From contig NZ_CP133262.1 of NCBI RefSeq assembly GCF_030915405.1, forward strand, positions 4,046,501 to 4,110,500: a stretch of DNA of 64,000 nucleotides. Reading direction: 5' to 3'. Both the position numbers and the translations under genes were made by a program. The notes beneath the pieces are model-generated. The model did no database searches. It was not told where the DNA came from and saw only the letters and a list, made by a program, of their open reading frames with translations. The DNA comes from Neobacillus nitrireducens (GTDB lineage: Bacteria > Bacillota > Bacilli > Bacillales > Cytobacillaceae). Below, in pieces: positions 1 through 64,000 of the stretch (position 1 is its first letter; each line of letters begins with the position of its first letter).

Positions 1-2
1 TT

Positions 3-881
3 ATCAATGGAGCGAAAAACTGGTTTAAAATTCCCGGTGTGGGTACAATTCAACCGTCTGAGTTTGTTAAAATCTTCATTATTGTTGCGCTTGCTCGCTT
101 GATAGAGGATCATCATAATAAGCATCAGATAAAAACGATCCAAACAGATTTCTGGCTGCTAGTTAAGATGGGGGCCGTCACAATGGGGCCATTAGTTCTT
201 ATCATCAAGCAGGACTTAGGTACATCGTTAGTGTTTTTGGCTATTTTAATCGGAATGATTTTTATATCGGGAATATCATGGAAGCTGCTTGCACCATTGT
301 TTACATTTGGAATTGCGTTAATCGGAACGATTTTTTATTTTGTTTTATGGAAACCAGAATTACTTGCGAAGTACCTTGGGGTAGGGGAGTATCAACTCCG
401 TCGGATCTATTCATGGCTCGATCCCTATAGTTACCAAGGCTCTGATGCGTATCAGTTGACGAAATCGTTGCTTGCAATTGGATCCGGGCAAACGGGCGGT
501 AAGGGATTTGGTAACCGTGAAGTCTATTTGCCGGAGAGTCAAACCGACTTTATCTTTAGCGTGGTTGGCGAAGAATATGGCTTTATTGGGGCTAGTGTGC
601 TGATTAGTTTGTTTTTCTTGCTGATTTACCATATTACAAAGGTCGGAATGGAAACAAAGAATAATTTTTATACGTATATTTGTGTCGGCGTCATCAGCAT
701 GATCACCTTCCACGTCTTTCAGAACATCGGGATGACGATTGGCGTACTGCCAATTACAGGAATTCCTCTGCCTTTTATCAGTTACGGCGGTAGTGCCTTA
801 ATGGGGAATATGCTCGGACTCGGCTTAATCTTTTCCATTCGTTATCATTATAAAAAATACATGTTTTCAACAACGGCTTAA
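3..881 (+). CDS. RodA/FtsW/SpoVE-family SEDS glycosyltransferase, 3' part
   Basis: The reading frame is open from the left edge, so the true start lies outside the window; the in-frame GTG at 39 falls inside a conserved segment and is not a start. The visible C-terminal part has several hydrophobic helices. It also has the SEDS-family segments GTIQPSEF near its beginning, PESQTDFIFSVVGEE in the middle and PLPFISYGGS near the end. These proteins are membrane peptidoglycan polymerases acting with a class B penicillin-binding protein in elongation, division or spore cortex synthesis. Which paralogue this is cannot be told from the fragment. A hairpin with a T-run follows. Family assignment is sure; the specific role is open. 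Confidence 0.9.
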   Translation: MNGAKNWFKIPGVGTIQPSEFVKIFIIVALARLIEDHHNKHQIKTIQTDFWLLVKMGAVTMGPLVLIIKQDLGTSLVFLAILIGMIFISGISWKLLAPLFTFGIALIGTIFYFVLWKPELLAKYLGVGEYQLRRIYSWLDPYSYQGSDAYQLTKSLLAIGSGQTGGKGFGNREVYLPESQTDFIFSVVGEEYGFIGASVLISLFFLLIYHITKVGMETKNNFYTYICVGVISMITFHVFQNIGMTIGVLPITGIPLPFISYGGSALMGNMLGLGLIFSIRYHYKKYMFSTTA

Positions 882-895
882 TATAGAAGGTGGGT

Positions 896-927
896 AAAAA
901 GGGCGGCGCGGGTACGCTCTTTTTTTG
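896..927 (+). terminator. Rho-independent terminator after the SEDS gene
   Basis: AAAAAGGGCG and CGCTCTTTTT can pair (one G-U) around a nine-base loop, followed by a run of T, 15 bases after the stop codon. Confidence 0.6.
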
Positions 928-947
928 TTGCTGATGCTAATAAAGGA

Positions 948-1066
948 GTTTGGCGGAATAAATTAAGAAGTCGGCAGAATCCTGTCCAAGTTTGGCGGAA
1001 TAAACTTGGAAATCGGCGGAATCCCAGTCAAGTTTGGCGGAATAAATCATGAAGTTGGCGGAATCT
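948..1066. repeat. Six-unit intergenic array with exact 21-bp period
   Basis: The core GGCGG (GGCAG in unit 2) begins at 952, 973, 994, 1015, 1036 and 1057, an exact 21-bp spacing. Units alternate between a form ending GGCGGAATAAA (units 1, 3, 5) and a form ending GGCGGAATC (units 2, 4, 6), giving a 42-bp super-period. The array lies between two convergent genes and their terminators. No long open frame with a start and ribosome site covers it. A related array is at 26028-26125. Confidence 0.85.
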
Positions 1067-1083
1067 CCCGCTGGCCATAATGA

Positions 1084-1115
1084 AAAGAGCGAGGCCATGG
1101 CAAGCCTCGCTCTTT
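1084..1115 (-). terminator. Terminator of the siderophore-binding lipoprotein gene
   Basis: A perfect 12-bp inverted repeat (AAAGAGCGAGGC with GCCTCGCTCTTT, 8-base loop) lies downstream of the minus-strand gene ending at 1157. It carries short T tails on both strands, so it may act bidirectionally. Confidence 0.8.
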
Positions 1116-1156
1116 CTACTATAAAAAAACTGGGAAGGTTTTTTATAAAAATTTAC

Positions 1157-2140
1157 TTATTTCTTAAGTAATAGGTTCTTAAGGTCATCGAGCATAATAT
1201 TAGCGGACAGAACGCCGCCGGAAGTGTTCCAAGTTGCATCACTAACTTCATATACATGGCCGCTCTTAACGGCATTTAGGTTTTTCCAAAGTGGATCGTT
1301 TGTCCATTCTTTTGCAGTATCTAAGGCTGCTTGATCACCTGGTGGTGCATAGGTAAAGTAGAATAGAAGATCTCCATCCATTTGAGGAATAACTTCCTTA
1401 CCAACCTCTACAGCCAGTAAACCTAGCTTGTTATCTGGAGTAAAGAGTGCTTCCTGCTGGGCCGCACGTTTAAAGCCTAATTGATCGAAAAGTACTCCTG
1501 AAAAAGAATCCGTATAATAAATACGAGATTTTCCTGCCATGAAGCGTACGACAGAAACCTCTTGATTTACTTTATCTCCAAGTTCCGTTTTTAAATCCTC
1601 TACATGTTTATCGTAAGCACTTAACACTTCCGTTCCTTTTGCTTCAAGGTTCAACGCTTTAGCATACAATTTAAAGTTATCCTTCCAATCACCTCTTAGC
1701 GTCTCAGAAAAGACAGTTGGAGCAATCGCACTTAGTTGGTCATACACCTTTTCTTGGCGCAGTTTGTTACCGATAATTAAATCCGGCTTCAATGAGGCAA
1801 TTTTCTCCACATTTACTTCACTTTCAACCCCAACCACCTCTACGCCTTCCATTTCCGATTTAATATGTTCATACCAAGGATCTCCAAGCCAAGATTGGAC
1901 AGCACCAACTGGTTTCACACCTAAAGCTAGCAGTGCTTCCGTTCCTTCATTAGTAAGAATAACGACTTTTTTGGGAGTACCTTTAATAGTAGTCGATCCC
2001 ATTGCATGTTCTACTGTATACGATTTTTCACCGGTAGTTTTGGTTACCTGACCAGCTTTTTCTTCATTGCCTCCGCATGCAGCTAATAAGAAAATTGTAA
2101 TAACAGAAAAAAGAGTAAGTATGGTCTTGATTGCCTTCAT
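1157..2140 (-). CDS. Iron-siderophore ABC transporter substrate-binding lipoprotein
   Basis: A 327-residue lipoprotein of the FecB/FhuD periplasmic-binding (PF01497) type. The N-terminus is a lysine-led hydrophobic signal ending in the lipobox LAAC (Cys22). The mature part has the family pattern of a first beta strand (KKVVILTNEGTEALLALGVKPVGA) and a KIASLKPDLIIG segment. It would be anchored outside the membrane and deliver a ferric siderophore to the permease pair encoded divergently. Ribosome site AAGGGGG precedes the ATG. Expression should be iron-repressed: a Fur box covers its predicted transcription start. The arrangement resembles B. subtilis yfiY-yfiZ-yfhA with yusV. The siderophore itself cannot be read from sequence. 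Confidence 0.9.
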   Translation of the reverse strand: MKAIKTILTLFSVITIFLLAACGGNEEKAGQVTKTTGEKSYTVEHAMGSTTIKGTPKKVVILTNEGTEALLALGVKPVGAVQSWLGDPWYEHIKSEMEGVEVVGVESEVNVEKIASLKPDLIIGNKLRQEKVYDQLSAIAPTVFSETLRGDWKDNFKLYAKALNLEAKGTEVLSAYDKHVEDLKTELGDKVNQEVSVVRFMAGKSRIYYTDSFSGVLFDQLGFKRAAQQEALFTPDNKLGLLAVEVGKEVIPQMDGDLLFYFTYAPPGDQAALDTAKEWTNDPLWKNLNAVKSGHVYEVSDATWNTSGGVLSANIMLDDLKNLLLKK

Positions 2141-2171
2141 TGGTTATGTAGCCCCCTTAGCTAATTGTTAA

Positions 2172-2186
2172 TGATAATCATTTTCA
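2172..2186. promoter_or_regulatory. Fur box 1
   Basis: TGATAATCATTTTCA matches the Bacillus 7-1-7 Fur box (TGATAAT-N-ATTATCA) at all but one base. It overlaps the predicted transcription start of the minus-strand binding-protein gene, whose promoter reads TTGACA (2222-2227) and TATGAT (2198-2203) with an 18-base spacer on the minus strand. Confidence 0.85.
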
Positions 2187-2236
2187 ATGACAACCTAATC
2201 ATAAAATGACAAGTACCTTTATGTCAACGCTTTAAT

Positions 2237-2251
2237 TGAAAATGATTTTCA
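2237..2251. promoter_or_regulatory. Fur box 2
   Basis: TGAAAATGATTTTCA is a perfect inverted repeat and a close match to the 7-1-7 Fur box. It lies between the two divergent promoters, just upstream of the minus-strand -35 element. Confidence 0.8.
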
Positions 2252-2257
2252 AAGTCA

Positions 2258-2287
2258 TTGACAATAATTATCAATTGGAGATAGACT
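2258..2287 (+). promoter_or_regulatory. Promoter of the permease operon overlapping Fur box 3
   Basis: TTGACA (2258-2263), an 18-base spacer and TAGACT (2282-2287) form a sigma-A promoter. Fur box 3, TGACAATAATTATCA (2259-2273), covers the -35 element, so iron-loaded Fur would block polymerase. Confidence 0.75.
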
Positions 2288-2331
2288 TAAATTAATTAAA
2301 ACTATTAAAAGGGTAGAAAGGTTACCATAAT

Positions 2332-3336
2332 ATGCTCTTAAAAAGTACTTCATTAAAATGGATGGGATTCATAATTGCCATAATAATGATGGTATTATCC
2401 ATGTGTGCCAGTGTTATTTATGGTTACACCGATACCAGCTGGCAGACCGCTGTTGAAGCCTTTACAAATGATAATGGATCCAATGAACATATCATTATTC
2501 AAACCGTAAGACTGCCGAGAGCGTTAATCGCTTCAGCCGTTGGCGCTAGTCTCGCCATTGCCGGTGTCCTCATGCAAACCTTAACGAAAAATCCACTCGC
2601 ATCGCCAGGAATCTTTGGGATCAATGCCGGTGGCGGGTTTGCCGTTGTCGTTGCAATGACTGTGTTTTCTGTAAATAGTTTACAAGCGTTTAGCATGCTT
2701 GCTTTTATAGGAGCGGCAGTTGCAGCGATAAGTGTTTACGGCATTGGCTCATTTGGCCGAGAAGGTCTAACGCCCATGAAACTAACCTTAGCAGGGGCAG
2801 CGATGTCAGCGATGTTTTCTTCCTTTACTCAAGGTTTGCTTGTTTTGGATGAGGTCATGCTTGATCAGGTGTTGTTTTGGCTAGCAGGCTCTGTTCAAGG
2901 CAGAAAATTAGAGACGCTTGTATCAGTTTTACCTTATATTGGGATAGGTTGGATTGGTGCCGTGTTAATTGCCGGCAAAATGAATATCCTGTCCATGGGG
3001 GAAGATGTTGCCAAAGGGCTTGGTTTAAACACCGGACTGATCAAAATTGCGATTGGTATCCTAGTGATTTTATTAGCGGGTGGTTCCGTCGCAGTCGCTG
3101 GTCCAATTGGATTTGTCGGCATTGTTGTCCCTCATTTATCGAGATCGATTGTCGGCATTGATCATCGTTGGGTCATTCCATTTTCAGGTGTGCTAGGGGC
3201 AATCCTATTAATCGCTGCAGATATCGCTGCACGATACATGTTCATGCCATCTGAGGTGCCGGTTGGTGTGATGACAGCTATCATTGGAACTCCATTCTTT
3301 ATTTACATTGCAAGAAGGGGGTTCAATGGAAGATGA
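2332..3336 (+). CDS. FecCD-family siderophore permease subunit 1
   Basis: A 334-residue, highly hydrophobic protein of the BtuC/FecCD permease family (B. subtilis YfiZ type). Visible signatures are TVRLPRALIASAVGASLAIAG after the first helix, the NPLASPGIFGINAG segment and the coupling-helix motif AGPIGFVGIVVPH near residue 260. The C-terminal RRGFNGR ends four bases inside the next gene. It should form the inner-membrane channel with the second permease and the ATPase. The ATG follows GGGTAGAAAGG. Promoter and Fur control are described at 2258-2287. Confidence 0.92.
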   Translation: MLLKSTSLKWMGFIIAIIMMVLSMCASVIYGYTDTSWQTAVEAFTNDNGSNEHIIIQTVRLPRALIASAVGASLAIAGVLMQTLTKNPLASPGIFGINAGGGFAVVVAMTVFSVNSLQAFSMLAFIGAAVAAISVYGIGSFGREGLTPMKLTLAGAAMSAMFSSFTQGLLVLDEVMLDQVLFWLAGSVQGRKLETLVSVLPYIGIGWIGAVLIAGKMNILSMGEDVAKGLGLNTGLIKIAIGILVILLAGGSVAVAGPIGFVGIVVPHLSRSIVGIDHRWVIPFSGVLGAILLIAADIAARYMFMPSEVPVGVMTAIIGTPFFIYIARRGFNGR

Positions 3337-4388
3337 TTAAATATAAAAATTTCCGTCTATTTAATGGCCGATTATCCTTTTTATTGGATCGAAAAGCTAC
3401 TTTAACCCTCACCGTCCTTCTTGTAGTTACTTTCCTTGTTTTTGTCGTAAGCACGGGAAGCGGTGAAATGAAAATTAACCCGCTCACTGTAGTAAAAGTA
3501 TTATTTGGCGGCGGTCCTGAGATAGAAAAGCTGATTATTACATCCTTTCGCCTCCCAAGAATTATTGTGGCTTTAATGGTGGGTATATCTTTAGCGATTG
3601 CCGGTGGTATTTTACAAGGTATGATTCGCAATCCACTTGCTTCTCCGGATGTATTAGGGATTACCGGGGGAGCAGCAGCAGCCGTTGTTAGTTTCTTAGC
3701 GATTTTTAGTGATAAAAATCATTCCTTAACGGTTAGTATTGCTTGGCTGCCATTAGCAGCTTTTATAGGTGCAACAGTGGTCGGATTTATAGTTTATTTC
3801 CTTGCTTGGAAAAATGGAGTGTCACCAATCAGGCTGGTGCTGATTGGGATCGGGATTTCCACTTTAATGCAAGCAATCACCACATTAACGATGGTTATGG
3901 GGCCGATATATCAGGCGAGCCAAGCAAATATCTGGATTACAGGAACTGTTTACGGATCCAATTGGAAAAATGTAGCCATTCTTGTCCCGTGGACGGTTAT
4001 CTTCGTGATTATTGCGTTGGCAGTGGCGCGTACAATTAATATTCAAGAGCTTGGTGATGAGGTGGCGACAGGATTAGGCGGTAAGGTCCAAAAACAGCGT
4101 TTTCTCTTATTAATGATTAGCACCGCCTTGATTGGTGGTTCCGTTGCCTTTGCGGGTGGGATCGGCTTTGTCGGCTTAATGGCACCGCATATGGCGAGAC
4201 GTTTGGTTGGTTCCTCGTTCGGAGCACTACTTCCGACGAGCGCCTTAATCGGTGGCATTCTTGTCATGATTGCCGACTTAATTGGTAGAACCCTGTTTTC
4301 ACCATTAGAGGTTCCAGCTGGTGTGTTCACTGCTGGGATTGGGGCACCATACTTTATTTACTTACTGTTTAAAACCAGAAATTCATAA
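3333..4388 (+). CDS. FecCD-family siderophore permease subunit 2
   Basis: A 351-residue second FecCD permease whose ATGA overlaps the stop of the first by four bases, indicating translational coupling. It shares the family signatures: SFRLPRIIVALMVGISLAIAG, NPLASPDVLGITGGA and AGGIGFVGLMAPHMARR, with about nine to ten hydrophobic helices. It is close to the B. subtilis YfhA type and pairs with the preceding subunit as a heterodimeric channel. The next gene starts 12 bases later. Confidence 0.92.
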   Translation: MIKYKNFRLFNGRLSFLLDRKATLTLTVLLVVTFLVFVVSTGSGEMKINPLTVVKVLFGGGPEIEKLIITSFRLPRIIVALMVGISLAIAGGILQGMIRNPLASPDVLGITGGAAAAVVSFLAIFSDKNHSLTVSIAWLPLAAFIGATVVGFIVYFLAWKNGVSPIRLVLIGIGISTLMQAITTLTMVMGPIYQASQANIWITGTVYGSNWKNVAILVPWTVIFVIIALAVARTINIQELGDEVATGLGGKVQKQRFLLLMISTALIGGSVAFAGGIGFVGLMAPHMARRLVGSSFGALLPTSALIGGILVMIADLIGRTLFSPLEVPAGVFTAGIGAPYFIYLLFKTRNS

Positions 4389-4400
4389 AAGGAGCTGGCA

Positions 4401-5225
4401 TTGATGATGAATGCGATTGAAACGAGGAATTTATCACTTTCCTATGGAGAAACTCTCATAATTAATGAATTAGATTTGAAGATTCCCAAAGGTGAAGTCA
4501 CCGTGTTTATTGGTGGAAATGGCTGCGGAAAATCAACGCTGCTTCGTTCAATCGCTCGTCTGTTGAAGCCAAAGTCTGGTGCTGTTTTGCTTGAAGGGAA
4601 GGCCATTGCCAAGCAGTCCACAAAGGAAATTGCTCAAAAAATGGCGATTTTACCACAGTCGCCTTCAGCGCCGGAAGGATTAACGGTCCTTCAGCTCGTT
4701 AAACAAGGCCGCTATCCGCATCAAACATGGTTAAAGCAATGGTCTGAGGAAGATGAGAAAAAGGTCAATGACGCCCTTAAAGCAACACGATTAGAGGACC
4801 TGAAAGAAAGAACGGTTGATTCGCTATCGGGCGGGCAGAGGCAGCGAGCCTGGATTGCGATGACACTGGCTCAAGATACAGATATTATCCTCCTTGATGA
4901 ACCAACCACTTACCTGGACATGACCCATCAAATCGAAATCCTTGATTTGCTGTTTGAATTGAATGAAATGAAAAGGCGAACCGTTGTCATGGTGCTTCAT
5001 GATCTTAATTTAGCTTGCCGTTATGCTCATAATGTGGTGGCCATCAAAGATCAGAAGGTATATGACCAAGGGAAACCAGAGTACGTCATCAACCACAGCC
5101 TTGTTAAAAACGTGTTTGGCATGGATTGTGAAGTAACAGTAGACCCACTATTTGGGACACCACTCTGCATTCCTTATGGAAAGGGCAGATGTATCCTTAA
5201 CAAGGCGGTTGCGATGAATGGATAA
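4401..5225 (+). CDS. yusV: Siderophore ABC transporter ATP-binding protein
   Basis: A 274-residue FecE/FepC-type ATPase. Walker A GGNGCGKST is at about residues 38-46, the signature LSGGQRQ near 142, Walker B IILLDEPTTYLD near 162 and the switch histidine in VLHDLNLA. It energises the two preceding permeases. It starts ATGATG after AAAGGAGCTGG; the second ATG is equally possible. The 3' end overlaps the next gene by eight bases. The name follows the B. subtilis neighbour pair yusV-yusU, which is also adjacent here. Confidence 0.9.
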   Translation: MMMNAIETRNLSLSYGETLIINELDLKIPKGEVTVFIGGNGCGKSTLLRSIARLLKPKSGAVLLEGKAIAKQSTKEIAQKMAILPQSPSAPEGLTVLQLVKQGRYPHQTWLKQWSEEDEKKVNDALKATRLEDLKERTVDSLSGGQRQRAWIAMTLAQDTDIILLDEPTTYLDMTHQIEILDLLFELNEMKRRTVVMVLHDLNLACRYAHNVVAIKDQKVYDQGKPEYVINHSLVKNVFGMDCEVTVDPLFGTPLCIPYGKGRCILNKAVAMNG

Positions 5226-5997
5226 ATTTTTAGCAGAATTTCAATTGAAGAAATATCGATTTAATCCAAGCTTAGAGCATTCATTCAATGTGGCTAATCT
5301 CTTAGATGAATCATTCCTCAAAGACTTTTTGAAGAAATTATCTGTTACGATTGGGGCCCCTTCTGAAAAGGTAGCCGCTTCAATTTTTATTAAACGCTAT
5401 GCGTTTTTAGCCGTGATGTCCCTTTATACGATGACGGCCTTTAATAAAAGGCTAAATTTGTCGTTGGAAAATGTAAAAATGGAATTAGCTAAACAGGGGA
5501 AAGATTGGCTGCCCGGGATTTCATTAAAGGATGCCACAGTTCAGGACTGGGATGGAAACGACCGCTCCCAATGGTGTGCGGGCATTTTAAAAGATCTGTT
5601 TGCAAATAACCTTTATCCACTAATCTCCCAACTGGAAAAAACCGTCGGTATTTCGAAGTTAATCCTGTGGGAAAATATTGCTGTCTATCTATTTTGGCTC
5701 TATGAAACCGAGCTAAAAGGTTATCATCAGGCTGCAGAGGATTTCCACTCCTTAATTTCTGAAGCGGAAGGAAAGTTGTTTGGCCATTATAACTTAAATC
5801 CTCTGCAAAAGTACTTTGCAGAAAAGACGTATTTGGAAGAATGGGATGCAGAGGTAAGAGTCAGAAAGACTTGTTGTTTTACCTACCAGTTGCCGGCAGG
5901 AAAGCGATGCAAAACCTGCCCATGTACCCAAATTATGAAGGACAGGAGGTGTCATGATGGAGAAAACATTTGCGAAGCAGTTCGAAGCTTTGCTTGA
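5218..5997 (+). CDS. FhuF-like ferric-siderophore reductase
   Basis: A 259-residue protein with the C-terminal cysteine pattern Cys-Cys-X10-Cys-X2-Cys (CCFTYQLPAGKRCKTC), as in the [2Fe-2S] site of the FhuF ferric-iron reductase family. The N-terminal two thirds resemble the IucA/IucC C-terminal/FhuF helical fold. The likely role is cytosolic reduction of Fe(III)-siderophore to release iron after import by the upstream transporter. It overlaps the ATPase gene by eight bases and the next gene by about 40, so it is firmly inside the operon. Substrate specificity is unknown. Confidence 0.8.
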   Translation: MDKFLAEFQLKKYRFNPSLEHSFNVANLLDESFLKDFLKKLSVTIGAPSEKVAASIFIKRYAFLAVMSLYTMTAFNKRLNLSLENVKMELAKQGKDWLPGISLKDATVQDWDGNDRSQWCAGILKDLFANNLYPLISQLEKTVGISKLILWENIAVYLFWLYETELKGYHQAAEDFHSLISEAEGKLFGHYNLNPLQKYFAEKTYLEEWDAEVRVRKTCCFTYQLPAGKRCKTCPCTQIMKDRRCHDGENICEAVRSFA

Positions 5998-6208
5998 AAA
6001 ATATAGTGAACTATTGGTTGGCGAAGCCACCGATGAGACGAGGGAGAAGGTAAAGATGTGGGCTTTGTATACCCATATTGCCAAGTCGATGCCTGCATTA
6101 ACTAAGCATTGGAATGGGCTCTATCCAGATGCAAAGGAAGAAATGAAGCAAATCATTAATGAAATTAAAGTGCTGAACGAACAGCATCGCTCCTCTTCTC
6201 AAAAATAA
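5957..6208 (+). CDS. yusU: YusU-like DUF2573 protein
   Basis: A small acidic, helical protein of 83 residues that matches the YusU/DUF2573 family by length, its position beside the YusV-type ATPase and its text (KQFEALLEKYSELLVGEAT). No catalytic motif or membrane segment is visible. AGGAGGT at about 5944-5950 fits either the ATG at 5954 or the one at 5957; the second has better spacing. The start lies within the reductase gene, implying coupling. Function is unknown. Confidence 0.7.
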   Translation: MEKTFAKQFEALLEKYSELLVGEATDETREKVKMWALYTHIAKSMPALTKHWNGLYPDAKEEMKQIINEIKVLNEQHRSSSQK

Positions 6209-6216
6209 GTACATAC

Positions 6217-6248
6217 AAAAACCGGAAGCACTAGGCTTCCGGTTTTTT
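6217..6248. terminator. Bidirectional terminator after the iron operon
   Basis: AAAAACCGGAAG and CTTCCGGTTTTTT form a perfect stem with T-runs on both strands. It is placed between the convergent iron operon and coat-protein genes. Confidence 0.9.
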
Positions 6249-6251
6249 CCA

Positions 6252-6599
6252 TTATTGAAGGGTGCTGCCCGATGGAAGCTGGTTCGTATACCCTTGAAAC
6301 TGCTGGTAGGACTGCTGCAGCTTTTGCTGGTCCGCGGCTTCGATAGTATACCAGCCCTTTTTAAACATCAAATCATAAAGTTCACGCTGGCAGTTTTGTG
6401 TTTCGGAAAAGATTTTCACAATGTCTTGATACAATCCTTCGTGACTGGCTTCATGCATAGGCTGAGTATATGCCGTTGTTAAATATTTTTCCGTTGCCAA
6501 TAGATCATTAATAAAATCCCGATCATTCATTTGCGGGGTTTTTGGTACTTGGGTCTCAGGGTTTTTAATCTTTTGCTGTTGACTTTGATTTTGGTTCAT
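6252..6599 (-). CDS. CotF-family spore coat protein
   Basis: A 115-residue Coat F-type (PF07875) protein. It has a glutamine-rich N-terminus followed by the family core MNDRDFINDLLATEKYLTT and a helix pair ending in FKKGWYTIEAADQQKL. Such proteins are small four-helix, ferritin-like coat components. AAGGAGGAGAG precedes the ATG. It lies downstream of another coat-type gene, with a dispersed repeat between them. The exact B. subtilis counterpart is uncertain. Confidence 0.8.
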   Translation of the reverse strand: MNQNQSQQQKIKNPETQVPKTPQMNDRDFINDLLATEKYLTTAYTQPMHEASHEGLYQDIVKIFSETQNCQRELYDLMFKKGWYTIEAADQQKLQQSYQQFQGYTNQLPSGSTLQ

Positions 6600-6620
6600 G
6601 TCATTCTCTCCTCCTTAATA

Positions 6621-6770
6621 TTGTCTAGCTCCAGCTCCCAGCGGCTAGTGTCCTTCGCTCTCCGCCCTACGATAAGTCAACATCGAATCGCTGACGCTCT
6701 CCGTGTTTCCTTTATCTCAGTTGGAGCGCTCCAGGCCATACGCCGCTAAACGGTCGCTTCCGCTTTTCGG
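6621..6770 (-). repeat. Dispersed 3'-UTR repeat, full copy 1
   Basis: This roughly 150-bp element abuts the stop codon of the minus-strand gene at 6771. A second full copy at 34267-34412 is nearly identical over most of its length. Both contain the perfect palindrome TGGAGCGCTCCA. In the RNA sense, an early AGCGGC can pair with a late GCCGCT, closing a long-range stem. It lies just upstream of the ribosome site of the next coat gene. Confidence 0.85.
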
Positions 6771-7094
6771 TTATTGCATATTATTCAAGGGTTGCTGCTG
6801 GTTGGCATGTTGACCGAGGTGGCCTAGGATCTGTTGATAGTGTTGCTGGTGCATTTGGCAAACTTTTTCCGCTGCGGCTCTAATTTCAGGGTCCTGACAT
6901 TGCCCGGCAAAAAAGTGTGCTTTCTTCGCAGACAGCAAGTTCCACGACATCATATCGGTTAAATAAAGAGCATCCTTTGTTGATACGACTCCGGGAGGTT
7001 CTTGCATCCTCATTTGCTGATTTTGCATGTTCATATTATTCTGTTGACTTTGCATGTTATTCATATTGGGCATATTCATATTTTGTTGCTGCAT
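6771..7094 (-). CDS. Spore coat protein, YusN-like
   Basis: A 107-residue protein. It has a low-complexity Met/Asn/Gln N-terminus (about 30 residues) and then a conserved helical core (PPGVVSTKDALYLTDMMSW, AKKAHFFAGQC, HQQHYQQILGHL). This looks like the CotF-like coat proteins encoded near fadNAE in bacilli (YusN in B. subtilis, from memory). The core resembles a compact helical bundle; no signal peptide is seen. AGGAGGG precedes the ATG. Spore coat assignment is by family resemblance. Confidence 0.7.
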   Translation of the reverse strand: MQQQNMNMPNMNNMQSQQNNMNMQNQQMRMQEPPGVVSTKDALYLTDMMSWNLLSAKKAHFFAGQCQDPEIRAAAEKVCQMHQQHYQQILGHLGQHANQQQPLNNMQ

Positions 7095-7168
7095 AATAAC
7101 CCTCCTAATTCAATGTAATCTTTACGACTTTATGGTCTCTCAAACAGGAACTTTTATGCAAAAAGAGA

Positions 7169-7193
7169 AACAGGCTGATGTGCTCAGCCTGTT
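7169..7193 (-). terminator. Terminator of the YuzL-like gene
   Basis: A perfect 10-bp stem (AACAGGCTGA with TCAGCCTGTT, 5-base loop) is followed on the minus strand by TTCTCTTTTT. Confidence 0.85.
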
Positions 7194-7197
7194 ATCT

Positions 7198-7332
7198 TCA
7201 TCCTCTTTTAAACTGATTATTCTGGCTGTTCTTTTTATCAACGTGCGCTTCCTCGTTGCCCGGACCGCCATTGCCCTTCACACTTGCCGCACTAACGCCC
7301 GCTTTTGAAGGATCCTTTTTCATTTTCGCCAT
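7198..7332 (-). CDS. yuzL: YuzL-like small protein, 44 residues
   Basis: A small gene reading MAKMKKDPSKAGVSAASVKG, then NGGPGNEEAHVDKKNSQNNQ and FKRG. A clear GAGGTGA ribosome site lies six bases before the ATG and a strong terminator follows the stop. It is basic, hydrophilic and probably disordered, like small acid-soluble spore or YuzL-type proteins. The position between fadN and yusN-like genes is where I recall yuzL in B. subtilis. Whether it is a spore protein is inference. Confidence 0.7.
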   Translation of the reverse strand: MAKMKKDPSKAGVSAASVKGNGGPGNEEAHVDKKNSQNNQFKRG

Positions 7333-7423
7333 TGTTATCACCTCAAGAAATAGGATGCCCTTTTAAAGATAAATATTTTAAAATTTATTTTTCAAAAAAA
7401 TTTAAAAATTCCACAGTTAATCA

Positions 7424-7452
7424 TTGCACAAATTTTCTAAATATTCTATAGT
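7424..7452 (+). promoter_or_regulatory. fadNAE promoter
   Basis: TTGCAC (7424-7429), a 17-base spacer and TATAGT (7447-7452). Transcription would begin near 7459, leaving a leader of about 78 bases that contains the FadR operator. Confidence 0.75.
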
Positions 7453-7500
7453 AGTTAGTAACGAGACTCATTCAATTGTGAAATTTTTTTGAATAAAAAA

Positions 7501-7518
7501 TGAATGAGTGTTCATTCA
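7501..7518. promoter_or_regulatory. FadR operator
   Basis: TGAATGAGTGTTCATTCA is an inverted repeat with seven-base arms TGAATGA/TCATTCA (one G-T variation centrally), matching the TGAATGA-N4-TCATTCA operator of the Bacillus TetR-type repressor FadR. A looser half-like CTCATTCA lies upstream at 7467-7474. The operator is in the transcribed leader, just before the fadN ribosome site. Long-chain acyl-CoA would relieve repression. Confidence 0.85.
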
Positions 7519-7536
7519 AATTCGAAGGGGGAGACA

Positions 7537-9924
7537 ATGTTGAACCAATTAATTAAAAAAGCAGCTGTCCTAGGATCCGGAGTTATGGGGTCAGGAATCG
7601 CTGCCCACCTAGCAAATATCGGCATCCCAACACTATTATTGGATATTGTGCCACGAGAACTAACAAAAGAAGAAGAAGCAAAAGGTCTGACATTACAAGA
7701 TAAACAAGTTCGCAATCGTATGAGTGCAACGTCCATTCAAAAATTATTAAAGCAAAAACCAGCCCCGCTCGCAGTGAAAAAGAATTTAGCATTGATTGAA
7801 GCTGGTAATCTGGAAGACGATTTAATCAAACTGAAAGACGTAGACTGGGTTATTGAAGTAGTCGTAGAGAACCTCAACGTTAAGAAACAGGTGTTTGAAA
7901 AGGTTGATCAATACCGCAAACCAGGCAGCATTATCAGTTCAAATACATCGGGAATCTCAGTTGAAGCAATGGTCGAAGGGCGTTCTGAAGATTTCCAAAA
8001 GCATTTCCTTGGTACACACTTCTTTAACCCGCCGCGCTACCTGAAATTACTTGAGGTGATTCCTACTCAATATACGGCGCCGGAAGTCCTTTCATTCATG
8101 AAAACTTTCGGTGAGGATGTGTTAGGAAAAGGTGTGGTGATCGCGAAGGATACGCCAAACTTTATCGCTAACCGAATTGGAACATACGGTCTCCTCGTTA
8201 CTGTTCAGGAAATGCTGAAGGCAGGCTTAAGTGTCGGTGAAGTTGACTCGATTACAGGACCGTTAATCGGCCGCGCAAAAAGCGCCACCTTCCGTACCCT
8301 TGACGTGGTTGGATTGGATACCTTTTATCATGTCGCTAATAACGTCTATGAGAAAGTTGAAGGCAAAGAAAAGGAAGTTTTTGAAATCCCTGCCTTTTTG
8401 AAAGCAATGGTTGAAAAAGGCTGGCTTGGCAGTAAATCAGGTCAGGGCTTCTTTTTGAAAAAAGGGAAGGAAATTCTTGAACTCGATCCTGTGACATTAG
8501 AATATGGACCTCGTAAAAAGCTGTCCACACCTGCAGTTGAACTTAGCAAGCAGGAAAAAGGCACCGCCAATAAATTGAAAGCGCTTGTATATGCCGACGA
8601 CCGGGCCGGACAATTCTTATGGAATACAATGGCCCAGTCACTTGTCTATTCTGCCCAGCTATTAGGCGAGATTGCTGATGATATTATATCCATCGACCGT
8701 GCGATGAAATGGGGCTTTGGCTGGGAAACAGGCCCATTTGAAACATGGGATGCAATTGGCGTTGAGAAGTCCGTTGCGAAGATGAAGGAAGCAGGCCTTG
8801 AAGTTCCTGCATGGGTAACGGAAATGCTTGAAAAGGGACATTCCTCCTTTTATTTAGAAGAAAATGGCGAGTTGTTTTACTATGATAACGGCCAATATCG
8901 ATTGGTTGAATTTAATCCGAAGGCGCTCGATCTTAAAAAAATCAAGAACCAAAAAGGGGTTATTAAAAAGAATAGTGGGGCAAGTCTGATTGATATCGGT
9001 GATGGCGTGGCACTGTTAGAATTCCATTCTCCCAATAATGCGATTGGACTCGATATCGTTCAAATGATTAACTATGCGGTCGAAGAAGTGGAAAAAAACT
9101 ATAAGGGACTTGTCATCGGCAATCAAGGAAAGAACTTCTGTGTCGGTGCGAACCTAGCGATGATGTTAATGGAAGTTCAGGATGACAATATTTATGAGCT
9201 AGATATGATTGTCCGCCACCTTCATAGTGCGCTGTTGAAAGTGAAATACAGTCCTAAGCCGGTTGTTGCTGCTCCATTTGGAATGACACTTGGCGGCGGT
9301 GCTGAGGTTTGTCTGCCTGCTGCACATATTCAGGCATCAGCAGAAACCTATATGGGTCTAGTCGAAGTGGGTGTCGGTTTACTGCCAGGCGGAGGCGGAA
9401 ACAAAGAGCTTTATATGAAGCACTTAGAAAACCTTCCAAACGGGATACCGTTTGATCTGCAAACGATCGCCAATAAAGTGTTTGAAACGATTGCAACCGC
9501 AAAAGTATCCACATCTGCTGAAGAAGCACGTGAAAATAATTTCTTAAGTAAGTCTGATGGAATCAGCTTCAATAATGATCATCTCCTTTATGATGCAAAG
9601 CAGGCTGTCCTCGCGTTACATGAAAAAGGCTATAAAGCAAAGGTTCGCCGTAAAGTTCCAGTCGTTGGTGAAACGGGTTATGCTACGCTTTTACTCGGTG
9701 CAGAAGCAATGCGTCTATCAGGGTATATTTCAGAACATGATTTAAAAATTGCGAAAAAAATTGCCTATGTCATAGCTGGCGGTAAGGTGCCGTTTGGTAC
9801 GGAAGTAGATGAACAATATTTATTGGATCTCGAAAGGCAAGCATTCTTAAGCCTTATTTCGGAGCCAAAATCCCAGCAGCGCATGCAGCATATGCTTGTG
9901 AAGGGGAAACCGTTAAGAAACTAA
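7537..9924 (+). CDS. fadN: FadN, 3-hydroxyacyl-CoA dehydrogenase / enoyl-CoA hydratase
   Basis: A 795-residue bifunctional beta-oxidation enzyme. The N-terminal NAD-binding site AAVLGSGVMGSGIA and the HFFNPPRYLKLLEVI segment mark the 3-hydroxyacyl-CoA dehydrogenase domain. The C-terminal part carries a crotonase-like domain (GNQGKNFCVGANLAMM, LGGGAEVCLPAA). The ATG at 7537 follows GAAGGGGGAGA; an in-frame ATG at 7504 lies inside the FadR operator and has no ribosome site. First gene of fadN-fadA-fadE; the 116-base gap to fadA holds paired palindromes. Confidence 0.95.
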   Translation: MLNQLIKKAAVLGSGVMGSGIAAHLANIGIPTLLLDIVPRELTKEEEAKGLTLQDKQVRNRMSATSIQKLLKQKPAPLAVKKNLALIEAGNLEDDLIKLKDVDWVIEVVVENLNVKKQVFEKVDQYRKPGSIISSNTSGISVEAMVEGRSEDFQKHFLGTHFFNPPRYLKLLEVIPTQYTAPEVLSFMKTFGEDVLGKGVVIAKDTPNFIANRIGTYGLLVTVQEMLKAGLSVGEVDSITGPLIGRAKSATFRTLDVVGLDTFYHVANNVYEKVEGKEKEVFEIPAFLKAMVEKGWLGSKSGQGFFLKKGKEILELDPVTLEYGPRKKLSTPAVELSKQEKGTANKLKALVYADDRAGQFLWNTMAQSLVYSAQLLGEIADDIISIDRAMKWGFGWETGPFETWDAIGVEKSVAKMKEAGLEVPAWVTEMLEKGHSSFYLEENGELFYYDNGQYRLVEFNPKALDLKKIKNQKGVIKKNSGASLIDIGDGVALLEFHSPNNAIGLDIVQMINYAVEEVEKNYKGLVIGNQGKNFCVGANLAMMLMEVQDDNIYELDMIVRHLHSALLKVKYSPKPVVAAPFGMTLGGGAEVCLPAAHIQASAETYMGLVEVGVGLLPGGGGNKELYMKHLENLPNGIPFDLQTIANKVFETIATAKVSTSAEEARENNFLSKSDGISFNNDHLLYDAKQAVLALHEKGYKAKVRRKVPVVGETGYATLLLGAEAMRLSGYISEHDLKIAKKIAYVIAGGKVPFGTEVDEQYLLDLERQAFLSLISEPKSQQRMQHMLVKGKPLRN

Positions 9925-9928
9925 AACA

Positions 9929-9993
9929 AGGGGTCTGACCCCTCTACTAAAAGTTTTTGTTATAGATAGTTTAGAACGAGGGGTCAGACCCCA
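9929..9993. repeat. Pair of GGGGTC-T/A-GACCCC palindromes between fadN and fadA
   Basis: The perfect 13-base palindromes GGGGTCTGACCCC (9930-9942) and GGGGTCAGACCCC (9980-9992) are the same element on opposite strands, with centres 50 bases apart. Each can form its own hairpin, or both can pair into one long hairpin. They lie inside the operon, six bases or so after the fadN stop. Confidence 0.85.
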
Positions 9994-10040
9994 GTATAAG
10001 AAAAATAGATTAATAATTTGACAGAAAGCGAGGGATTTAC

Positions 10041-11216
10041 ATGAGAGAAGCGGTAATCGTGGCCGGAGCCAGGACTCCGGTAGGTAAAGCGAAGAAAGGT
10101 ACGCTTGCCCATGTTCGCCCGGATGATTTGGGGGCATTGGTGGTAAAGGAAACATTAAAGCGTGCTGGAAACTATGAAGGAAATATCGATGATTTAATCA
10201 TTGGTTGTGCGATGCCTGAAGCAGAACAAGGCAACAATATGGCCCGCAATATTGGGGCATTAGCAGGACTCCCTTATACGGTCCCTGCGATCACAGTCAA
10301 TCGTTTTTGTTCTTCAGGACTACAGGCAATTGCATATGCAGCCCAGGGAATCATGCTAGGGCATACCGATACAGCAATCGCTGGCGGTGCCGAATCGATG
10401 AGTATGATTCCAATGATGGGGCATGTCGTCCGTCCAAATATCAAACTGGCAGAAACAGCCCCGCAATATTATATGGGCATGGGTCACACCGCCGAGCAAG
10501 TATCCATGAAATATGGGATTTCCCGTGAAGACCAAGATGCTTTCGCGGTAAGAAGTCATCAAAAGGCAGCACAAGCGATTGCCGAAGGGAAATTTGTTGA
10601 TGAAATTGTTCCTGTCGATGTGATAATCAGGACAGTCGATAATGACAATAAGCTTGTTGAAAAAACGATTCAATTTTCAATGGATGAAGGGGTTCGTCTG
10701 GATACAAATCTGCAAACCCTTGGCAAACTCCGCCCAGCCTTCTCGGTGTCAGGCACCGTAACGGCGGGTAATGCCTCACAAACAAGTGACGGCGCAGCAG
10801 CCTTAATGGTGATGGACCGTGAAAAGGCAGAAGCACTCGGCCTTAAGCCGTTAGCAAAGTTCCGATCGTTTGCAGTTGGCGGTGTTCCTCCTGAAATTAT
10901 GGGGGTTGGACCGGTTGTCGCGATTCCAAAAGCCGTCAAACTTGCAGGTCTAGAGCTATCTGATATTAACCTGTTCGAATTAAATGAAGCTTTCGCGTCA
11001 CAATCGCTGCAGGTTATCCGTGAACTGGGCCTAAACGAAGAAATCGTCAACGTAAATGGCGGTGCCATTGCCTTAGGACATCCGCTTGGATGTACAGGTG
11101 CTAAACTCACACTCACGCTAATCCACGAATTAAAACGCCGCAACCAACAATTTGGTGTTGTGACCATGTGTATCGGCGGCGGCATGGGTGCAGCTGGAGT
11201 CTTTGAACTACTCTAA
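10041..11216 (+). CDS. fadA: FadA, acetyl-CoA C-acyltransferase
   Basis: A 391-residue thiolase. Active-site cysteine segment NRFCSSGLQA is near residue 91, with NEAFASQ and NVNGGAIALGHPLGCTGA in the second half and the C-terminal CIGGGMGAAG carrying the second active cysteine. It cleaves 3-ketoacyl-CoA to acetyl-CoA and a shortened acyl-CoA, the last step of the cycle whose middle steps FadN performs. GAGGG precedes the ATG. FadE is 87 bases downstream. Confidence 0.95.
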   Translation: MREAVIVAGARTPVGKAKKGTLAHVRPDDLGALVVKETLKRAGNYEGNIDDLIIGCAMPEAEQGNNMARNIGALAGLPYTVPAITVNRFCSSGLQAIAYAAQGIMLGHTDTAIAGGAESMSMIPMMGHVVRPNIKLAETAPQYYMGMGHTAEQVSMKYGISREDQDAFAVRSHQKAAQAIAEGKFVDEIVPVDVIIRTVDNDNKLVEKTIQFSMDEGVRLDTNLQTLGKLRPAFSVSGTVTAGNASQTSDGAAALMVMDREKAEALGLKPLAKFRSFAVGGVPPEIMGVGPVVAIPKAVKLAGLELSDINLFELNEAFASQSLQVIRELGLNEEIVNVNGGAIALGHPLGCTGAKLTLTLIHELKRRNQQFGVVTMCIGGGMGAAGVFELL

Positions 11217-11249
11217 ATCATTTTGGGCTGCCCTTAGACATATACCTTT

Positions 11250-11277
11250 TACAAGGGGGCGGCTAGATGCCCCCATC
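11250..11277 (+). other. Hairpin between fadA and fadE
   Basis: An imperfect stem with GGGGGC and GCCCCC arms around an eight-base loop lies in the 87-base gap before fadE. There is no T-run, so an mRNA processing or stability element is more likely than a terminator. Confidence 0.5.
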
Positions 11278-11303
11278 TAATCAATGATTAGGAGGAATTA
11301 ATA

Positions 11304-13088
11304 ATGACAAACCAAACCGAAAAAATCATTAAAGGCGGAAGCTTTTTAATTGAGGATATTTCCTATGAAAGACTGTTTACACCGGAGGATTTTACCGAAG
11401 AGCATTTGATGATTGCGAAAACCGCAGAAGACTTTGTGGAAAAAGAAGTAGTTCCGCAGCTGGAACATTTAGAAAACCATGAATTCGACCGGACGGTAAA
11501 ACTTCTTAAGAAGGCAGGAGAGCTGGGTCTCTTAGCCGTGGATGTACCTGAGGAATATGACGGCTTAGCCTTAGATAAAGTCACTTCCTCCCTTCTTACT
11601 GAGAAAATGGCAGCTGGCGGAGGATTCTCCCTTTCACATGGTGCACACGTGGGTATCGGTTCTCTCCCAATCGTTTTATTCGGGAATGAAGACCAAAAGC
11701 GTAGATATTTACCGGCCCTTGCTTCAGGTGAGAAACTAGCTGCGTATGCCTTAACAGAACCCGGCTCGGGATCTGATGCTCTTGGTGCTAGAACAACCGC
11801 GAGATTAAATGCTGCAGGAACTCATTATATCTTAAACGGGGAAAAACAATGGATTACCAATGCCGGTTTTGCTGATGTATTTGTTGTATATGCCAAGATT
11901 GATGGCGAGCAATTTACCGCATTTATCGTTGACCGGGAATTCCCTGGCGTTTCTACCGGCGCGGAAGAGAAGAAAATGGGCATAAAGAGTTCTTCCACTC
12001 GGACACTTATTTTAGAGGATGTTCCTGTTCCTGTCGAAAATTTATTAGGGGAAATTGGTAAAGGTCATGTGATTGCCTTTAACATCCTCAATATTGGTCG
12101 GTATAAGTTAGCGGTTGGAAGTGTAGGCGGTTCCAAGAAGGCATTTGAATTAACGGTTAAATATGCAAATGGCCGTCAGCAATTTAAAACACCAATCTCA
12201 CAATTTAATTTAACAAAAGAAAAATTCGGTACTCTTGCTTCTGAAATTTATGCGGCGGAAAGCTCGGTCTACCGTACGATTGGCCTGTACGAAGAAAACC
12301 AAGGCAAGCTGACAACTGAGCAAGAAAAAGATATTAAATTAGTGGCAAATTCGATTGCCGAATATGCGATTGAATGTTCACTTAATAAATTCTTCGCCAG
12401 TGAAGTATTAGCCCATGTAACAGATGAAGGTGTCCAAATTCATGGCGGATATGGCTTCATGCAGGAATATCCAATTGAAAGAGCGTACCGTGATGCGCGA
12501 ATTCAACGTATTTTTGAAGGAACGAATGAAATTAACCGCCTGCTGGTGCCAGGCACCTTATTGAAAAAAGCCTTCAAGGGTGAGCTTCCATTATTCCAAA
12601 AGGCGATGGCGTTGCAGGAGGAATTAATGATGTTAATGCCGGAAGAGCCTGGTGATGAGCCGCTTGCTCAGGAAAAATATCTTGTCAGAAATGCGAAGAA
12701 AATTGCGCTCCTATCCGCAGGATTAGCTGCCCAAAAGTTTGGCAAAGCGCTTGAAAAAGAGCAAGAAGTTTTAGCTAATATCGCCGACCTAATTTCAAAT
12801 GTCTATGCAATGGAATCCGTTGTATTACGTACGGAAAAGGCGATTGCAAAAAACGGTTTAGATAAGAACAAGCAAAAGCTTCTATATACACAAATCTACT
12901 GCCAAGAAGCCTTCAATGAGCTTGAGGCGATTGCAAAAGAAACGTTAGTGGCGGTTGAACAGGGGGATACGCTCCGAATGATGTTGTCTTCGCTTCGTAA
13001 ATTTACCCGTCATACCCCAATTAATGTGATTGCGAAAAAACGTGAAGCCGCCGATGTTATTATCGACGCTGAGCGCTATATTGTTTAA
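11304..13088 (+). CDS. fadE: FadE, acyl-CoA dehydrogenase
   Basis: A 594-residue flavin-dependent acyl-CoA dehydrogenase catalysing the first oxidation of beta-oxidation. Recognisable segments are AAYALTEPGSGSDA and EKQWITNAGFADVF (FAD/substrate site) and QIHGGYGFMQEYPIERAYRD with IFEGTNEINR near residue 410. A C-terminal extension of about 150 residues is typical of the long FadE/YusJ type. GGAGGAAT precedes the ATG. The terminator at 13098 closes the operon. Confidence 0.95.
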   Translation: MTNQTEKIIKGGSFLIEDISYERLFTPEDFTEEHLMIAKTAEDFVEKEVVPQLEHLENHEFDRTVKLLKKAGELGLLAVDVPEEYDGLALDKVTSSLLTEKMAAGGGFSLSHGAHVGIGSLPIVLFGNEDQKRRYLPALASGEKLAAYALTEPGSGSDALGARTTARLNAAGTHYILNGEKQWITNAGFADVFVVYAKIDGEQFTAFIVDREFPGVSTGAEEKKMGIKSSSTRTLILEDVPVPVENLLGEIGKGHVIAFNILNIGRYKLAVGSVGGSKKAFELTVKYANGRQQFKTPISQFNLTKEKFGTLASEIYAAESSVYRTIGLYEENQGKLTTEQEKDIKLVANSIAEYAIECSLNKFFASEVLAHVTDEGVQIHGGYGFMQEYPIERAYRDARIQRIFEGTNEINRLLVPGTLLKKAFKGELPLFQKAMALQEELMMLMPEEPGDEPLAQEKYLVRNAKKIALLSAGLAAQKFGKALEKEQEVLANIADLISNVYAMESVVLRTEKAIAKNGLDKNKQKLLYTQIYCQEAFNELEAIAKETLVAVEQGDTLRMMLSSLRKFTRHTPINVIAKKREAADVIIDAERYIV

Positions 13089-13097
13089 TTAACAGGG

Positions 13098-13123
13098 CTC
13101 CCTTCCAACTCGGAAGGGAGTTT
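13098..13123 (+). terminator. fadNAE operon terminator
   Basis: CTCCCTTCC and GGAAGGGAG pair perfectly around a five-base loop, followed by TTT and AT-rich sequence 10 bases after the fadE stop. Confidence 0.85.
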
Positions 13124-13191
13124 AAATTTTATATTAGAAAAGGAAGGATTTTTAAAAAATTAGTCGAATTTTATTATATTGAACATATTTT

Positions 13192-13221
13192 TTGCATTAG
13201 GATTTTGAAAAACGTTATGAT
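13192..13221 (+). promoter_or_regulatory. Possible yusI promoter
   Basis: TTGCAT (13192-13197), an 18-base spacer and TATGAT (13216-13221), about 55 bases before the yusI start codon. Confidence 0.5.
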
Positions 13222-13279
13222 AATATTCAAGTGACGAAAGACAAGTCATTGATTTTTGCGGGAAAGGGCGGTGAAATTG

Positions 13280-13636
13280 ATGTCACTGACGTTTTACTGG
13301 TATCCAAAATGCGGCACTTGTCGAAACGCGAAGAAATGGCTGGATGCCCATCATCTTTCCTATGAAGAAGTACATATTGTGGAACATCCTCCAAGTCTTG
13401 AGGAGCTGAAGGATTTTTATCAAAAAAGTGGACTCGAATTAAAAAAATTCTTTAATACAAGCGGTATGAAATACCGAGAATTAGGTATAAAGGATAAAAT
13501 GAAGTCTGCTACAGATGAAGAGCTGCTAGAGTTACTTGCTTCCGATGGCATGTTAATCAAACGTCCGATTTTAACGAATGGTGAGCGTGTCACTGTTGGC
13601 TTTAAAGAAGAGGAGTTTGAAAAAATGTGGCGTTAA
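13280..13636 (+). CDS. yusI: YusI, ArsC/Spx-family thioredoxin-fold protein
   Basis: A 118-residue ArsC/Spx family protein with WYPKCGTCRNAKKWL at the N-terminus, providing a CxxC motif at residues 10-13, and the family end KRPILTNGERVTVGFKEEEF. Spx-type proteins regulate RNA polymerase; ArsC-like ones reduce arsenate or act as thiol reductases. No arsenic genes are nearby, so a redox role of unknown substrate is likelier. The ATG at 13280 gives the length of B. subtilis YusI; upstream TTG/GTG codons are less well placed. Confidence 0.8.
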   Translation: MSLTFYWYPKCGTCRNAKKWLDAHHLSYEEVHIVEHPPSLEELKDFYQKSGLELKKFFNTSGMKYRELGIKDKMKSATDEELLELLASDGMLIKRPILTNGERVTVGFKEEEFEKMWR

Positions 13637-13718
13637 GCCGCTTCTTCATCATTACTTATGGAAATCGATTTATTTCGATGATAGATTTTTTAGAAAAAAT
13701 AATGGAGGGATTTAGAAG

Positions 13719-14102
13719 ATGAGTACACCAAAGGAATTACGTTATTCAGAAGAACATGAGTGGGTAAAGGTTGAAGGGGAAAAGGTCCGCGTAGGGATTA
13801 CTGCTTTTGCACAGCATGAATTAGGAGATATCGTTTTTGTTGAGCTTCCAGAAGTGGGCGATGAACTAAAAGCTGACGAACCATTTGGTAGTGTAGAATC
13901 AGTAAAAACTGTTTCTGAACTTTATGCACCTGTCAGCGGTAAAGTTGTGGAAGTCAATGAAGACTTAAGTGACAGCCCTGAATTTGTCAACGAATCACCA
14001 TACGAAAAAGCATGGATGATTGTTGTTGAATTAACTGACAGCAGCGAGCTTGATAAACTAATGACAGCTGAACAATATGAAGAAATGACAAAAGAAGACT
14101 AA
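13719..14102 (+). CDS. gcvH: GcvH, glycine cleavage system H protein
   Basis: A 127-residue lipoyl carrier. The lipoylation site is the lysine in [18 protein letters not shown], about residue 63, flanked by the hammerhead beta fold. It shuttles the methylamine group in glycine cleavage. In bacilli it is also an obligatory intermediate in lipoate assembly, which links it to lipA at 31781. GGAGGG precedes the ATG. Monocistronic, with a terminator directly after. Confidence 0.97.
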
Positions 14103-14111
14103 TGAATTCGG

Positions 14112-14139
14112 AAAGGCACCTTGTCAAGGTGCTTTTTCT
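14112..14139 (+). terminator. gcvH terminator
   Basis: GGCACCTT and AAGGTGCTT form a tight hairpin followed by TTTTTCTC, ten bases past the stop. Confidence 0.85.
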
Positions 14140-14210
14140 CTTATTTTCCCACTTTTTCTTCTACTATTTTAGGGAAACTTATAATAAATATATTGAAGAG
14201 GGTGGGAAAC

Positions 14211-14450
14211 ATGACGTTAAAGCAGCAAAGAGTGGATGTAACTGACCGAGTCATTGGGAAAATGAAAAATGGAGAAATGGAACTGTTTCTTGATAATACG
14301 CCAATTGGAAAAATGAAACTCTCCGATCACATGCAAGTGGAATTAGAGCATCATTTTGAAGTGGAGCAGCAAAAAATCTATCAACATGTTACGACAACGG
14401 AAGGTAAAGATGCTAAATATACGGATTGTGATGATGGAGGCTGGTGTTAA
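14211..14450 (+). CDS. yusG: YusG, DUF2553 protein
   Basis: A 79-residue hydrophilic protein. The ATG at 14211 follows GAGGGTGGG and gives the usual YusG length; the frame extends further upstream only through the gcvH terminator. It is basic/acidic mixed and ends in an acidic, cysteine-containing tail, YTDCDDGGWC. No known catalytic motif. It sits between gcvH and yusF as in B. subtilis. Function unknown. Confidence 0.75.
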   Translation: MTLKQQRVDVTDRVIGKMKNGEMELFLDNTPIGKMKLSDHMQVELEHHFEVEQQKIYQHVTTTEGKDAKYTDCDDGGWC

Positions 14451-14607
14451 CGAGTGTTATTTAGGCGTTTATCCTGCGTAACTCGCAGGCAAATTCCTAT
14501 TCTTAAAATGACAATAATGATAAAGTTAACATAGGCAGAAGAAGGCACACGTAATCAATATTTTAGAATATGTTAACATAAACAACTTCTAATACAGGTG
14601 ATGAATG

Positions 14608-14964
14608 ATGAATGATTCGTATGTTGACAAAGTTCTTATTGTCGAAGGAAAATCAGATAAAAATAAGGTAAAAAGAATTGTTAAGGAACCAGTAGAAATT
14701 ATTTGTACCAATGGTACGATCAGTATTACAAAATTAGATGAATTGATTGAATTTCTTGAGAATAAGGATGTCTATATTCTTGTCGATGCCGACTTCTCAG
14801 GAGAGAAACTCCGCAAACAGTTAAAACGAGAATTTCCACAAGCTGAACATTTATATATTGACCGAATGTATCGTGAGGTAGCTACTGCGCCAGTTCACCA
14901 TTTGGCGACTGTTCTCATTGGAGCCAATATCGATGTTCATACCGAATTTTTAGAAATGGGTTAA
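14608..14964 (+). CDS. yusF: YusF, TOPRIM-domain protein
   Basis: A compact 118-residue TOPRIM protein related to the RNase M5/primase fold. KVLIVEGKSDK holds the first conserved glutamate and VYILVDADFSGEKLR provides the DxD motif, as expected for metal-dependent nucleic-acid chemistry. An ATG at 14605 directly precedes this one; AGGTG at 14596 favours 14608. The thioredoxin-like yusE begins eight bases later, so the two are co-transcribed. The substrate is not known. Confidence 0.8.
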   Translation: MNDSYVDKVLIVEGKSDKNKVKRIVKEPVEIICTNGTISITKLDELIEFLENKDVYILVDADFSGEKLRKQLKREFPQAEHLYIDRMYREVATAPVHHLATVLIGANIDVHTEFLEMG

Positions 14965-14971
14965 AAGATAT

Positions 14972-15280
14972 ATGAACGAATGGAATCGAACCGCTTTAAC
15001 AGCCTTTCTTGATCGAGAGGCAACCGGATTAGTTTATTTTTATACGCCCATGTGCGGGACCTGTCAGGTAGCCTCAAAAATGCTCCAGGTCATTGAGCAG
15101 CTGGTAGAACTTGAAATGGGCAAAATGAACTTAAACTTCCACCCCGACCTTGCTAACGAATTTGAAATTGAAAGTGTCCCCTGTCTACTATTTATCGATG
15201 CTGGTAAGGTACGGGAGACACTCTATGCCTTCCAATCAGTTCCGTTTTTGCTTGAAAAAATAAAACAGTATATATCCTAA
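14972..15280 (+). CDS. yusE: YusE, thioredoxin-like protein
   Basis: A 102-residue thioredoxin-fold protein with FYTPMCGTCQVASKML, i.e. a CGTC active site rather than the CGPC of classical thioredoxin, and the cis-proline region ESVPCLLFID with an extra cysteine just before it. It should catalyse thiol-disulfide exchange in the cytosol. It follows yusF by seven bases without an obvious strong ribosome site, suggesting translational coupling. Confidence 0.85.
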   Translation: MNEWNRTALTAFLDREATGLVYFYTPMCGTCQVASKMLQVIEQLVELEMGKMNLNFHPDLANEFEIESVPCLLFIDAGKVRETLYAFQSVPFLLEKIKQYIS

Positions 15281-15282
15281 AG

Positions 15283-15310
15283 CAGATGCGCATCGTGCAT
15301 CTGTTTTTTG
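15283..15310 (+). terminator. yusFE terminator
   Basis: CAGATGC and GCATCTG pair around a seven-base loop and are followed by TTTTTT. Confidence 0.85.
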
Positions 15311-15465
15311 AATGTCTTAAAAAGTGTAGAGGATCCGACATATTTCTCGGGAAATCTCCCCTAACTTCGCTCCCAAAAGCAGATAATTGTCGACTACTTT
15401 ATAAAGGTTTTCATGACCCGCTCCTGTATAGTTAATAGAAGAGAGTAGAGACCGGAGTGGTGCAA

Positions 15466-15819
15466 ATGAAGGAAGCAATGAAAGCGTTTCAATTAGCGGT
15501 TAAACAGCAAGGGCATATTCTGCCGTTACTAGAGCATGGCGATTTGCGAGTCAATTTGATCAGTGAACTGACAACCATTCAGATCCTTTTTAAGAATAGA
15601 GAAGTTTTCATTCTTCATGATAACGAAGGGACACAGACGATTCCTGAAATACGTGGTGACCTTCAGGTGATCAAGCAGCTGCTTGAAGGGAAGGAAAGAC
15701 TTAGAACTCTTGAACGGAACGGCCAATTAACTATTTCCGCTCCCATCCGCACCACATTATTGCTAGAATCGATCTTTTATTTGACAAAATCACAGGAAAA
15801 TTTTTCGAAAATAATCTAA
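15466..15819 (+). CDS. yusD: YusD, SCP2-like protein
   Basis: A 117-residue protein resembling B. subtilis YusD, with a predicted sterol-carrier-like alpha/beta fold. It has a strand-rich middle (VFILHDNEGTQTIPEIRGD, ERLRTLERNGQLTIS). No catalytic residues are evident. The ATG at 15466 is preceded by GGAG; two in-frame GTG codons at 15457 and 15460 overlap that site. Function is unknown. Confidence 0.6.
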   Translation: MKEAMKAFQLAVKQQGHILPLLEHGDLRVNLISELTTIQILFKNREVFILHDNEGTQTIPEIRGDLQVIKQLLEGKERLRTLERNGQLTISAPIRTTLLLESIFYLTKSQENFSKII

Positions 15820-15828
15820 TCAAAGCTA

Positions 15829-15857
15829 TTGACTCGGAATTAAACTTGCTGTAAAGT
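15829..15857 (+). promoter_or_regulatory. metY promoter
   Basis: TTGACT (15829-15834), a 17-base spacer and TAAAGT (15852-15857), ending about 46 bases before the riboswitch. Confidence 0.7.
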
Positions 15858-15903
15858 TTTAATTAAATAATCTAATAATAAAAACAATTCAATAAACATA
15901 CTT

Positions 15904-16013
15904 ATCGAGAGTGGCGGAGGGACTGGCCCTTTGAAGCCCGGCAACCGGTTTTTAAACACAATAACACGGTGCTAAATCCAGCAGAGCAACAAAGCTCTGG
16001 AAGATGAGGAGAG
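15904..16013 (+). ncRNA. SAM (S-box) riboswitch upstream of metY
   Basis: The S-box landmarks appear in order: ATCGAGAGTGGCGGAGGGA, then TGAAGCCCGGCAACCGG, then a GGTGCTAAATCCAGC segment, then GCTCTGGAAGATGAGGAG. With SAM bound, the closing P1 helix frees the C-rich/G-rich hairpin at 16016 to terminate, so the sulfhydrylase gene is off when methionine/SAM is plentiful. Confidence 0.95.
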
Positions 16014-16015
16014 AG

Positions 16016-16044
16016 ACCCCCTCTTCTATGAAGCGGGGGTTTTG
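16016..16044 (+). terminator. S-box-controlled terminator of metY
   Basis: ACCCCC and GGGGGT with an inner CTTC/GAAG stem, followed by TTTG-TTT. The C-rich arm adjoins the riboswitch 3' side, as expected for the alternating terminator/antiterminator. Confidence 0.85.
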
Positions 16045-16075
16045 TTTAATGAAGTGCAAAAGAGGAGGAAGTAGT

Positions 16076-17392
16076 ATGAGTGAAAATCAGAAGAAGTATC
16101 GTTTTGAAACCTTGAGTGTTCATGGTGGTTTATCTCCAGATCCAGTAACAGGTGCTCGTGCTGTTCCGATTTATCAAAACAATGCCTATCAATTTAAGAA
16201 TACCGAGCATGCGGCAAACCTATTTAGTTTAGCGGAGCCCGGGTACATATACACACGGATTCACAATCCGACTACTACTGTTTTTGAAGAAAGAGTCTCA
16301 TTATTGGAAGGCGGCGTCGGTGCCCTAGCCGTTGCTAGCGGAATGGCAGCTATTACCCTTGCTATTTTAAATATTGCCGAAGCAGGTGATGAGATTGTGT
16401 CTGCTTCCAATCTCTATGGCGGAACATATAATCTTTTTGCAGTCACGCTTCCTAAATACGGGATTAAAGTGAAATTTGTGGACCCTGAAAATCCTGAAAA
16501 CTTCCGCAATGCGATTACCGATAAAACAAAGGCTGTTTTTGCTGAAACCATTGGTAATCCAAGCCTGCGGATCCTTGATATTGAAAAGGTGGCCGAGATT
16601 GCCCATGCGTCAGGCGTTCCACTAATTATTGATAATACCTTTGCTACACCATACCTGTGCCGGCCAATTGAACATGGTGCCGACATCGTTATTCACTCTG
16701 CCACAAAATGGCTCCTAGGAAATGGAACGACTACCGGTGGAGTTATAGTGGATGGAGGGAAGTTTGATTGGAATTCACCGCGATTCCCTGGCTTCACTAC
16801 ACCAGATGCAAGCTACCATGACCTGGTTTATGCAGAAGCCCTAGGTGCAATCGCCTATATTATTAAAGCACGAGTTCAATTGCTGCGTGACTTAGGACCG
16901 GCATTAAGTCCGCAAAATTCTTTCCAGTTTATCCTTGGTCTAGAAACACTGCATGTCCGCATGAAGGAGCATGTGGCTAATACCAAAGAAGTCGTTGAAT
17001 ATTTAACCAATCATCCGGCAGTGGAATGGGTTTCTTATCCGGGGCACCCATCGCACCCAGATTATGAATTAACCAAAACGTACTTGCCAAAAGGTGCCGG
17101 TTCTATGGTTGTCTTCGGGATTAAAGGCGGTAAAGAAGCCGGGGCCAAATTAATTGATTCAATTACTCTATGGGCTCATGTTGCAAACGTTGGCGATGCA
17201 AAAAGTTTAATTATTCACCCGGCAAGCACCACCCATCAGCAATTAGATGCTGAAGGCCTGAAAGCTGCAGGTGTAACAGAGGATTTGATTCGCCTTTCCA
17301 TCGGTATCGAGAATGTTGAGGATCTCATCGAAGATCTTGAATCAGCTATTTTGGCTGCAACGGGTGAAACTTCATTAAAGGTGAATGCTTAA
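16076..17392 (+). CDS. metY: MetY, O-acetylhomoserine sulfhydrylase
   Basis: A 438-residue PLP enzyme of the Cys/Met metabolism family. The pyridoxal lysine lies in [16 protein letters not shown] near residue 208. [18 protein letters not shown] and the roughly 430-residue length with the central inserts are typical of O-acetylhomoserine sulfhydrylase rather than the 380-residue cystathionine synthase/lyases. It makes homocysteine directly from sulfide. The ATG at 16076 follows AGAGGAGG; the upstream frame overlaps the riboswitch terminator and is not coding. Confidence 0.92.
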
Positions 17393-17434
17393 AAGCTACC
17401 AAAACTTATTTTTCCGAATATGAAGATATTTTCA

Positions 17435-17463
17435 TTGACACCCCTTTTTATACATGATACGAT
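17435..17463 (+). promoter_or_regulatory. metNPQ promoter
   Basis: TTGACA (17435-17440), a 17-base spacer and TACGAT (17458-17463), upstream of the second S-box. Confidence 0.75.
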
Positions 17464-17526
17464 TGCTCTCGTAATATAATTTACTTAAAAAATTAACGTC
17501 TTAATTGAATATAGGATACTTGATGC

Positions 17527-17638
17527 TCTTATCAAGAGAGGTGGAGGGATGTGCCCGATGAAGCCCGGCAACCGTCAATAGTTTTTATTGAAATGGTGCC
17601 AATTCACACAAAGCGATTGCTTTGGGAGATGGGAGAAA
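17527..17638 (+). ncRNA. SAM (S-box) riboswitch upstream of metNPQ
   Basis: CTTATCAAGAGAGGTGGAGG, TGAAGCCCGGCAACCG, a variable P3 ending ATGGTGCCAATTC, and GCTTTGGGAGATGGGAGAAAGG reproduce the S-box core. A separate terminator hairpin follows at 17656. This senses SAM and lowers methionine uptake when SAM is high. Confidence 0.95.
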
Positions 17639-17655
17639 GGATTATTTTTAATGAT

Positions 17656-17687
17656 GCCTTTCTGCCTATGCAGAAAGGCTTTTTATT
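17656..17687 (+). terminator. S-box-controlled terminator of metNPQ
   Basis: GCCTTTCTG and CAGAAAGGC pair perfectly around a six-base loop, followed by TTTTTATTTT; about 120 bases before the metN start. Confidence 0.9.
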
Positions 17688-17805
17688 TTATTAAAATAGA
17701 ATCTTTTTGTTAAAAATATCAAATCCTATATTATATTTAAGCGGTGTACTAGAATAAAGATATTTCAGAATGTTAGGTAAATTGAATAAAAAGCAGGTGA
17801 TTCAA

Positions 17806-18831
17806 GTGATATCAATAAAAAATGTTCAGAAGATTTTCCCTTCTAAACAAGGGCAGTTAAAAGCCGTCGATGATGTGAACCTAGAAATTCAAGAGGGTGA
17901 AATCTTCGGAGTAATTGGATACAGTGGGGCTGGTAAAAGTACCTTAATTCGAATGTTAAATGGTCTGGAGCTGCCAACCAACGGAACCGTTACGGTGGCA
18001 GGACGAGTTATTTCCAAAATCAAAGGAACAGAACTTCGAAAAGCACGCCAGGAAATCAGCATGATATTTCAGCATTTTAACTTACTGTGGTCGAGGACGG
18101 TTAGTGAAAATATTTCTTTTCCACTCGAAATTGCAGGTGTAAATGGTTCACAAAGGAAAAAAAGAGTCGATGAGCTTATTAAACTAGTTGGTCTAGAAGG
18201 AAGAGAAAATGCTTATCCATCCCAGTTAAGCGGCGGACAAAAGCAGCGTGTCGGGATTGCAAGGGCGCTTGCCAATAATCCAAAAGTACTCCTTTGTGAT
18301 GAAGCAACTTCAGCACTAGACCCGCAAACAACAGATTCTATTTTGGAATTGTTAGTTGATATTAATAAAAGATTAGGATTGACGATTGTTTTAATTACTC
18401 ATGAAATGCACGTCATCCGGAAAATATGCCACCAGGTTGCGGTTATGGAAAACGGAAAGGTCGTCGAGCTTGGTCCAGTACTCGATGTGTTTAAACACCC
18501 GAAGCAGCCGATTACAAAGCGATTTGTCCAGCAGGTAACGGAACCAGAAGAAACGAAGGAAACAACTCAACATCTGCTTGAACTTTATCCGCATGGTCAA
18601 GTGGTTCAGCTCTCATTCATTGGGGAAGCTACCGAACATCCATTAATTACAAATGTAATCCGGAATTTCGATGTGGTTGTCAATATTCTGCAAGGGAAAA
18701 TTTCACATACGCAAAACGGATCATACGGAACATTATTTATTCACTTGGATGGACAATCAAACGAGATACAGAAAGCCATCGATTATATTCACTCACAGCA
18801 AGTCGGCGTGGAGGTGATCAGTAATGGCTGA
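17806..18831 (+). CDS. metN: MetN, methionine ABC transporter ATPase
   Basis: A 341-residue ATPase: Walker A GYSGAGKST near residue 38, signature LSGGQKQ, Walker B VLLCDEATSALD, and a C-terminal regulatory NIL domain (from about residue 260) that in this family binds methionine for transinhibition. The GTG at 17806 after AGCAGGTGATT matches the start of B. subtilis MetN; the frame's earlier ATG adds 12 residues with no ribosome site. The end overlaps metP by eight bases. Confidence 0.93.
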   Translation: MISIKNVQKIFPSKQGQLKAVDDVNLEIQEGEIFGVIGYSGAGKSTLIRMLNGLELPTNGTVTVAGRVISKIKGTELRKARQEISMIFQHFNLLWSRTVSENISFPLEIAGVNGSQRKKRVDELIKLVGLEGRENAYPSQLSGGQKQRVGIARALANNPKVLLCDEATSALDPQTTDSILELLVDINKRLGLTIVLITHEMHVIRKICHQVAVMENGKVVELGPVLDVFKHPKQPITKRFVQQVTEPEETKETTQHLLELYPHGQVVQLSFIGEATEHPLITNVIRNFDVVVNILQGKISHTQNGSYGTLFIHLDGQSNEIQKAIDYIHSQQVGVEVISNG

Positions 18832-19489
18832 TTTTATGGAAATGGTAAAGTGGGAGAATTTATTAGAAGCAACACGTGAAACTATTTATATGACTTCTAT
18901 TTCCGTGTTTGCGACATTTATTTTAGGATTATTTCTAGGTCTATTGTTGTTTTTAACAGATAAAGGGAATATTTGGGCGAATCGGCCAGTTAATGTCGTT
19001 ATTGCCGCCTTTGTTAATATTTTTAGATCCATTCCTTTTATTATCTTAATCGTTTTATTAATTCCCTTTACAAAATTCTTGCTTCATACGATGCTCGGGG
19101 CAAATGCGGCGCTTCCAGCCCTCATTATTGGAGCAGCTCCTTTTTATGCTCGTATGGTAGAAATTGCCCTCAGGGAAATCGATAAAGGTGTTATTGAAGC
19201 ATCGCAATCGATGGGAGCAACACATGGTCATATCATTTTTAAAGTATTAATCCCGGAATCTATGCCGGCATTAATTTCAGGAATTACAGTCACAGCTATT
19301 TCGCTCGTCGGCTTTACAGCGATGGCCGGAGTCATTGGAGCTGGTGGACTTGGACATTTTGCCTACCTTGAAGGTTTTCAGCGCAATAGACCGATGGTTA
19401 CGTTAGTGGCAACAATTGCGATTCTAATTTTAGTTTTTATCATCCAATTTATTGGAGATTATTATACAAAAAAAACAGATAAACGATAA
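18824..19489 (+). CDS. metP: MetP (MetI-type) methionine ABC transporter permease
   Basis: A 221-residue membrane protein with five or so helices. Its cytoplasmic EAA-type coupling loop reads EASQSMGATHGHIIFKVLIPESMP. It pairs with MetN as a homodimeric channel. Overlap with metN by eight bases implies coupled translation. The metQ start is 16 bases downstream. Confidence 0.93.
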   Translation: MADFMEMVKWENLLEATRETIYMTSISVFATFILGLFLGLLLFLTDKGNIWANRPVNVVIAAFVNIFRSIPFIILIVLLIPFTKFLLHTMLGANAALPALIIGAAPFYARMVEIALREIDKGVIEASQSMGATHGHIIFKVLIPESMPALISGITVTAISLVGFTAMAGVIGAGGLGHFAYLEGFQRNRPMVTLVATIAILILVFIIQFIGDYYTKKTDKR

Positions 19490-19505
19490 TAGGAGGAGTA
19501 AGATT

Positions 19506-20345
19506 ATGAAAAAGATATTTAGTTTGATTGCCATTGCATTATTGACTTTTGCCCTAGCAGCTTGCGGTGGTGCTAAAAATGATACTGCAGAAAAGGCAGG
19601 AAAAGATGGTAACAAGAAATTAGTTGTTGGTGCATCTGCTGTACCGCATGCGGAAGTCCTAGAAGCGGCAAAACCTTTATTGAAAGAAAAAGGCATTGAC
19701 TTAGAAATCCAAGTGTTCCAGGATTATATCCTGCCAAACGTTGCATTAAAGGATAAAGAACTTGACGCAAACTATTTTCAAACACCAGGGTATTTAGATT
19801 TGCAAATGAAGGAAAATAAGGATTTTGATTTTGTTAGTGTTGGTGGAATTCATAAGGAACCAATCGGAATTTATTCTAAAAAATACAAAAGCTTAAAAGA
19901 CCTTCCAAAAGGTGCAAAAATTATTATGAGTGATTCTCTAAGTGACCATGGACGTATTTTACCTATTTTTGAAAAAGAAGGTTTAATTAAGCTTAAAGAA
20001 GGCGTTGGCGCAAATGCAAGAGTTGAGGATATTGTCGAAAATCCAAAGAACCTTGACTTCTCCACTTTAATTGAAGCAAAATTATTAGCTTCTTCATTCG
20101 ATAGCGGTGAAGGTGATGCGGTCGTCATCAATACGAATTATGCATTAGAAGGCGGTATTGACATCGGAAAATATGGAATTGCCTTTGAAGGCGATGACGT
20201 TGTTCCAGCAAACCTTGTGGTTGTTCGTTCAGAGGATAAAAACCGCAAAGAAATCAAGACACTTGTAGAAGTACTTCAATCAAAAGAAATCCAAGATTTC
20301 ATTCTAGACAAATACAAAGGTGCCGTTGTACCGGTTTCTGAGTAA
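19506..20345 (+). CDS. metQ: MetQ, methionine-binding lipoprotein
   Basis: A 279-residue NlpA/MetQ-family lipoprotein: signal peptide with lipobox LAAC (Cys20), then KKLVVGASAVPHAEVLE at the start of the mature domain. Conserved internal segments include DANYFQTPGYLD and GDAVVINTNYAL. It captures D/L-methionine outside the membrane for MetNP. The ATG follows AGGAGGAGT. Last gene of the operon, with a terminator directly after. Confidence 0.93.
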   Translation: MKKIFSLIAIALLTFALAACGGAKNDTAEKAGKDGNKKLVVGASAVPHAEVLEAAKPLLKEKGIDLEIQVFQDYILPNVALKDKELDANYFQTPGYLDLQMKENKDFDFVSVGGIHKEPIGIYSKKYKSLKDLPKGAKIIMSDSLSDHGRILPIFEKEGLIKLKEGVGANARVEDIVENPKNLDFSTLIEAKLLASSFDSGEGDAVVINTNYALEGGIDIGKYGIAFEGDDVVPANLVVVRSEDKNRKEIKTLVEVLQSKEIQDFILDKYKGAVVPVSE

Positions 20346-20361
20346 GCTAATAAATAGGAAG

Positions 20362-20390
20362 AAAGTCAGTGTGGAAACACTGGCTTTTTC
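20362..20390 (+). terminator. metNPQ terminator
   Basis: AGTCAGTGT and ACACTGGCT (one G-T) form a hairpin with a GGAA loop and a T5 tail. Confidence 0.85.
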
Positions 20391-20727
20391 TATGGAGTTG
20401 GAGAAAAGCATTATACATTTAAACGGTAATGATGGGTAAAAATAGAAGGAACCTATGACCTAAATTCTCTTGGCAAATTGCAAAAAAATAGGGTATGATT
20501 TTAATCGAGTGCTATTTACTAATAAAGGATTCGTCAGAATTTTCACTAAAAGCCATTTTTCATTCTCATTTGGTACTTGCTTAATGAAAATAGGTGGACT
20601 GTTTTTACTGTTTAAGAGTTGCTAATACATTTCATTTGTTATAAGATTAGAATGAGAATAAAATGAGAATAGAGTTATTGAATAACTCAATCTAAATGTA
20701 CAACACTTTCTCTTTGGAGGTATAGAT
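20391..20727 (+). promoter_or_regulatory. suf operon upstream region
   Basis: This 337-base stretch has no gene. It holds a possible promoter TTGGCA (20470-20475) / TATGAT (20494-20499) with an 18-base spacer. It also has AATGAGAAT twice in direct orientation 11 bases apart (20651, 20662) and once inverted (20562-20570), plus a perfect 17-base palindrome GAGTTATT-G-AATAACTC at 20672-20688, followed by the sufC ribosome site. The repeats resemble operator half-sites; the regulator is unknown. Confidence 0.5.
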
Positions 20728-21513
20728 ATGGCTGGATCAACGTTAACAATCAAAGATTTACATGTAGCAATTGATGGGAAAGAAATTTTAAAAGGTGTGA
20801 ACCTTGAAATAAAAGGTGGAGAAATCCACGCTATCATGGGCCCAAATGGAACGGGTAAATCTACTTTATCTTCGGCAATTATGGGACACCCAAAATATGA
20901 AGTAACCAGCGGAACCATTACCTTAGATGGACAAAATGTTCTAGATATGGAAGTGGATGAGCGTGCACGTGCAGGACTATTCCTAGCAATGCAATATCCT
21001 AGTGAAATTAACGGCGTTACAAATGCCGATTTTTTACGTTCAGCACTCAATAGCCGACTTGGTGAAGGAAATGAAATTTCATTAATGAAATTCATCCGTA
21101 AAATGGATAAGCAAATGGAATTCCTTGAAATGGACCTTGATATGGCGCAACGTTACTTAAACGAAGGCTTCTCCGGCGGTGAGAAAAAACGGAATGAAAT
21201 TTTGCAATTGATGATGTTAGAACCAAAAATCGCTATCTTAGATGAAATTGACTCCGGACTAGATATCGATGCCTTGAAGGTCGTATCAAAAGGGATCAAT
21301 CAAATGCGGGGCGAAGATTTCGGCTGCTTAGTCATTACACACTATCAACGACTTTTAAACTATATCACTCCAGACCATGTGCATGTAATGATGCAAGGCC
21401 GTGTAGTAAAATCAGGCGGAGCAGAATTGGCACAACGCTTAGAAGCTGAAGGATATGACTGGATCAAACAAGAACTTGGAATTGAAGATGAAACAGTTGG
21501 GCAAGAAGCGTAA
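20728..21513 (+). CDS. sufC: SufC, Fe-S assembly ATPase
   Basis: A 261-residue ABC-type ATPase: Walker [10 protein letters not shown] near residue 37, the SufC-type signature [10 protein letters not shown] (instead of LSGGQ) and Walker [13 protein letters not shown]. It forms the SufBCD scaffold complex that builds Fe-S clusters. TTTGGAGGT precedes the ATG. First gene of sufCDSUB, the order used by bacilli. Confidence 0.96.
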
Positions 21514-21534
21514 GAGAGGGTTAGGAGGATTACA

Positions 21535-24507
<2,973 letters not shown>

Positions 24508-24562
24508 GATGAAATAGGGCATTTTTAGGCCTTATTCGTTTAAGAAATGGAGGAACACGACG

Positions 24563-25960
24563 ATGGCGAAAAAGATGCCGGAAATCGGTGATTATAAATA
24601 TGGTTTTGCCGATAAAGACGTTTCCATATTCCGATCTAAGCGTGGTTTAACATCTGATATCGTAAAAGAAATATCTAAATTGAAGAACGAACCACAATGG
24701 ATGTTAGACTTCCGTTTGAAGTCGCTAGAGCATTTTTACAAAATGCCAATGCCACAATGGGGCGGCGACATGTCTTCATTAAACTTTGATGAGATTACTT
24801 ATTATGTAAAACCATCTGAGAAATCTGAGAAGTCATGGGATGAAGTACCCGAAGAAATCAAGGCTACTTTTGATAAACTTGGGATTCCAGAAGCTGAGCA
24901 AAAATACCTTGCCGGGGTCTCTGCCCAGTATGAATCTGAAGTAGTTTATCACAACATGAAAGTAGAACTTGAAGACTTAGGGATCGTCTTTAAGGATACA
25001 GATTCCGCTTTGAGAGAAAATGAAGATATTTTCCGCGAGCACTTTGGAAAAACAATTCCTCCAACGGACAACAAATTTGCAGCACTTAACTCTGCCGTAT
25101 GGTCAGGTGGCTCGTTCATCTATGTACCGCCAGGTGTGAAAGTGGATACACCATTACAAGCTTATTTCCGCATCAACTCTGAAAACATGGGTCAATTTGA
25201 ACGGACCTTAATCATTGTCGATGAAGGCGCACACGTGCACTATGTTGAGGGTTGTACAGCACCTGTTTATACAACTAACTCACTCCACAGTGCCGTTGTT
25301 GAAATTGTTATTAAAAAAGATGCTTACTGCCGTTATACAACGATCCAGAACTGGGCGAATAACGTCTTTAATCTTGTGACCAAGCGTGCGGTTTGTGATG
25401 CCAATGCGACAATGGAATGGATTGACGGAAACATCGGTTCAAAATTAACGATGAAGTATCCTGCCGTAATTTTAAAAGGCGAGGGCGCTCGTGGGTTGAC
25501 ATTATCAATTGCGATTGCCGGTAAAGGTCAACACCAGGATGCGGGTGCAAAAATGATTCATTTAGCACCAAATACATCTTCAACAATCGTTTCTAAATCC
25601 ATTTCTAAACATGGCGGTAAGGTAACCTATCGCGGCCAAGTTCACTTCGGACGTAAGGCAGACGGGGCACGTTCTAATATCGAATGTGATACATTAATTA
25701 TGGATAACAAATCAACATCAGATACGATTCCATACAATGAGATCTTAAATGATAACATCTCACTCGAGCATGAAGCGAAGGTTTCGAAAGTTTCTGAAGA
25801 GCAGCTTTTCTACTTGATGAGTCGTGGTATTTCTCAACAGGAAGCAACCGAAATGATCGTCATGGGCTTTATTGAGCCATTTACAAAAGAACTACCAATG
25901 GAATACGCCGTGGAAATGAACCGTCTCATTAAGTTCGAGATGGAAGGCAGTATTGGTTAA
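24563..25960 (+). CDS. sufB: SufB, Fe-S scaffold subunit
   Basis: A 465-residue SufB with the family core [37 protein letters not shown] and [20 protein letters not shown]. The last holds the cysteine that in E. coli SufB helps form the nascent cluster. GGAGG precedes the ATG. A strong terminator closes the operon. Confidence 0.96.
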
Positions 25961-25971
25961 TATTTTTGATA

Positions 25972-26009
25972 AAAAAACCCGCTTGCCGTTGTTGGCAGGC
26001 GGGTTTTTG
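25972..26009 (+). terminator. sufCDSUB operon terminator
   Basis: AAAAACCCGCTTGCC and GGCAGGCGGGTTTTT form a long GC-rich stem with a short loop and T-run. Confidence 0.92.
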
Positions 26010-26027
26010 CGTTGAAATTTTGGCCTA

Positions 26028-26125
26028 CCGCGCGGATGGGTGTGGCTTACTTTCAGATGGCACCACTTTACTGGCGGATAAGGCAAGTTTACTATCGGAT
26101 GCACCACTTTACTAGCGACTACACC
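26028..26125. repeat. Second 21-bp-period intergenic array
   Basis: GAT within GCGGAT/CAGAT/GCGGAT/TCGGAT recurs at 26035, 26056, 26077 and 26098, exactly 21 bases apart. A fifth, degraded unit (AGCGACTACACC) is 20 bases on. Units alternate: units 2 and 4 share GGCACCACTTTA / TGCACCACTTTA, and units 1 and 3 carry GGCGGATA-like cores. This matches the A-B alternation and core of the array at 948-1066. It lies between the sufB terminator and yunF. Confidence 0.8.
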
Positions 26126-26217
26126 TCATTTGCCAAGAAATTGTTATTCTCACCTAAAAATCTTCCGCCCCCATCGAAAAATGGTTATGCTATTATTAAT
26201 AGTTGGAGGTGAGTTCT

Positions 26218-27063
26218 TTGATTTATATCGGTGTAACGGGCTGGGGAGATCATGACAGCTTATATCCCGGCCAAATATCCTCACGGGACAAACTAAAGGC
26301 GTATGCAAGCCATTTTCCCATCGTAGAAGTTGATTCCGCTTTTTATGCGATTCAACCTCAAAGAAATGCGGAAAAGTGGGTCCAGGAAACACCGCCCAGT
26401 TTCCAGTTTATCGTTAAAGCCTACCAAGGGATGACCGGACATATGCGCGGGGAGGTTCCGTTTGAAAATAAACCAGCGATGTTTAGAGCATTTAAAGAGT
26501 CGCTTGAGCCATACATAGAAACGAATAAATTAGCGATGACCCTCTTTCAATTTCCACCATGGTTTACGTGTACGAGAGAAAATGTCGAATACTTAAGATG
26601 GTGCAAGCAGGAAATGGGTAACCTCTCGTGTGCATTAGAGTTCAGACACCAATCATGGTTCGCACCTCAGTATCGGTCGAAAACACTGGAGTTTATGACC
26701 AAAGAAAATTGGATTCATAGTATTTGCGATGAACCACAATCTGGAGAAGGCAGCATTCCAACTGTAGTAGAGACGACAACCCCCGATAAGGTTCTTGTAA
26801 GGTTTCACGGTCGCAATGTCCACGGCTGGCAAAAACGGACAGGAGTGGATTGGCGTGAGGTTCGCTATCTTTACCGCTATAACCAACAAGAGCTAGAAGA
26901 ATGGGCACTCTCCATTCAGGAATTAGCCAAGAACTCAAAAGATGTCTATCTCCTTTTTAACAACAACTCTGGCGGAGATGCGGCAGATAATGCGAAGGAA
27001 ATGATTAATCTTTTGCATCTCGAATACAAGGGACTTGCTCCACGCCAGTTGGATTTATTATAA
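26218..27063 (+). CDS. yunF: YunF, DUF72-family protein
   Basis: A 281-residue DUF72 TIM-barrel-like protein: N-terminal IYIGVTGWGDHDSLYP, then FPIVEVDSAFYAIQ, ALEFRHQSW and a C-terminal VYLLFNNNSGGDAADNAKEM, all family hallmarks. Its biochemical activity is not established. A TTG start at 26218 after GGAGGTGA gives the family N-terminus; the frame's earlier ATG lies within that ribosome site. yunE follows 20 bases later. Confidence 0.88.
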   Translation: MIYIGVTGWGDHDSLYPGQISSRDKLKAYASHFPIVEVDSAFYAIQPQRNAEKWVQETPPSFQFIVKAYQGMTGHMRGEVPFENKPAMFRAFKESLEPYIETNKLAMTLFQFPPWFTCTRENVEYLRWCKQEMGNLSCALEFRHQSWFAPQYRSKTLEFMTKENWIHSICDEPQSGEGSIPTVVETTTPDKVLVRFHGRNVHGWQKRTGVDWREVRYLYRYNQQELEEWALSIQELAKNSKDVYLLFNNNSGGDAADNAKEMINLLHLEYKGLAPRQLDLL

Positions 27064-27082
27064 AAGTTAGGAGAAAGAAAAC

Positions 27083-27904
27083 ATGGAATGGATTTTAATC
27101 GTTTTTATTGGTCTTATCGCAAGCTCACTTGGCTCGCTGATTGGATTAGGCGGAGGAATTGTCATTGTTCCCTCGTTACTTTATTTATCCACCCTGCCAG
27201 CCTTTGGGCATATAACACCACAGGTAGCGGTAGGGACATCACTTTTTACGATGATTTTTACTGGCCTGTCATCCACCTTAGCCTATATGAAATACAAAAC
27301 CATTGATTATAAAAGCGGTCTGATTTTTCTCATTGGAAGTGGCCCGGGGAGTATTCTCGGTGCATGGGTGACTGAAGGCTTACATATGAAAACCTTCAAT
27401 ATTTTTTTCGGACTATTTATTATCTTTATTTCGATTATTTTACTACTAAAGGACAAATTAAAGCCTATCCCTTATCGGAAGGACCGGGGGATTATTCGAA
27501 CCTTTACAGATAATAGGGGTAAAACCTTTGAATATGGATATAATCCAATCGTGGGAGTCCTGATTGCTTTTATCGTGGGCTTTTTATCAGGAATCTTTGG
27601 TGTTGGCGGTGGTTCATTAATGGTCCCAACGATGATTTTGGTATTTTTCTTTCCACCCCATGTCGCAACGGCCACTTCAATGTTTATGATTTTACCAACA
27701 TCATTGCTCAGCTCAATTACACATATTTCCTTAGGTAATGTCGATTGGCTCTATGCTCTTGCTTTGGTACCGGGAGCATGGATTGGGGCTAGAGTGGGTG
27801 TCTACTTAAACACAAAGCTTAAGAGTAAAACGATTGTGTTAATTTTACGAACGATTCTTATTGTTGTAGGAATCCGATTAATTTATCAAGGAATCTTTGG
27901 GTAG
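27083..27904 (+). CDS. yunE: YunE, TauE/SafE-family membrane protein
   Basis: A 273-residue integral membrane protein with two homologous halves of about four helices. Each half has the family glycine motif: LIGLGGGIVIVPSLL near the N-terminus and GIFGVGGGSLMVPTMI in the middle. TauE/SafE proteins export sulfite or sulfonate-type anions; the substrate here is unknown. It overlaps the start of the yunD frame, so co-transcribed with yunF and yunD. Confidence 0.9.
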   Translation: MEWILIVFIGLIASSLGSLIGLGGGIVIVPSLLYLSTLPAFGHITPQVAVGTSLFTMIFTGLSSTLAYMKYKTIDYKSGLIFLIGSGPGSILGAWVTEGLHMKTFNIFFGLFIIFISIILLLKDKLKPIPYRKDRGIIRTFTDNRGKTFEYGYNPIVGVLIAFIVGFLSGIFGVGGGSLMVPTMILVFFFPPHVATATSMFMILPTSLLSSITHISLGNVDWLYALALVPGAWIGARVGVYLNTKLKSKTIVLILRTILIVVGIRLIYQGIFG

Positions 27905-27911
27905 GTTGAGA

Positions 27912-29258
27912 ATGGAAACCATACATATTTATCATACAAACGATGTACACAGCCACTTAGAAAATTGGCCGCGAATTAAGCAGTTCGTAGCAGAAAGACA
28001 AACAAGGCATCACCAAAAAGATGAGGATGTGTTTCTATTTGATATCGGAGATTTTATTGATCGCTGGCATCCTTTCACAGAAGCGACAAGAGGAAAAGGG
28101 AATATTGATCTCTTAAATGAGAGTCACTTTACGGCTGTAACGATTGGAAACAATGAAGGGGTTAACCTACCCTTTGAAGACTTAAATGAACTCTATGAAA
28201 ACGCTCAGTTTGACGTTCTGTTAGCGAATTTTTTTCAGCAAAATGGAAGCCATCCTAGCTGGGTAAAGCCATATAAGATCTATCATTCGAAAAAGGGAAC
28301 AAGGGTGGGTGTCATCGGTCTAACGGCACCGTTCACGCATCTTTATGATTTACTGGGCTGGAAGGTGACAGAGCCAATTGAAGAACTGAAAAAATGGATT
28401 AAGAAGGTAAAAGCAGAATCAGATGTAATCATTTTACTTTCCCATCTTGGACTTCATGTGGACGAATCTATAGCAGCTGAATTTCCTGATATTGATGTTA
28501 TATTAGGTTCCCATACCCATCACTCTCTTGAAAAAGGAAAACTAGTGGGTAGAACACTCCTTGGCGCAGCGGGTAAGTATGGATATTTTGTCGGCGAAGT
28601 AACCCTCAACCTAAACGAACAAAAAATCATTACCGCGAAGGAAGCCATTCTATATGACAGTAAAGAGCTTCCCGCTTTGAATCATGAGCAAGAAGTAAGC
28701 GAAGCTTATTTTAACAAAGGAAAAGCCCTATTAAATCAAAAAGTGACTACCTTAGTTAATCCGCTCACTAGTGATATTTTCCATGAAACGGAGTTTTCAC
28801 GTCTGCTTTGCAGGGCATTAAGAGAATGGTGTAACACGGATTGTGCAATGATTAACGCCGGGCTCTTATTAGGGGAGGTATCCGGAGAGGTGACTGTTTA
28901 CGATTTACTTGAAATCTGTCCCCATCCCATTAATCCTTGTGTAGTCGAACTAACAGGAAAAGAATTAGAAGAGATTTATTGGCAGGCAAAAGATGAGGGC
29001 TTGGTCCATAAGCATATAAAGGGACTTGGATTTAGAGGAACCCTTTTAGGAGTATTTGTCTTTGATCGAATCAGCCTTCATGAGGAAGCCCTTTTTATTA
29101 ATGGGACGGAAGTGGATGATGAAAAAATTTATACGGTAGCCCTTCCGGATATGTTTACATTTGGTCATTTTTTCAAAGACATTCTTCCTCAAAAAGAAAA
29201 GAAGTATTTCTTGCCGGAATTTCTTCGGGATATATTAAAATGGGAGTTACAAAAGTAA
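27912..29258 (+). CDS. yunD: YunD, 5'-nucleotidase-family metallophosphoesterase
   Basis: A 448-residue two-domain enzyme. Metal-binding motifs are THI-type HTNDVHSHLENW at residues 5-16, DIGDFIDRW, GNNE, LLSHLGLHVDE and GSHTHH. A C-terminal 5'-nucleotidase domain (MINAGLLLGEVSGEVT, ELTGKELEEIYW) recognises substrate. There is no signal peptide, so unlike UshA it acts in the cytosol. The ATG at 27912 after TAGGTTGAG gives the family start. Confidence 0.88.
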   Translation: METIHIYHTNDVHSHLENWPRIKQFVAERQTRHHQKDEDVFLFDIGDFIDRWHPFTEATRGKGNIDLLNESHFTAVTIGNNEGVNLPFEDLNELYENAQFDVLLANFFQQNGSHPSWVKPYKIYHSKKGTRVGVIGLTAPFTHLYDLLGWKVTEPIEELKKWIKKVKAESDVIILLSHLGLHVDESIAAEFPDIDVILGSHTHHSLEKGKLVGRTLLGAAGKYGYFVGEVTLNLNEQKIITAKEAILYDSKELPALNHEQEVSEAYFNKGKALLNQKVTTLVNPLTSDIFHETEFSRLLCRALREWCNTDCAMINAGLLLGEVSGEVTVYDLLEICPHPINPCVVELTGKELEEIYWQAKDEGLVHKHIKGLGFRGTLLGVFVFDRISLHEEALFINGTEVDDEKIYTVALPDMFTFGHFFKDILPQKEKKYFLPEFLRDILKWELQK

Positions 29259-29325
29259 CGATGGCATGAACACGCTTTTTCCCCTCAAATCATAAAGTGA
29301 TAGAGAGGAAAGGAGTGTGGACCAT

Positions 29326-29628
29326 TTGATTGAGCTTTCACCAATTGAAATAAACGGCCATACCTTTTTGGCAGTTTCCGTTTTGCTTCCGAAAACAACC
29401 TTGCTTGCGGTATCAAACGATAAGGGATATATCATGTGCGGGGCCTTGGATGTCGGTCTATTAAATGAAAAACTTAAGGACCGCAAGATCATTGCCGGCC
29501 GTGCTGTTGGAGTAAGGACTATTGAACAACTTCTAAATGCACCGTTAGAGTCGGTAACATGGGAGGCGGAGGCGCTAGGGATCCACAAAGGCATGGTTGG
29601 TAAAGATGCCTTGTTAAAAATGATTTAA
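29326..29628 (+). CDS. yunC: YunC, DUF1805 protein
   Basis: A 100-residue DUF1805 protein with the family stretch GYIMCGALDVGLLNEKLKDR and AGRAVGVRTIEQLL. The fold is known in the family but no reaction is assigned. AGGAAAGGAG at 29306-29315 is too close to the in-frame GTG at 29317; the TTG at 29326 is about ten bases away and matches the expected N-terminus (LIELSPIEI). Confidence 0.8.
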   Translation: MIELSPIEINGHTFLAVSVLLPKTTLLAVSNDKGYIMCGALDVGLLNEKLKDRKIIAGRAVGVRTIEQLLNAPLESVTWEAEALGIHKGMVGKDALLKMI

Positions 29629-29658
29629 AAAGCTTGCTCCGTGCGGGCTTTTTTTTAT
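29629..29658 (+). terminator. yunC terminator
   Basis: AAAAAGC and GCTTTTTTTT arms with partial inner pairing (GC with GC), directly after the yunC stop. Confidence 0.65.
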
Positions 29659-29766
29659 ATTTGACATTAGTAAATTTAGTTGTTGATTTCCGCTCTAAGT
29701 GCTTTTCTTTTTTATGGGCTAGTTCCCCTTTTCCAAGCATACATATAGCTTGAAGGGGTGATTTTT

Positions 29767-30558
29767 TTGGCGAAGTTTCGCAGACGGCTTCCGAAGAAGG
29801 GGCCGTTGCCTTTCCGTTACGTGATGTTATTAACGTTTGTCTTTTTTCTTTTTTCAACTGCCACTGGATTATGGCTCGTGAATAAGGGGATTGAGCCAAC
29901 ATTAATGAGAATTGCTACTTCCGAAACCCGCAATATTGCCTCCCTCGTTATTAATAAGGCAATTACCAAACGGACGACGGACACGGGTGAGGATAATGAT
30001 GTCATTGTCATTTTACCAAGTGAAAATGGCAAGGCATCCAATGTAAAACTTAATACCGTTTATATAAACCGGGTCTTAGCGGAAACCACCGCACAAATAC
30101 AAAAAAACTTAAAAGCTGCTAAAAAAGGGGACCTTGCTTCGTTAGAGCAGTTAACAGATGTAGAAATCGAAACGAATAATTCGAATAAGGAAGACGGGAT
30201 TATTTGGTATGTTCCGTTGGGCCAAGCAACCAATATCTCCTTACTGGGGAACATTGGTCCGAAAATCCCAGTAAAGTTCCACGCCATCGGTGAAGTTGAA
30301 CCTGATGTTAAAATTGAGACGAAAGATATGGGCATCAATAATACCTGGGTCGATGTTTCCATTCACATCGAAGTGTCTGTCCAAATCATCACCCCGTTTG
30401 CTACAAAAATAACAAAGCTTACCCAAAGCATTCCAGTGGACGGCTCACTCATACAAGGGGATGTCCCGCAATTCTATAATAATGGCAGCGGAGTAAGTCC
30501 ATCCATACAGCTTCCGGAAAAAAAACAGACACAGGAAAAGTCAGGAAATAAAAAATAG
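29767..30558 (+). CDS. yunB: YunB, sporulation protein
   Basis: A 263-residue membrane-anchored protein: a basic N-terminus (FRRRLPKKGPLPFR), one transmembrane segment (YVMLLTFVFFLFSTATGLWL), then a soluble extracytoplasmic domain with the YunB-family text VDVSIHIEVSVQIITPF. In B. subtilis YunB is a mother-cell (sigma-E) protein needed for proper spore maturation. A CATACATA sequence at 29738-29745 resembles a sigma-E -10 element, but the -35 is weak. A TTG start after AAGGGGTG is preferred to the upstream GTG. Confidence 0.85.
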   Translation: MAKFRRRLPKKGPLPFRYVMLLTFVFFLFSTATGLWLVNKGIEPTLMRIATSETRNIASLVINKAITKRTTDTGEDNDVIVILPSENGKASNVKLNTVYINRVLAETTAQIQKNLKAAKKGDLASLEQLTDVEIETNNSNKEDGIIWYVPLGQATNISLLGNIGPKIPVKFHAIGEVEPDVKIETKDMGINNTWVDVSIHIEVSVQIITPFATKITKLTQSIPVDGSLIQGDVPQFYNNGSGVSPSIQLPEKKQTQEKSGNKK

Positions 30559-30585
30559 GACTATCCGCCATGGACAGTCCTATTT
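30553..30585. terminator. Bidirectional yunB/lytH terminator overlapping the lytH stop
   Basis: AAATAGGACT (30553-30562) pairs with AGTCCTATTT (30576-30585), with a T-rich tail on both strands. The lytH stop codon (30580-30582) lies within the stem. Confidence 0.9.
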
Positions 30586-31578
30586 ATTGCGGACATTCAT
30601 CCGCTCCATTCGCTTCCATTTGGCTAAATGCGGATAGGGGTCAAAGGACCACTCGGTCACCCCGTTATCTTTGTACATCCCGTAATGTAAATGAGGCGGG
30701 AACTTACCAGACGTGCCTGGTGGACCGTAACCAGAGCTTCCGACACCGCCAATCACCATTCCCGGCTCAACAAGTTGGCCAACTTTTAAATCTTTAGCAA
30801 AACCGCTGAGATGGGCAAAATAGTGATAGGTATTATTGATATCCCGAATCCCGATTCTCCAGCCGCCGAATTTATTCCAGCCCTTCATTTCAATGATTCC
30901 GTAGTTTGTCGCGCGAACGGGAACCCCGTAGCCTGCGAAAATATCGGTGCCTTCATGAATTCTTCGGCCGCCCCAGCCGCGGGCAGATCCCCAAGTGCTA
31001 CGGTAACTGTGATTGCTCTGGATTGGCACTGGAAATACTTGTGAATCCAAATCAATCCGGCCGAAATGACGGTAAATTTTTGCTTTCCCCGCAATAATAC
31101 TAACTGTCTTATCGCGATGATAATAATTCCATAAGCCGATTTTTATATTATCATGATCGATTCCGTATGAAAGAAGATAATTAGCAAATGCATACAGGAC
31201 ATCCTCATCATTTTTAAGACTTGCTTTTCCGTCCCCATCTCCGTCTACACCTTTCCCATCAAAAAACTGAATGATTGCCGGGTTCACTTCCAAAGGATTT
31301 GGATTAGTAAGACCAGCCCATTCATCCGGCCGAAAATAGATGCCAATTACGCTATCCGGTTTAGGTAAGTCTCGGCGGACCAGACGGATACTTCTTTCGT
31401 ATTGATCAATAGCCGCTAAGTAATACCAGGGGATTTGAGTAACCGTTTCAACCTTCTTATAAAGCTTCATTCTTTCTTGATATGGATCAGATTCGTTTGT
31501 TTTGGCCTCCGCATCCCTGCCTGCGAATGAACTGGTGAAGCATAAGAGAAAGGTTGCGATGATTAGAACAGCCCGCAC
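30580..31578 (-). CDS. lytH: LytH (YunA), sporulation L-Ala-D-Glu endopeptidase, M23 family
   Basis: A 332-residue secreted or membrane-anchored peptidase with an N-terminal signal (VLIIATFLLCFTSSFAG). The C-terminal LytM/M23 domain has zinc ligands in GRRIHEGTDIF (HxxxD) and PPHLHYG (HxH). In B. subtilis LytH trims muropeptides to single L-alanine side chains during late spore cortex synthesis. AGGAGGATTCTT precedes the ATG. It is convergent with yunB, another sporulation gene. Confidence 0.88.
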   Translation of the reverse strand: MRAVLIIATFLLCFTSSFAGRDAEAKTNESDPYQERMKLYKKVETVTQIPWYYLAAIDQYERSIRLVRRDLPKPDSVIGIYFRPDEWAGLTNPNPLEVNPAIIQFFDGKGVDGDGDGKASLKNDEDVLYAFANYLLSYGIDHDNIKIGLWNYYHRDKTVSIIAGKAKIYRHFGRIDLDSQVFPVPIQSNHSYRSTWGSARGWGGRRIHEGTDIFAGYGVPVRATNYGIIEMKGWNKFGGWRIGIRDINNTYHYFAHLSGFAKDLKVGQLVEPGMVIGGVGSSGYGPPGTSGKFPPHLHYGMYKDNGVTEWSFDPYPHLAKWKRMERMNVRNK

Positions 31579-31710
31579 AAGAATCCTCCTTCCAAGTAAT
31601 GTACAAGTTTAGTTTATGTTTTCTCACCCATTTCATTATGGTTAATAAATGGAAAGATGATTTTAAGGCAAAAACATAAGGGTCCAAGCTTGCAATTTAA
31701 ACCGATTTGC

Positions 31711-31739
31711 TTGTCGATATTTTTTCAGTATGGTAAAGT
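31711..31739 (+). promoter_or_regulatory. Possible lipA promoter
   Basis: TTGTCG (31711-31716), a 17-base spacer and TAAAGT (31734-31739), about 40 bases before the lipA ATG. An alternative TTGCTT/TATGGT pair overlaps it. Confidence 0.5.
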
Positions 31740-31780
31740 GACAAAGAAGATCCATTTCGCTTCAAGGGGTGTAACAATTA

Positions 31781-32698
31781 ATGAGTAAGAAAGAAGATGT
31801 TTTAAGAAAACCCGATTGGTTAAAAATAAAATTGAATACAAATGAGTCCTATACGGGCTTGAAAAAAATGATGCGTGAAAAGAATCTGCACACGGTTTGT
31901 GAAGAAGCGCGCTGCCCTAATATTCATGAATGTTGGGCCGAAAGACGGACGGCTACCTTCATGATTCTTGGTGATACATGTACCCGTGCCTGCCGTTTCT
32001 GTGCCGTTAAAACCGGTCTGCCAACAGAGTTAGATTGGAAAGAGCCTGAAAGGGTTGCCGACTCTGTTCAATTGATGAACTTAAAACACGTGGTTGTCAC
32101 AGCTGTGGCACGTGATGATCTTAAGGATGGCGGCGCCGCTATTTTTGCGGAAACCGTTCGAGCGATTCGACGTAAAAATCCATTCACAAGTATTGAAGTG
32201 CTTCCATCCGATATGGGTGGAAAGGAAGAAAACCTTCGTGTGCTAATGGACGCTAAACCTGATATCTTAAACCATAATATTGAGACGGTTAGACGGATGA
32301 CACCGAGAGTTAGAGCCCGTGCAAAATATGACCGTTCTTTAGAGTTTCTTCGCCAGGCAAAGGAAATGCAGCCTACTATTCCAACCAAATCCAGCTTGAT
32401 GGTTGGATTGGGAGAAACATGGGAAGAAATTATCGAGGTTATGGATGATTTACGGGCAAATCACATTGACATAATGACAATCGGCCAATATTTACAGCCG
32501 ACAAAAGGTCATCTGAAGGTTGAGAAATATTATAGCCCGGATGAATTTAAAGAATTACAGCAAATTGCGATAGGTAAAGGCTTCAGCCATTGTGAAGCAG
32601 GCCCGCTTGTCCGCTCATCCTACCATGCCGATGAACAGGTTAGTGCTGCAGCAAAACACAAGCAAATGCTTGGTGAACAAGAAGCACAACAAGCCTAA
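31781..32698 (+). CDS. lipA: LipA, lipoyl synthase
   Basis: A 305-residue radical-SAM enzyme that inserts two sulfurs into protein-bound octanoate. The auxiliary cluster motif [12 protein letters not shown] (C-X4-C-X5-C) is at about residues 43-54. The radical-SAM motif CTRACRFC (C-X3-C-X2-C) is near 67-74, and the C-terminal serine ligand is in [12 protein letters not shown]. It uses Fe-S clusters from the suf operon and serves GcvH. Its downstream terminator is interrupted by an IS element. Confidence 0.96.
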
Positions 32699-32723
32699 AA
32701 AGAGAGTTCAGTCTAATATGGTA

Positions 32724-32775
32724 CCTAGAGATAGGACACTTGAAAAAGAGTGTTTCATCTCTAGGTATTTTTTTA
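32724..32775 (+). terminator. Terminator-like hairpin inside the IS left end
   Basis: CCTAGAGAT (32724-32732) pairs with ATCTCTAGG (32757-32765), with an inner ACACT/AGTGT stem, followed by TATTTTTTTA. It would stop transcription entering from lipA. Confidence 0.8.
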
Positions 32776-32791
32776 TATACTAAAATCTTAA

Positions 32792-34141
<1,350 letters not shown>

Positions 34142-34266
34142 CTCTTTTTTTTCATGTGTCCTTGACACGGGTACCAGATTAGTCAGCTAGTGGCTGAACT
34201 CTTTTTTATTGTAAAGGAAATTATAAAGTATTTAATTGTGGAAAAATTGATTTAGTCCCTTTGAAT

Positions 34267-34412
34267 CCAGCTCCAGCGCCCAACGGCTAGTGTCCTTCGC
34301 TCTCCGCCCTACGATAAGTCAAGCACGAATGCGCTAACGCTCTTCGTGTTTCCTTTATCTCAGTTGGAGCGCTCCAGGCCATACGCCGCTGAACGGGCGC
34401 TTGCGCCTTTTG
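34267..34412 (-). repeat. Dispersed 3'-UTR repeat, full copy 2
   Basis: This is a second copy of the element at 6621-6770, ending four bases before the stop codon of the minus-strand lipoprotein gene. Large blocks are identical, such as GGCTAGTGTCCTTCGCTCTC and TTTCCTTTATCTCAGTTGG. Differences cluster in a variable stem (CACGAA/TTCGTG in the RNA sense), and the long-range AGCGGC/GCCGTT pairing is kept with a wobble. Confidence 0.85.
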
Positions 34413-34415
34413 TTC

Positions 34416-35063
34416 TTATCGATTATTCCTGCCCATATGATCGTCAGGCGTTAATCCATTTTCATCCTCACTTGGATTCATGCGCTGGCCTTGCGGAGAC
34501 TTTTTCATTTGCTTGATAAGCCCGTTCACTAAATTACGAGCGTTCCGGCTGGTGGAATCAAGGTTTGCCAGATTTTCTACATCCCTCATGAGGACTTTAT
34601 TGTCAGTGACGAAGACATGGTAATATCTTGGAACGACAGACATCGCTGTTTTTTTCACTTGGTCGGCCGTCATATTCCGATTTTTGGAATCTGTCTTATA
34701 AGCAATCAATACTTCTTGGTCTGTGACAAGTGTGGCAACATCATTGACATTGGGGATTTCTGTACTTAATTTACTAATGATATTGGCCACCTGTTCGCGG
34801 TTTAAGGCAGTGTAGTGGTCATTGGCCGTATTATCATTCATGAGTGGACTTTTTTGATGACGGACAAAACCATAATTGTTGCTTGCGTTACGAACACTAC
34901 GACTTGCCCCTTCATTGTAAAGGTCATGCCTTTTATTATTTACATTGATGGTATTACCGCTTTCCTCATACACATCACGGTTGCTCATATCCTTCGAACA
35001 TCCTGTTAAAGCGGTCAGCGTACATAATCCCAGGATTATGACTAATTTTTTCAAATGAAACAC
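34416..35063 (-). CDS. yutC: YhcN/YlaJ-family sporulation lipoprotein (YutC-like)
   Basis: A 215-residue lipoprotein with signal peptide and lipobox LTGC (Cys22). The YhcN/YlaJ domain follows in the second half (EQVANIISKLSTEIPNVNDV, ATLVTDQEVLIAYKT, VVPRYYHVFVTDN). The C-terminal tail is polar and probably disordered. Relatives are found in spores or germination membranes. AGGAGGTGTTTC precedes the ATG. It is adjacent to yutD as in B. subtilis. Confidence 0.8.
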   Translation of the reverse strand: MFHLKKLVIILGLCTLTALTGCSKDMSNRDVYEESGNTINVNNKRHDLYNEGASRSVRNASNNYGFVRHQKSPLMNDNTANDHYTALNREQVANIISKLSTEIPNVNDVATLVTDQEVLIAYKTDSKNRNMTADQVKKTAMSVVPRYYHVFVTDNKVLMRDVENLANLDSTSRNARNLVNGLIKQMKKSPQGQRMNPSEDENGLTPDDHMGRNNR

Positions 35064-35169
35064 CTCCTTTTCTTAGAATAGCCATTAAACGGATTTATTT
35101 TCTTAGCAATTGATGGGGAATCGGTTATAATGGTTATTAGGAATTAGTTGGCAAAAGAGGTGAAATATC

Positions 35170-35445
35170 ATGATTATGATGAATAACACTGTTTATGAAA
35201 TGGTTCAAGAACATAGAAACGGCTTTAACGAAGAGGCTCTTAAAGCAAGGTTTAGTGATATTTTGACAAGATATGATTATGTGGTTGGCGATTGGGGTTA
35301 TGGTCAGCTTCGGTTAAAGGGCTTTTTCGACGATCAAAACCAAAAAGCCACTTTTGATACAAAAATTAGCACACTGAGTGAATACCTATATGAATATTGC
35401 AATTTTGGCTGTGCCTATTTTGTTTTGAAAAAAGTGAAGAAATAA
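35170..35445 (+). CDS. yutD: YutD, DUF1027 protein
   Basis: A 91-residue protein of the YutD/DUF1027 family, recognised by RYDYVVGDWGYGQLRLKGFF and the CNFGCAYFVLKK end with two cysteines. No enzymatic role is established. AAAGAGGTGAA precedes the ATG; an ATG at 35176/35179 is also possible. Monocistronic, with a shared terminator. Confidence 0.82.
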   Translation: MIMMNNTVYEMVQEHRNGFNEEALKARFSDILTRYDYVVGDWGYGQLRLKGFFDDQNQKATFDTKISTLSEYLYEYCNFGCAYFVLKKVKK

Positions 35446-35477
35446 AAGAAGGGCCAAGCGTAGCTGGCCCTTCTTTT
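35444..35477. terminator. Bidirectional terminator after yutD
   Basis: AAAAGAAGGGCCA and TGGCCCTTCTTTT form a perfect stem between convergent genes, touching the stop codon of the minus-strand gene. Confidence 0.9.
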
Positions 35478-35760
35478 ACGTTGATTCGGTATATGGTGGC
35501 TGTTGATCTTTTGCTTGGTCATCGTGGGTGGGATGTGCTCCGTCCATCTGACGGGGAAGATCTTGATGAAGTGTTTTGTTTTCGTAATTAAAGGCACTGT
35601 ATGTCCGTTGCCCATCTTTCCAAGGTGTGCTTTTGTTCTGCACCGGCTCGTTTTCGCGAATAGGCGAACCTAATGGCCCTTCTGGGAATTCTTCCGCTGT
35701 AAGGAAATTCCTTTGTTTTTCAACATTGGACAATTCCGTATATTTTTCTTCTTTAGTCAT
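35476..35760 (-). CDS. Small hydrophilic protein of unknown function
   Basis: A 94-residue, charged and probably disordered protein (MTKEEKYTELSNVEKQRNFL...). It is proline/glutamate rich in the middle (EEFPEGPLGSPIRENEP) and ends in a histidine/aspartate/glutamine-rich tail. A good ribosome site AAGGGGGC lies six bases before the ATG at 35760; the frame extends further upstream without one. It resembles short conserved Bacillus proteins annotated only as cytosolic. I cannot assign a function. Confidence 0.65.
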   Translation of the reverse strand: MTKEEKYTELSNVEKQRNFLTAEEFPEGPLGSPIRENEPVQNKSTPWKDGQRTYSAFNYENKTLHQDLPRQMDGAHPTHDDQAKDQQPPYTEST

Positions 35761-35818
35761 GATTACGCCCCCTTTTAGCCTTATTATTTTCAAAGAGAGG
35801 GTAATTCATGACGAAACA

Positions 35819-36085
35819 TTAAATTAATTCCATTAAGAAGCTTCTTAATTCCTCCGCATCTGCTTCATTTAATTGAAAAGCATACTCCAAATAGCCTTCT
35901 TCTTGCAAATCGTCTGGGCCGATAATGGCAAAACGGCTTCCCTGCATATCAAGAACGAGATGCTTCCCAAAATGACGGTCACTTTGGACAATCGCTAAAT
36001 CAAAGCGTTGATTATCACCAACAAAGCTGACAAATCTTGTTTTTGTATCTTCTGTATCATCGTATAAGAAAAACCGTTCAGACAT
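35819..36085 (-). CDS. DUF3055 (SAV0927-type) protein
   Basis: An 88-residue acidic protein beginning MSERFFLYDDTEDTKTRFVSF, which matches the DUF3055 family. It has an alpha/beta pattern with ending DAEELRSFLMELI. No catalytic or metal motif is visible. AAAGGAG precedes the ATG. Function unknown. Confidence 0.75.
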   Translation of the reverse strand: MSERFFLYDDTEDTKTRFVSFVGDNQRFDLAIVQSDRHFGKHLVLDMQGSRFAIIGPDDLQEEGYLEYAFQLNEADAEELRSFLMELI

Positions 36086-36275
36086 TTAATAAACTCCTTT
36101 ATAAAAAAACCCATATTTTCGACATCTTCTTTATAGTAACAAAAAAAGCATGTAGAGGGGAATGAAGAATTTTCCAAAATCTTCACAAGTTTTTAGGAAT
36201 CAAAACACGAATGATGTCAAATTATGTTACAATTAAGCTGAATTCTCAAAGTGGACATCTGAGAGGAATGATTGA

Positions 36276-37568
36276 ATGATCCGTCGTTACATGGAAAAGG
36301 CCAAAAATGTAATGCATTGGGGAAAGATTCTATTACCTCTTTCGTCAATACGTTTTTATCCACCTCAATTTATTCTGCGAAACCCTGTATTGGAGGGAGT
36401 AACAGCTGCATTTAATAATGGACATGAAGTAGCTGTGATCGTATTTAATTTAAAGGATACAAACAAAATAACAGATCAGTTAAATCTATCCCAGTACACA
36501 CAATTAATAAAACAGATAAAAAAGGCATTTCGCAAGACCGTAGAATCACAAATAGCCAAACTAGACGTCATTACACTCGAGGACTTTTATGGGGACGGGC
36601 TCACACTTTTTATGAAAGTTGATGATGCTAACCATTGCCTATCAGAAATAAATATGATCATGGCTAAAATTATTTACAGTGTGGAAGCTATTCTTCGACA
36701 GCAATATCCAAACCTGCAGCCTGAGTTTGAATCTGGTTATATGTTTGTGGAGAAAAAGAATTATTCGATCATGCATTCCATTGAAAGTGCCCGCAGGCAG
36801 GCGATAGCGATGGCAGAAAAAAGAATTAAATCAGAATGGAATGATATGGTCCATACGATCAAAAAGATTATTTTAAAGAAAGATATAAAATTATTAGCAC
36901 AGCCAATCATTGATGTAGCAACAAAAGAAGTAAAGGCGGTCGAAATGCTTACACGTGGCCCAGATGGAACCGTGTTAGAAAGTCCCTTACAGCTTTTTTC
37001 AGTCGCAAGACAGACTGGCTTGCTTTACGATCTTGAATTGCTGGTCATCGAGAAGGTTCTAGAACAAATCAAGACAACAAGATGCCGCCAAAATATCTTT
37101 GTCAATTGTACCCCTTTAACACTTAGTAATATTCGCTTTATCGGTGATTTAAAAATAATAATAGAAAAATACAAGAATATTTCTCCGCTGCAAATTACCT
37201 TTGAAGTGACTGAAAATGATTCCATCGAGGGGTTAAAGAATTTTATTTATAACATAAAAATGCTTCGGTTAATGGGGTATAAAATAGCGATGGACGATAC
37301 TGGTGCGGGGTATTCTAGTTTAAGTATTATTAGTGAAATCATGCCGGATATTATAAAAATTGACCGTTCCGTCATTCAAAATATTGATAAAAATTCGGTG
37401 AAAGAATCGATGCTCCAAGGCTTAATGCTCATTGCAAGAGAAGCAGGTTCCATCGTCGTCGCAGAAGGCATCGAAAACGAAGCAGAAGCATCTGTTTTAA
37501 AGAGAAATAATGTCGACTTAGCGCAAGGTTTTTTTTATGCACGACCAGCAGCGCTTGTAAGAATGTAG
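36276..37568 (+). CDS. EAL-domain cyclic-di-GMP phosphodiesterase with degenerate N-terminal domain
   Basis: A 430-residue cytosolic protein. Residues 1 to about 190 look like a decayed GGDEF domain: YGDGLTLFM stands where GGDEF is expected. The EAL domain covers about 200-430 and keeps the catalytic set: AVEMLTRG (Glu of EAL), IFVNCTP (Asn), FEVTEND (Glu), AMDDTGAGYSSL (Asp-Asp), IIKIDRS (Lys), VAEGIEN (Glu) and AQGFFYARP (Gln). It should hydrolyse c-di-GMP, probably modulated by the N-terminal domain. GAGAGGAATG precedes the ATG. Confidence 0.88.
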   Translation: MIRRYMEKAKNVMHWGKILLPLSSIRFYPPQFILRNPVLEGVTAAFNNGHEVAVIVFNLKDTNKITDQLNLSQYTQLIKQIKKAFRKTVESQIAKLDVITLEDFYGDGLTLFMKVDDANHCLSEINMIMAKIIYSVEAILRQQYPNLQPEFESGYMFVEKKNYSIMHSIESARRQAIAMAEKRIKSEWNDMVHTIKKIILKKDIKLLAQPIIDVATKEVKAVEMLTRGPDGTVLESPLQLFSVARQTGLLYDLELLVIEKVLEQIKTTRCRQNIFVNCTPLTLSNIRFIGDLKIIIEKYKNISPLQITFEVTENDSIEGLKNFIYNIKMLRLMGYKIAMDDTGAGYSSLSIISEIMPDIIKIDRSVIQNIDKNSVKESMLQGLMLIAREAGSIVVAEGIENEAEASVLKRNNVDLAQGFFYARPAALVRM

Positions 37569-37595
37569 CAGCATAGAAAATGGAGGTAGTGGAAC

Positions 37596-38033
37596 ATGTA
37601 TTTTGTGGATAGGGAAAAAATTGAAGAGATATTAAAATACTTAGAAGCACAAATTCAACTTTTCTTAAGCCAAAAGGAATGGTCAACCCCGCTTGAAAAG
37701 GCAGCACTTGAGCGTTTAAACCATATGATGATTGAGTCGGTTTTGGACGTTGGAAACTCAATGATTGACGGGTTTATTATGCGTGACCCAGGTAGTTACG
37801 ATGACATCATTGATATTTTAATGGATGAAAAGGTCATTTCAGCTGAAACAGGTAAGGGTTTGAAAATCTTGATTCAGTACCGGAAAAGACTTGTCCAATT
37901 CTATACGGATGTGAATCATCAGGAACTTCAACAAGTCTTTTCGGATCATCTTCAGGATCTGGTCAACTATGCAGAAAATGTCCGTAATTATCTCGCCAAT
38001 GAATTGGGGCCGGTTTCAGCATTTAAAAACTAA
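37596..38033 (+). CDS. yutE: YutE, DUF86/HepT-like protein lacking the catalytic histidine
   Basis: A 145-residue helical protein of the DUF86/HepT family, matching B. subtilis YutE through AALERLNHMMIESVLDVGNSMIDGFIMRDP. HepT toxins use an R-X(4-6)-H motif; the corresponding place here reads YRKRLVQFYTD, with Gln instead of His. No MNT-type nucleotidyltransferase partner is encoded nearby. A housekeeping role unrelated to toxin activity is inferred. GGAGGT precedes the ATG. Confidence 0.82.
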   Translation: MYFVDREKIEEILKYLEAQIQLFLSQKEWSTPLEKAALERLNHMMIESVLDVGNSMIDGFIMRDPGSYDDIIDILMDEKVISAETGKGLKILIQYRKRLVQFYTDVNHQELQQVFSDHLQDLVNYAENVRNYLANELGPVSAFKN

Positions 38034-38034
38034 T

Positions 38035-38058
38035 AAAAAGACCGTTTGCGGTCTTTTT
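38035..38058 (+). terminator. yutE terminator
   Basis: AAAAAGACCG and CGGTCTTTTT with a four-base loop, immediately after the stop. Confidence 0.9.
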
Positions 38059-38096
38059 ATTTTATGTGGTAATAATATCTTTAGGAGTGATGATTT

Positions 38097-38861
38097 TTGA
38101 AAAAATACAAAGGCTATTTAATTGATTTAGATGGAACGATGTATAAAGGAACGGAACAGATAGAAGCGGCCTCTGATTTTGTGAAAAAACTTCGCGATCA
38201 ACAAATTCCGTATTTATTTGTTACCAATAATTCTTCCAGGACCCCGGCACAGGTTGCCGACAAGCTGTCCAACTTTGATATCCCTGCAGTAGAGAAGCAG
38301 GTTTTTACGACCAGCCAGGCGACCGCCAATTATATCTTTGAACGTAAGAAGGATGCCTCCGTTTATGTGATAGGCGAGGAGGGAATTCGGACAGCAATAG
38401 AAGAAAAGGGGCTGAAATATGGCGGGGAAGATGCTGATTTTGTCGTAATGGGTATCGACCATGAAATCAGTTATGAAAAATTGGCGGTCGCATGTTTGGC
38501 CGTTCGTAACGGTGCAACTTTCATTTCAACCAATGGAGATATCGCCATTCCGACTGAAAGAGGCTTGCTTCCAGGGAATGGGTCACTTACATCGGTTATT
38601 ACTGTTTCTACTCAAACAAAGCCTATATTTATCGGGAAACCTGAAGCAATTATTATGGAACAGGCCTTAAAAGTTTTAGGTACACCGAAAGAAGAGACCT
38701 TGATGGTTGGCGACTATTATGATACCGATATTTTAGCTGGTATGAATGCAGGCATGGATACATTACTCGTTCACACGGGGGTAACGACGAAGAAACTGCT
38801 TTCCGGATATGACCGGAAGCCGACATATACCGTAGATACCTTAGATCAATGGGAGATTTAA
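38097..38861 (+). CDS. yutF: YutF, NagD-type HAD phosphatase
   Basis: A 254-residue HAD-superfamily hydrolase. Motif I DLDGTMYKG is at residues 9-17, motif II VTNNSS near 42, the cap domain in the middle, and motifs III/IV GKPEA ... LMVGDYYDTDILAG near 200. It hydrolyses small phosphorylated metabolites; the substrate is not determinable. It starts with TTG at 38097 after AGGAG. The terminator is shared with the convergent yutG. Confidence 0.9.
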   Translation: MKKYKGYLIDLDGTMYKGTEQIEAASDFVKKLRDQQIPYLFVTNNSSRTPAQVADKLSNFDIPAVEKQVFTTSQATANYIFERKKDASVYVIGEEGIRTAIEEKGLKYGGEDADFVVMGIDHEISYEKLAVACLAVRNGATFISTNGDIAIPTERGLLPGNGSLTSVITVSTQTKPIFIGKPEAIIMEQALKVLGTPKEETLMVGDYYDTDILAGMNAGMDTLLVHTGVTTKKLLSGYDRKPTYTVDTLDQWEI

Positions 38862-38886
38862 AAAGGATGGGGGCACCCATCCTTTC
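38862..38886. terminator. Bidirectional yutF/yutG terminator
   Basis: AAAGGATGGG and CCCATCCTTT form a perfect stem with A/T flanks on both sides. Confidence 0.85.
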
Positions 38887-38890
38887 GTCA

Positions 38891-39403
38891 TTATTTCTTT
38901 TCCTTCTCAGCTCGTGCCGCCCGGTGTGCTAGTCTGCTCGATGCTGCCGCTGCAATCGCACCGACTATATCATCAAGGAAGGTATGACATTCTCCGGTTG
39001 ATTTATCATTTAAATGTGCTAATATCCCAGGCTTTAACTTATCGATGTAGCCGTAATTTGTAAAACCGATTGAACCGTATACATTTACAATCGAAAAGGC
39101 TAGAATTTCATCCACACCATAAAGACTTTCGTCTGTTCCAATGATGGATTGAAGTGGCTCCTCAAGCATTCCTTTTTCGGCCAGTACATCCAGCTGTATT
39201 CCTGTTAAAATGGCGTTCTGAACCTCACGTTTAGAAAGGACGCGTTCCACATTGGCAAGACAGTCTTCCATTTTTAAATTCTCATGATATTTTTCTTGTA
39301 AAAAGAAAACTAAATCAGCGATGTCTTGTACTTCAACACCTCTTTCTTTCAGCCATCTGCGTGCAGTTACTTCGGTTAGATTTACGTTTTGGTCGTCTGC
39401 CAT
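38891..39403 (-). CDS. yutG: YutG, phosphatidylglycerophosphatase A-related protein
   Basis: A 170-residue protein of the PgpA-like YutG family: HLNDKSTGECHTFLDDIVGAIAAAASSR carries the conserved acidic cluster, preceded by INVYGSIGFTNYGYIDKL. Unlike true PgpA it has little hydrophobic sequence, so a soluble phosphatase is likely. The ATG at 39403 sits after AAAGGTGATCAGAGG; the frame's upstream ATG lacks a site. Substrate uncertain. Confidence 0.8.
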   Translation of the reverse strand: MADDQNVNLTEVTARRWLKERGVEVQDIADLVFFLQEKYHENLKMEDCLANVERVLSKREVQNAILTGIQLDVLAEKGMLEEPLQSIIGTDESLYGVDEILAFSIVNVYGSIGFTNYGYIDKLKPGILAHLNDKSTGECHTFLDDIVGAIAAAASSRLAHRAARAEKEKK

Positions 39404-39597
39404 CCTCTGATCACCTTTTCTATGGATTTTCATTCTATATACACTGTATTATTCTAACTTATGCAAATTACTCATAAAAAAGAGCAGGTTAAAGCCTTAT
39501 ATTCTCCTTCAATTTTCTCTGTTATTCAGGAACAAGATTCTTAAAGGTACTACATATATATGTGTTAAGAATAGGGAAAGAAATGAGGTGGGACCTA

Positions 39598-40605
39598 ATG
39601 CTGCAGAAAATGCTGGAAAATCAATATGGCATTACGGTAGAGGAATATGTCAAATTAGATACTTACGATGCGTTAAGAGGAGATGGTTGGCTCTATTTAA
39701 TCTCCAAACCAACTAAGGAGGAAGAGGATCTTGCTGAGCTTGAAAAAATTGCGGAGCATTTAAGAAATTATGGTGACCAAAATGTCCCGGTCTTTTTGCA
39801 ATCGAAAGAAGGTCATCTAATTACGACATGGGAACAACATAAATATTGTGTCTTGGCTAATCAACAAACAGAAGCGCAACGAAAAATAAAATTGGGCAGG
39901 AAATTGGCCAGGTTCCATGAGCGTGGGAGAAGGGTTCCCTTTCAAATCGAGAGGTCCAGCAGGGTGGGCCAATGGAAGTCATTATGGGAAAAGCGCCTGG
40001 AGCAGATGGAAAAGGTTTGGAATGGACTGCTTTTTCAATCACCCGAAGATGAGTTTCAGCGAATGTTTGTTGATTCCTTTCCCTATTATCTAGGGATGAC
40101 GGAGAATGCGATTCAATATTTAGTCGATACTGAAATAGATGATGAACCCCAAGAAACCGATAGCGGCACAGTCTGCCATGAACGTTTTACCCAAAAAACA
40201 TGGGGGCCGCTCAATAATTATATGATTAAAAATCCTTTCGACTGGGTGTTTGACCATCGCAGCAGGGACCTAGCGGAATGGACCAGGGAAAGATACTTTC
40301 ACAATTTCCAAACCTATGACGTGGAATTAAAACGATTTTTTGAGGAGTACCAGAGTATTTCTCCATTGTCACCGTTTACTTGGCGATTATTATATTCGCG
40401 TATAATTTTTCCACTCCATTACTTTGAATGCATCGAGAGTTACTATATAACCACATCTGAACAGGATAAAAAGGTATTGGAGGAGAAGTTAATGAGGATT
40501 CTGCGCCAGTCTGGTGAATACGAACGATTTTTAGCCAGTTTTTATCAAATCACCGATGCCCCGATTAAGCGATTAAATCTTCCGCTATTAGAATGGCTTT
40601 ATTAA
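39598..40605 (+). CDS. yutH: YutH, spore-coat-associated kinase-like protein
   Basis: A 335-residue member of the CotS/YutH aminoglycoside-phosphotransferase-like group. RKLARFHERGRRVPF is the family helix, and NPFDWVFDHRSRDLAEWTRE lies in the position of the kinase catalytic loop/DxD region. Relatives are spore coat components with degraded or atypical kinase folds. The ATG at 39598 after AGGTGGG is chosen; an earlier in-frame TTG gives an unsupported extension. Confidence 0.8.
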   Translation: MLQKMLENQYGITVEEYVKLDTYDALRGDGWLYLISKPTKEEEDLAELEKIAEHLRNYGDQNVPVFLQSKEGHLITTWEQHKYCVLANQQTEAQRKIKLGRKLARFHERGRRVPFQIERSSRVGQWKSLWEKRLEQMEKVWNGLLFQSPEDEFQRMFVDSFPYYLGMTENAIQYLVDTEIDDEPQETDSGTVCHERFTQKTWGPLNNYMIKNPFDWVFDHRSRDLAEWTRERYFHNFQTYDVELKRFFEEYQSISPLSPFTWRLLYSRIIFPLHYFECIESYYITTSEQDKKVLEEKLMRILRQSGEYERFLASFYQITDAPIKRLNLPLLEWLY

Positions 40606-40621
40606 AGAATTATTAGTATGG

Positions 40622-40658
40622 AAAAAGCGATTGCCTCGGGGAGACAATCGCTTTTTTA
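40622..40658 (+). terminator. yutH terminator
   Basis: AAAAAGCGATTG and CAATCGCTTTTTT form a perfect 12-bp stem with an 11-base loop. Confidence 0.92.
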
Positions 40659-40672
40659 TAGAGCTTTGAACT

Positions 40673-40695
40673 TTGACGGGTGCTTCCGCCTTTGA
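40673..40695 (-). repeat. Truncated dispersed repeat beside yutI
   Basis: GACGGGTGCTTCCGCCTTT closely matches the stop-codon-proximal end of copies 1 and 2 (ACGGTCGCTTCCGCTTTT, ACGGGCGCTTGCGCCTTTT) and lies at the same place, just after a minus-strand stop codon. Confidence 0.55.
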
Positions 40696-40696
40696 A

Positions 40697-40933
40697 TTAA
40701 AATACTTGTTCTACTTCAACGATGCCGGGAACTTCTTCTAAAAGAGCCCTTTCAATACCGGCCTTTAGTGTGATGGTTGAACTTGGGCAGCTTCCGCATG
40801 CACCTAACAGGCGAAGTTTTACAATACCCTCATCAACATCTACTAATTCACAATCTCCGCCGTCGCGAAGAAGAAATGGACGTAATTTATCTAGTACTTC
40901 TTGAACTTGCTCAAAAATTTCTTGCTCTGCCAA
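40697..40933 (-). CDS. yutI: YutI, NifU-like Fe-S carrier
   Basis: A 78-residue NifU C-terminal-type protein. The cluster-binding CxxC is in [20 protein letters not shown], with an N-terminal helix-strand [20 protein letters not shown]. It carries [4Fe-4S] clusters from the Suf machinery to target enzymes. GGGAGTCG precedes the ATG. Confidence 0.92.
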
Positions 40934-41085
40934 ATTAATCGACTCCCTTCCTATAACTTATATTATAATGTCATCAGCGTTAAAAATCCATTATCAGAAA
41001 TTAGGAAAACACACATTTAAAGACATTTTCTTGGTTTTTATAGTAAAAATGAGATAAGCTGAATTAAAAAGGCAGGAATGAAATA

Positions 41086-41412
41086 ATGAATAATCAAGAA
41101 GTAGAGATTGTCGTTTATGGAGCGGAACAATTGTGCCCGAGTTGTGTTAATTTACCTTCCTCCAAAGAAACGTTTGAATGGCTGGAGGCAGCGGTTGCTA
41201 GGAAATTTCCGGACCAACCCTTTAAAATAACTTATGTTGATATATACCAGCCGACTGGGGAAAGTGAAAAACTCGATTTTGCTAAAAAAGTAATCGAAGA
41301 GGATATGTTTTATCCAGTGGTAGTTATTAAGGAAAAAGTCGTAGGCGAAGGGAACCCGCGCTTAAAGACAGTTTTTTCAGAGATGGAAAAACACGGTTAT
41401 AAGGCTAATTAA
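41086..41412 (+). CDS. yuzD: YuzD, DUF1462 thioredoxin-fold protein
   Basis: A 108-residue DUF1462 protein: VYGAEQLCPSCVNLPSSKET gives a CPSC motif near residue 17, in a thioredoxin-like fold (KITYVDIYQPTGE, FYPVVVIKEKVVGEG). Likely a disulfide oxidoreductase or Fe-S helper, as it sits next to the NifU-like gene. AGGCAGGAATG precedes the ATG. Confidence 0.8.
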   Translation: MNNQEVEIVVYGAEQLCPSCVNLPSSKETFEWLEAAVARKFPDQPFKITYVDIYQPTGESEKLDFAKKVIEEDMFYPVVVIKEKVVGEGNPRLKTVFSEMEKHGYKAN

Positions 41413-41413
41413 C

Positions 41414-41456
41414 GAACAAGAAGAAGCATTCCTCCATGGAATGCTTCTTCTTGTTC
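41414..41456. terminator. Bidirectional yuzD/yutJ terminator
   Basis: GAACAAGAAGAAGCATTCC and its reverse complement form a 19-bp stem with a five-base loop between convergent genes. Confidence 0.92.
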
Positions 41457-41458
41457 AA

Positions 41459-42526
41459 TCACCCGTTATGGTACTTGTACATCCACAAAATCCCGGTCTT
41501 TAACATGCGGGCGACGCGTCCTGTAATAGCTCTGTCAGCCATCATCCCAAATCCATGCTTTTTACCCAGGGAACCAAGGATTCCTTTCAGTTTGATTTGT
41601 GGGAAGGAAGCAGGCGGCTGTTCACCTTTCCAACGTCTTTTGAGTACTTCAACAATTTGTTCCGCTTGGCCCTCTGCTAATTGAGCACTTGGAGCATGGG
41701 GAAGACTTGCGCAATCCCCAAGTATAAAGATATGTTCATTGTTCGGCAAATGATGGAGTGGTGTAAGGACAAGTCTGCCCATTCCGTCTTTTTCACCGTC
41801 CATATTCCGGACAACTTTATTGGCCTGAATTCCTGCAGTCCAGACAATAACATCGCAATGGATCGGTTCTCCGTGATTGTATAATACATTTTCTTCTACT
41901 TTAGTAATATTGGAATTGTTGATAATTTCGACAGTGTTCTTTTCAAACCAATTTTCAACATATTTGCTTAATCGTTCCGGGAAGGATGAGAGAATATGCT
42001 GGCCCCTATCAAATAATTTGATGTTAAGATCCTCTCGGCTTTCACTTAATTCACTTGCTAACTCTACACCGCTAAGTCCAGCCCCAACGATACCAACAAC
42101 CGACTCTGGTCCCAGATTGTTTAAGACGGAATAGGTGAGACGCGACTTTTCGATACTCTGAATACTGTAAGTGAACTGATCAGCGCCGGGTACATCATGG
42201 TACTTGTCCTCACAGCCAAGCCCGATAATTAGCTCATCGTAGGCTATAGGCTCCAAATCTCTCATAATTACTTTTCTATCTGATGTTTCAACCGCGATGA
42301 CTTCCCCATATTTAACTTCTAAGCGATCGTGCACAGGAAAATCAACTCGGATTTCTTTATCTGAAATCGTTCCTGCGGCTAAGGCATAGTACTCTGTTTT
42401 TAAGCAATGGTATGGTACACGGTCGACAAGAGTGATCTTCACATCGTCTGGTAAATGGTTGGGAAGAAGTTCGTTTAAGATCTTCATTCCGCCATATCCA
42501 CCACCTAGAATTACAAGGTTTTTCAT
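41459..42526 (-). CDS. yutJ: YutJ, type II NADH dehydrogenase-like flavoprotein
   Basis: A 355-residue two-dinucleotide-fold oxidoreductase: FAD site LVILGGGYGGMKIL at the N-terminus, NAD site VGIVGAGLSGVELASEL in the middle, TAGIQANKVV and FILGDCASLPHA in the second half. It resembles NDH-2 enzymes that pass electrons from NADH to quinone at the membrane. The start at 42526 after AAGGGGAA gives the true N-terminus; the frame's longer N-terminal extension is intergenic. Confidence 0.88.
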   Translation of the reverse strand: MKNLVILGGGYGGMKILNELLPNHLPDDVKITLVDRVPYHCLKTEYYALAAGTISDKEIRVDFPVHDRLEVKYGEVIAVETSDRKVIMRDLEPIAYDELIIGLGCEDKYHDVPGADQFTYSIQSIEKSRLTYSVLNNLGPESVVGIVGAGLSGVELASELSESREDLNIKLFDRGQHILSSFPERLSKYVENWFEKNTVEIINNSNITKVEENVLYNHGEPIHCDVIVWTAGIQANKVVRNMDGEKDGMGRLVLTPLHHLPNNEHIFILGDCASLPHAPSAQLAEGQAEQIVEVLKRRWKGEQPPASFPQIKLKGILGSLGKKHGFGMMADRAITGRVARMLKTGILWMYKYHNG

Positions 42527-42748
42527 AATTATTTCCCCTTTGAATATCCCGTTATCAAAATAAAAACTCCTAGTGAACAATAAAATAAGTAGAATAATTA
42601 TTTTGTCTATTTCCCACATACGAGTATATCTAAGATGTGTCAAAATAACAACATTTATCAGGTTTTCTTGACAATGACACATCGAACATGTTAATTGACG
42701 AAGTAAATGAAATGGAGTAGGATAATTAGTTGTGGAGAGGTGAAAGCA

Positions 42749-42988
42749 ATGATTCAACCCATTATCGAATTTTGTATAAGCAATCTTGCAAATGGTGCAC
42801 AAAAAGCACTTGAAAAATTAGAAAAAGATCCTAACTTGGATATTATAGAATATGGATGTCTTGGATATTGCGGAAAATGTGCAACTACCTTATATGCTCT
42901 AGTAAATGGCGAAATTGTCACAGGGAAAACCGCCGATGAACTCGTAGATAACATATATCAATATTTGGAAGAGAATCCAATGTTTTAA
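42749..42988 (+). CDS. yuzB: YuzB, DUF1450 protein
   Basis: A 79-residue DUF1450 protein with conserved cysteines in IEFCISNLA and [18 protein letters not shown], an arrangement reminiscent of thioredoxin-like [2Fe-2S] ferredoxins. No function is proven. The ATG at 42749 after GGAGAGGTGA is preferred over an upstream ATG. It is divergent from yutJ. Confidence 0.8.
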
Positions 42989-42989
42989 A

Positions 42990-43019
42990 ATGAGGGAGCG
43001 TAGCCGCTCCCTTATTTTT
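42990..43019 (+). terminator. yuzB terminator
   Basis: GGGAGCG and CGCTCCC (short loop) followed by TTATTTTT. Confidence 0.88.
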
Positions 43020-43117
43020 ATATATTCATATGTTATTAAGAGGGAATCGTATTAGTTGAGTAGTTAATAATACGTGTATATAATTAATGAAAAGCCTCAA
43101 TGAAGGAGGGTATCATA

Positions 43118-43483
43118 TTGAGTAATGGAGTAGTAATTTTAACAGAAGCAGCATCGTTGCATATTAAAGAAATGATGAAGCATAACGAAGAAGAAGGTGC
43201 ACTGTTACGTGTCAGCGTAAAAGGCGGTGGCTGCAGCGGTTTATCTTATGGAATGGGTTTTGAACATACAGTAAACGACGATGATCTCACATTTGAACAA
43301 TTTGGGATTCGAGTGCTAGTTGATAAAGAGAGTGCACCCATTTTACAAGGGACAAAGATTGATTTTAAAGAATCCATGATGGGCGGCGGCTTTACGATTG
43401 AAAATCCGAATGCCATCGCATCGTGCGGCTGTGGTTCCTCTTTCCGAACAGCCACAACAACTGGTACTCCGGAAGAATGCTAA
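43118..43483 (+). CDS. yutM: HesB/IscA-type Fe-S protein (YutM)
   Basis: A 121-residue A-type carrier with the three conserved cysteines: GGGCSGLSYGM and SCGCGSSF near the C-terminus. It transfers Fe-S clusters to apo-proteins, complementing the NifU-like YutI. A TTG start at 43118 after AAGGAGGG gives the family length. Its 3' hairpin is separated from its partner arm by the Tn554-like element. Confidence 0.9.
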   Translation: MSNGVVILTEAASLHIKEMMKHNEEEGALLRVSVKGGGCSGLSYGMGFEHTVNDDDLTFEQFGIRVLVDKESAPILQGTKIDFKESMMGGGFTIENPNAIASCGCGSSFRTATTTGTPEEC

Positions 43484-43550
43484 AATATTGAACATAAAAA
43501 AAGCGTCCAAAAAAAAATCAAGACTAAAATAATTAAAATGTAAGGAAATA

Positions 43551-43594
43551 AAAGGCTCTCACGTTGTGTATATGTACACAACGTGAGAGCCTTT
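43551..43594. terminator. Left-end hairpin of the Tn554-like element
   Basis: A perfect 20-bp inverted repeat (AAAGGCTCTCACGTTGTGTA and complement) with a TATG loop. It has TTTTATTT on the minus strand, so it terminates tnpC transcription, and TTTCTTC on the plus strand. Confidence 0.9.
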
Positions 43595-43622
43595 CTTCAA
43601 ATTTTCGTAATAAAGTTGTCTC

Positions 43623-44003
43623 CTAAAAGTTTTCATATAGCTTACCGTTAACTCTTTTAATTTCCTCTTTTAATTGCTTGTTTTCCTTTTCTAATTCTCG
43701 AATGCGTTCGCGAAAGACTTGAATTAAGCTATCTTTATTCTCAACATTCATATTCTTCTTTATATTCTTTGGAGATGCCACTTCTCGTTGTTGCTGACGA
43801 AGGGTTTCAATCCTTTCCCTTAGTTCAGTTTGGTTGTATAAATAAGACTTAGAAACTCCTGCTGCGATTGTAACAGTATTGAAATTTATTTTTTCATTCT
43901 GCTGGATCAATTGTTTAATCGTTTGTTCAACCTTATCAACTGTTTCTTCTTTTTTCTTTTTTGCATATGCAACGACTGCCTCAGTATTTCTTTTGTGTTT
44001 CAT
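43623..44003 (-). CDS. tnpC: Tn554-type TnpC
   Basis: A 126-residue basic protein with a predicted N-terminal helix-turn-helix-like part (VSKSYLYNQTELRERIETL) and a long coiled coil (LIQVFRERIRELEKENKQLKEEI). Length and position match TnpC, the accessory protein of Tn554 that stimulates transposition. The ATG shares one base with the tnpB stop (TAATG). Confidence 0.85.
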   Translation of the reverse strand: MKHKRNTEAVVAYAKKKKEETVDKVEQTIKQLIQQNEKINFNTVTIAAGVSKSYLYNQTELRERIETLRQQQREVASPKNIKKNMNVENKDSLIQVFRERIRELEKENKQLKEEIKRVNGKLYENF

Positions 44004-46000
44004 TATTTCACCACACTATCTTTTCTTTCCTGAGCTTGTAGTAATATTCTTTTGGCACTAGAACCACGGTGAGCTTTACCCTCGGTAAGTTGATCCCTAA
44101 CTCTTGTTAGATTGTTCAATTGTTCTAGCGTTTTTTCGTTGTATATTGGGTAATGCCTCGTCATTTCTATATGTTCTTCAACCTTTTTGATTTCTCTGTT
44201 AAAATCGGGAAGATTTTCGGGGGTTGTACAAAAATTAGGACATGTTAAACAAGGTGTAATTACATATGGACAACCCTCTTTTTTAGAAGCCAAACAATAG
44301 CCTAAAGGAACACGTACTGCCTCAATATTACTTTGAATATATTCCCAATGGATAAGGTCCTCATCCAAATTCATTTCTGATACTCTCGCCATACCAAGGT
44401 CAACTCGTAAGAGTGGACCCTTTTTTTCTTGTGCCTTTAACCATTCTTTTCTAAGGGTATCATCGGCAATTTTGGCATACCTCATTGTCATTTCAGGTGA
44501 AGAATGGGCAAACCATTTCATAATGTGAGTTAAATTCATTCCAAGGTTGATTAATTCTACACCTTTTGTATGCCGGAATGCATGGTTTCCAAAGTGATAG
44601 ACAGTTCCGTTTTGATCTACAATGGAATATCTTTCAGCCCAACGATTTAATGCATCGCGAATACTTTGGTCAGTGAAAGGTTTTCCCTTCCGTTTTCCTT
44701 TTGTTCGAACAAATAAATACCCTTCGGGATTGTTCTTATGTGTTGTTTTGTCTTTTGTTTGCTCTATAATGACTTGTAAAACTTTAGCTAGTTCCTTATC
44801 AATAGGCACTCGGTGTTGTTTCACATCTGTTTTTGGAATATCTCCTTGTAAATAATAACCATTGTTTGTGGGTATCAAACAATTTTGGAACCGGAGGTTC
44901 AAAATATCACTTATTCTCCATCCGGTAGCTATAAGTAATATCACAATTGGTACATATTCTTTTTCATTATCCTTCATAGGTGGATTAACGTCTTCTGGAT
45001 TCAGGTTTATAAGAAGCTCCAACTGATTCATGACGGTTTCAGGAATATATTTAATTTGATTTTCATTTTGCTTCGGTTGCTTCAAAAAATCCTCCCTAAA
45101 AAATAATGTGCCGATATGCTTTAACGGAGCTTCAGATCGTTCAGAACGTTGAAGATACTCTAAAAAGTATTTAACAGATGAAATCAAAAAATTCCTATAA
45201 TATGGGCTATAAGAGGAGTTACTCTGATTAAAATAAATTAAATACTTTTCAATGTCTTCTCTTTTTAATTGGCTAAAATCTTTCCAATCTGGATGTTGTC
45301 CCTTAACGTAGTTTAAATAACTACTGATCCCTATAATATGACCAGCTAATTTACCCTGACTTAAATAGGTTAATGCATAAGCACAATATTCCTTTACTAT
45401 TTTTCGAAATGGTGTAGGGATTTTCTCAAAAGAAAGGAGATAATGGGTTCCGTTTATTGTATACCTTGCATTCGGTATCTTTCTCAAATCCCATACATCC
45501 TTCTCAAGCTCTTCCCGTGTATCATAGAAGTGAGATAAATATTTAATAATTGAATTAAAAACTGTAATATGTGAGGAGTTATTGCCACTCTTTGTTATTA
45601 TTCTGATACCTGTATTGGTCAAAAAAGTTTTGTATTTCATTAAGCCCTGATTAAAAGGTATATCTACCAAACTCTCAATCTTAGAATAATATTTCTCCAA
45701 GAAATGACTTAAGTGTACAAGTGAAAATGAATACAACACTAATGTACTAAGGGATAAACTCTCATTCACCAATTTATTAGCGAAGAAAAATTTAATTTCA
45801 TGTCTAATTGAATTAGATAAGAATGTAAAATCTATTTTTGTTTTCGAGGCGGACCAAGAACTACCACCACCGTATACCTTAAAAAAGGAGTTTGTTAAAT
45901 CCCATACATCATTTTCAAAATACCCACACAATTGCTCTTGAATCACTGCCGTTTTCTCGGATGTTACGCAGGGTTGATAAGCAACAGTGTTACTCTTCAT
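44003..46000 (-). CDS. tnpB: Tn554-type tyrosine recombinase TnpB
   Basis: A 665-residue recombinase. The catalytic domain lies around residues 340-530: LLIATGWRISDIL (first Arg), NHAFRHTKGVELI (His-x-x-Arg) and HSSPEMTMRYAKIAD with the nucleophilic Tyr. A cysteine-rich stretch, CLASKKEGCPYVITPCLTC, near the C-terminus may bind zinc. GGAGGAGAAAA precedes the ATG, which overlaps tnpA by 11 bases. Apparently intact. Confidence 0.9.
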   Translation of the reverse strand: MKSNTVAYQPCVTSEKTAVIQEQLCGYFENDVWDLTNSFFKVYGGGSSWSASKTKIDFTFLSNSIRHEIKFFFANKLVNESLSLSTLVLYSFSLVHLSHFLEKYYSKIESLVDIPFNQGLMKYKTFLTNTGIRIITKSGNNSSHITVFNSIIKYLSHFYDTREELEKDVWDLRKIPNARYTINGTHYLLSFEKIPTPFRKIVKEYCAYALTYLSQGKLAGHIIGISSYLNYVKGQHPDWKDFSQLKREDIEKYLIYFNQSNSSYSPYYRNFLISSVKYFLEYLQRSERSEAPLKHIGTLFFREDFLKQPKQNENQIKYIPETVMNQLELLINLNPEDVNPPMKDNEKEYVPIVILLIATGWRISDILNLRFQNCLIPTNNGYYLQGDIPKTDVKQHRVPIDKELAKVLQVIIEQTKDKTTHKNNPEGYLFVRTKGKRKGKPFTDQSIRDALNRWAERYSIVDQNGTVYHFGNHAFRHTKGVELINLGMNLTHIMKWFAHSSPEMTMRYAKIADDTLRKEWLKAQEKKGPLLRVDLGMARVSEMNLDEDLIHWEYIQSNIEAVRVPLGYCLASKKEGCPYVITPCLTCPNFCTTPENLPDFNREIKKVEEHIEMTRHYPIYNEKTLEQLNNLTRVRDQLTEGKAHRGSSAKRILLQAQERKDSVVK

Positions 46001-47117
46001 TTTTCTCCTCCCTTAATTGTTTTTGCATCATAGCTTTCTCCCAATCATTCCGTATATCATCTTCAGAAGGGTGAATATACATTTGAATTGTTGTTTGCAC
46101 ATGGGCATGTCCTGCTCGCTTTTGAAGAGTTTCAGGACGCATTTCACCTGTTTTCCATAACTCCGTTATATTTGTATGACGTAACATATGGGGTGTCGCA
46201 TCTATTCCAGTTTTTGCTTTAAGACGATTAAAAAGTGCTTGAATGCAATGATAATCGAGGGGGCTCCCTTTTTGTTCCCCGCGAAGTTTTATAAAAACAA
46301 AATTTGTATCAATCTCGTCTGTATGAATATCTATGATATAAGCCCGGTAAAGGTTAGCTAATTCATTTGATATATCAAGCGTGCGGGGGCTACATATTGT
46401 CTTAATCTCTGCACCATTAATAAGTTCTCCACGATCTCGTATTGTGATCTTTTTTGCTGCTGGAACAATATCAGAAAGGTGAAGTGATAGGGCTTCACCA
46501 ATCCTAATGCCTGTCTCATAAAGAAGTGCCAATAAAAATTTATCCCTGACGTTCCGACATGCATCAACTAATTTTTGTACCTGTTCTGATGTCAAAACTT
46601 TTAACTTTTCCCTTGGTTCCTTAAGTTTCAAAATCATAATATTTTTTGATTTATTTTTAAGTGTGTGGTGGAGAAAGCCCTTGAAACTACCCCTAGAGGC
46701 GAGTATCTGACTTTTCAGACGCTCAGATAAATCCAAAGCGTAGTCTTCATGCCTCATCAAATAATCATAAAATGAGTAGACCTTGTCAAGATAGATATTA
46801 ATTGTACAAGCCTTTCTCGTTTTAACATCTGTTTGTTTTATATTAATTACCTTTAAATCCCGATAGGGATTCTGAAGCCACCTAACAAACTCCGCCATAT
46901 TGTCAATTCCGATATCCCTGTAATCTACCTGCTTTTGCTCCAGAAACTCAAAAAATAATTTCAATGCAAAGCAATAAGAACGGAGTGTATTTCTGGAAGA
47001 TCCAGTGTTGTCCATATACTTGAGGAATTTTACTACTGGTTTTACAAATTCCCCATGGTTATCTTGAAGTAAATATCTCTTTCTATTACCTGAGACAATG
47101 ATCTCTTGGACTTTCAT
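45990..47117 (-). CDS. tnpA: Tn554-type tyrosine recombinase TnpA
   Basis: A 375-residue tyrosine recombinase: N-terminal SAM-like domain, then LLYETGIRIGEALSL (first Arg), ATPHMLRHTNITELW (His-x-x-Arg) and GHAHVQTTIQMYIHP (final Tyr). Together with TnpB it catalyses strand exchange. The ATG at 47117 follows AGAGGATGG. A TTGACA-like -35 on the minus strand (47263-47268) may drive the operon. Confidence 0.9.
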   Translation of the reverse strand: MKVQEIIVSGNRKRYLLQDNHGEFVKPVVKFLKYMDNTGSSRNTLRSYCFALKLFFEFLEQKQVDYRDIGIDNMAEFVRWLQNPYRDLKVINIKQTDVKTRKACTINIYLDKVYSFYDYLMRHEDYALDLSERLKSQILASRGSFKGFLHHTLKNKSKNIMILKLKEPREKLKVLTSEQVQKLVDACRNVRDKFLLALLYETGIRIGEALSLHLSDIVPAAKKITIRDRGELINGAEIKTICSPRTLDISNELANLYRAYIIDIHTDEIDTNFVFIKLRGEQKGSPLDYHCIQALFNRLKAKTGIDATPHMLRHTNITELWKTGEMRPETLQKRAGHAHVQTTIQMYIHPSEDDIRNDWEKAMMQKQLREEKNEE

Positions 47118-47359
47118 AACCAACCATCCTCTTTTACTTATTTAATGGGGAATTTACTCCATTAGTAAATTTCAATCATATTGGACTTATCCTAATTTCA
47201 ACAAAACAGAATGTACCTTCGTAGTATACTTTGACTACTATAATTATGAAATAGGGTTTTACTGTCAATAAAGTACAATAAAAAGGGATAAACCCCACGT
47301 AGAATACGTTAAGGTCTATCCCTAATTATAGTTGTGTTTTTGCAAATGGACGCCTTTTC
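47118..47359. other. Right end of the Tn554-like element and junction with yumC
   Basis: The region contains a minus-strand promoter candidate (TTGACA at 47263-47268) and the inverted repeat TAGTA/TACTA (47222-47240). A roughly 40-base hairpin at 47284-47322 follows (AGGGATA/TATCCCT with inner ACC/GGT and ACGT/ACGT), with TTTTTATT on the minus strand. This would stop yumC transcription from entering tnpA. No gene is seen. Confidence 0.6.
47284..47322 (-). terminator. Terminator between yumC and tnpA
   Basis: AGGGATA and TATCCCT arms with interrupted inner stems; the minus strand continues into TTTTTATT. It could belong to the element or be the yumC terminator. Confidence 0.7.
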
Positions 47360-48358
47360 TTATTTATTAAACATCGATGAACTATGTAATGGCTGAATCT
47401 TTGCTTTTGGGTCAATGAAGGCTTTTGCGTTGTTGACGGCAGTTGGTGCTTCACCAAAACCACAAGCAATTAATTTCACTTTTCCATCATAGGTACAAAT
47501 ATCACCAGCAGCATAAATGCCAGGAATATTGGTTTCCATTTTTGAATTGACGACAATGGAGTTCTTTTCGATCTCAAGCCCCCATTCCTTAATTGGTCCA
47601 AGGGATGAGACAAAACCGTAGTTACAAATAATAGCATCCACATCGAGTGTTACTTTCTCTTCACCATTGACCGTTTCAAGGACAACCTGCTTAATTCCGC
47701 TTTCATCCCCAATCAGTTCAGCAGGAACATAAGGTGTCTTTACATCTGCTTTTGAGTTATATAAGTTTTCCACACTATGTTCGTGAGCACGGAATTTATC
47801 TCGGCGGTGAACAATAGAAACTTTTTCAGCAATAGGCTCAAGCATTAACGCCCAGTCAACGGCAGAGTCTCCGCCGCCAAAAACGACTACTTTTTGACCT
47901 GCAAACTGATTTAAATCCTCAATAAAGTAATAGAGATTTTTGCGTTCATATTGGGCAGCACTTTCTAGCTCTAACCGACGGGGTTGAAATGCACCATTTC
48001 CAGCAGTAATAATTATCGTTTTTGAAAAATGGACTTCTTTATTTGTTGTTAATTTAAACGTACCATCCTCTTGTTTTTCTAGTTTTTCAACCGATTGCTC
48101 AAGTGCAATAGTAGGTTCAAATTTGCGCATCTGTTCTTTTAAATTATTTATCAATTCTTGAGCACGGATTTTTGGGAACCCAGCCACATCATAAATATAC
48201 TTTTCCGGGTAAAGCGCTGATAATTGCCCGCCTAACTGTGGCAAACTCTCAATGATTTTGACTGATGCTTGTCTCATTCCACCGTAAAAGGCAGTAAATA
48301 GACCGGTAGGACCGCCACCGATGATCGTTATGTCATAAACTTTTTGATTTTCTTGCAC
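47360..48358 (-). CDS. yumC: YumC, ferredoxin/flavodoxin-NADP+ reductase
   Basis: A 332-residue thioredoxin-reductase-like FNR. FAD site [24 protein letters not shown] site [18 protein letters not shown], and FAD/C-terminal [26 protein letters not shown]. It lacks the CxxC of thioredoxin reductase, as expected for this FNR class, and would reduce ferredoxin or flavodoxin (possibly for Fe-S or heme pathways). The GTG at 48358 after GGAGGGATAC matches the B. subtilis start. Confidence 0.93.
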
Positions 48359-48819
48359 TCCGTATCCCTCCAACTCATAGTTAGAAACTCCAATCCTATA
48401 ATATCATAAAATAAAAAATTCTCACATCTTTATGAGCTAATATTCGCAACAGCGGCAATATTAAAAAAAAAATAAAACGATGAGCGAGATGCATATTTCT
48501 TTTCTATTAAAGTTAATTAATTTATAAATATTGCTTGATAATCCTCTAAAAGTAGCATAAGATGTATGGAGGATAGATTGTTAAATTTCTGTGACATAAA
48601 AAGCAAAAATTTGTGACATTCATAGAAAGTATTTATACTCTTAGCATACTAAATTCTGCGATAATCCATATCCACACCATTGAAGTTCGTTTTTTTTAGA
48701 CTGATACGTGAATTATCTCACATACATTTTTCTATTATTCAAAATAAAAAAGGTTAAAGCAGTGGAAGCTAAGAAAAAGAGGGTTTATTCAAAAAAATTA
48801 AAAGGTGGAAGTGATCACT
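48359..48819. promoter_or_regulatory. yumC-ndh divergent intergenic region
   Basis: This 461-base AT-rich gap has no gene that I can support. It holds the ndh promoter TTGTGA (48611-48616) / TATACT (48634-48639) with a 17-base spacer. TGTGACAT occurs twice, at 48590-48597 and 48612-48619, exactly 22 bases apart, the second overlapping the -35. The leader from the start near 48646 is about 175 bases. Confidence 0.6.
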
Positions 48820-50037
48820 TTGAGAAAGCCTAAAATTGTTATTCTTGGTGCTGGTTACGGTGGACTAATGACAACAGTTCGCTTACAAAAATTAATCGGT
48901 GTTAATGAAGCGGATATTGTATTAGTGAATAAAAATGATTACCATTATGAAACGACATGGCTCCATGAGGCATCAGCAGGCACGTTGCATCATGATCGTG
49001 TCCGTTATGATATTAGTGGTGTAATTGACCGCAGCAAAGTCGAATTTGTACAAGATACAGTCGTAGAAATCAACAAAGAAGAAAAGAAAGTTGTCTTAGA
49101 AAAAGGTGAAGTCAACTATGACTACCTTGTGATCGCCCTTGGCGGCGAACCGGAAACGTTCGGTATTAAAGGATTAAAAGAACATGCATTTGGAATCTCT
49201 AATGTTAATTCTTCTCGTCAATTACGTGAGCATATTGAATATCAATTTGCCACATACAATATGGAAGAAGAAAAGAACGACAACCGTTTGACGATTGTTG
49301 TTGGTGGTGCCGGATTTACAGGAATTGAGTTCTTAGGTGAATTAACTAATAGAATCCCGGAATTATGCCAAGAGTATGATGTGGATTTTCATAAAGTAAA
49401 AATTATTTGTGTGGAAGCTGCACCAACTGTTCTCCCAGGTTTTGAACCAGAATTAGTGAATTACGCCGTTTCGCAATTGGAAAGAAAAGGTGTGGAATTC
49501 TTTATTGGCACTGCCATTAAGGAAGCTACCGAAGAAGGAATTTTTGTTGCAAAAGGTGAGGAAGAGCCACGTGAAATTAAGGCTGGTACCGTGGTTTGGG
49601 CTGCCGGAATTCGTGGAAACTCGATTGTAGAAAAATCAGGTTTCGAAGCAATGCGAGGAAGAGTGAAAATTCAGCCAGACTTACGCGTTCCCGGTTTTGA
49701 GGATATCTTCATGATTGGTGACAGTGCGCTAATGATCAATGAGGAAATCAATCGTCCATATCCTCCGACTGCACAAATTGCCATGCAGCAAGGGGAAGTT
49801 TGTGCCCGCAATATCGCAGCATTAGTTCGTAATAAATCAGAGCTTGAAACTTTCCACTTCGATAATAAAGGGACAGTTTGCTCGCTTGGTGAAGATGATG
49901 CAATCGGTGTGGTTTTTGGCAAAAAACTAACTGGAGCAAAAGCATCCTTCATGAAAAAAGTCGTCGATAACCGCTCGCTTTACATGATTGGCGGCGCAGG
50001 CCTAGTATTGAAAAAAGGAAAGTTTAACGTATTTTAA
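48820..50037 (+). CDS. yumB: Type II NADH dehydrogenase (YumB)
   Basis: A 405-residue NDH-2: FAD site [18 protein letters not shown] site [28 protein letters not shown] and [14 protein letters not shown], and the quinone-side [13 protein letters not shown]. It oxidises NADH and reduces menaquinone at the membrane without pumping protons. The TTG at 48820 after AAAGGTGGAAGTG matches B. subtilis YumB. A truncated dispersed repeat begins right after its stop. Confidence 0.92.
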
Positions 50038-50040
50038 TAA

Positions 50041-50084
50041 GAAGAGCGAAGTCAACTAGCCGCAGGGCGCTGCAGCTAGACAGT
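50041..50084 (+). repeat. Truncated dispersed repeat after ndh
   Basis: GAGCGAAGTCAACTAGCC through GCTGCAGCTAGACA aligns with the distal end of copies 1 and 2 in RNA sense (GAGCGAAGGACACTAGCCGC ... GCTGGAGCTAGACA). It starts three bases after the yumB stop, on the same strand as the gene, keeping the orientation seen at the other copies. Confidence 0.75.
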
Positions 50085-50118
50085 TATCAAAGTTCAATTA
50101 TTAAAATAAATTATTGCG

Positions 50119-50147
50119 AAAGGGACAGAGAAATCTGTCCCTTTTTG
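50119..50147 (+). terminator. ndh terminator
   Basis: AAAGGGACAGA and TCTGTCCCTTT with a four-base loop and T-run; it lies beyond the repeat remnant. Confidence 0.9.
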
Positions 50148-50188
50148 ATATGATTAAAATAATGAATTCTATGTGAGGGGGAGTTTGA

Positions 50189-50680
50189 ATGAGCAGTCGC
50201 GAAAAGCGCGGGAAGGTTTGGTTAGCTGTTGCCGGGTTGGTAAAGTCTAAAGATGGACAATGGCTTGTCGTTAAGAAACGATATGGCGGCTTAAAAGGTC
50301 AATGGTCATTACCGGCAGGGTTTGTAGAGGCGGGAGAAACTGCAGATGAAGCGGTCATTAGGGAAGTCTGGGAAGAAACTGGTATTCAATGTCAGGTAAA
50401 GGGGTTTATGGGACTTAGAACGGGTGTAATTAAAGGCGAAATTAGTGATAATTTGCTCCATTTCCTGCTTGAACCTATGGGTGATGGCGTGATTACACAT
50501 CAAGAAAACGAACTCTTTGAAGCGAGATTTATGGCACCGGAAGAACTACTTCTCGAGAAAGATGCATCGGTTGTACTCCAATATCTGATAAGAAATAATG
50601 TTTCCTACTCGGTTCCTGGAATTAATGACCTAAACCCGGGTGATCAGTTTGGGTATACGGCTTATAAAATATTTTTGTAA
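50189..50680 (+). CDS. NUDIX hydrolase
   Basis: A 163-residue protein with a complete Nudix box, GFVEAGETADEAVIREVWEE (G-X5-E-X7-R-E-U-X-E-E), at about residues 51-72. Nudix enzymes hydrolyse nucleoside diphosphate derivatives; the substrate is not deducible. GAGGGGGAG precedes the ATG. It is an insertion relative to the B. subtilis yumB-yuiA order, as I recall it. Confidence 0.88.
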   Translation: MSSREKRGKVWLAVAGLVKSKDGQWLVVKKRYGGLKGQWSLPAGFVEAGETADEAVIREVWEETGIQCQVKGFMGLRTGVIKGEISDNLLHFLLEPMGDGVITHQENELFEARFMAPEELLLEKDASVVLQYLIRNNVSYSVPGINDLNPGDQFGYTAYKIFL

Positions 50681-50836
50681 TTTTTAGAAAATTTAAGTAA
50701 CACTTAGCAAATGAAAGAATACTTTTGGTGTATCCGTTTTCTTGGGGGAATTTGCCCGAATTCAGGCCTTTCCATTTTAGCTAATTCTTGATATATTATC
50801 AGAAAATTAAGTTAATTATTAAGGAGATGATTTAAA

Positions 50837-50962
50837 ATGACGGTTAAGAGTTTGGACTCAAAAACCTGTGATTACTGTTCCGGGAAAGGCTATTTTCAGC
50901 TGGTACTTGGCGGATCGGAAACCTGTACTAGCTGCGAAGGAACGGGTAAGAAAAAGGAATAA
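50837..50962 (+). CDS. yuiA: YuiA, two-CxxC zinc-finger-like small protein
   Basis: A 41-residue protein. Two CxxC-x-G-x-G motifs, CDYCSGKG and CTSCEGTG, mimic one DnaJ-type zinc-binding repeat pair. AAGGAGATGA precedes the ATG and the stop is TAA at 50960. It may bind zinc or chaperone clients; function unproven. Confidence 0.85.
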   Translation: MTVKSLDSKTCDYCSGKGYFQLVLGGSETCTSCEGTGKKKE

Positions 50963-51149
50963 GCTGTTTATTCATGTATTTACCGCTTCTTCGAAACTAT
51001 TCGGAGGGCTTTTTTTCTGTGGAAAAGGGGCGGAGCGAGAATAAGCGAGTCAATTTAACAAGTTTTGGATTGTAAAAATAATTCGTAAATATTGACTCCC
51101 TTTTCGACATTAAGTACACTAAATGTTGATGTATAAGGGGGAATCTCGG

Positions 51150-51473
51150 ATGCAAATGAGCATTGTTGTCTTAATCATATCGATTTTATTATTCTTTGTA
51201 TTATTTTTTGGAATTGGATTTATCCTAAATATGCTTCTCAGAATGTCATGGGTTATGGCAGTAGTTTATCCGATTGTGGCAATTTTTATTGTTGATAAAG
51301 TAAGTTTTAGTGAATATTTTACAAATAGTAAAATGGCCTTTATCGAATTGGGTCATAGGTTTTCTTCCTTGGCAACTGCGGATATTCTTATCTTAATTAG
51401 TGGGTTGGCTGGTGCGGTAGCTGCCGGATTTACGATTAAGCTGCTACGGAAAAATGGATATCAAATGTTTTAA
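51150..51473 (+). CDS. yuiB: YuiB, small membrane protein
   Basis: A 107-residue protein with about three transmembrane segments: IVVLIISILLFFVLFFGIGF, MAVVYPIVAIFIV and ILILISGLAGAVAAGFTI. No known domain. The ATG at 51150 follows AAGGGGGAA; the frame's earlier ATG has no site. Function unknown; order yuiA-yuiB-yuiC as in B. subtilis. Confidence 0.75.
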   Translation: MQMSIVVLIISILLFFVLFFGIGFILNMLLRMSWVMAVVYPIVAIFIVDKVSFSEYFTNSKMAFIELGHRFSSLATADILILISGLAGAVAAGFTIKLLRKNGYQMF

Positions 51474-51505
51474 GACTTTTACTCCAGGGTAAAGGTCTTT
51501 TTTTA
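51472..51505 (+). terminator. yuiB terminator
   Basis: AAGACTTTTAC and GTAAAGGTCTT pair with one mismatch around a short loop, followed by T5-6. Confidence 0.75.
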
Positions 51506-51599
51506 ATATAAAATATTAATGAAAAATTTTCTTCACTCTTTTTTTGAATAATTTCCATCAGCTTGGGAATGAATATTTTGGGAGGAGTGAAAAATTTAA

Positions 51600-52208
51600 A
51601 TGAAAAAAATTAAAAATTGGACTAGGCGATTGGTGATGTTGTGTCTTTTCTTGATGGCAATATTAGCGACCTTCCAATCTATTTCCGGAGTAAATGCCGA
51701 GTCGCTGATGAAGCAGTTTGCCTCTGTTATCACAACCACTAAAACGGTTTCCGGAACCGTACGTTCCTTAGAAGACGAAATCGATTGGTCTAAATATCCT
51801 AAGCTAAATGTGACTGCCACTGGGTATACTGCCGGTGTTGAATCAACAGGTAAGAGTAAAGGTCACCCGGAATATGGGATTACCTACTCAGGCGTAAAAG
51901 TAAAACGTGATTTATTTTCAACTATCGCTGCAGATTTGACTGTTTTCCCGATCGGAACGGTTCTCTTTATTCCAGGTTACGGGTATGGTGTTGTTGCTGA
52001 CAAGGGCGGGGCCATAAAAGGGAATGAATTAGACCTTTATTATGAAACGGTGGATGATGTTTATAATAAATGGGGGAAAAAGAAGTTAGATATATATGTT
52101 GTTCAAAAAGGTAATGGGAAATTAACAGAGCAAACACTTAAAGCATTAAATGAAGATAAAGCGATGCAAGTTTTTCGCGGGCAGTATATTAGTTCCGAGA
52201 AGCGATAG
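51600..52208 (+). CDS. yuiC: YuiC, 3D-domain peptidoglycan lytic protein
   Basis: A 202-residue secreted or anchored protein. It has a basic N-terminus and hydrophobic segment ([20 protein letters not shown]), then a 3D domain whose three aspartates are in [17 protein letters not shown] and KLDIYVV, preceded by ATGYTAG. The family is MltA-like: stationary-phase lytic transglycosylases. GGAGGAGTG precedes the ATG. Confidence 0.85.
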
Positions 52209-52235
52209 AAGCAGGCTCCAAGCCTGTTTTTTATT
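52208..52235 (+). terminator. yuiC terminator
   Basis: AAGCAGGCT and AGCCTGTTTTTT arms around a three-base loop, immediately after the stop codon. Confidence 0.85.
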
Positions 52236-52329
52236 TTGACAAAATATTGTATTTTCAAATCGTTAGTTAGTCGAAATATATAGTTTTATTGGTTATAATT
52301 ATATTCGAATCTAATGGAGGTGAAGTAAT

Positions 52330-53838
52330 TTGTTTGATGTGAAAAAGGAATTAAACCTTTCTACTAAGCATGAGGGTTTAATCATAGGTCTTCTTGATAA
52401 ACCGGAAAAGTTTTCAGGACTTCTAATGAGTCTTGATCAGGGGTTTGAAGGACAACTTACTGATTTGGTAAAATCGGGGGATATTTCGGCAAAGTTAAAA
52501 CGTATCAGTAAAATACATAGCTTCGGTAAAATTGGCGCCAAACGAATATGGTTTGTGGGTCTGGGAAAAGAAAAGGATTTAACCTTCGATAAACTAAAAG
52601 AGGCGTTTGGAAGGCTATTTAAGGAAGTACAAAAGAGTAAACCTGAGGAAATAGCTGTTTATTTGGATTCCTTCACAACAGAGGGAGTAAGTGGCTTAGA
52701 TGCCTCGCATGCATTAAGTGAGGCGCTTTCCCTCTCAACTTACCAATTTGAAGGCTACAAACAAAAGTCGAACGAACCTGAGAAAAAACTCGAGCAAGTT
52801 ACAATTTATTCTAGTGCTTATGAAGAAGCGGAGGTCCATGCGTCACTTACGGTGGGATATGCTTTTGGTAAAGCAACCAATTCTGCACGAACACTCGTTA
52901 ACATCCCGGGTAATTTGTTAACAGCAACAGACATGGCCAATTATGCCCTAGAACTTGCTTCAAGGTATGATTTCGAAGTGGAAATCTTAGATAAAGCTGA
53001 GATTGAGAAGCTCGGAATGGGTGCCTTCCTTGCTGTTAATCAAGGGTCCACTGAGCCGCCTAAAATGATTGTCCTTAAATACCAAGGTAAAGAAGAATGG
53101 AAGGATGTCATCGGTTTAGTTGGAAAAGGGATTACCTTTGATACAGGAGGTTACTCGATTAAGACGAAAGCAGGAATTGTTGGGATGAAAACGGACATGG
53201 GCGGAGCTGCTGCCGTCCTGGGTGCAATGGAAATCATCGGTGAGATCCAGCCGGAGCAAAACGTGGTTGCTGTTATTCCATCCACAGATAATATGATTAG
53301 CGGTCATGCCTTTAAGCCGGATGACGTGATTACATCAATGAGCGGGAAAACCATTGAGGTGTTAAATACAGATGCTGAAGGCCGTCTTGTGTTAGCGGAT
53401 GCAGTTACCTATGCCAAACATCATGGTGCGGAGTATCTAGTAGATGTTGCCACATTAACGGGTGGAGTGATCACGGCACTTGGTCTCCACACCACTGGAG
53501 CCATGACCAACCATGAGCAATTATATCAACAGGTATTGGAGGCTTCCGTGGAAGCTGGCGAGCAGATGTGGCAATTGCCATTATTTGAAACAGAGATTGA
53601 GCGGGTAAGAAACAGTAAAGTAGCCGACTTAAATAACTCGCCCGGCAGTGAAGGACATGCCCTTGTTGCCGGTGCATTTATCGGTGAATTTACCGAAGGA
53701 ACCCCATGGGTACACTTAGACATCGCTGGGACAGCAACTTCGTCCAAAGCATATGATTTAGGCCCAGCCGGGGCAACAGGAGTTATGACCCGCACACTAG
53801 CTTTATTTGTAGAACGGTTTGAACCAATCGAGAAATAA
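52330..53838 (+). CDS. pepA: Leucyl aminopeptidase (PepA/YuiE)
   Basis: A 502-residue M17 aminopeptidase. The N-terminal domain is followed by the catalytic domain with metal ligands in [15 protein letters not shown] (Lys, Asp), [11 protein letters not shown] and the family signature [13 protein letters not shown] near residue 345. It removes N-terminal leucine and similar residues and is probably hexameric with two metal ions. A TTG start follows GGAGGTGAAG. Confidence 0.95.
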
Positions 53839-53845
53839 CCACTTG

Positions 53846-53881
53846 AACTGTCCTCATGACCACCTCATGAGGACAGTTTTT
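53846..53881 (+). terminator. pepA terminator
   Basis: AACTGTCCTCATGA and TCATGAGGACAGTT form a 14-bp stem with a five-base loop and T-run. Confidence 0.92.
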
Positions 53882-54051
53882 ACTTTACGTTGCTGATTTC
53901 CGTGACAGCTATTTATGTTGCTAATAATTACGTTTCTCCTCGCCGAAGAAAACCAATATGCCGTTTTGGTGATCTTTTTCGCCCACTCCAAACCCCTTTA
54001 TTTCGCATATGAAATAGTGTAGGCAAGTATAGAGCAAAAGGAGGTATGGTT

Positions 54052-54330
54052 ATGTACCCTTATCGAAGTCACTACCCAGTACAAGATCAAAGGTTTATAG
54101 GTTTTGGATTGCCTTTGGCAATAGGTGGGCTAAGCTTTTTAGGAGGTTTAATAGGAGGCGGACTAGGTGCTTCATTTGCGGCACGTCCATTTTACGGAGG
54201 ATTCGGTTACCCTGGATATGGGTATCCTGGTTTTGGAGCTCCTGGTTTTGGAGCTCCTGGTTTTGGAGCTCCTGGTTTTGGAGCTCCCGGTTTTGGAGCT
54301 CCTGGCTTTGGAGCCCCGTATTACTATTAA
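54052..54330 (+). CDS. Glycine-rich protein with GFGAP pentapeptide repeats
   Basis: A 92-residue protein: a short N-terminus, a small hydrophobic glycine zipper (GGLSFLGGLIGGGLGASFAA), then a Gly/Tyr/Phe-rich stretch and about six tandem GFGAP units. The units are encoded by near-identical 15-base repeats from about 54231. It ends in YYY. AAGGAGG sits at optimal spacing from the ATG at 54052 rather than 54046. Glycine/tyrosine-rich small proteins are common in Bacillus coats, but no direct evidence of that here. A terminator follows. Confidence 0.7.
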   Translation: MYPYRSHYPVQDQRFIGFGLPLAIGGLSFLGGLIGGGLGASFAARPFYGGFGYPGYGYPGFGAPGFGAPGFGAPGFGAPGFGAPGFGAPYYY

Positions 54331-54338
54331 TGAAAGAG

Positions 54339-54367
54339 AAACAGCTCTAGTGGGGGCTGTTTTTTTC
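54339..54367 (+). terminator. Terminator after the GFGAP gene
   Basis: AAACAGC and GCTGTTT arms, then TTTTTT. Confidence 0.8.
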
Positions 54368-54453
54368 TATAAAAGAATAATTGCAAAAAAGGAAAATTCA
54401 TAAATAAAGCGAATAGAATAAAAAGACAACATTTACATATGGGAGGTATAGGA

Positions 54454-54837
54454 ATGATTGAAAATACACTGCTTCAATCCCTCGGGATTGAGATTACCTG
54501 CATTGAAAAAGGAAAGGTTATTGCCACCATGCCTGTAGATAAAAGGACTCGCCAGCCGTTTGGAATCCTTCACGGAGGGGCCTCTGTGGCATTAGCAGAA
54601 ACAGTTGCGAGTGTAGGGGCGTATGAGTTGGTTGATAAGGAACTAGAGGCAGTTGCCGGGCAAGAGATTAATGCGAATCATGTCCGTCCCAAAACGGAGG
54701 GGATCGTTACTGCGATAGGTACGGTCCTTCATCAAGGGAAAACCACGCAAGTGTGGGATATTAAAATTACAGACGAGCAAGACCGCCTTGTTTGTGTGTC
54801 CAGATGTACGATGGCCGTTATCAAATTAAAAAAGTAA
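54454..54837 (+). CDS. Hotdog-fold thioesterase (YuxO/MenI type)
   Basis: A 127-residue PaaI/4-hydroxybenzoyl-CoA-type thioesterase with the active-site segment PFGILHGGASVALAETVAS near residue 40 (HGG plus Glu). YuxO-like relatives hydrolyse 1,4-dihydroxy-2-naphthoyl-CoA in menaquinone synthesis; other acyl-CoA substrates cannot be excluded. The ATG at 54454 follows GGGAGGTATAGG. Confidence 0.85.
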   Translation: MIENTLLQSLGIEITCIEKGKVIATMPVDKRTRQPFGILHGGASVALAETVASVGAYELVDKELEAVAGQEINANHVRPKTEGIVTAIGTVLHQGKTTQVWDIKITDEQDRLVCVSRCTMAVIKLKK

Positions 54838-54849
54838 AAAACTCTAAAT

Positions 54850-54877
54850 AAGAATGGAGTCATTCCCATTCTTTTTA
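54850..54877 (+). terminator. Thioesterase gene terminator
   Basis: AGAATGG and CCATTCT arms followed by TTTTT. Confidence 0.8.
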
Positions 54878-55020
54878 GGCTTTATTGATGAAAAATTTAA
54901 AAAATTAACTTTAGTTTCATGTTATAATGTAAGAAATAAAAAAATAGAAAAAAAGCACAATTTTTTGTACAGGTTTCTTTATATAATGTAATAAAAGGAA
55001 ACGTAAAGGTGGTGAAATGG

Positions 55021-55644
55021 TTGAGAGCAAAGCGGCAATATTTGTTTATCGATTTTGAGTTTACAATGCCTGAACGAAATGTTCGCATGAAGGACTTTTA
55101 TGCAGAAATAATCGAGGTTGGAATTGTTGCGGTTCTTGATGACCAAGTTACAGAACAGTTTTCTTCCTTTGTGACTCCCCTAAAATTCCCGAGACTAACG
55201 GAACGCTGTAAATCCTTTTTACATATTACTCAGCAGCAAGTAGACAAGGGGTTATCAATTTTTGAACTTGTAAAAAAATTGGAGGAGTTTAATCAGCTTA
55301 ATTATGAAACAACCATTGTTACATGGGGAAATATGGATATGAAGGTGCTTCGGCATAATTGCTTAAAGGCAGGGGTACCATTTCCGCTAAAGGCTGCGGA
55401 ATTAGATCTTTCCATGGAATATAAACGCTTCTTTGGGGATCAAAACCAAACCGGTCTCTGGAAAGCAGTTCAGGAATATGGCAAAGAAGGGACAGGCAGG
55501 CATCACCGTGCCCTTGATGATGCGTTGACTACCTTTAATATATTCAAGCTGGTTGAAAAGGATAAACGTTATTTAGAAAAACCAGAACCAACAACGATCG
55601 GTGACCGGATTGATTTCTCAAAGTTATTAAACGAATTCGCATAA
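55021..55644 (+). CDS. kapD: KapD, DEDDh exonuclease-family KinA-pathway inhibitor
   Basis: A 207-residue DEDDh 3'-5' exonuclease-fold protein: LFIDFEFTMPE (Asp, Glu), TWGNMDMKVL (Asp), and GRHHRALDDALTTF (His, Asp), all catalytic residues present. In B. subtilis KapD inhibits the KinA route to sporulation. The TTG at 55021 after AAAGGTGG matches the homologue's N-terminus. It converges on kapB, the two sharing one terminator. Confidence 0.88.
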   Translation: MRAKRQYLFIDFEFTMPERNVRMKDFYAEIIEVGIVAVLDDQVTEQFSSFVTPLKFPRLTERCKSFLHITQQQVDKGLSIFELVKKLEEFNQLNYETTIVTWGNMDMKVLRHNCLKAGVPFPLKAAELDLSMEYKRFFGDQNQTGLWKAVQEYGKEGTGRHHRALDDALTTFNIFKLVEKDKRYLEKPEPTTIGDRIDFSKLLNEFA

Positions 55645-55676
55645 AAGGCCAAATCATTCAAACTGATTTGGCCTTT
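55644..55676. terminator. Bidirectional kapD/kapB terminator
   Basis: AAAGGCCAAATCA and TGATTTGGCCTTT form a perfect 13-bp stem between the convergent genes. Confidence 0.92.
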
Positions 55677-55683
55677 AGCATTT

Positions 55684-56067
55684 TTATATTTTGTAATCTT
55701 TTTCAAGCGACTCTAATGCCTTGAAGCTCATTTCAGCCCATTCTGAAGGCGACTCTGCCAGTTCCTGTTTCATTTTGGCTAACGACTCTTTTAAGGAGTC
55801 CGAATAGTCAGGAACTTCACTTTCAAAAGGCCTGACCATTTTATAAGGAATATTAGCTTGCTCACGATAGCTGAGCGCTTTTCTCTCATGAAAAATAAGT
55901 ACGTCTGCATCCTTAGGGCTATGTAAATCTCCTTGCATCGGGTGTTTAAGAACTGCAAGTACTCTTACTAAATAGGCTTGAGGTCGTACCTCCGTTATTT
56001 CTCCAATATATTTTCCTGTTTTATAAATAGCAGTAACAATCTCTCCGATTTTTAATTCCGACACCAC
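55684..56067 (-). CDS. kapB: KapB, kinase-associated protein
   Basis: A 127-residue protein with the KapB hallmark IGEIVTAIYKTGKYIGEITE and HPMQGDLHSPKDADV, a small beta-rich domain followed by a helical tail. In B. subtilis KapB supports the KinB phosphorelay input to sporulation; no kinB is visible here. GTG at 56067 after AAAGGGAG is favoured; GTG 56070 and TTG 56073 are alternatives. Confidence 0.85.
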   Translation of the reverse strand: MVSELKIGEIVTAIYKTGKYIGEITEVRPQAYLVRVLAVLKHPMQGDLHSPKDADVLIFHERKALSYREQANIPYKMVRPFESEVPDYSDSLKESLAKMKQELAESPSEWAEMSFKALESLEKDYKI

Positions 56068-56179
56068 CAACACTCCCTTTCACGTTTCCTCTTCCATTTT
56101 AATATGAAACATAGTAAATTAAAAACAATGTGCGAAATAAATAATTTCGTTTAAAGTAAAATAAATGGAGGAATGATAT

Positions 56180-56920
56180 ATGAGGAAGAATGTGCAAATT
56201 CTTTTTACATTATTGACGATTGTTTTAGTTTTGGCTGCTTGTGGGACAAGCACTAAGAAAGAAGAAACCATACAGAAAACTACTACACAAAAAACGGAAC
56301 AGACGGAAGGGGACCAACAAGTGGGAAATAATGTTTATCCTCAACTTTCAACCGAGGTTTCCAAAGATGAAAAGCTGATAGAAATGGAAACGTCGATGGG
56401 TACCATTAAAATCAAATTATTCCCTGAGTATGCACCAAAAGCTGTTGAAAACTTTGTAAAACACAGTGAGGAAGGCTACTATGATGGACTGATTTTTCAC
56501 AGAGTCATTAAGGATTTCATGATTCAGGGCGGTGACCCTAATGGAAATGGAACTGGCGGGGAAAGCATTTACGGAAAGCCTTTTGAAGATGAGTTTTCAA
56601 AAAATCTATATAATCTGCGCGGAGCGTTATCAATGGCCAATTCAGGTGCCAACACAAATGGCAGTCAGTTTTTTATCGTTCAAAGCAGCTCGCTTGACCC
56701 AGCAATGAAGGATGAAATGGACAAGGCTGGCTATCCAAAAGAAATAATTGACGCTTATAATAAAAATGGCGGAACTCCATGGCTGGATCATCGTCATACT
56801 GTGTTTGGCCAAGTGATTGAGGGCATGGATATCGTTGACAAAATTGCCAGTGCATCAGTTGGTGCCCAAGATAAACCAGAAAAAGATATTACCATTAAAG
56901 ATATTAAGATTTTAAAATAA
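56180..56920 (+). CDS. Secreted cyclophilin-type peptidyl-prolyl isomerase lipoprotein
   Basis: A 246-residue lipoprotein: lipobox LAAC (Cys21), a Thr/Lys/Gln-rich linker to about residue 60, then a cyclophilin domain. The domain has [20 protein letters not shown] (catalytic Arg), [11 protein letters not shown] and [20 protein letters not shown]. It should catalyse proline isomerisation of exported proteins outside the membrane. GGAGG precedes the ATG. Confidence 0.9.
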
Positions 56921-57009
56921 AGCCATGCAAATTCATAAACTGGAACGAAACATTTTTTGTTGCTATAATTAACTATTAGAGCATTCCTTGATAGAAAGGG
57001 AGAAGAAAA

Positions 57010-57219
57010 ATGTTCCAATCCTTGGTACTTTCCTTGTTTTTATACTTTCCAGAAGATAAATCAGAATATATTCCTGCTGCGATTACCTTTGTGATTTTTT
57101 TAATTGGAGCCTTACTAACGATGAGATTAATCATTGTCGTCTCTAAACGAGAGGCCCAGAAAGCAAAACAATTAGAAGAACAATTAAAAAATCAGCAGCC
57201 ACCCCAAAGGAACAGTTAA
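57010..57219 (+). CDS. Small single-pass membrane protein
   Basis: A 69-residue protein: short extracytoplasmic N-terminus, one hydrophobic helix (IPAAITFVIFLIGALLTMRL), then a charged coiled-coil-like tail ending in a Gln/Pro-rich segment. AAAGGGAGAAG precedes the ATG. Not recognised as a known family. The stop codon is within the terminator stem. Confidence 0.7.
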   Translation: MFQSLVLSLFLYFPEDKSEYIPAAITFVIFLIGALLTMRLIIVVSKREAQKAKQLEEQLKNQQPPQRNS

Positions 57220-57240
57220 CATCCAACTGTTCCTTTTCTT
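57206..57240 (+). terminator. Terminator overlapping the small membrane protein stop
   Basis: AAAGGAACAGTT (57206-57217) and AACTGTTCCTTT (57225-57236), T-rich tail; the TAA at 57217-57219 begins inside the left arm. Confidence 0.9.
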
Positions 57241-57313
57241 TATGTTTAGTGAGGATAAAGGAAGTGCTAAATGTCCATACTAAGTGCAAATTGTCTAGTG
57301 TGGGGGTATACAT

Positions 57314-57856
57314 ATGAAGAAAAGCTGGTTAATGATTCCACTGCTCCTTCTGGCAGGTTGTATGGAAGAAGAAGTAAAAAAAGTGGATGTGGAAATGTTT
57401 AATAGCGTGGGAGATTCGCTTGGTAAAGTAAAGGTGGCTGAGCAAGCTAAGGGCGTGAAGCTAACCGGTGATTTAAAAGGCCTCCCTGCAGGGGAGCATG
57501 CAATTCATATTCATGATGGCGGGAAATGCCAAGCCCCGGAATTTAAATCAGCAGGCAACCATTTTAACCCTGAGAATAAGGAACATGGACTTCTCCATCC
57601 AAAAGGTGCTCATGCCGGCGATTTGCCAAATTTAATCGTTGAGGATGATGGGTCTGTTAAGATAGATTTAATGGCACCTAGTGTCACCTTAAAAAGTGGA
57701 AAAACCTCTTTGTTTACAAAAGCAGGAACGTCGATTGTGATTGACGAAGGAAAAGATGATGGCATGACACAACCCGCAGGGGACTCCGGCAAACGGATTG
57801 CCTGTGGTGATATCTCCAAAAATAAAAAGCCAGGTCAAAAGAAAGCACAAGATTAA
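57314..57856 (+). CDS. Cu/Zn superoxide dismutase-like lipoprotein, one copper ligand replaced
   Basis: A 180-residue lipoprotein (lipobox LAGC, Cys16) with the SodC fold: [13 protein letters not shown] (two His), GNHFNP (His), [16 protein letters not shown] (zinc ligands) and [12 protein letters not shown]. At the usual fourth copper ligand (VVIHE or similar) the sequence reads [12 protein letters not shown], with Asp for His. It is similar to B. subtilis YojM, which also lacks copper ligands. Dismutase activity is therefore doubtful. Confidence 0.85.
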
Positions 57857-57955
57857 TTGAATTGCCAAGAATATATTTCCTATATAGGTAGGAATCTAAA
57901 CGAATCCTAAAAGTGGACATACACTAGCATGGAGACTATTTAGGAGGCGAATTAA

Positions 57956-58426
57956 ATGGAAAAAAGACAATTCTTTGGAGGATTTCCGGGACAACCTGGT
58001 TACCCACAAATGGGAGGATTTCAGCAACCAGGCTACCCGCAAATGGGAGGATACCAGCAACCAGGCTACCCGCAAATGGGAGGATACCATCACCCAGGCT
58101 ATCCACAGATGATGGGCGGCCAGCAGCAACATGGGTACCCATACCACGGCTACCCGCAAATGATGGGCGGACAGCATTCAGGATTCCCACAAGGCATGGG
58201 CGGGTTTCCGCAAATGATGGGCGGACAGCATTCAGGATTTCCGCAAGGCATGGGTGGATTCCCGCAAATGATGGGCGGACAGCAATCAGGATTCCAGCAA
58301 GGCATGGGTGGGTTTCCGCAAATGACAGGCGGACAGCAATCAGGATTCCCACAAGGAATGGGCGGCTTCCAGCAAGGTGGGCAAAAACCACCAACTAAAC
58401 CCACACAACGTAAAGAAAAGAAATAA
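57956..58426 (+). CDS. GYPQM/GGQQSGFPQ tandem-repeat protein
   Basis: A 156-residue protein almost wholly made of repeats: first an 11-residue unit (about GGYQQPGYPQM, three to four copies), then an 18-residue unit (about GGQHSGFPQGMGGFPQMM, four copies). A basic tail KPPTKPTQRKEKK closes it. The DNA repeats are 33 and 54 bases. It has no signal peptide and almost no charge until the tail. AGGAGGCG precedes the ATG. It resembles structural surface or coat proteins, but I do not recognise a family. Confidence 0.7.
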   Translation: MEKRQFFGGFPGQPGYPQMGGFQQPGYPQMGGYQQPGYPQMGGYHHPGYPQMMGGQQQHGYPYHGYPQMMGGQHSGFPQGMGGFPQMMGGQHSGFPQGMGGFPQMMGGQQSGFQQGMGGFPQMTGGQQSGFPQGMGGFQQGGQKPPTKPTQRKEKK

Positions 58427-58453
58427 CAACCAGGATATTATATATTAAAGACG

Positions 58454-58482
58454 AACTGTTCCTTCCGAGGGGACAGTTTTTG
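58454..58482 (+). terminator. Terminator after the repeat protein
   Basis: AACTGT-CC and GG-ACAGTT arms with one bulge each and a T5 tail. Confidence 0.8.
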
Positions 58483-58554
58483 TTTTCGCTTGATTTATTT
58501 TCTTTTTTTCCAGACAATATGTTTATAAATAAATATAGGAGTGTACATACAAAC

Positions 58555-59751
58555 ATGGAGAACAAGCTGTATTATCAAGATGCATACATAAAAACTTTTA
58601 AAGCAAAGGTGGTAAAACAAGCGCAGGATTCTGCCGGCAATTGGTATGTTTGTTTGGATCAGACCGCCTTTTATCCAACAGGTGGCGGGCAGCCGCACGA
58701 CATAGGAACCCTTGCTAATCAACACGTCATCAATGTTGAAGAAATCGATGGGGAAATCCGTCATTACCTCGGCACCCCATTCCAAGACCCTAAAAAGGAA
58801 ATAGCAGGTACGATTGATTGGGAGAGACGTTTTGACCATATGCAGCAGCACGCTGGACAGCATCTTTTATCGGCGGCGTTTGACCAGTTATTTGAGTACA
58901 GAACCGTTGGGTTCCATTTAGGGGCAGAAATCCTTACGATTGATTTAGAGACGGAAGTTCTTACCGAGCACCAAGTTCAAAAAGCTGAAGAAATGGCTAA
59001 CCAAATCATCATTGAAAACAGACCAATCGAGGTTAAATGGGTGACGGAAGAAGAATTGTCGCAATATCCGTTACGAAAAGAGACAAAGGTTAAAGACGAC
59101 ATTCGACTGGTTATCATTCCAGAGTTTGATTATAACGGCTGCGGCGGGACACACCCAAAGGCTACTGGAGAGGTTAGTTCGGTAAAAGTATTGGATTGGG
59201 AAAGACAAAAGAAAAAAGTGCGTGTCCAATTTGTTTGTGGAAAACGAGTAACGAAGCAGTTTCAGCAAAAGCAACAGGTGCTATTAGAATTAACCAAAAT
59301 ACTTAATGCTCCGGAAAAAGAAATGGAACAAGCAGTTCTTCGCCTTCTTGAAAGTAATAAAACATTAGAAAAAACCCTTGAACAAGCACAGGAAAATCTG
59401 CTCCAATATGAGGCGAAGGAATTACTGGCGAGAAGTAACGTGGATGACAGGAAACTCGTTCGTGAAGTATTTCAAAACCGTACCATTCAAGAGCTGCAGA
59501 AACTAGCGCGGATTATTACTACTGAAGATGAAACTGCGATGGTCTACTTCGTGTCACAAAATGAAAATCGGCTGCAGGTCGTTTGTGCAAGGGGAACAGC
59601 TGGAACTGGAAGTATGAAGAAAGTAGTTTCCGCTGCCCTTCCACTCATTAACGGAAAGGGGGGTGGAAACGACGCCTTTGCCCAAGGTGGCGGTGACGCT
59701 CTGATGTCAGGGGAGCAAATGTTGCAACATCTAGTGGAAAATGTATATTAA
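58555..59751 (+). CDS. AlaX-type alanyl-tRNA editing protein with DHHA1 domain
   Basis: A 398-residue free-standing editing protein related to the C-terminal part of AlaRS. The N-terminal segment has QTAFYPTGGGQPHD; zinc ligands are MQQHAGQHLL (HxxxH) and GCGGTHPKATGEV (CxxxH). A coiled coil (residues about 255-305) and the DHHA1-type C-terminus GKGGGNDAFAQGGG follow. It removes Ser or Gly mischarged on tRNA-Ala. The ATG at 58555 gives the conserved start; AGGAG is somewhat far upstream. Confidence 0.88.
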   Translation: MENKLYYQDAYIKTFKAKVVKQAQDSAGNWYVCLDQTAFYPTGGGQPHDIGTLANQHVINVEEIDGEIRHYLGTPFQDPKKEIAGTIDWERRFDHMQQHAGQHLLSAAFDQLFEYRTVGFHLGAEILTIDLETEVLTEHQVQKAEEMANQIIIENRPIEVKWVTEEELSQYPLRKETKVKDDIRLVIIPEFDYNGCGGTHPKATGEVSSVKVLDWERQKKKVRVQFVCGKRVTKQFQQKQQVLLELTKILNAPEKEMEQAVLRLLESNKTLEKTLEQAQENLLQYEAKELLARSNVDDRKLVREVFQNRTIQELQKLARIITTEDETAMVYFVSQNENRLQVVCARGTAGTGSMKKVVSAALPLINGKGGGNDAFAQGGGDALMSGEQMLQHLVENVY

Positions 59752-59762
59752 TCTGAAAAATA

Positions 59763-59798
59763 CAGTCCTCCCATCCCGGAAGGACTGATTTTTTTTAT
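59763..59798. terminator. Bidirectional terminator between alaX-like and phosphorylase genes
   Basis: CAGTCCTCC and GGAAGGACTG pair with one bulge; T8 on the plus strand and TATTTTT on the minus strand. Confidence 0.85.
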
Positions 59799-62077
59799 TC
59801 AATAATAATTGCTGCTCCTCTTTCAAGAGGATAGGTTTGATCGAAGACCCTTACCGATAAGGGTTCCCCATAGAGCAGAATAATTTTGGTCTGTTTCTCT
59901 CCTACGTCTAAATGTAATTTACGGCCTTGGTATTGAATGGAGAATCGATACCCTTGCCATTTATCCGGTAATTGAGGCCGGAACGAAATTCCCTCTTCTT
60001 TGATCCGTAAACCGGCAAAACCATAAACAATTGCTAGCCACGTGCCACCCATATTCGCCATGTGGAGGCCATCCTTTGTATTTCCATGGGTATTGTCTAA
60101 ATCCAATCTTGCTGTTTCAAGAAAGTAATCATAGGCTTTTTGTTTAAGCCCAAGTTTTGATGCCATAATACTAAAAATACAAGAGGATAAGGAAGAATCA
60201 TGGGTCGTTATATTTTCATAATAATCGAAAGACTTCCTGATTGTATCTAATTCTTGCTCATCCTCTAATAAAAAGTGAGCTAAAACCGTATCCGCTTGTT
60301 TACAGACTTGGTGCCGGTATAATACAAGCGGATGATAGTGCAATAGAAGCGGGAAATGGTCTTTGGGTGTATTTTGCAAATCCCAGACTGCTTTCTGTAA
60401 AAATGTATCATCTTGTGGATTAATGCCAAGTTGTTCGTTATAAGGTAAATACATCTGCTCCGCTGCCCGTTTCCAAAATTCTACCTCTTGTTTATGTAAG
60501 CCGATTTTCAGCCGTAGTTTGGCAAGATGCGCCGAATCGATAGACTCCAACAAATAATAGCATTTAGCGGCCCACAATAAGTTATACTTGGCCATTACAT
60601 TTGTAAAGTAGTTGTTGTTAACGATGCATGTGTATTCATCAGGTCCGGTTACGGCATCAATTTTAAAGCAATCTCCATCAAAATGACCTGTATCGGCCCA
60701 AAGTCTTGCGGTCTCAAAAAGTACCTCCGCACCGCATTCTTTGATAAAAGAAAAATCTCCGCTGACGAGATAATACTGGATAAAGCTATAGGCGATATCG
60801 GCACTGATATGGTATTGTGCGGACCCTGATGGAAAGTAGGAAGAACATTCCGTTCCAGTGATTGTTCTCCATGGGTATAAGGCTCCTTTTTGATGACCCA
60901 TTTCTTTGGCATGTTGTCTTGCCTGATCGAGGATGGAATAGCGATAGAAAAGTAGATTTTTCGCTAGTTCCGGCTTTGTCATTAAAAAAACGGGCAGGAT
61001 ATATATTTCTGTATCCCAAAAATAGTGACCTTCGTATCCTTCTCCAGATAAACCTTTTGCTGCAATATTGGAAAAATGATCCCGGCCTGTTGATTGTAAA
61101 AGGTGAAATAAATTAAACCTAATCCCTTCTTGCAGGTCCGCGTCTCCAGTAATCTCTATGTCTGCATCATTCCAGAAATCGTTTAAATAAATTTCCTGCT
61201 CCATTGAAAATTGTCGGAAATGTTTATCAGCAAGTTTAGTTTGTAACAGAAAAGCAGAAGCAGCTAAGTCATCTCCGTGTCTTAATGTATCTACGAAGAT
61301 GCTTTTTTTCTCGAAGGTTGCATGGTCAGCGAATTGGAAGGTGAATTCAGATTCGATTGCATTCGTCGTAAGATCATTGATCTGATTATAGTGCTGGCTA
61401 AGATGGTATGAAGCAGCACAAGCCGTTTTCAGCTTGGTTGAGGAGGTTTCACACTCGACGTAGGAAATAGTCTCCGTTTGCTGTACATCTGTTACCGTTA
61501 ATAGATTCGCGTGACCTGAGGATACGCGGGGGTCAGCATTGTCGACATAATTGGCTACATTGCCATTCAAGGTTGACACGATTCTAACCGGTCCTTGAAA
61601 GTTATCCGATTCAATATCGATGTATTGTAGAAAGACTTCCTTATCACGGAATGATACTAACCGTTTAAAGGTTAAGTTTATCCTCTTCCCCTTAGGTGAG
61701 TGCCATTCGTACGTCCTTTCTGAGTAGCCTTTATCAAAATACAGATACCGTCCATTCCATGGGAATTTTCCTTCCTCGAGACAAAAGCGTTCTTCTTCCT
61801 GTTCTCCCCCGAAATAAATTGAAATCGATTGGGGATCGATGACGTTTAAAAGCTTTTGCTGTGTTTCAGGGAATGCATAGAGTTTTTCTCCATAAGAGAT
61901 AGGGACACTATCGTGAAAAGCATTTAAATAGGTACCCCGGATGGTAGTTTGAAACTCGGGCACACCTTCTTCGTAATTGCCACGGACGCCAAGATAACCA
62001 TTTCCAGTGAAAAATAGACTCTCATCAATAAGCGCTTGGTCTGGATCCTGTATATATGAACTTATTTTCCAAGACAT
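59795..62077 (-). CDS. Glycoside hydrolase family 65 disaccharide phosphorylase
   Basis: A 760-residue GH65 enzyme. N-terminal beta-sandwich, then an (alpha/alpha)6 catalytic barrel with HYFWDTEIYILPVF and the general acid Glu in AVTGPDEYTCIVNN (about residue 480). HGNTKDGLHMANMGGTW binds phosphate. The group cleaves maltose, kojibiose, trehalose or nigerose with phosphate; maltose phosphorylase is the likeliest given the MalFG-like permeases. The ATG at 62077 after GAGGTG is preferred to one at 62095. Confidence 0.85.
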   Translation of the reverse strand: MSWKISSYIQDPDQALIDESLFFTGNGYLGVRGNYEEGVPEFQTTIRGTYLNAFHDSVPISYGEKLYAFPETQQKLLNVIDPQSISIYFGGEQEEERFCLEEGKFPWNGRYLYFDKGYSERTYEWHSPKGKRINLTFKRLVSFRDKEVFLQYIDIESDNFQGPVRIVSTLNGNVANYVDNADPRVSSGHANLLTVTDVQQTETISYVECETSSTKLKTACAASYHLSQHYNQINDLTTNAIESEFTFQFADHATFEKKSIFVDTLRHGDDLAASAFLLQTKLADKHFRQFSMEQEIYLNDFWNDADIEITGDADLQEGIRFNLFHLLQSTGRDHFSNIAAKGLSGEGYEGHYFWDTEIYILPVFLMTKPELAKNLLFYRYSILDQARQHAKEMGHQKGALYPWRTITGTECSSYFPSGSAQYHISADIAYSFIQYYLVSGDFSFIKECGAEVLFETARLWADTGHFDGDCFKIDAVTGPDEYTCIVNNNYFTNVMAKYNLLWAAKCYYLLESIDSAHLAKLRLKIGLHKQEVEFWKRAAEQMYLPYNEQLGINPQDDTFLQKAVWDLQNTPKDHFPLLLHYHPLVLYRHQVCKQADTVLAHFLLEDEQELDTIRKSFDYYENITTHDSSLSSCIFSIMASKLGLKQKAYDYFLETARLDLDNTHGNTKDGLHMANMGGTWLAIVYGFAGLRIKEEGISFRPQLPDKWQGYRFSIQYQGRKLHLDVGEKQTKIILLYGEPLSVRVFDQTYPLERGAAIIIE

Positions 62078-62096
62078 GTTGTACACCTCAATCATT

Positions 62097-62930
62097 TTAT
62101 TCTTTTACCCCGCCACTCGTTAATCCCGAGACAATCTGCCTTTGGAAGAAGAGGACGATAATCAGTGTCGGAATGGTTACAATTGCGGTTGCGGCCGCCA
62201 CTTGTCCCCAAAGGATCTCAAACTGTGTTCGCAAGAAGGATATCGCGACAGGGACGGTATGATATTCAGCGTTCGGGTTAAGAGTAATCGTTAATAAGAA
62301 TTCATTCCAGGCAGAAATAAAGGTAATAATGGCAGTTGTAAATACACCAGGTGCAGCCAATGGGAAAATAATCTTATATAAGGTTTGAAAGGTGGTGGCA
62401 CCATCCATTTTTGCTGATTCCTCGAGAGCAGAAGGGATTTGGTTAAAATGGGTGACGAGAATCCAAACAGCCATCGGTAACGTTATTGTTGAATATGGTA
62501 ATACCACAGCAAAAGAGTTTAATAGTTTTAAATTCAAAAATAAATTATAAATGGGACCTGTGATGATCATTTGCGGAAACATAGAAACTGCGAGTATCAA
62601 ACCTAAGAGAATATTCTTTCCCTTAAAATGAAAACGAGAGATAGCATAGGCCGAAAAGGTAGCGACAATTATGATATAGATGGTGGTTGTGGTCGCAACA
62701 ATAAAACTATTTTTTATCGAGTTTAAAATCCCTTTTTCAAACAAAATGGTCATATAGTTTTGGAAGGTTGGATCCTTGGGAATCACGCGAAACGCCCCTG
62801 TTCCAAAAATTTCACCTGATGTTTTAAAGGAGGTAATAAATACCCAGAAAAACGGGAAAACCATTGCGAACAAATAGAATACAACGACCACTCCAAAGGT
62901 TATCCATAGTTTTCTTTTAGATGTCTGCAT
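62097..62930 (-). CDS. MalG-type sugar ABC transporter permease
   Basis: A 277-residue carbohydrate permease with six helices and the EAA coupling loop EESAKMDGATTFQTLYKIIFPLAAPG. The C-terminus ends in the family SGGVKE. It pairs with the MalF-type subunit 13 bases upstream and should import a di- or oligosaccharide for the phosphorylase. Its ATPase is not in the window; such transporters often share MsmX. Confidence 0.88.
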   Translation of the reverse strand: MQTSKRKLWITFGVVVVFYLFAMVFPFFWVFITSFKTSGEIFGTGAFRVIPKDPTFQNYMTILFEKGILNSIKNSFIVATTTTIYIIIVATFSAYAISRFHFKGKNILLGLILAVSMFPQMIITGPIYNLFLNLKLLNSFAVVLPYSTITLPMAVWILVTHFNQIPSALEESAKMDGATTFQTLYKIIFPLAAPGVFTTAIITFISAWNEFLLTITLNPNAEYHTVPVAISFLRTQFEILWGQVAAATAIVTIPTLIIVLFFQRQIVSGLTSGGVKE

Positions 62931-62943
62931 ATTCTATCCCCCT

Positions 62944-63999
62944 TTAATTTTTCTCCATTAGGTTCGCACCCAGGAATTTCACAAATAAAATTGCGATACA
63001 GGCAACACACACAAACATTATCATGACAATGATCGAACCATAGCCAAAGTTGGTTTGTCCAAACATGACTTTATATGCATATATCGACATCGTTTCCGTT
63101 TCCCCGCCGGGACCGCCGCCTGTTAACACAAAAATGAGGTCGAAGACACGGAAGGCATCTAATGTTCGAAACAATAAGGCGACTAGAATGGATGGCTTTA
63201 AAAGCGGCAGGGTGACCTTGAAAAACGATTGGATCTTACTTGCTCCATCGATGGAGGCTGCTTCGTATAAGGAATGCGGAATGTTTTGCAAGCCCGCGAG
63301 TAATAATAAGGCCATATAAGGAGTGGTTTTCCACACATCTGCTAAAATGGTCGAGGCCATCGCACCCGAACCGCTCAGTAATAAATTTTGAGATTTGTCC
63401 ACGAGTCCTACCGCCTCAAAAAAATGAGCGACAATCCCGCTGCTTCCATTAAAAAGGTAACTCCACATTAGGGCAGCAACCGCTGTTGGGATTGCCCAAG
63501 GAATGAGCGAGGCAGTTCGAATCATCCCTTGACCGAAAATGGTTTTATTTAATACAAGTGCTAGACCTAATCCAAGAACAAGTTCAAAAAAGACGGATAA
63601 GACCGTAAAAAAGGACGTATTCCAAAGTGCGATACCAATCCGATTGTCAGATAAAACCTGCTTATATCCTTTCAAGCCGATAAAATTAGACGGGATGATA
63701 CTATTTTGCAAATCAGCAACTAATGCAGGAAGATCCTCTTTATGAATTAATTCATATTTTCCATTCAGTGCAGTAATGAGCATCTTTGCCTCTTTATGCA
63801 GGTTTTCAATTTCTGTCTTTTGCTGTTTGCTAATCTTAATAATACCTTTTTGATTGCTAAAATCTTTATCTACGGCTAAAAGCTCTGTTTTTAACTTAGA
63901 TACCTGCTCCTGATCTTGCTCGTTTGATATATTAGCCAAGTCTTCATCTAAAAACATGGCGATATACATTTGGGTTTCATTGAACAAGGAAACATTGAA
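62944..63999 (-). CDS. MalF-type sugar ABC transporter permease, 5' end outside window
   Basis: The frame is open to the right edge; a TTG at 63987 is an internal codon. The visible C-terminal part has five or so helices and the coupling loop YEAASIDGASKIQSFFKVTLPLLKPS. Before the core, about 110 residues of charged, coiled-coil-like sequence (DQEQVSKLKTELLAVDKDF, KISKQQKTEIENLHKEAKML) look like a large extracytoplasmic loop, analogous to the MalF P2 loop. The substrate is probably maltose/maltodextrin or a related glucoside. Confidence 0.85.
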   Translation of the reverse strand, partial: FNVSLFNETQMYIAMFLDEDLANISNEQDQEQVSKLKTELLAVDKDFSNQKGIIKISKQQKTEIENLHKEAKMLITALNGKYELIHKEDLPALVADLQNSIIPSNFIGLKGYKQVLSDNRIGIALWNTSFFTVLSVFFELVLGLGLALVLNKTIFGQGMIRTASLIPWAIPTAVAALMWSYLFNGSSGIVAHFFEAVGLVDKSQNLLLSGSGAMASTILADVWKTTPYMALLLLAGLQNIPHSLYEAASIDGASKIQSFFKVTLPLLKPSILVALLFRTLDAFRVFDLIFVLTGGGPGGETETMSIYAYKVMFGQTNFGYGSIIVMIMFVCVACIAILFVKFLGANLMEKN

Positions 64000-64000
64000 G

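Follow-up and report, generated by a model that had tools for sequence, protein, structure and literature searches.

A structured repeat family of Bacillaceae that is probably mobile and aimed at the 3′ ends of genes

A structured repeat of Neobacillus nitrireducens probably belongs to a non-autonomous mobile family of Bacillaceae that is aimed at the 3′ ends of genes. We prefer this reading because occupancy of orthologous sites is patchy, placement is tight and the members share their ends. The element consists of a 145-nt structured core, often followed by an AT-rich 3′ tail of roughly 20–60 nt. Copies were noticed in a 64,000-nt stretch of the genome (hereafter, the window) in an earlier reading made without database searches, which weighed a role at mRNA 3′ ends against mobility targeted to gene ends. 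Targeted mobility fits better than a required role, because most relatives lack the element at the orthologous site while keeping both stop codon and terminator.

The sequence-only reading described two near-identical copies starting close to stop codons. Both are present on the minus strand (Table 1), are 91–92% identical in ungapped blocks, and begin 3 nt (copy 1) and 4 nt (copy 2) past a TAA. Copy 1 has no 3′ tail and sits between two small same-strand genes; a Shine-Dalgarno-like AAGGAGGAG separates it from the Coat_F ORF, and the 107-aa ORF on its other side has no Pfam match at E 0.001. Copy 2 follows the TAA of the YhcN/YlaJ lipoprotein ORF, with GAAC at 34412–34415 as its 5′ flank. Its conserved tail, missing in copy 1, is common to other copies in the genome (blastn 94–98%) and adjoins a hairpin with an A-tract on the minus strand and a T-tract on the plus strand, which also lies behind the convergent IS transposase gene. 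Copy 3 keeps the 3′ end and tail but is missing roughly 100 nt from the start of the core, its exact limits being set by eye. It lies between the stop of the ORF at 48805–50037 and a hairpin with a T-tract, and all three window copies are behind a same-sense stop. Elsewhere, the window contains two SAM riboswitches on the plus strand (15899–16010 and 17526–17635; Rfam RF00162, 91 and 83.9 bits) and tandem repeats of 54 nt (58148–58417), 15 nt (54196–54315) and 42 nt (947–1072).

Table 1. Repeat copies in the window with their neighboring features, and the Y1 transposase gene of the genome (locus L337, numbered separately)
Feature	Position	Strand	Basis or remark
Copy 1, 145-nt structured core	6623..6767	-	cmsearch 164.9 bits, E 1.6e-39
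107-aa ORF	6771..7094	-	TAA stop 3 nt before copy 1
115-aa Coat_F ORF, directly downstream of copy 1	6252..6599	-	Pfam PF07875, E 2e-21
Copy 2, structured core	34265..34410	-	cmsearch 152.2 bits, E 2.5e-36
Copy 2, AT-rich 3′ tail	34208..34264	-	alignments; tail type C by eye
Imperfect hairpin beside copy 2 3′ end, putative terminator	34181..34207	.	read by eye
215-aa YhcN/YlaJ sporulation lipoprotein ORF	34416..35063	-	Pfam PF09580, E 3.8e-33
IS transposase ORF with integrase core, convergent with copy 2	32795..34141	+	Pfam rve_2, rve, HTH_21
Copy 3, deleted remnant	~50041..50130	+	cmsearch 23.5 bits, E 4.7e-4, hit 49967-50081
RAYT-like Y1 transposase	L337 1459-2076	+	overlaps start of comM-like gene

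The fold proposed from the sequence is borne out by clear covariation. We aligned the 132 of 142 usable copies that had both ends, reduced them to 73 by removing near-duplicates, and dropped one more (L307). The resulting 72 diverse copies share a consensus of 32 pairs in nine helices, in which 95.1% of cells are paired and 22 of the 32 pairs show two-sided changes. Two-sided cells number 330, compared to 103 in shuffled alignments and 25–49 when partners are slid. The family covariance model has 72 rows, which include close genome mates of the window copies and exclude the window copies themselves. The overall shape is one long irregular hairpin whose internal loops rank among the most conserved parts; the invariance of the 17-base core is partly due to search selection, as most copies were collected with that core.

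Several comparisons bear on which strand folds. RNAalifold, applied to 53 of the 56 copies in the genome, gave −94.2 on the strand originally proposed and −73.8 on the other. Against dinucleotide shuffles, the minus strand folds well in both copy 1 (z −4.79) and copy 2 (z −3.50), whereas the plus strand does no better than shuffles in copy 1 (z −1.58) and better in copy 2 (z −3.88). In the 72-copy alignment, G-U cells outnumber A-C cells by 77 to 17, an excess that favors the proposed strand as the one that folds, either as RNA or as single-stranded DNA. The long-range AGCGGC/GCCGCT pairing was found just as the sequence-only reading had it. The palindrome TGGAGCGCTCCA is likewise there as described, but its self-pairing is missing from the consensus fold, which instead joins its second half to GGAG..GC in the 3′ arm; in many relatives the site is not a palindrome. 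We considered TGGAGCGCTCCA as a functional site and rejected it because it is not kept in relatives.

The family is abundant and widespread. Allowing up to 3 mismatches in a 19-base core, we counted 56 cores in the 5.15-Mb genome (24 forward, 32 reverse), compared to one forward and one reverse match for a reversed-pattern control. The core was found in 34 of the 60 genomes searched, this one included, and a search with an exact 17-base core gave at least 118 more stretches in named Bacillaceae genomes. Genera among the matches listed are Neobacillus, Siminovitchia, Lederbergia, Oceanobacillus, Halobacillus, Pontibacillus, Virgibacillus, Mesobacillus, Cytobacillus, Niallia, Alkalihalobacillus, Bhargavaea and others. 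The plasmid, phage and IMG/VR collections contained no match to the repeat, and an Rfam scan of the window and the loci given listed no hit above the gathering score over any element. A literature search, with subscription papers mostly outside its scope, returned no description of the family, and the element's sequence strings were absent from open-access full text.

To define placement, we started from 168 cores and dropped 26 whose 5′ end exceeded 4 mismatches, leaving 142 usable copies: 54 from this genome and 88 from 81 named loci, cores near locus ends being skipped. The upstream gene is same-sense for 73 copies and opposite-strand for 64, and 5 have none. The claim of a fixed orientation after stop codons therefore holds in part: enrichment behind same-sense stops is strong, but an opposite-strand gene lies upstream of 64 of the 142. 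Equally, the outcome is mixed when set against a spread over both orientations without enrichment at stops, as both orientations do occur. Forty-five of the 142 begin no more than 5 nt from a same-sense stop, compared to 1.26% of 5,640 intergenic positions drawn at random from these loci. The count of 45 is a minimum, because our home-made gene caller missed small genes such as the 107-aa ORF before copy 1. Among the 73 copies with a same-sense upstream gene, distances to the stop fall at −4 to 5 nt (45 copies) and 6 to 14 nt (6), with none at 15 to 37 nt and the remaining 22 at 38 nt or more. The adjoining stop is TAA or TAG in 44 of 45 cases, whereas TGA ends 120 of 691 other genes (p 0.006, a value that is too small because copies are related by descent). 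A TAAG/TAG-like 5′ junction occurs in 44 of the 142, but the motif alone does not explain placement: 15 of these 44 copies are at a stop, compared to 178 of 5,244 motif sites.

The other end of the element often meets a terminator. On the 3′ side, 59 of 142 copies have an A-tract plus hairpin, the foot of a terminator, that begins within 95 nt of the core, compared to 541 of 3,216 random positions (17%); 13 of 142 (9%) have one on the 5′ side, and 83 copies have no 3′ hairpin in the same test. This test, with a different A-run and energy rule, replaced an earlier strict one that gave 42 of 133 in four contexts. By context, the 3′ hairpin is present in 29 of 53 copies whose neighbors are both opposite, 18 of 38 convergent copies and 2 of 9 divergent copies. 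Enrichment is absent in co-directional gene pairs (7 of 33; null 15%). According to these counts, the effect rests on the both-opposite and convergent contexts.

Only 4 of the 142 copies overlap an ORF call, and some are in rRNA spacers, where neither stop nor terminator is involved. Of the spacers behind 23S rRNA in this genome, two have a copy right at the rRNA end, one contains a different core and 12 have neither; a copy in Bacillus sp. FJAT-49711 is likewise behind 23S. Elements directly past the 23S rRNA 3′ end were seen at L146, L147 and L148 (23S-5S spacers of this genome) and at L321, and two different cores occur behind 23S rRNA 3′ ends within one genome. The "empty" 23S-5S spacers keep AAAGCG, so loss is possible there.

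Comparison of orthologous sites revealed patchy occupancy. Between rplJ and rplL, 2 of 20 same-genus relatives are filled, 1 has a remnant and 17 are empty. At engB, 18 of 20 are empty and 2 carry a different core, while our genome carries the present one; the different cores imply at least two independent insertions into one short gap, in the same orientation. In the nearest relative, G019, the flanks of 9 insertions of our genome could be located; 8 of these sites are unoccupied and the ninth carries a member of a different subfamily, two of the nine being matched by the upstream flank only. The stop is retained at empty sites and, as judged by eye, is usually followed after 0 to ~25 nt by a hairpin wherever the alignment extends over both flanks. 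These native stops led us to reject the idea that the element supplies the stop codon; in this genome, the TAG stop of rplJ includes the element's G. Inspection by eye of the empty/filled pairs at rplJ, L094, L115, L116, L130 and L099 showed no target-site duplication, and at L099 17–18 nt of native sequence are missing at the compared site. Most empty sites have probably not yet been hit rather than lost their copy.

The ends define a wider family than the core. In the loci we fetched, both family ends occur no more than 320 nt apart in 218 distinct stretches. The core between them is exact in 168, a variant or fragment in 20 and a different one in 26; the other 4 stretches are short. The covariance model picks up sister cores weakly, by way of the ends they have in common. 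By eye, a loose TAAG...CTTA match as terminal inverted repeats is discernible in tailed copies and missing from untailed ones. We recognized no ORF-bearing end pair among the fetched loci, one 2.7-kb pair being left out. Tandem neighbors less than 400 nt apart form 6 pairs in 118 named loci. Sister-core elements of ~120 nt also form head-to-tail arrays at L051 (~156–650), where two element kinds alternate, and at L245 (~1628–2005). At L113, L127 and L121, the 3′ tail is followed directly by a repeat of ~14–24 nt from the 5′ end of the same element, as would be left by the loss of a second copy. In one further copy (L142, G000 2866362–2866520), about 100 nt of unrelated sequence split the core.

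Could the element instead be a functional 3′-UTR RNA, kept behind stops to protect mRNA 3′ ends, modulate termination or bind protein? Covariation with a strand preference, conserved internal loops and the 45 of 142 starts within 5 nt of a same-sense stop all agree with such a role. However, it predicts a constant position downstream of a same-sense gene, and by our gene caller, which misses some small genes, the upstream gene is same-sense for just 73 of 142 copies and on the opposite strand for 64. Together with the patchy occupancy at orthologous genes, the copies with several hundred divergent neighbors and those in operons and rRNA spacers, this makes the functional RNA rather unlikely. 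Random insertion followed by selection, with survivors only between stop and terminator or behind terminators, would explain why just 4 of 142 copies overlap ORF calls, and insertions are tolerated at gene ends. Selection of this kind fits poorly with the complete gap at 15–37 nt behind same-sense stops next to 51 copies within 14 nt, the avoidance of TGA stops, the one-sided hairpins (59 of 142 on the 3′ side, 13 of 142 on the 5′ side) and at least two insertions of like orientation into the engB gap. We regard it as very unlikely.

A further candidate is a REP/RAYT-type element moved on single-stranded DNA by a Y1 (HUH) transposase. A hairpin near the 5′ end, the TAAG/TAG-like junction in 44 of 142 copies and the lack of a visible target duplication are consistent with this, and a search with the PF01797 profile located the sole Y1 transposase found in the genome, a single-copy RAYT-like gene beside comM. 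No element ends flank that gene, and the element is about four times the length of a REP and has no GTAG-type tag. PF01797 has no match in G019 (47 cores) or G033 (44 cores), whereas the six same-genus genomes without cores each have at least one. The copy-rich genomes without Y1 show that it is not needed to keep copies, although past mobility by Y1 is possible; overall, we consider a REP/RAYT-type element improbable. It is also doubtful, if conceivable, that the element is RNA-mediated, with the folded sense RNA or its copy guiding insertion between stop and terminator and behind 23S rRNA; such an element would have exchangeable cores, shared ends and a putative trans enzyme.

Known repeats resemble the family in part. 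The REPs of enterobacteria are, like our element, often near stop codons: 446 of 4,072 predicted REPs in E. coli are within 15 nt of one, and such REPs can lower translation (PMC12306157). They are single palindromes of 20–40 bp with a GTAG or CGTC tag, unlike a 145-nt core with covariation over nine helices, and the 5′ end of our element is mostly 0–5 nt from the stop. The bcr1 repeats of the Bacillus cereus group (147–167 bp), described as dispersed, structured, non-coding and intergenic with mobile-element traits, share these features, and a similar length, with the present family (PMC6542083, PMC2267715). Judged by their description, bcr elements differ in being confined to the B. cereus group and in their association with a TTTAT motif, whereas our family occurs in many other genera with TAAG/TAG-like 5′ junctions.

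Bacterial MITEs such as RUP, NEMIS and ERIC are characterized as non-coding, high-copy elements of 70–300 bp beside genes (PMC3733652), and the present element is similar in size, lack of coding capacity, copy number and gene-adjacent position. It differs in that its core ends without a clear terminal inverted repeat, no target duplication was seen, and no parent transposon was recognized among the fetched loci. Group IIC introns insert beside terminator hairpins, and our element likewise adjoins such hairpins. However, it is far too short, has no intron ends and no RT, and lies on the other side of the hairpin, as read on the folding strand.

Returning to a non-autonomous mobile family, we propose that insertion would be directional and occur at the 3′ ends of genes. 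Behind a gene that runs in the same direction, the element would land 0–5 nt past TAA or TAG. Its 3′ end would often abut the A-tract at the foot of a terminator hairpin. Recognition of the element, by its ends or as a folded strand, may fall to a putative trans-acting enzyme. At its 5′ end, the element has an A-tract with a GCG-NAAG-CGC hairpin that seems to resemble the target, a likeness that could explain the head-to-tail arrays. In about one third of copies, the element RNA would form the start of an mRNA 3′-UTR. Any effects on termination, decay or translation would be side effects; by analogy with the close-by REPs of E. coli, copies behind stops could affect translation (PMC12306157).

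If this reading is correct, many Bacillaceae have dozens of genes per genome with a recently arrived structured 3′-UTR, delivered by a mobility system so precise at gene ends that stop codon and terminator survive. It would account for lineage-specific 3′-UTRs and rRNA spacers of Bacillaceae, and the family would serve as a marker toward the enzyme.
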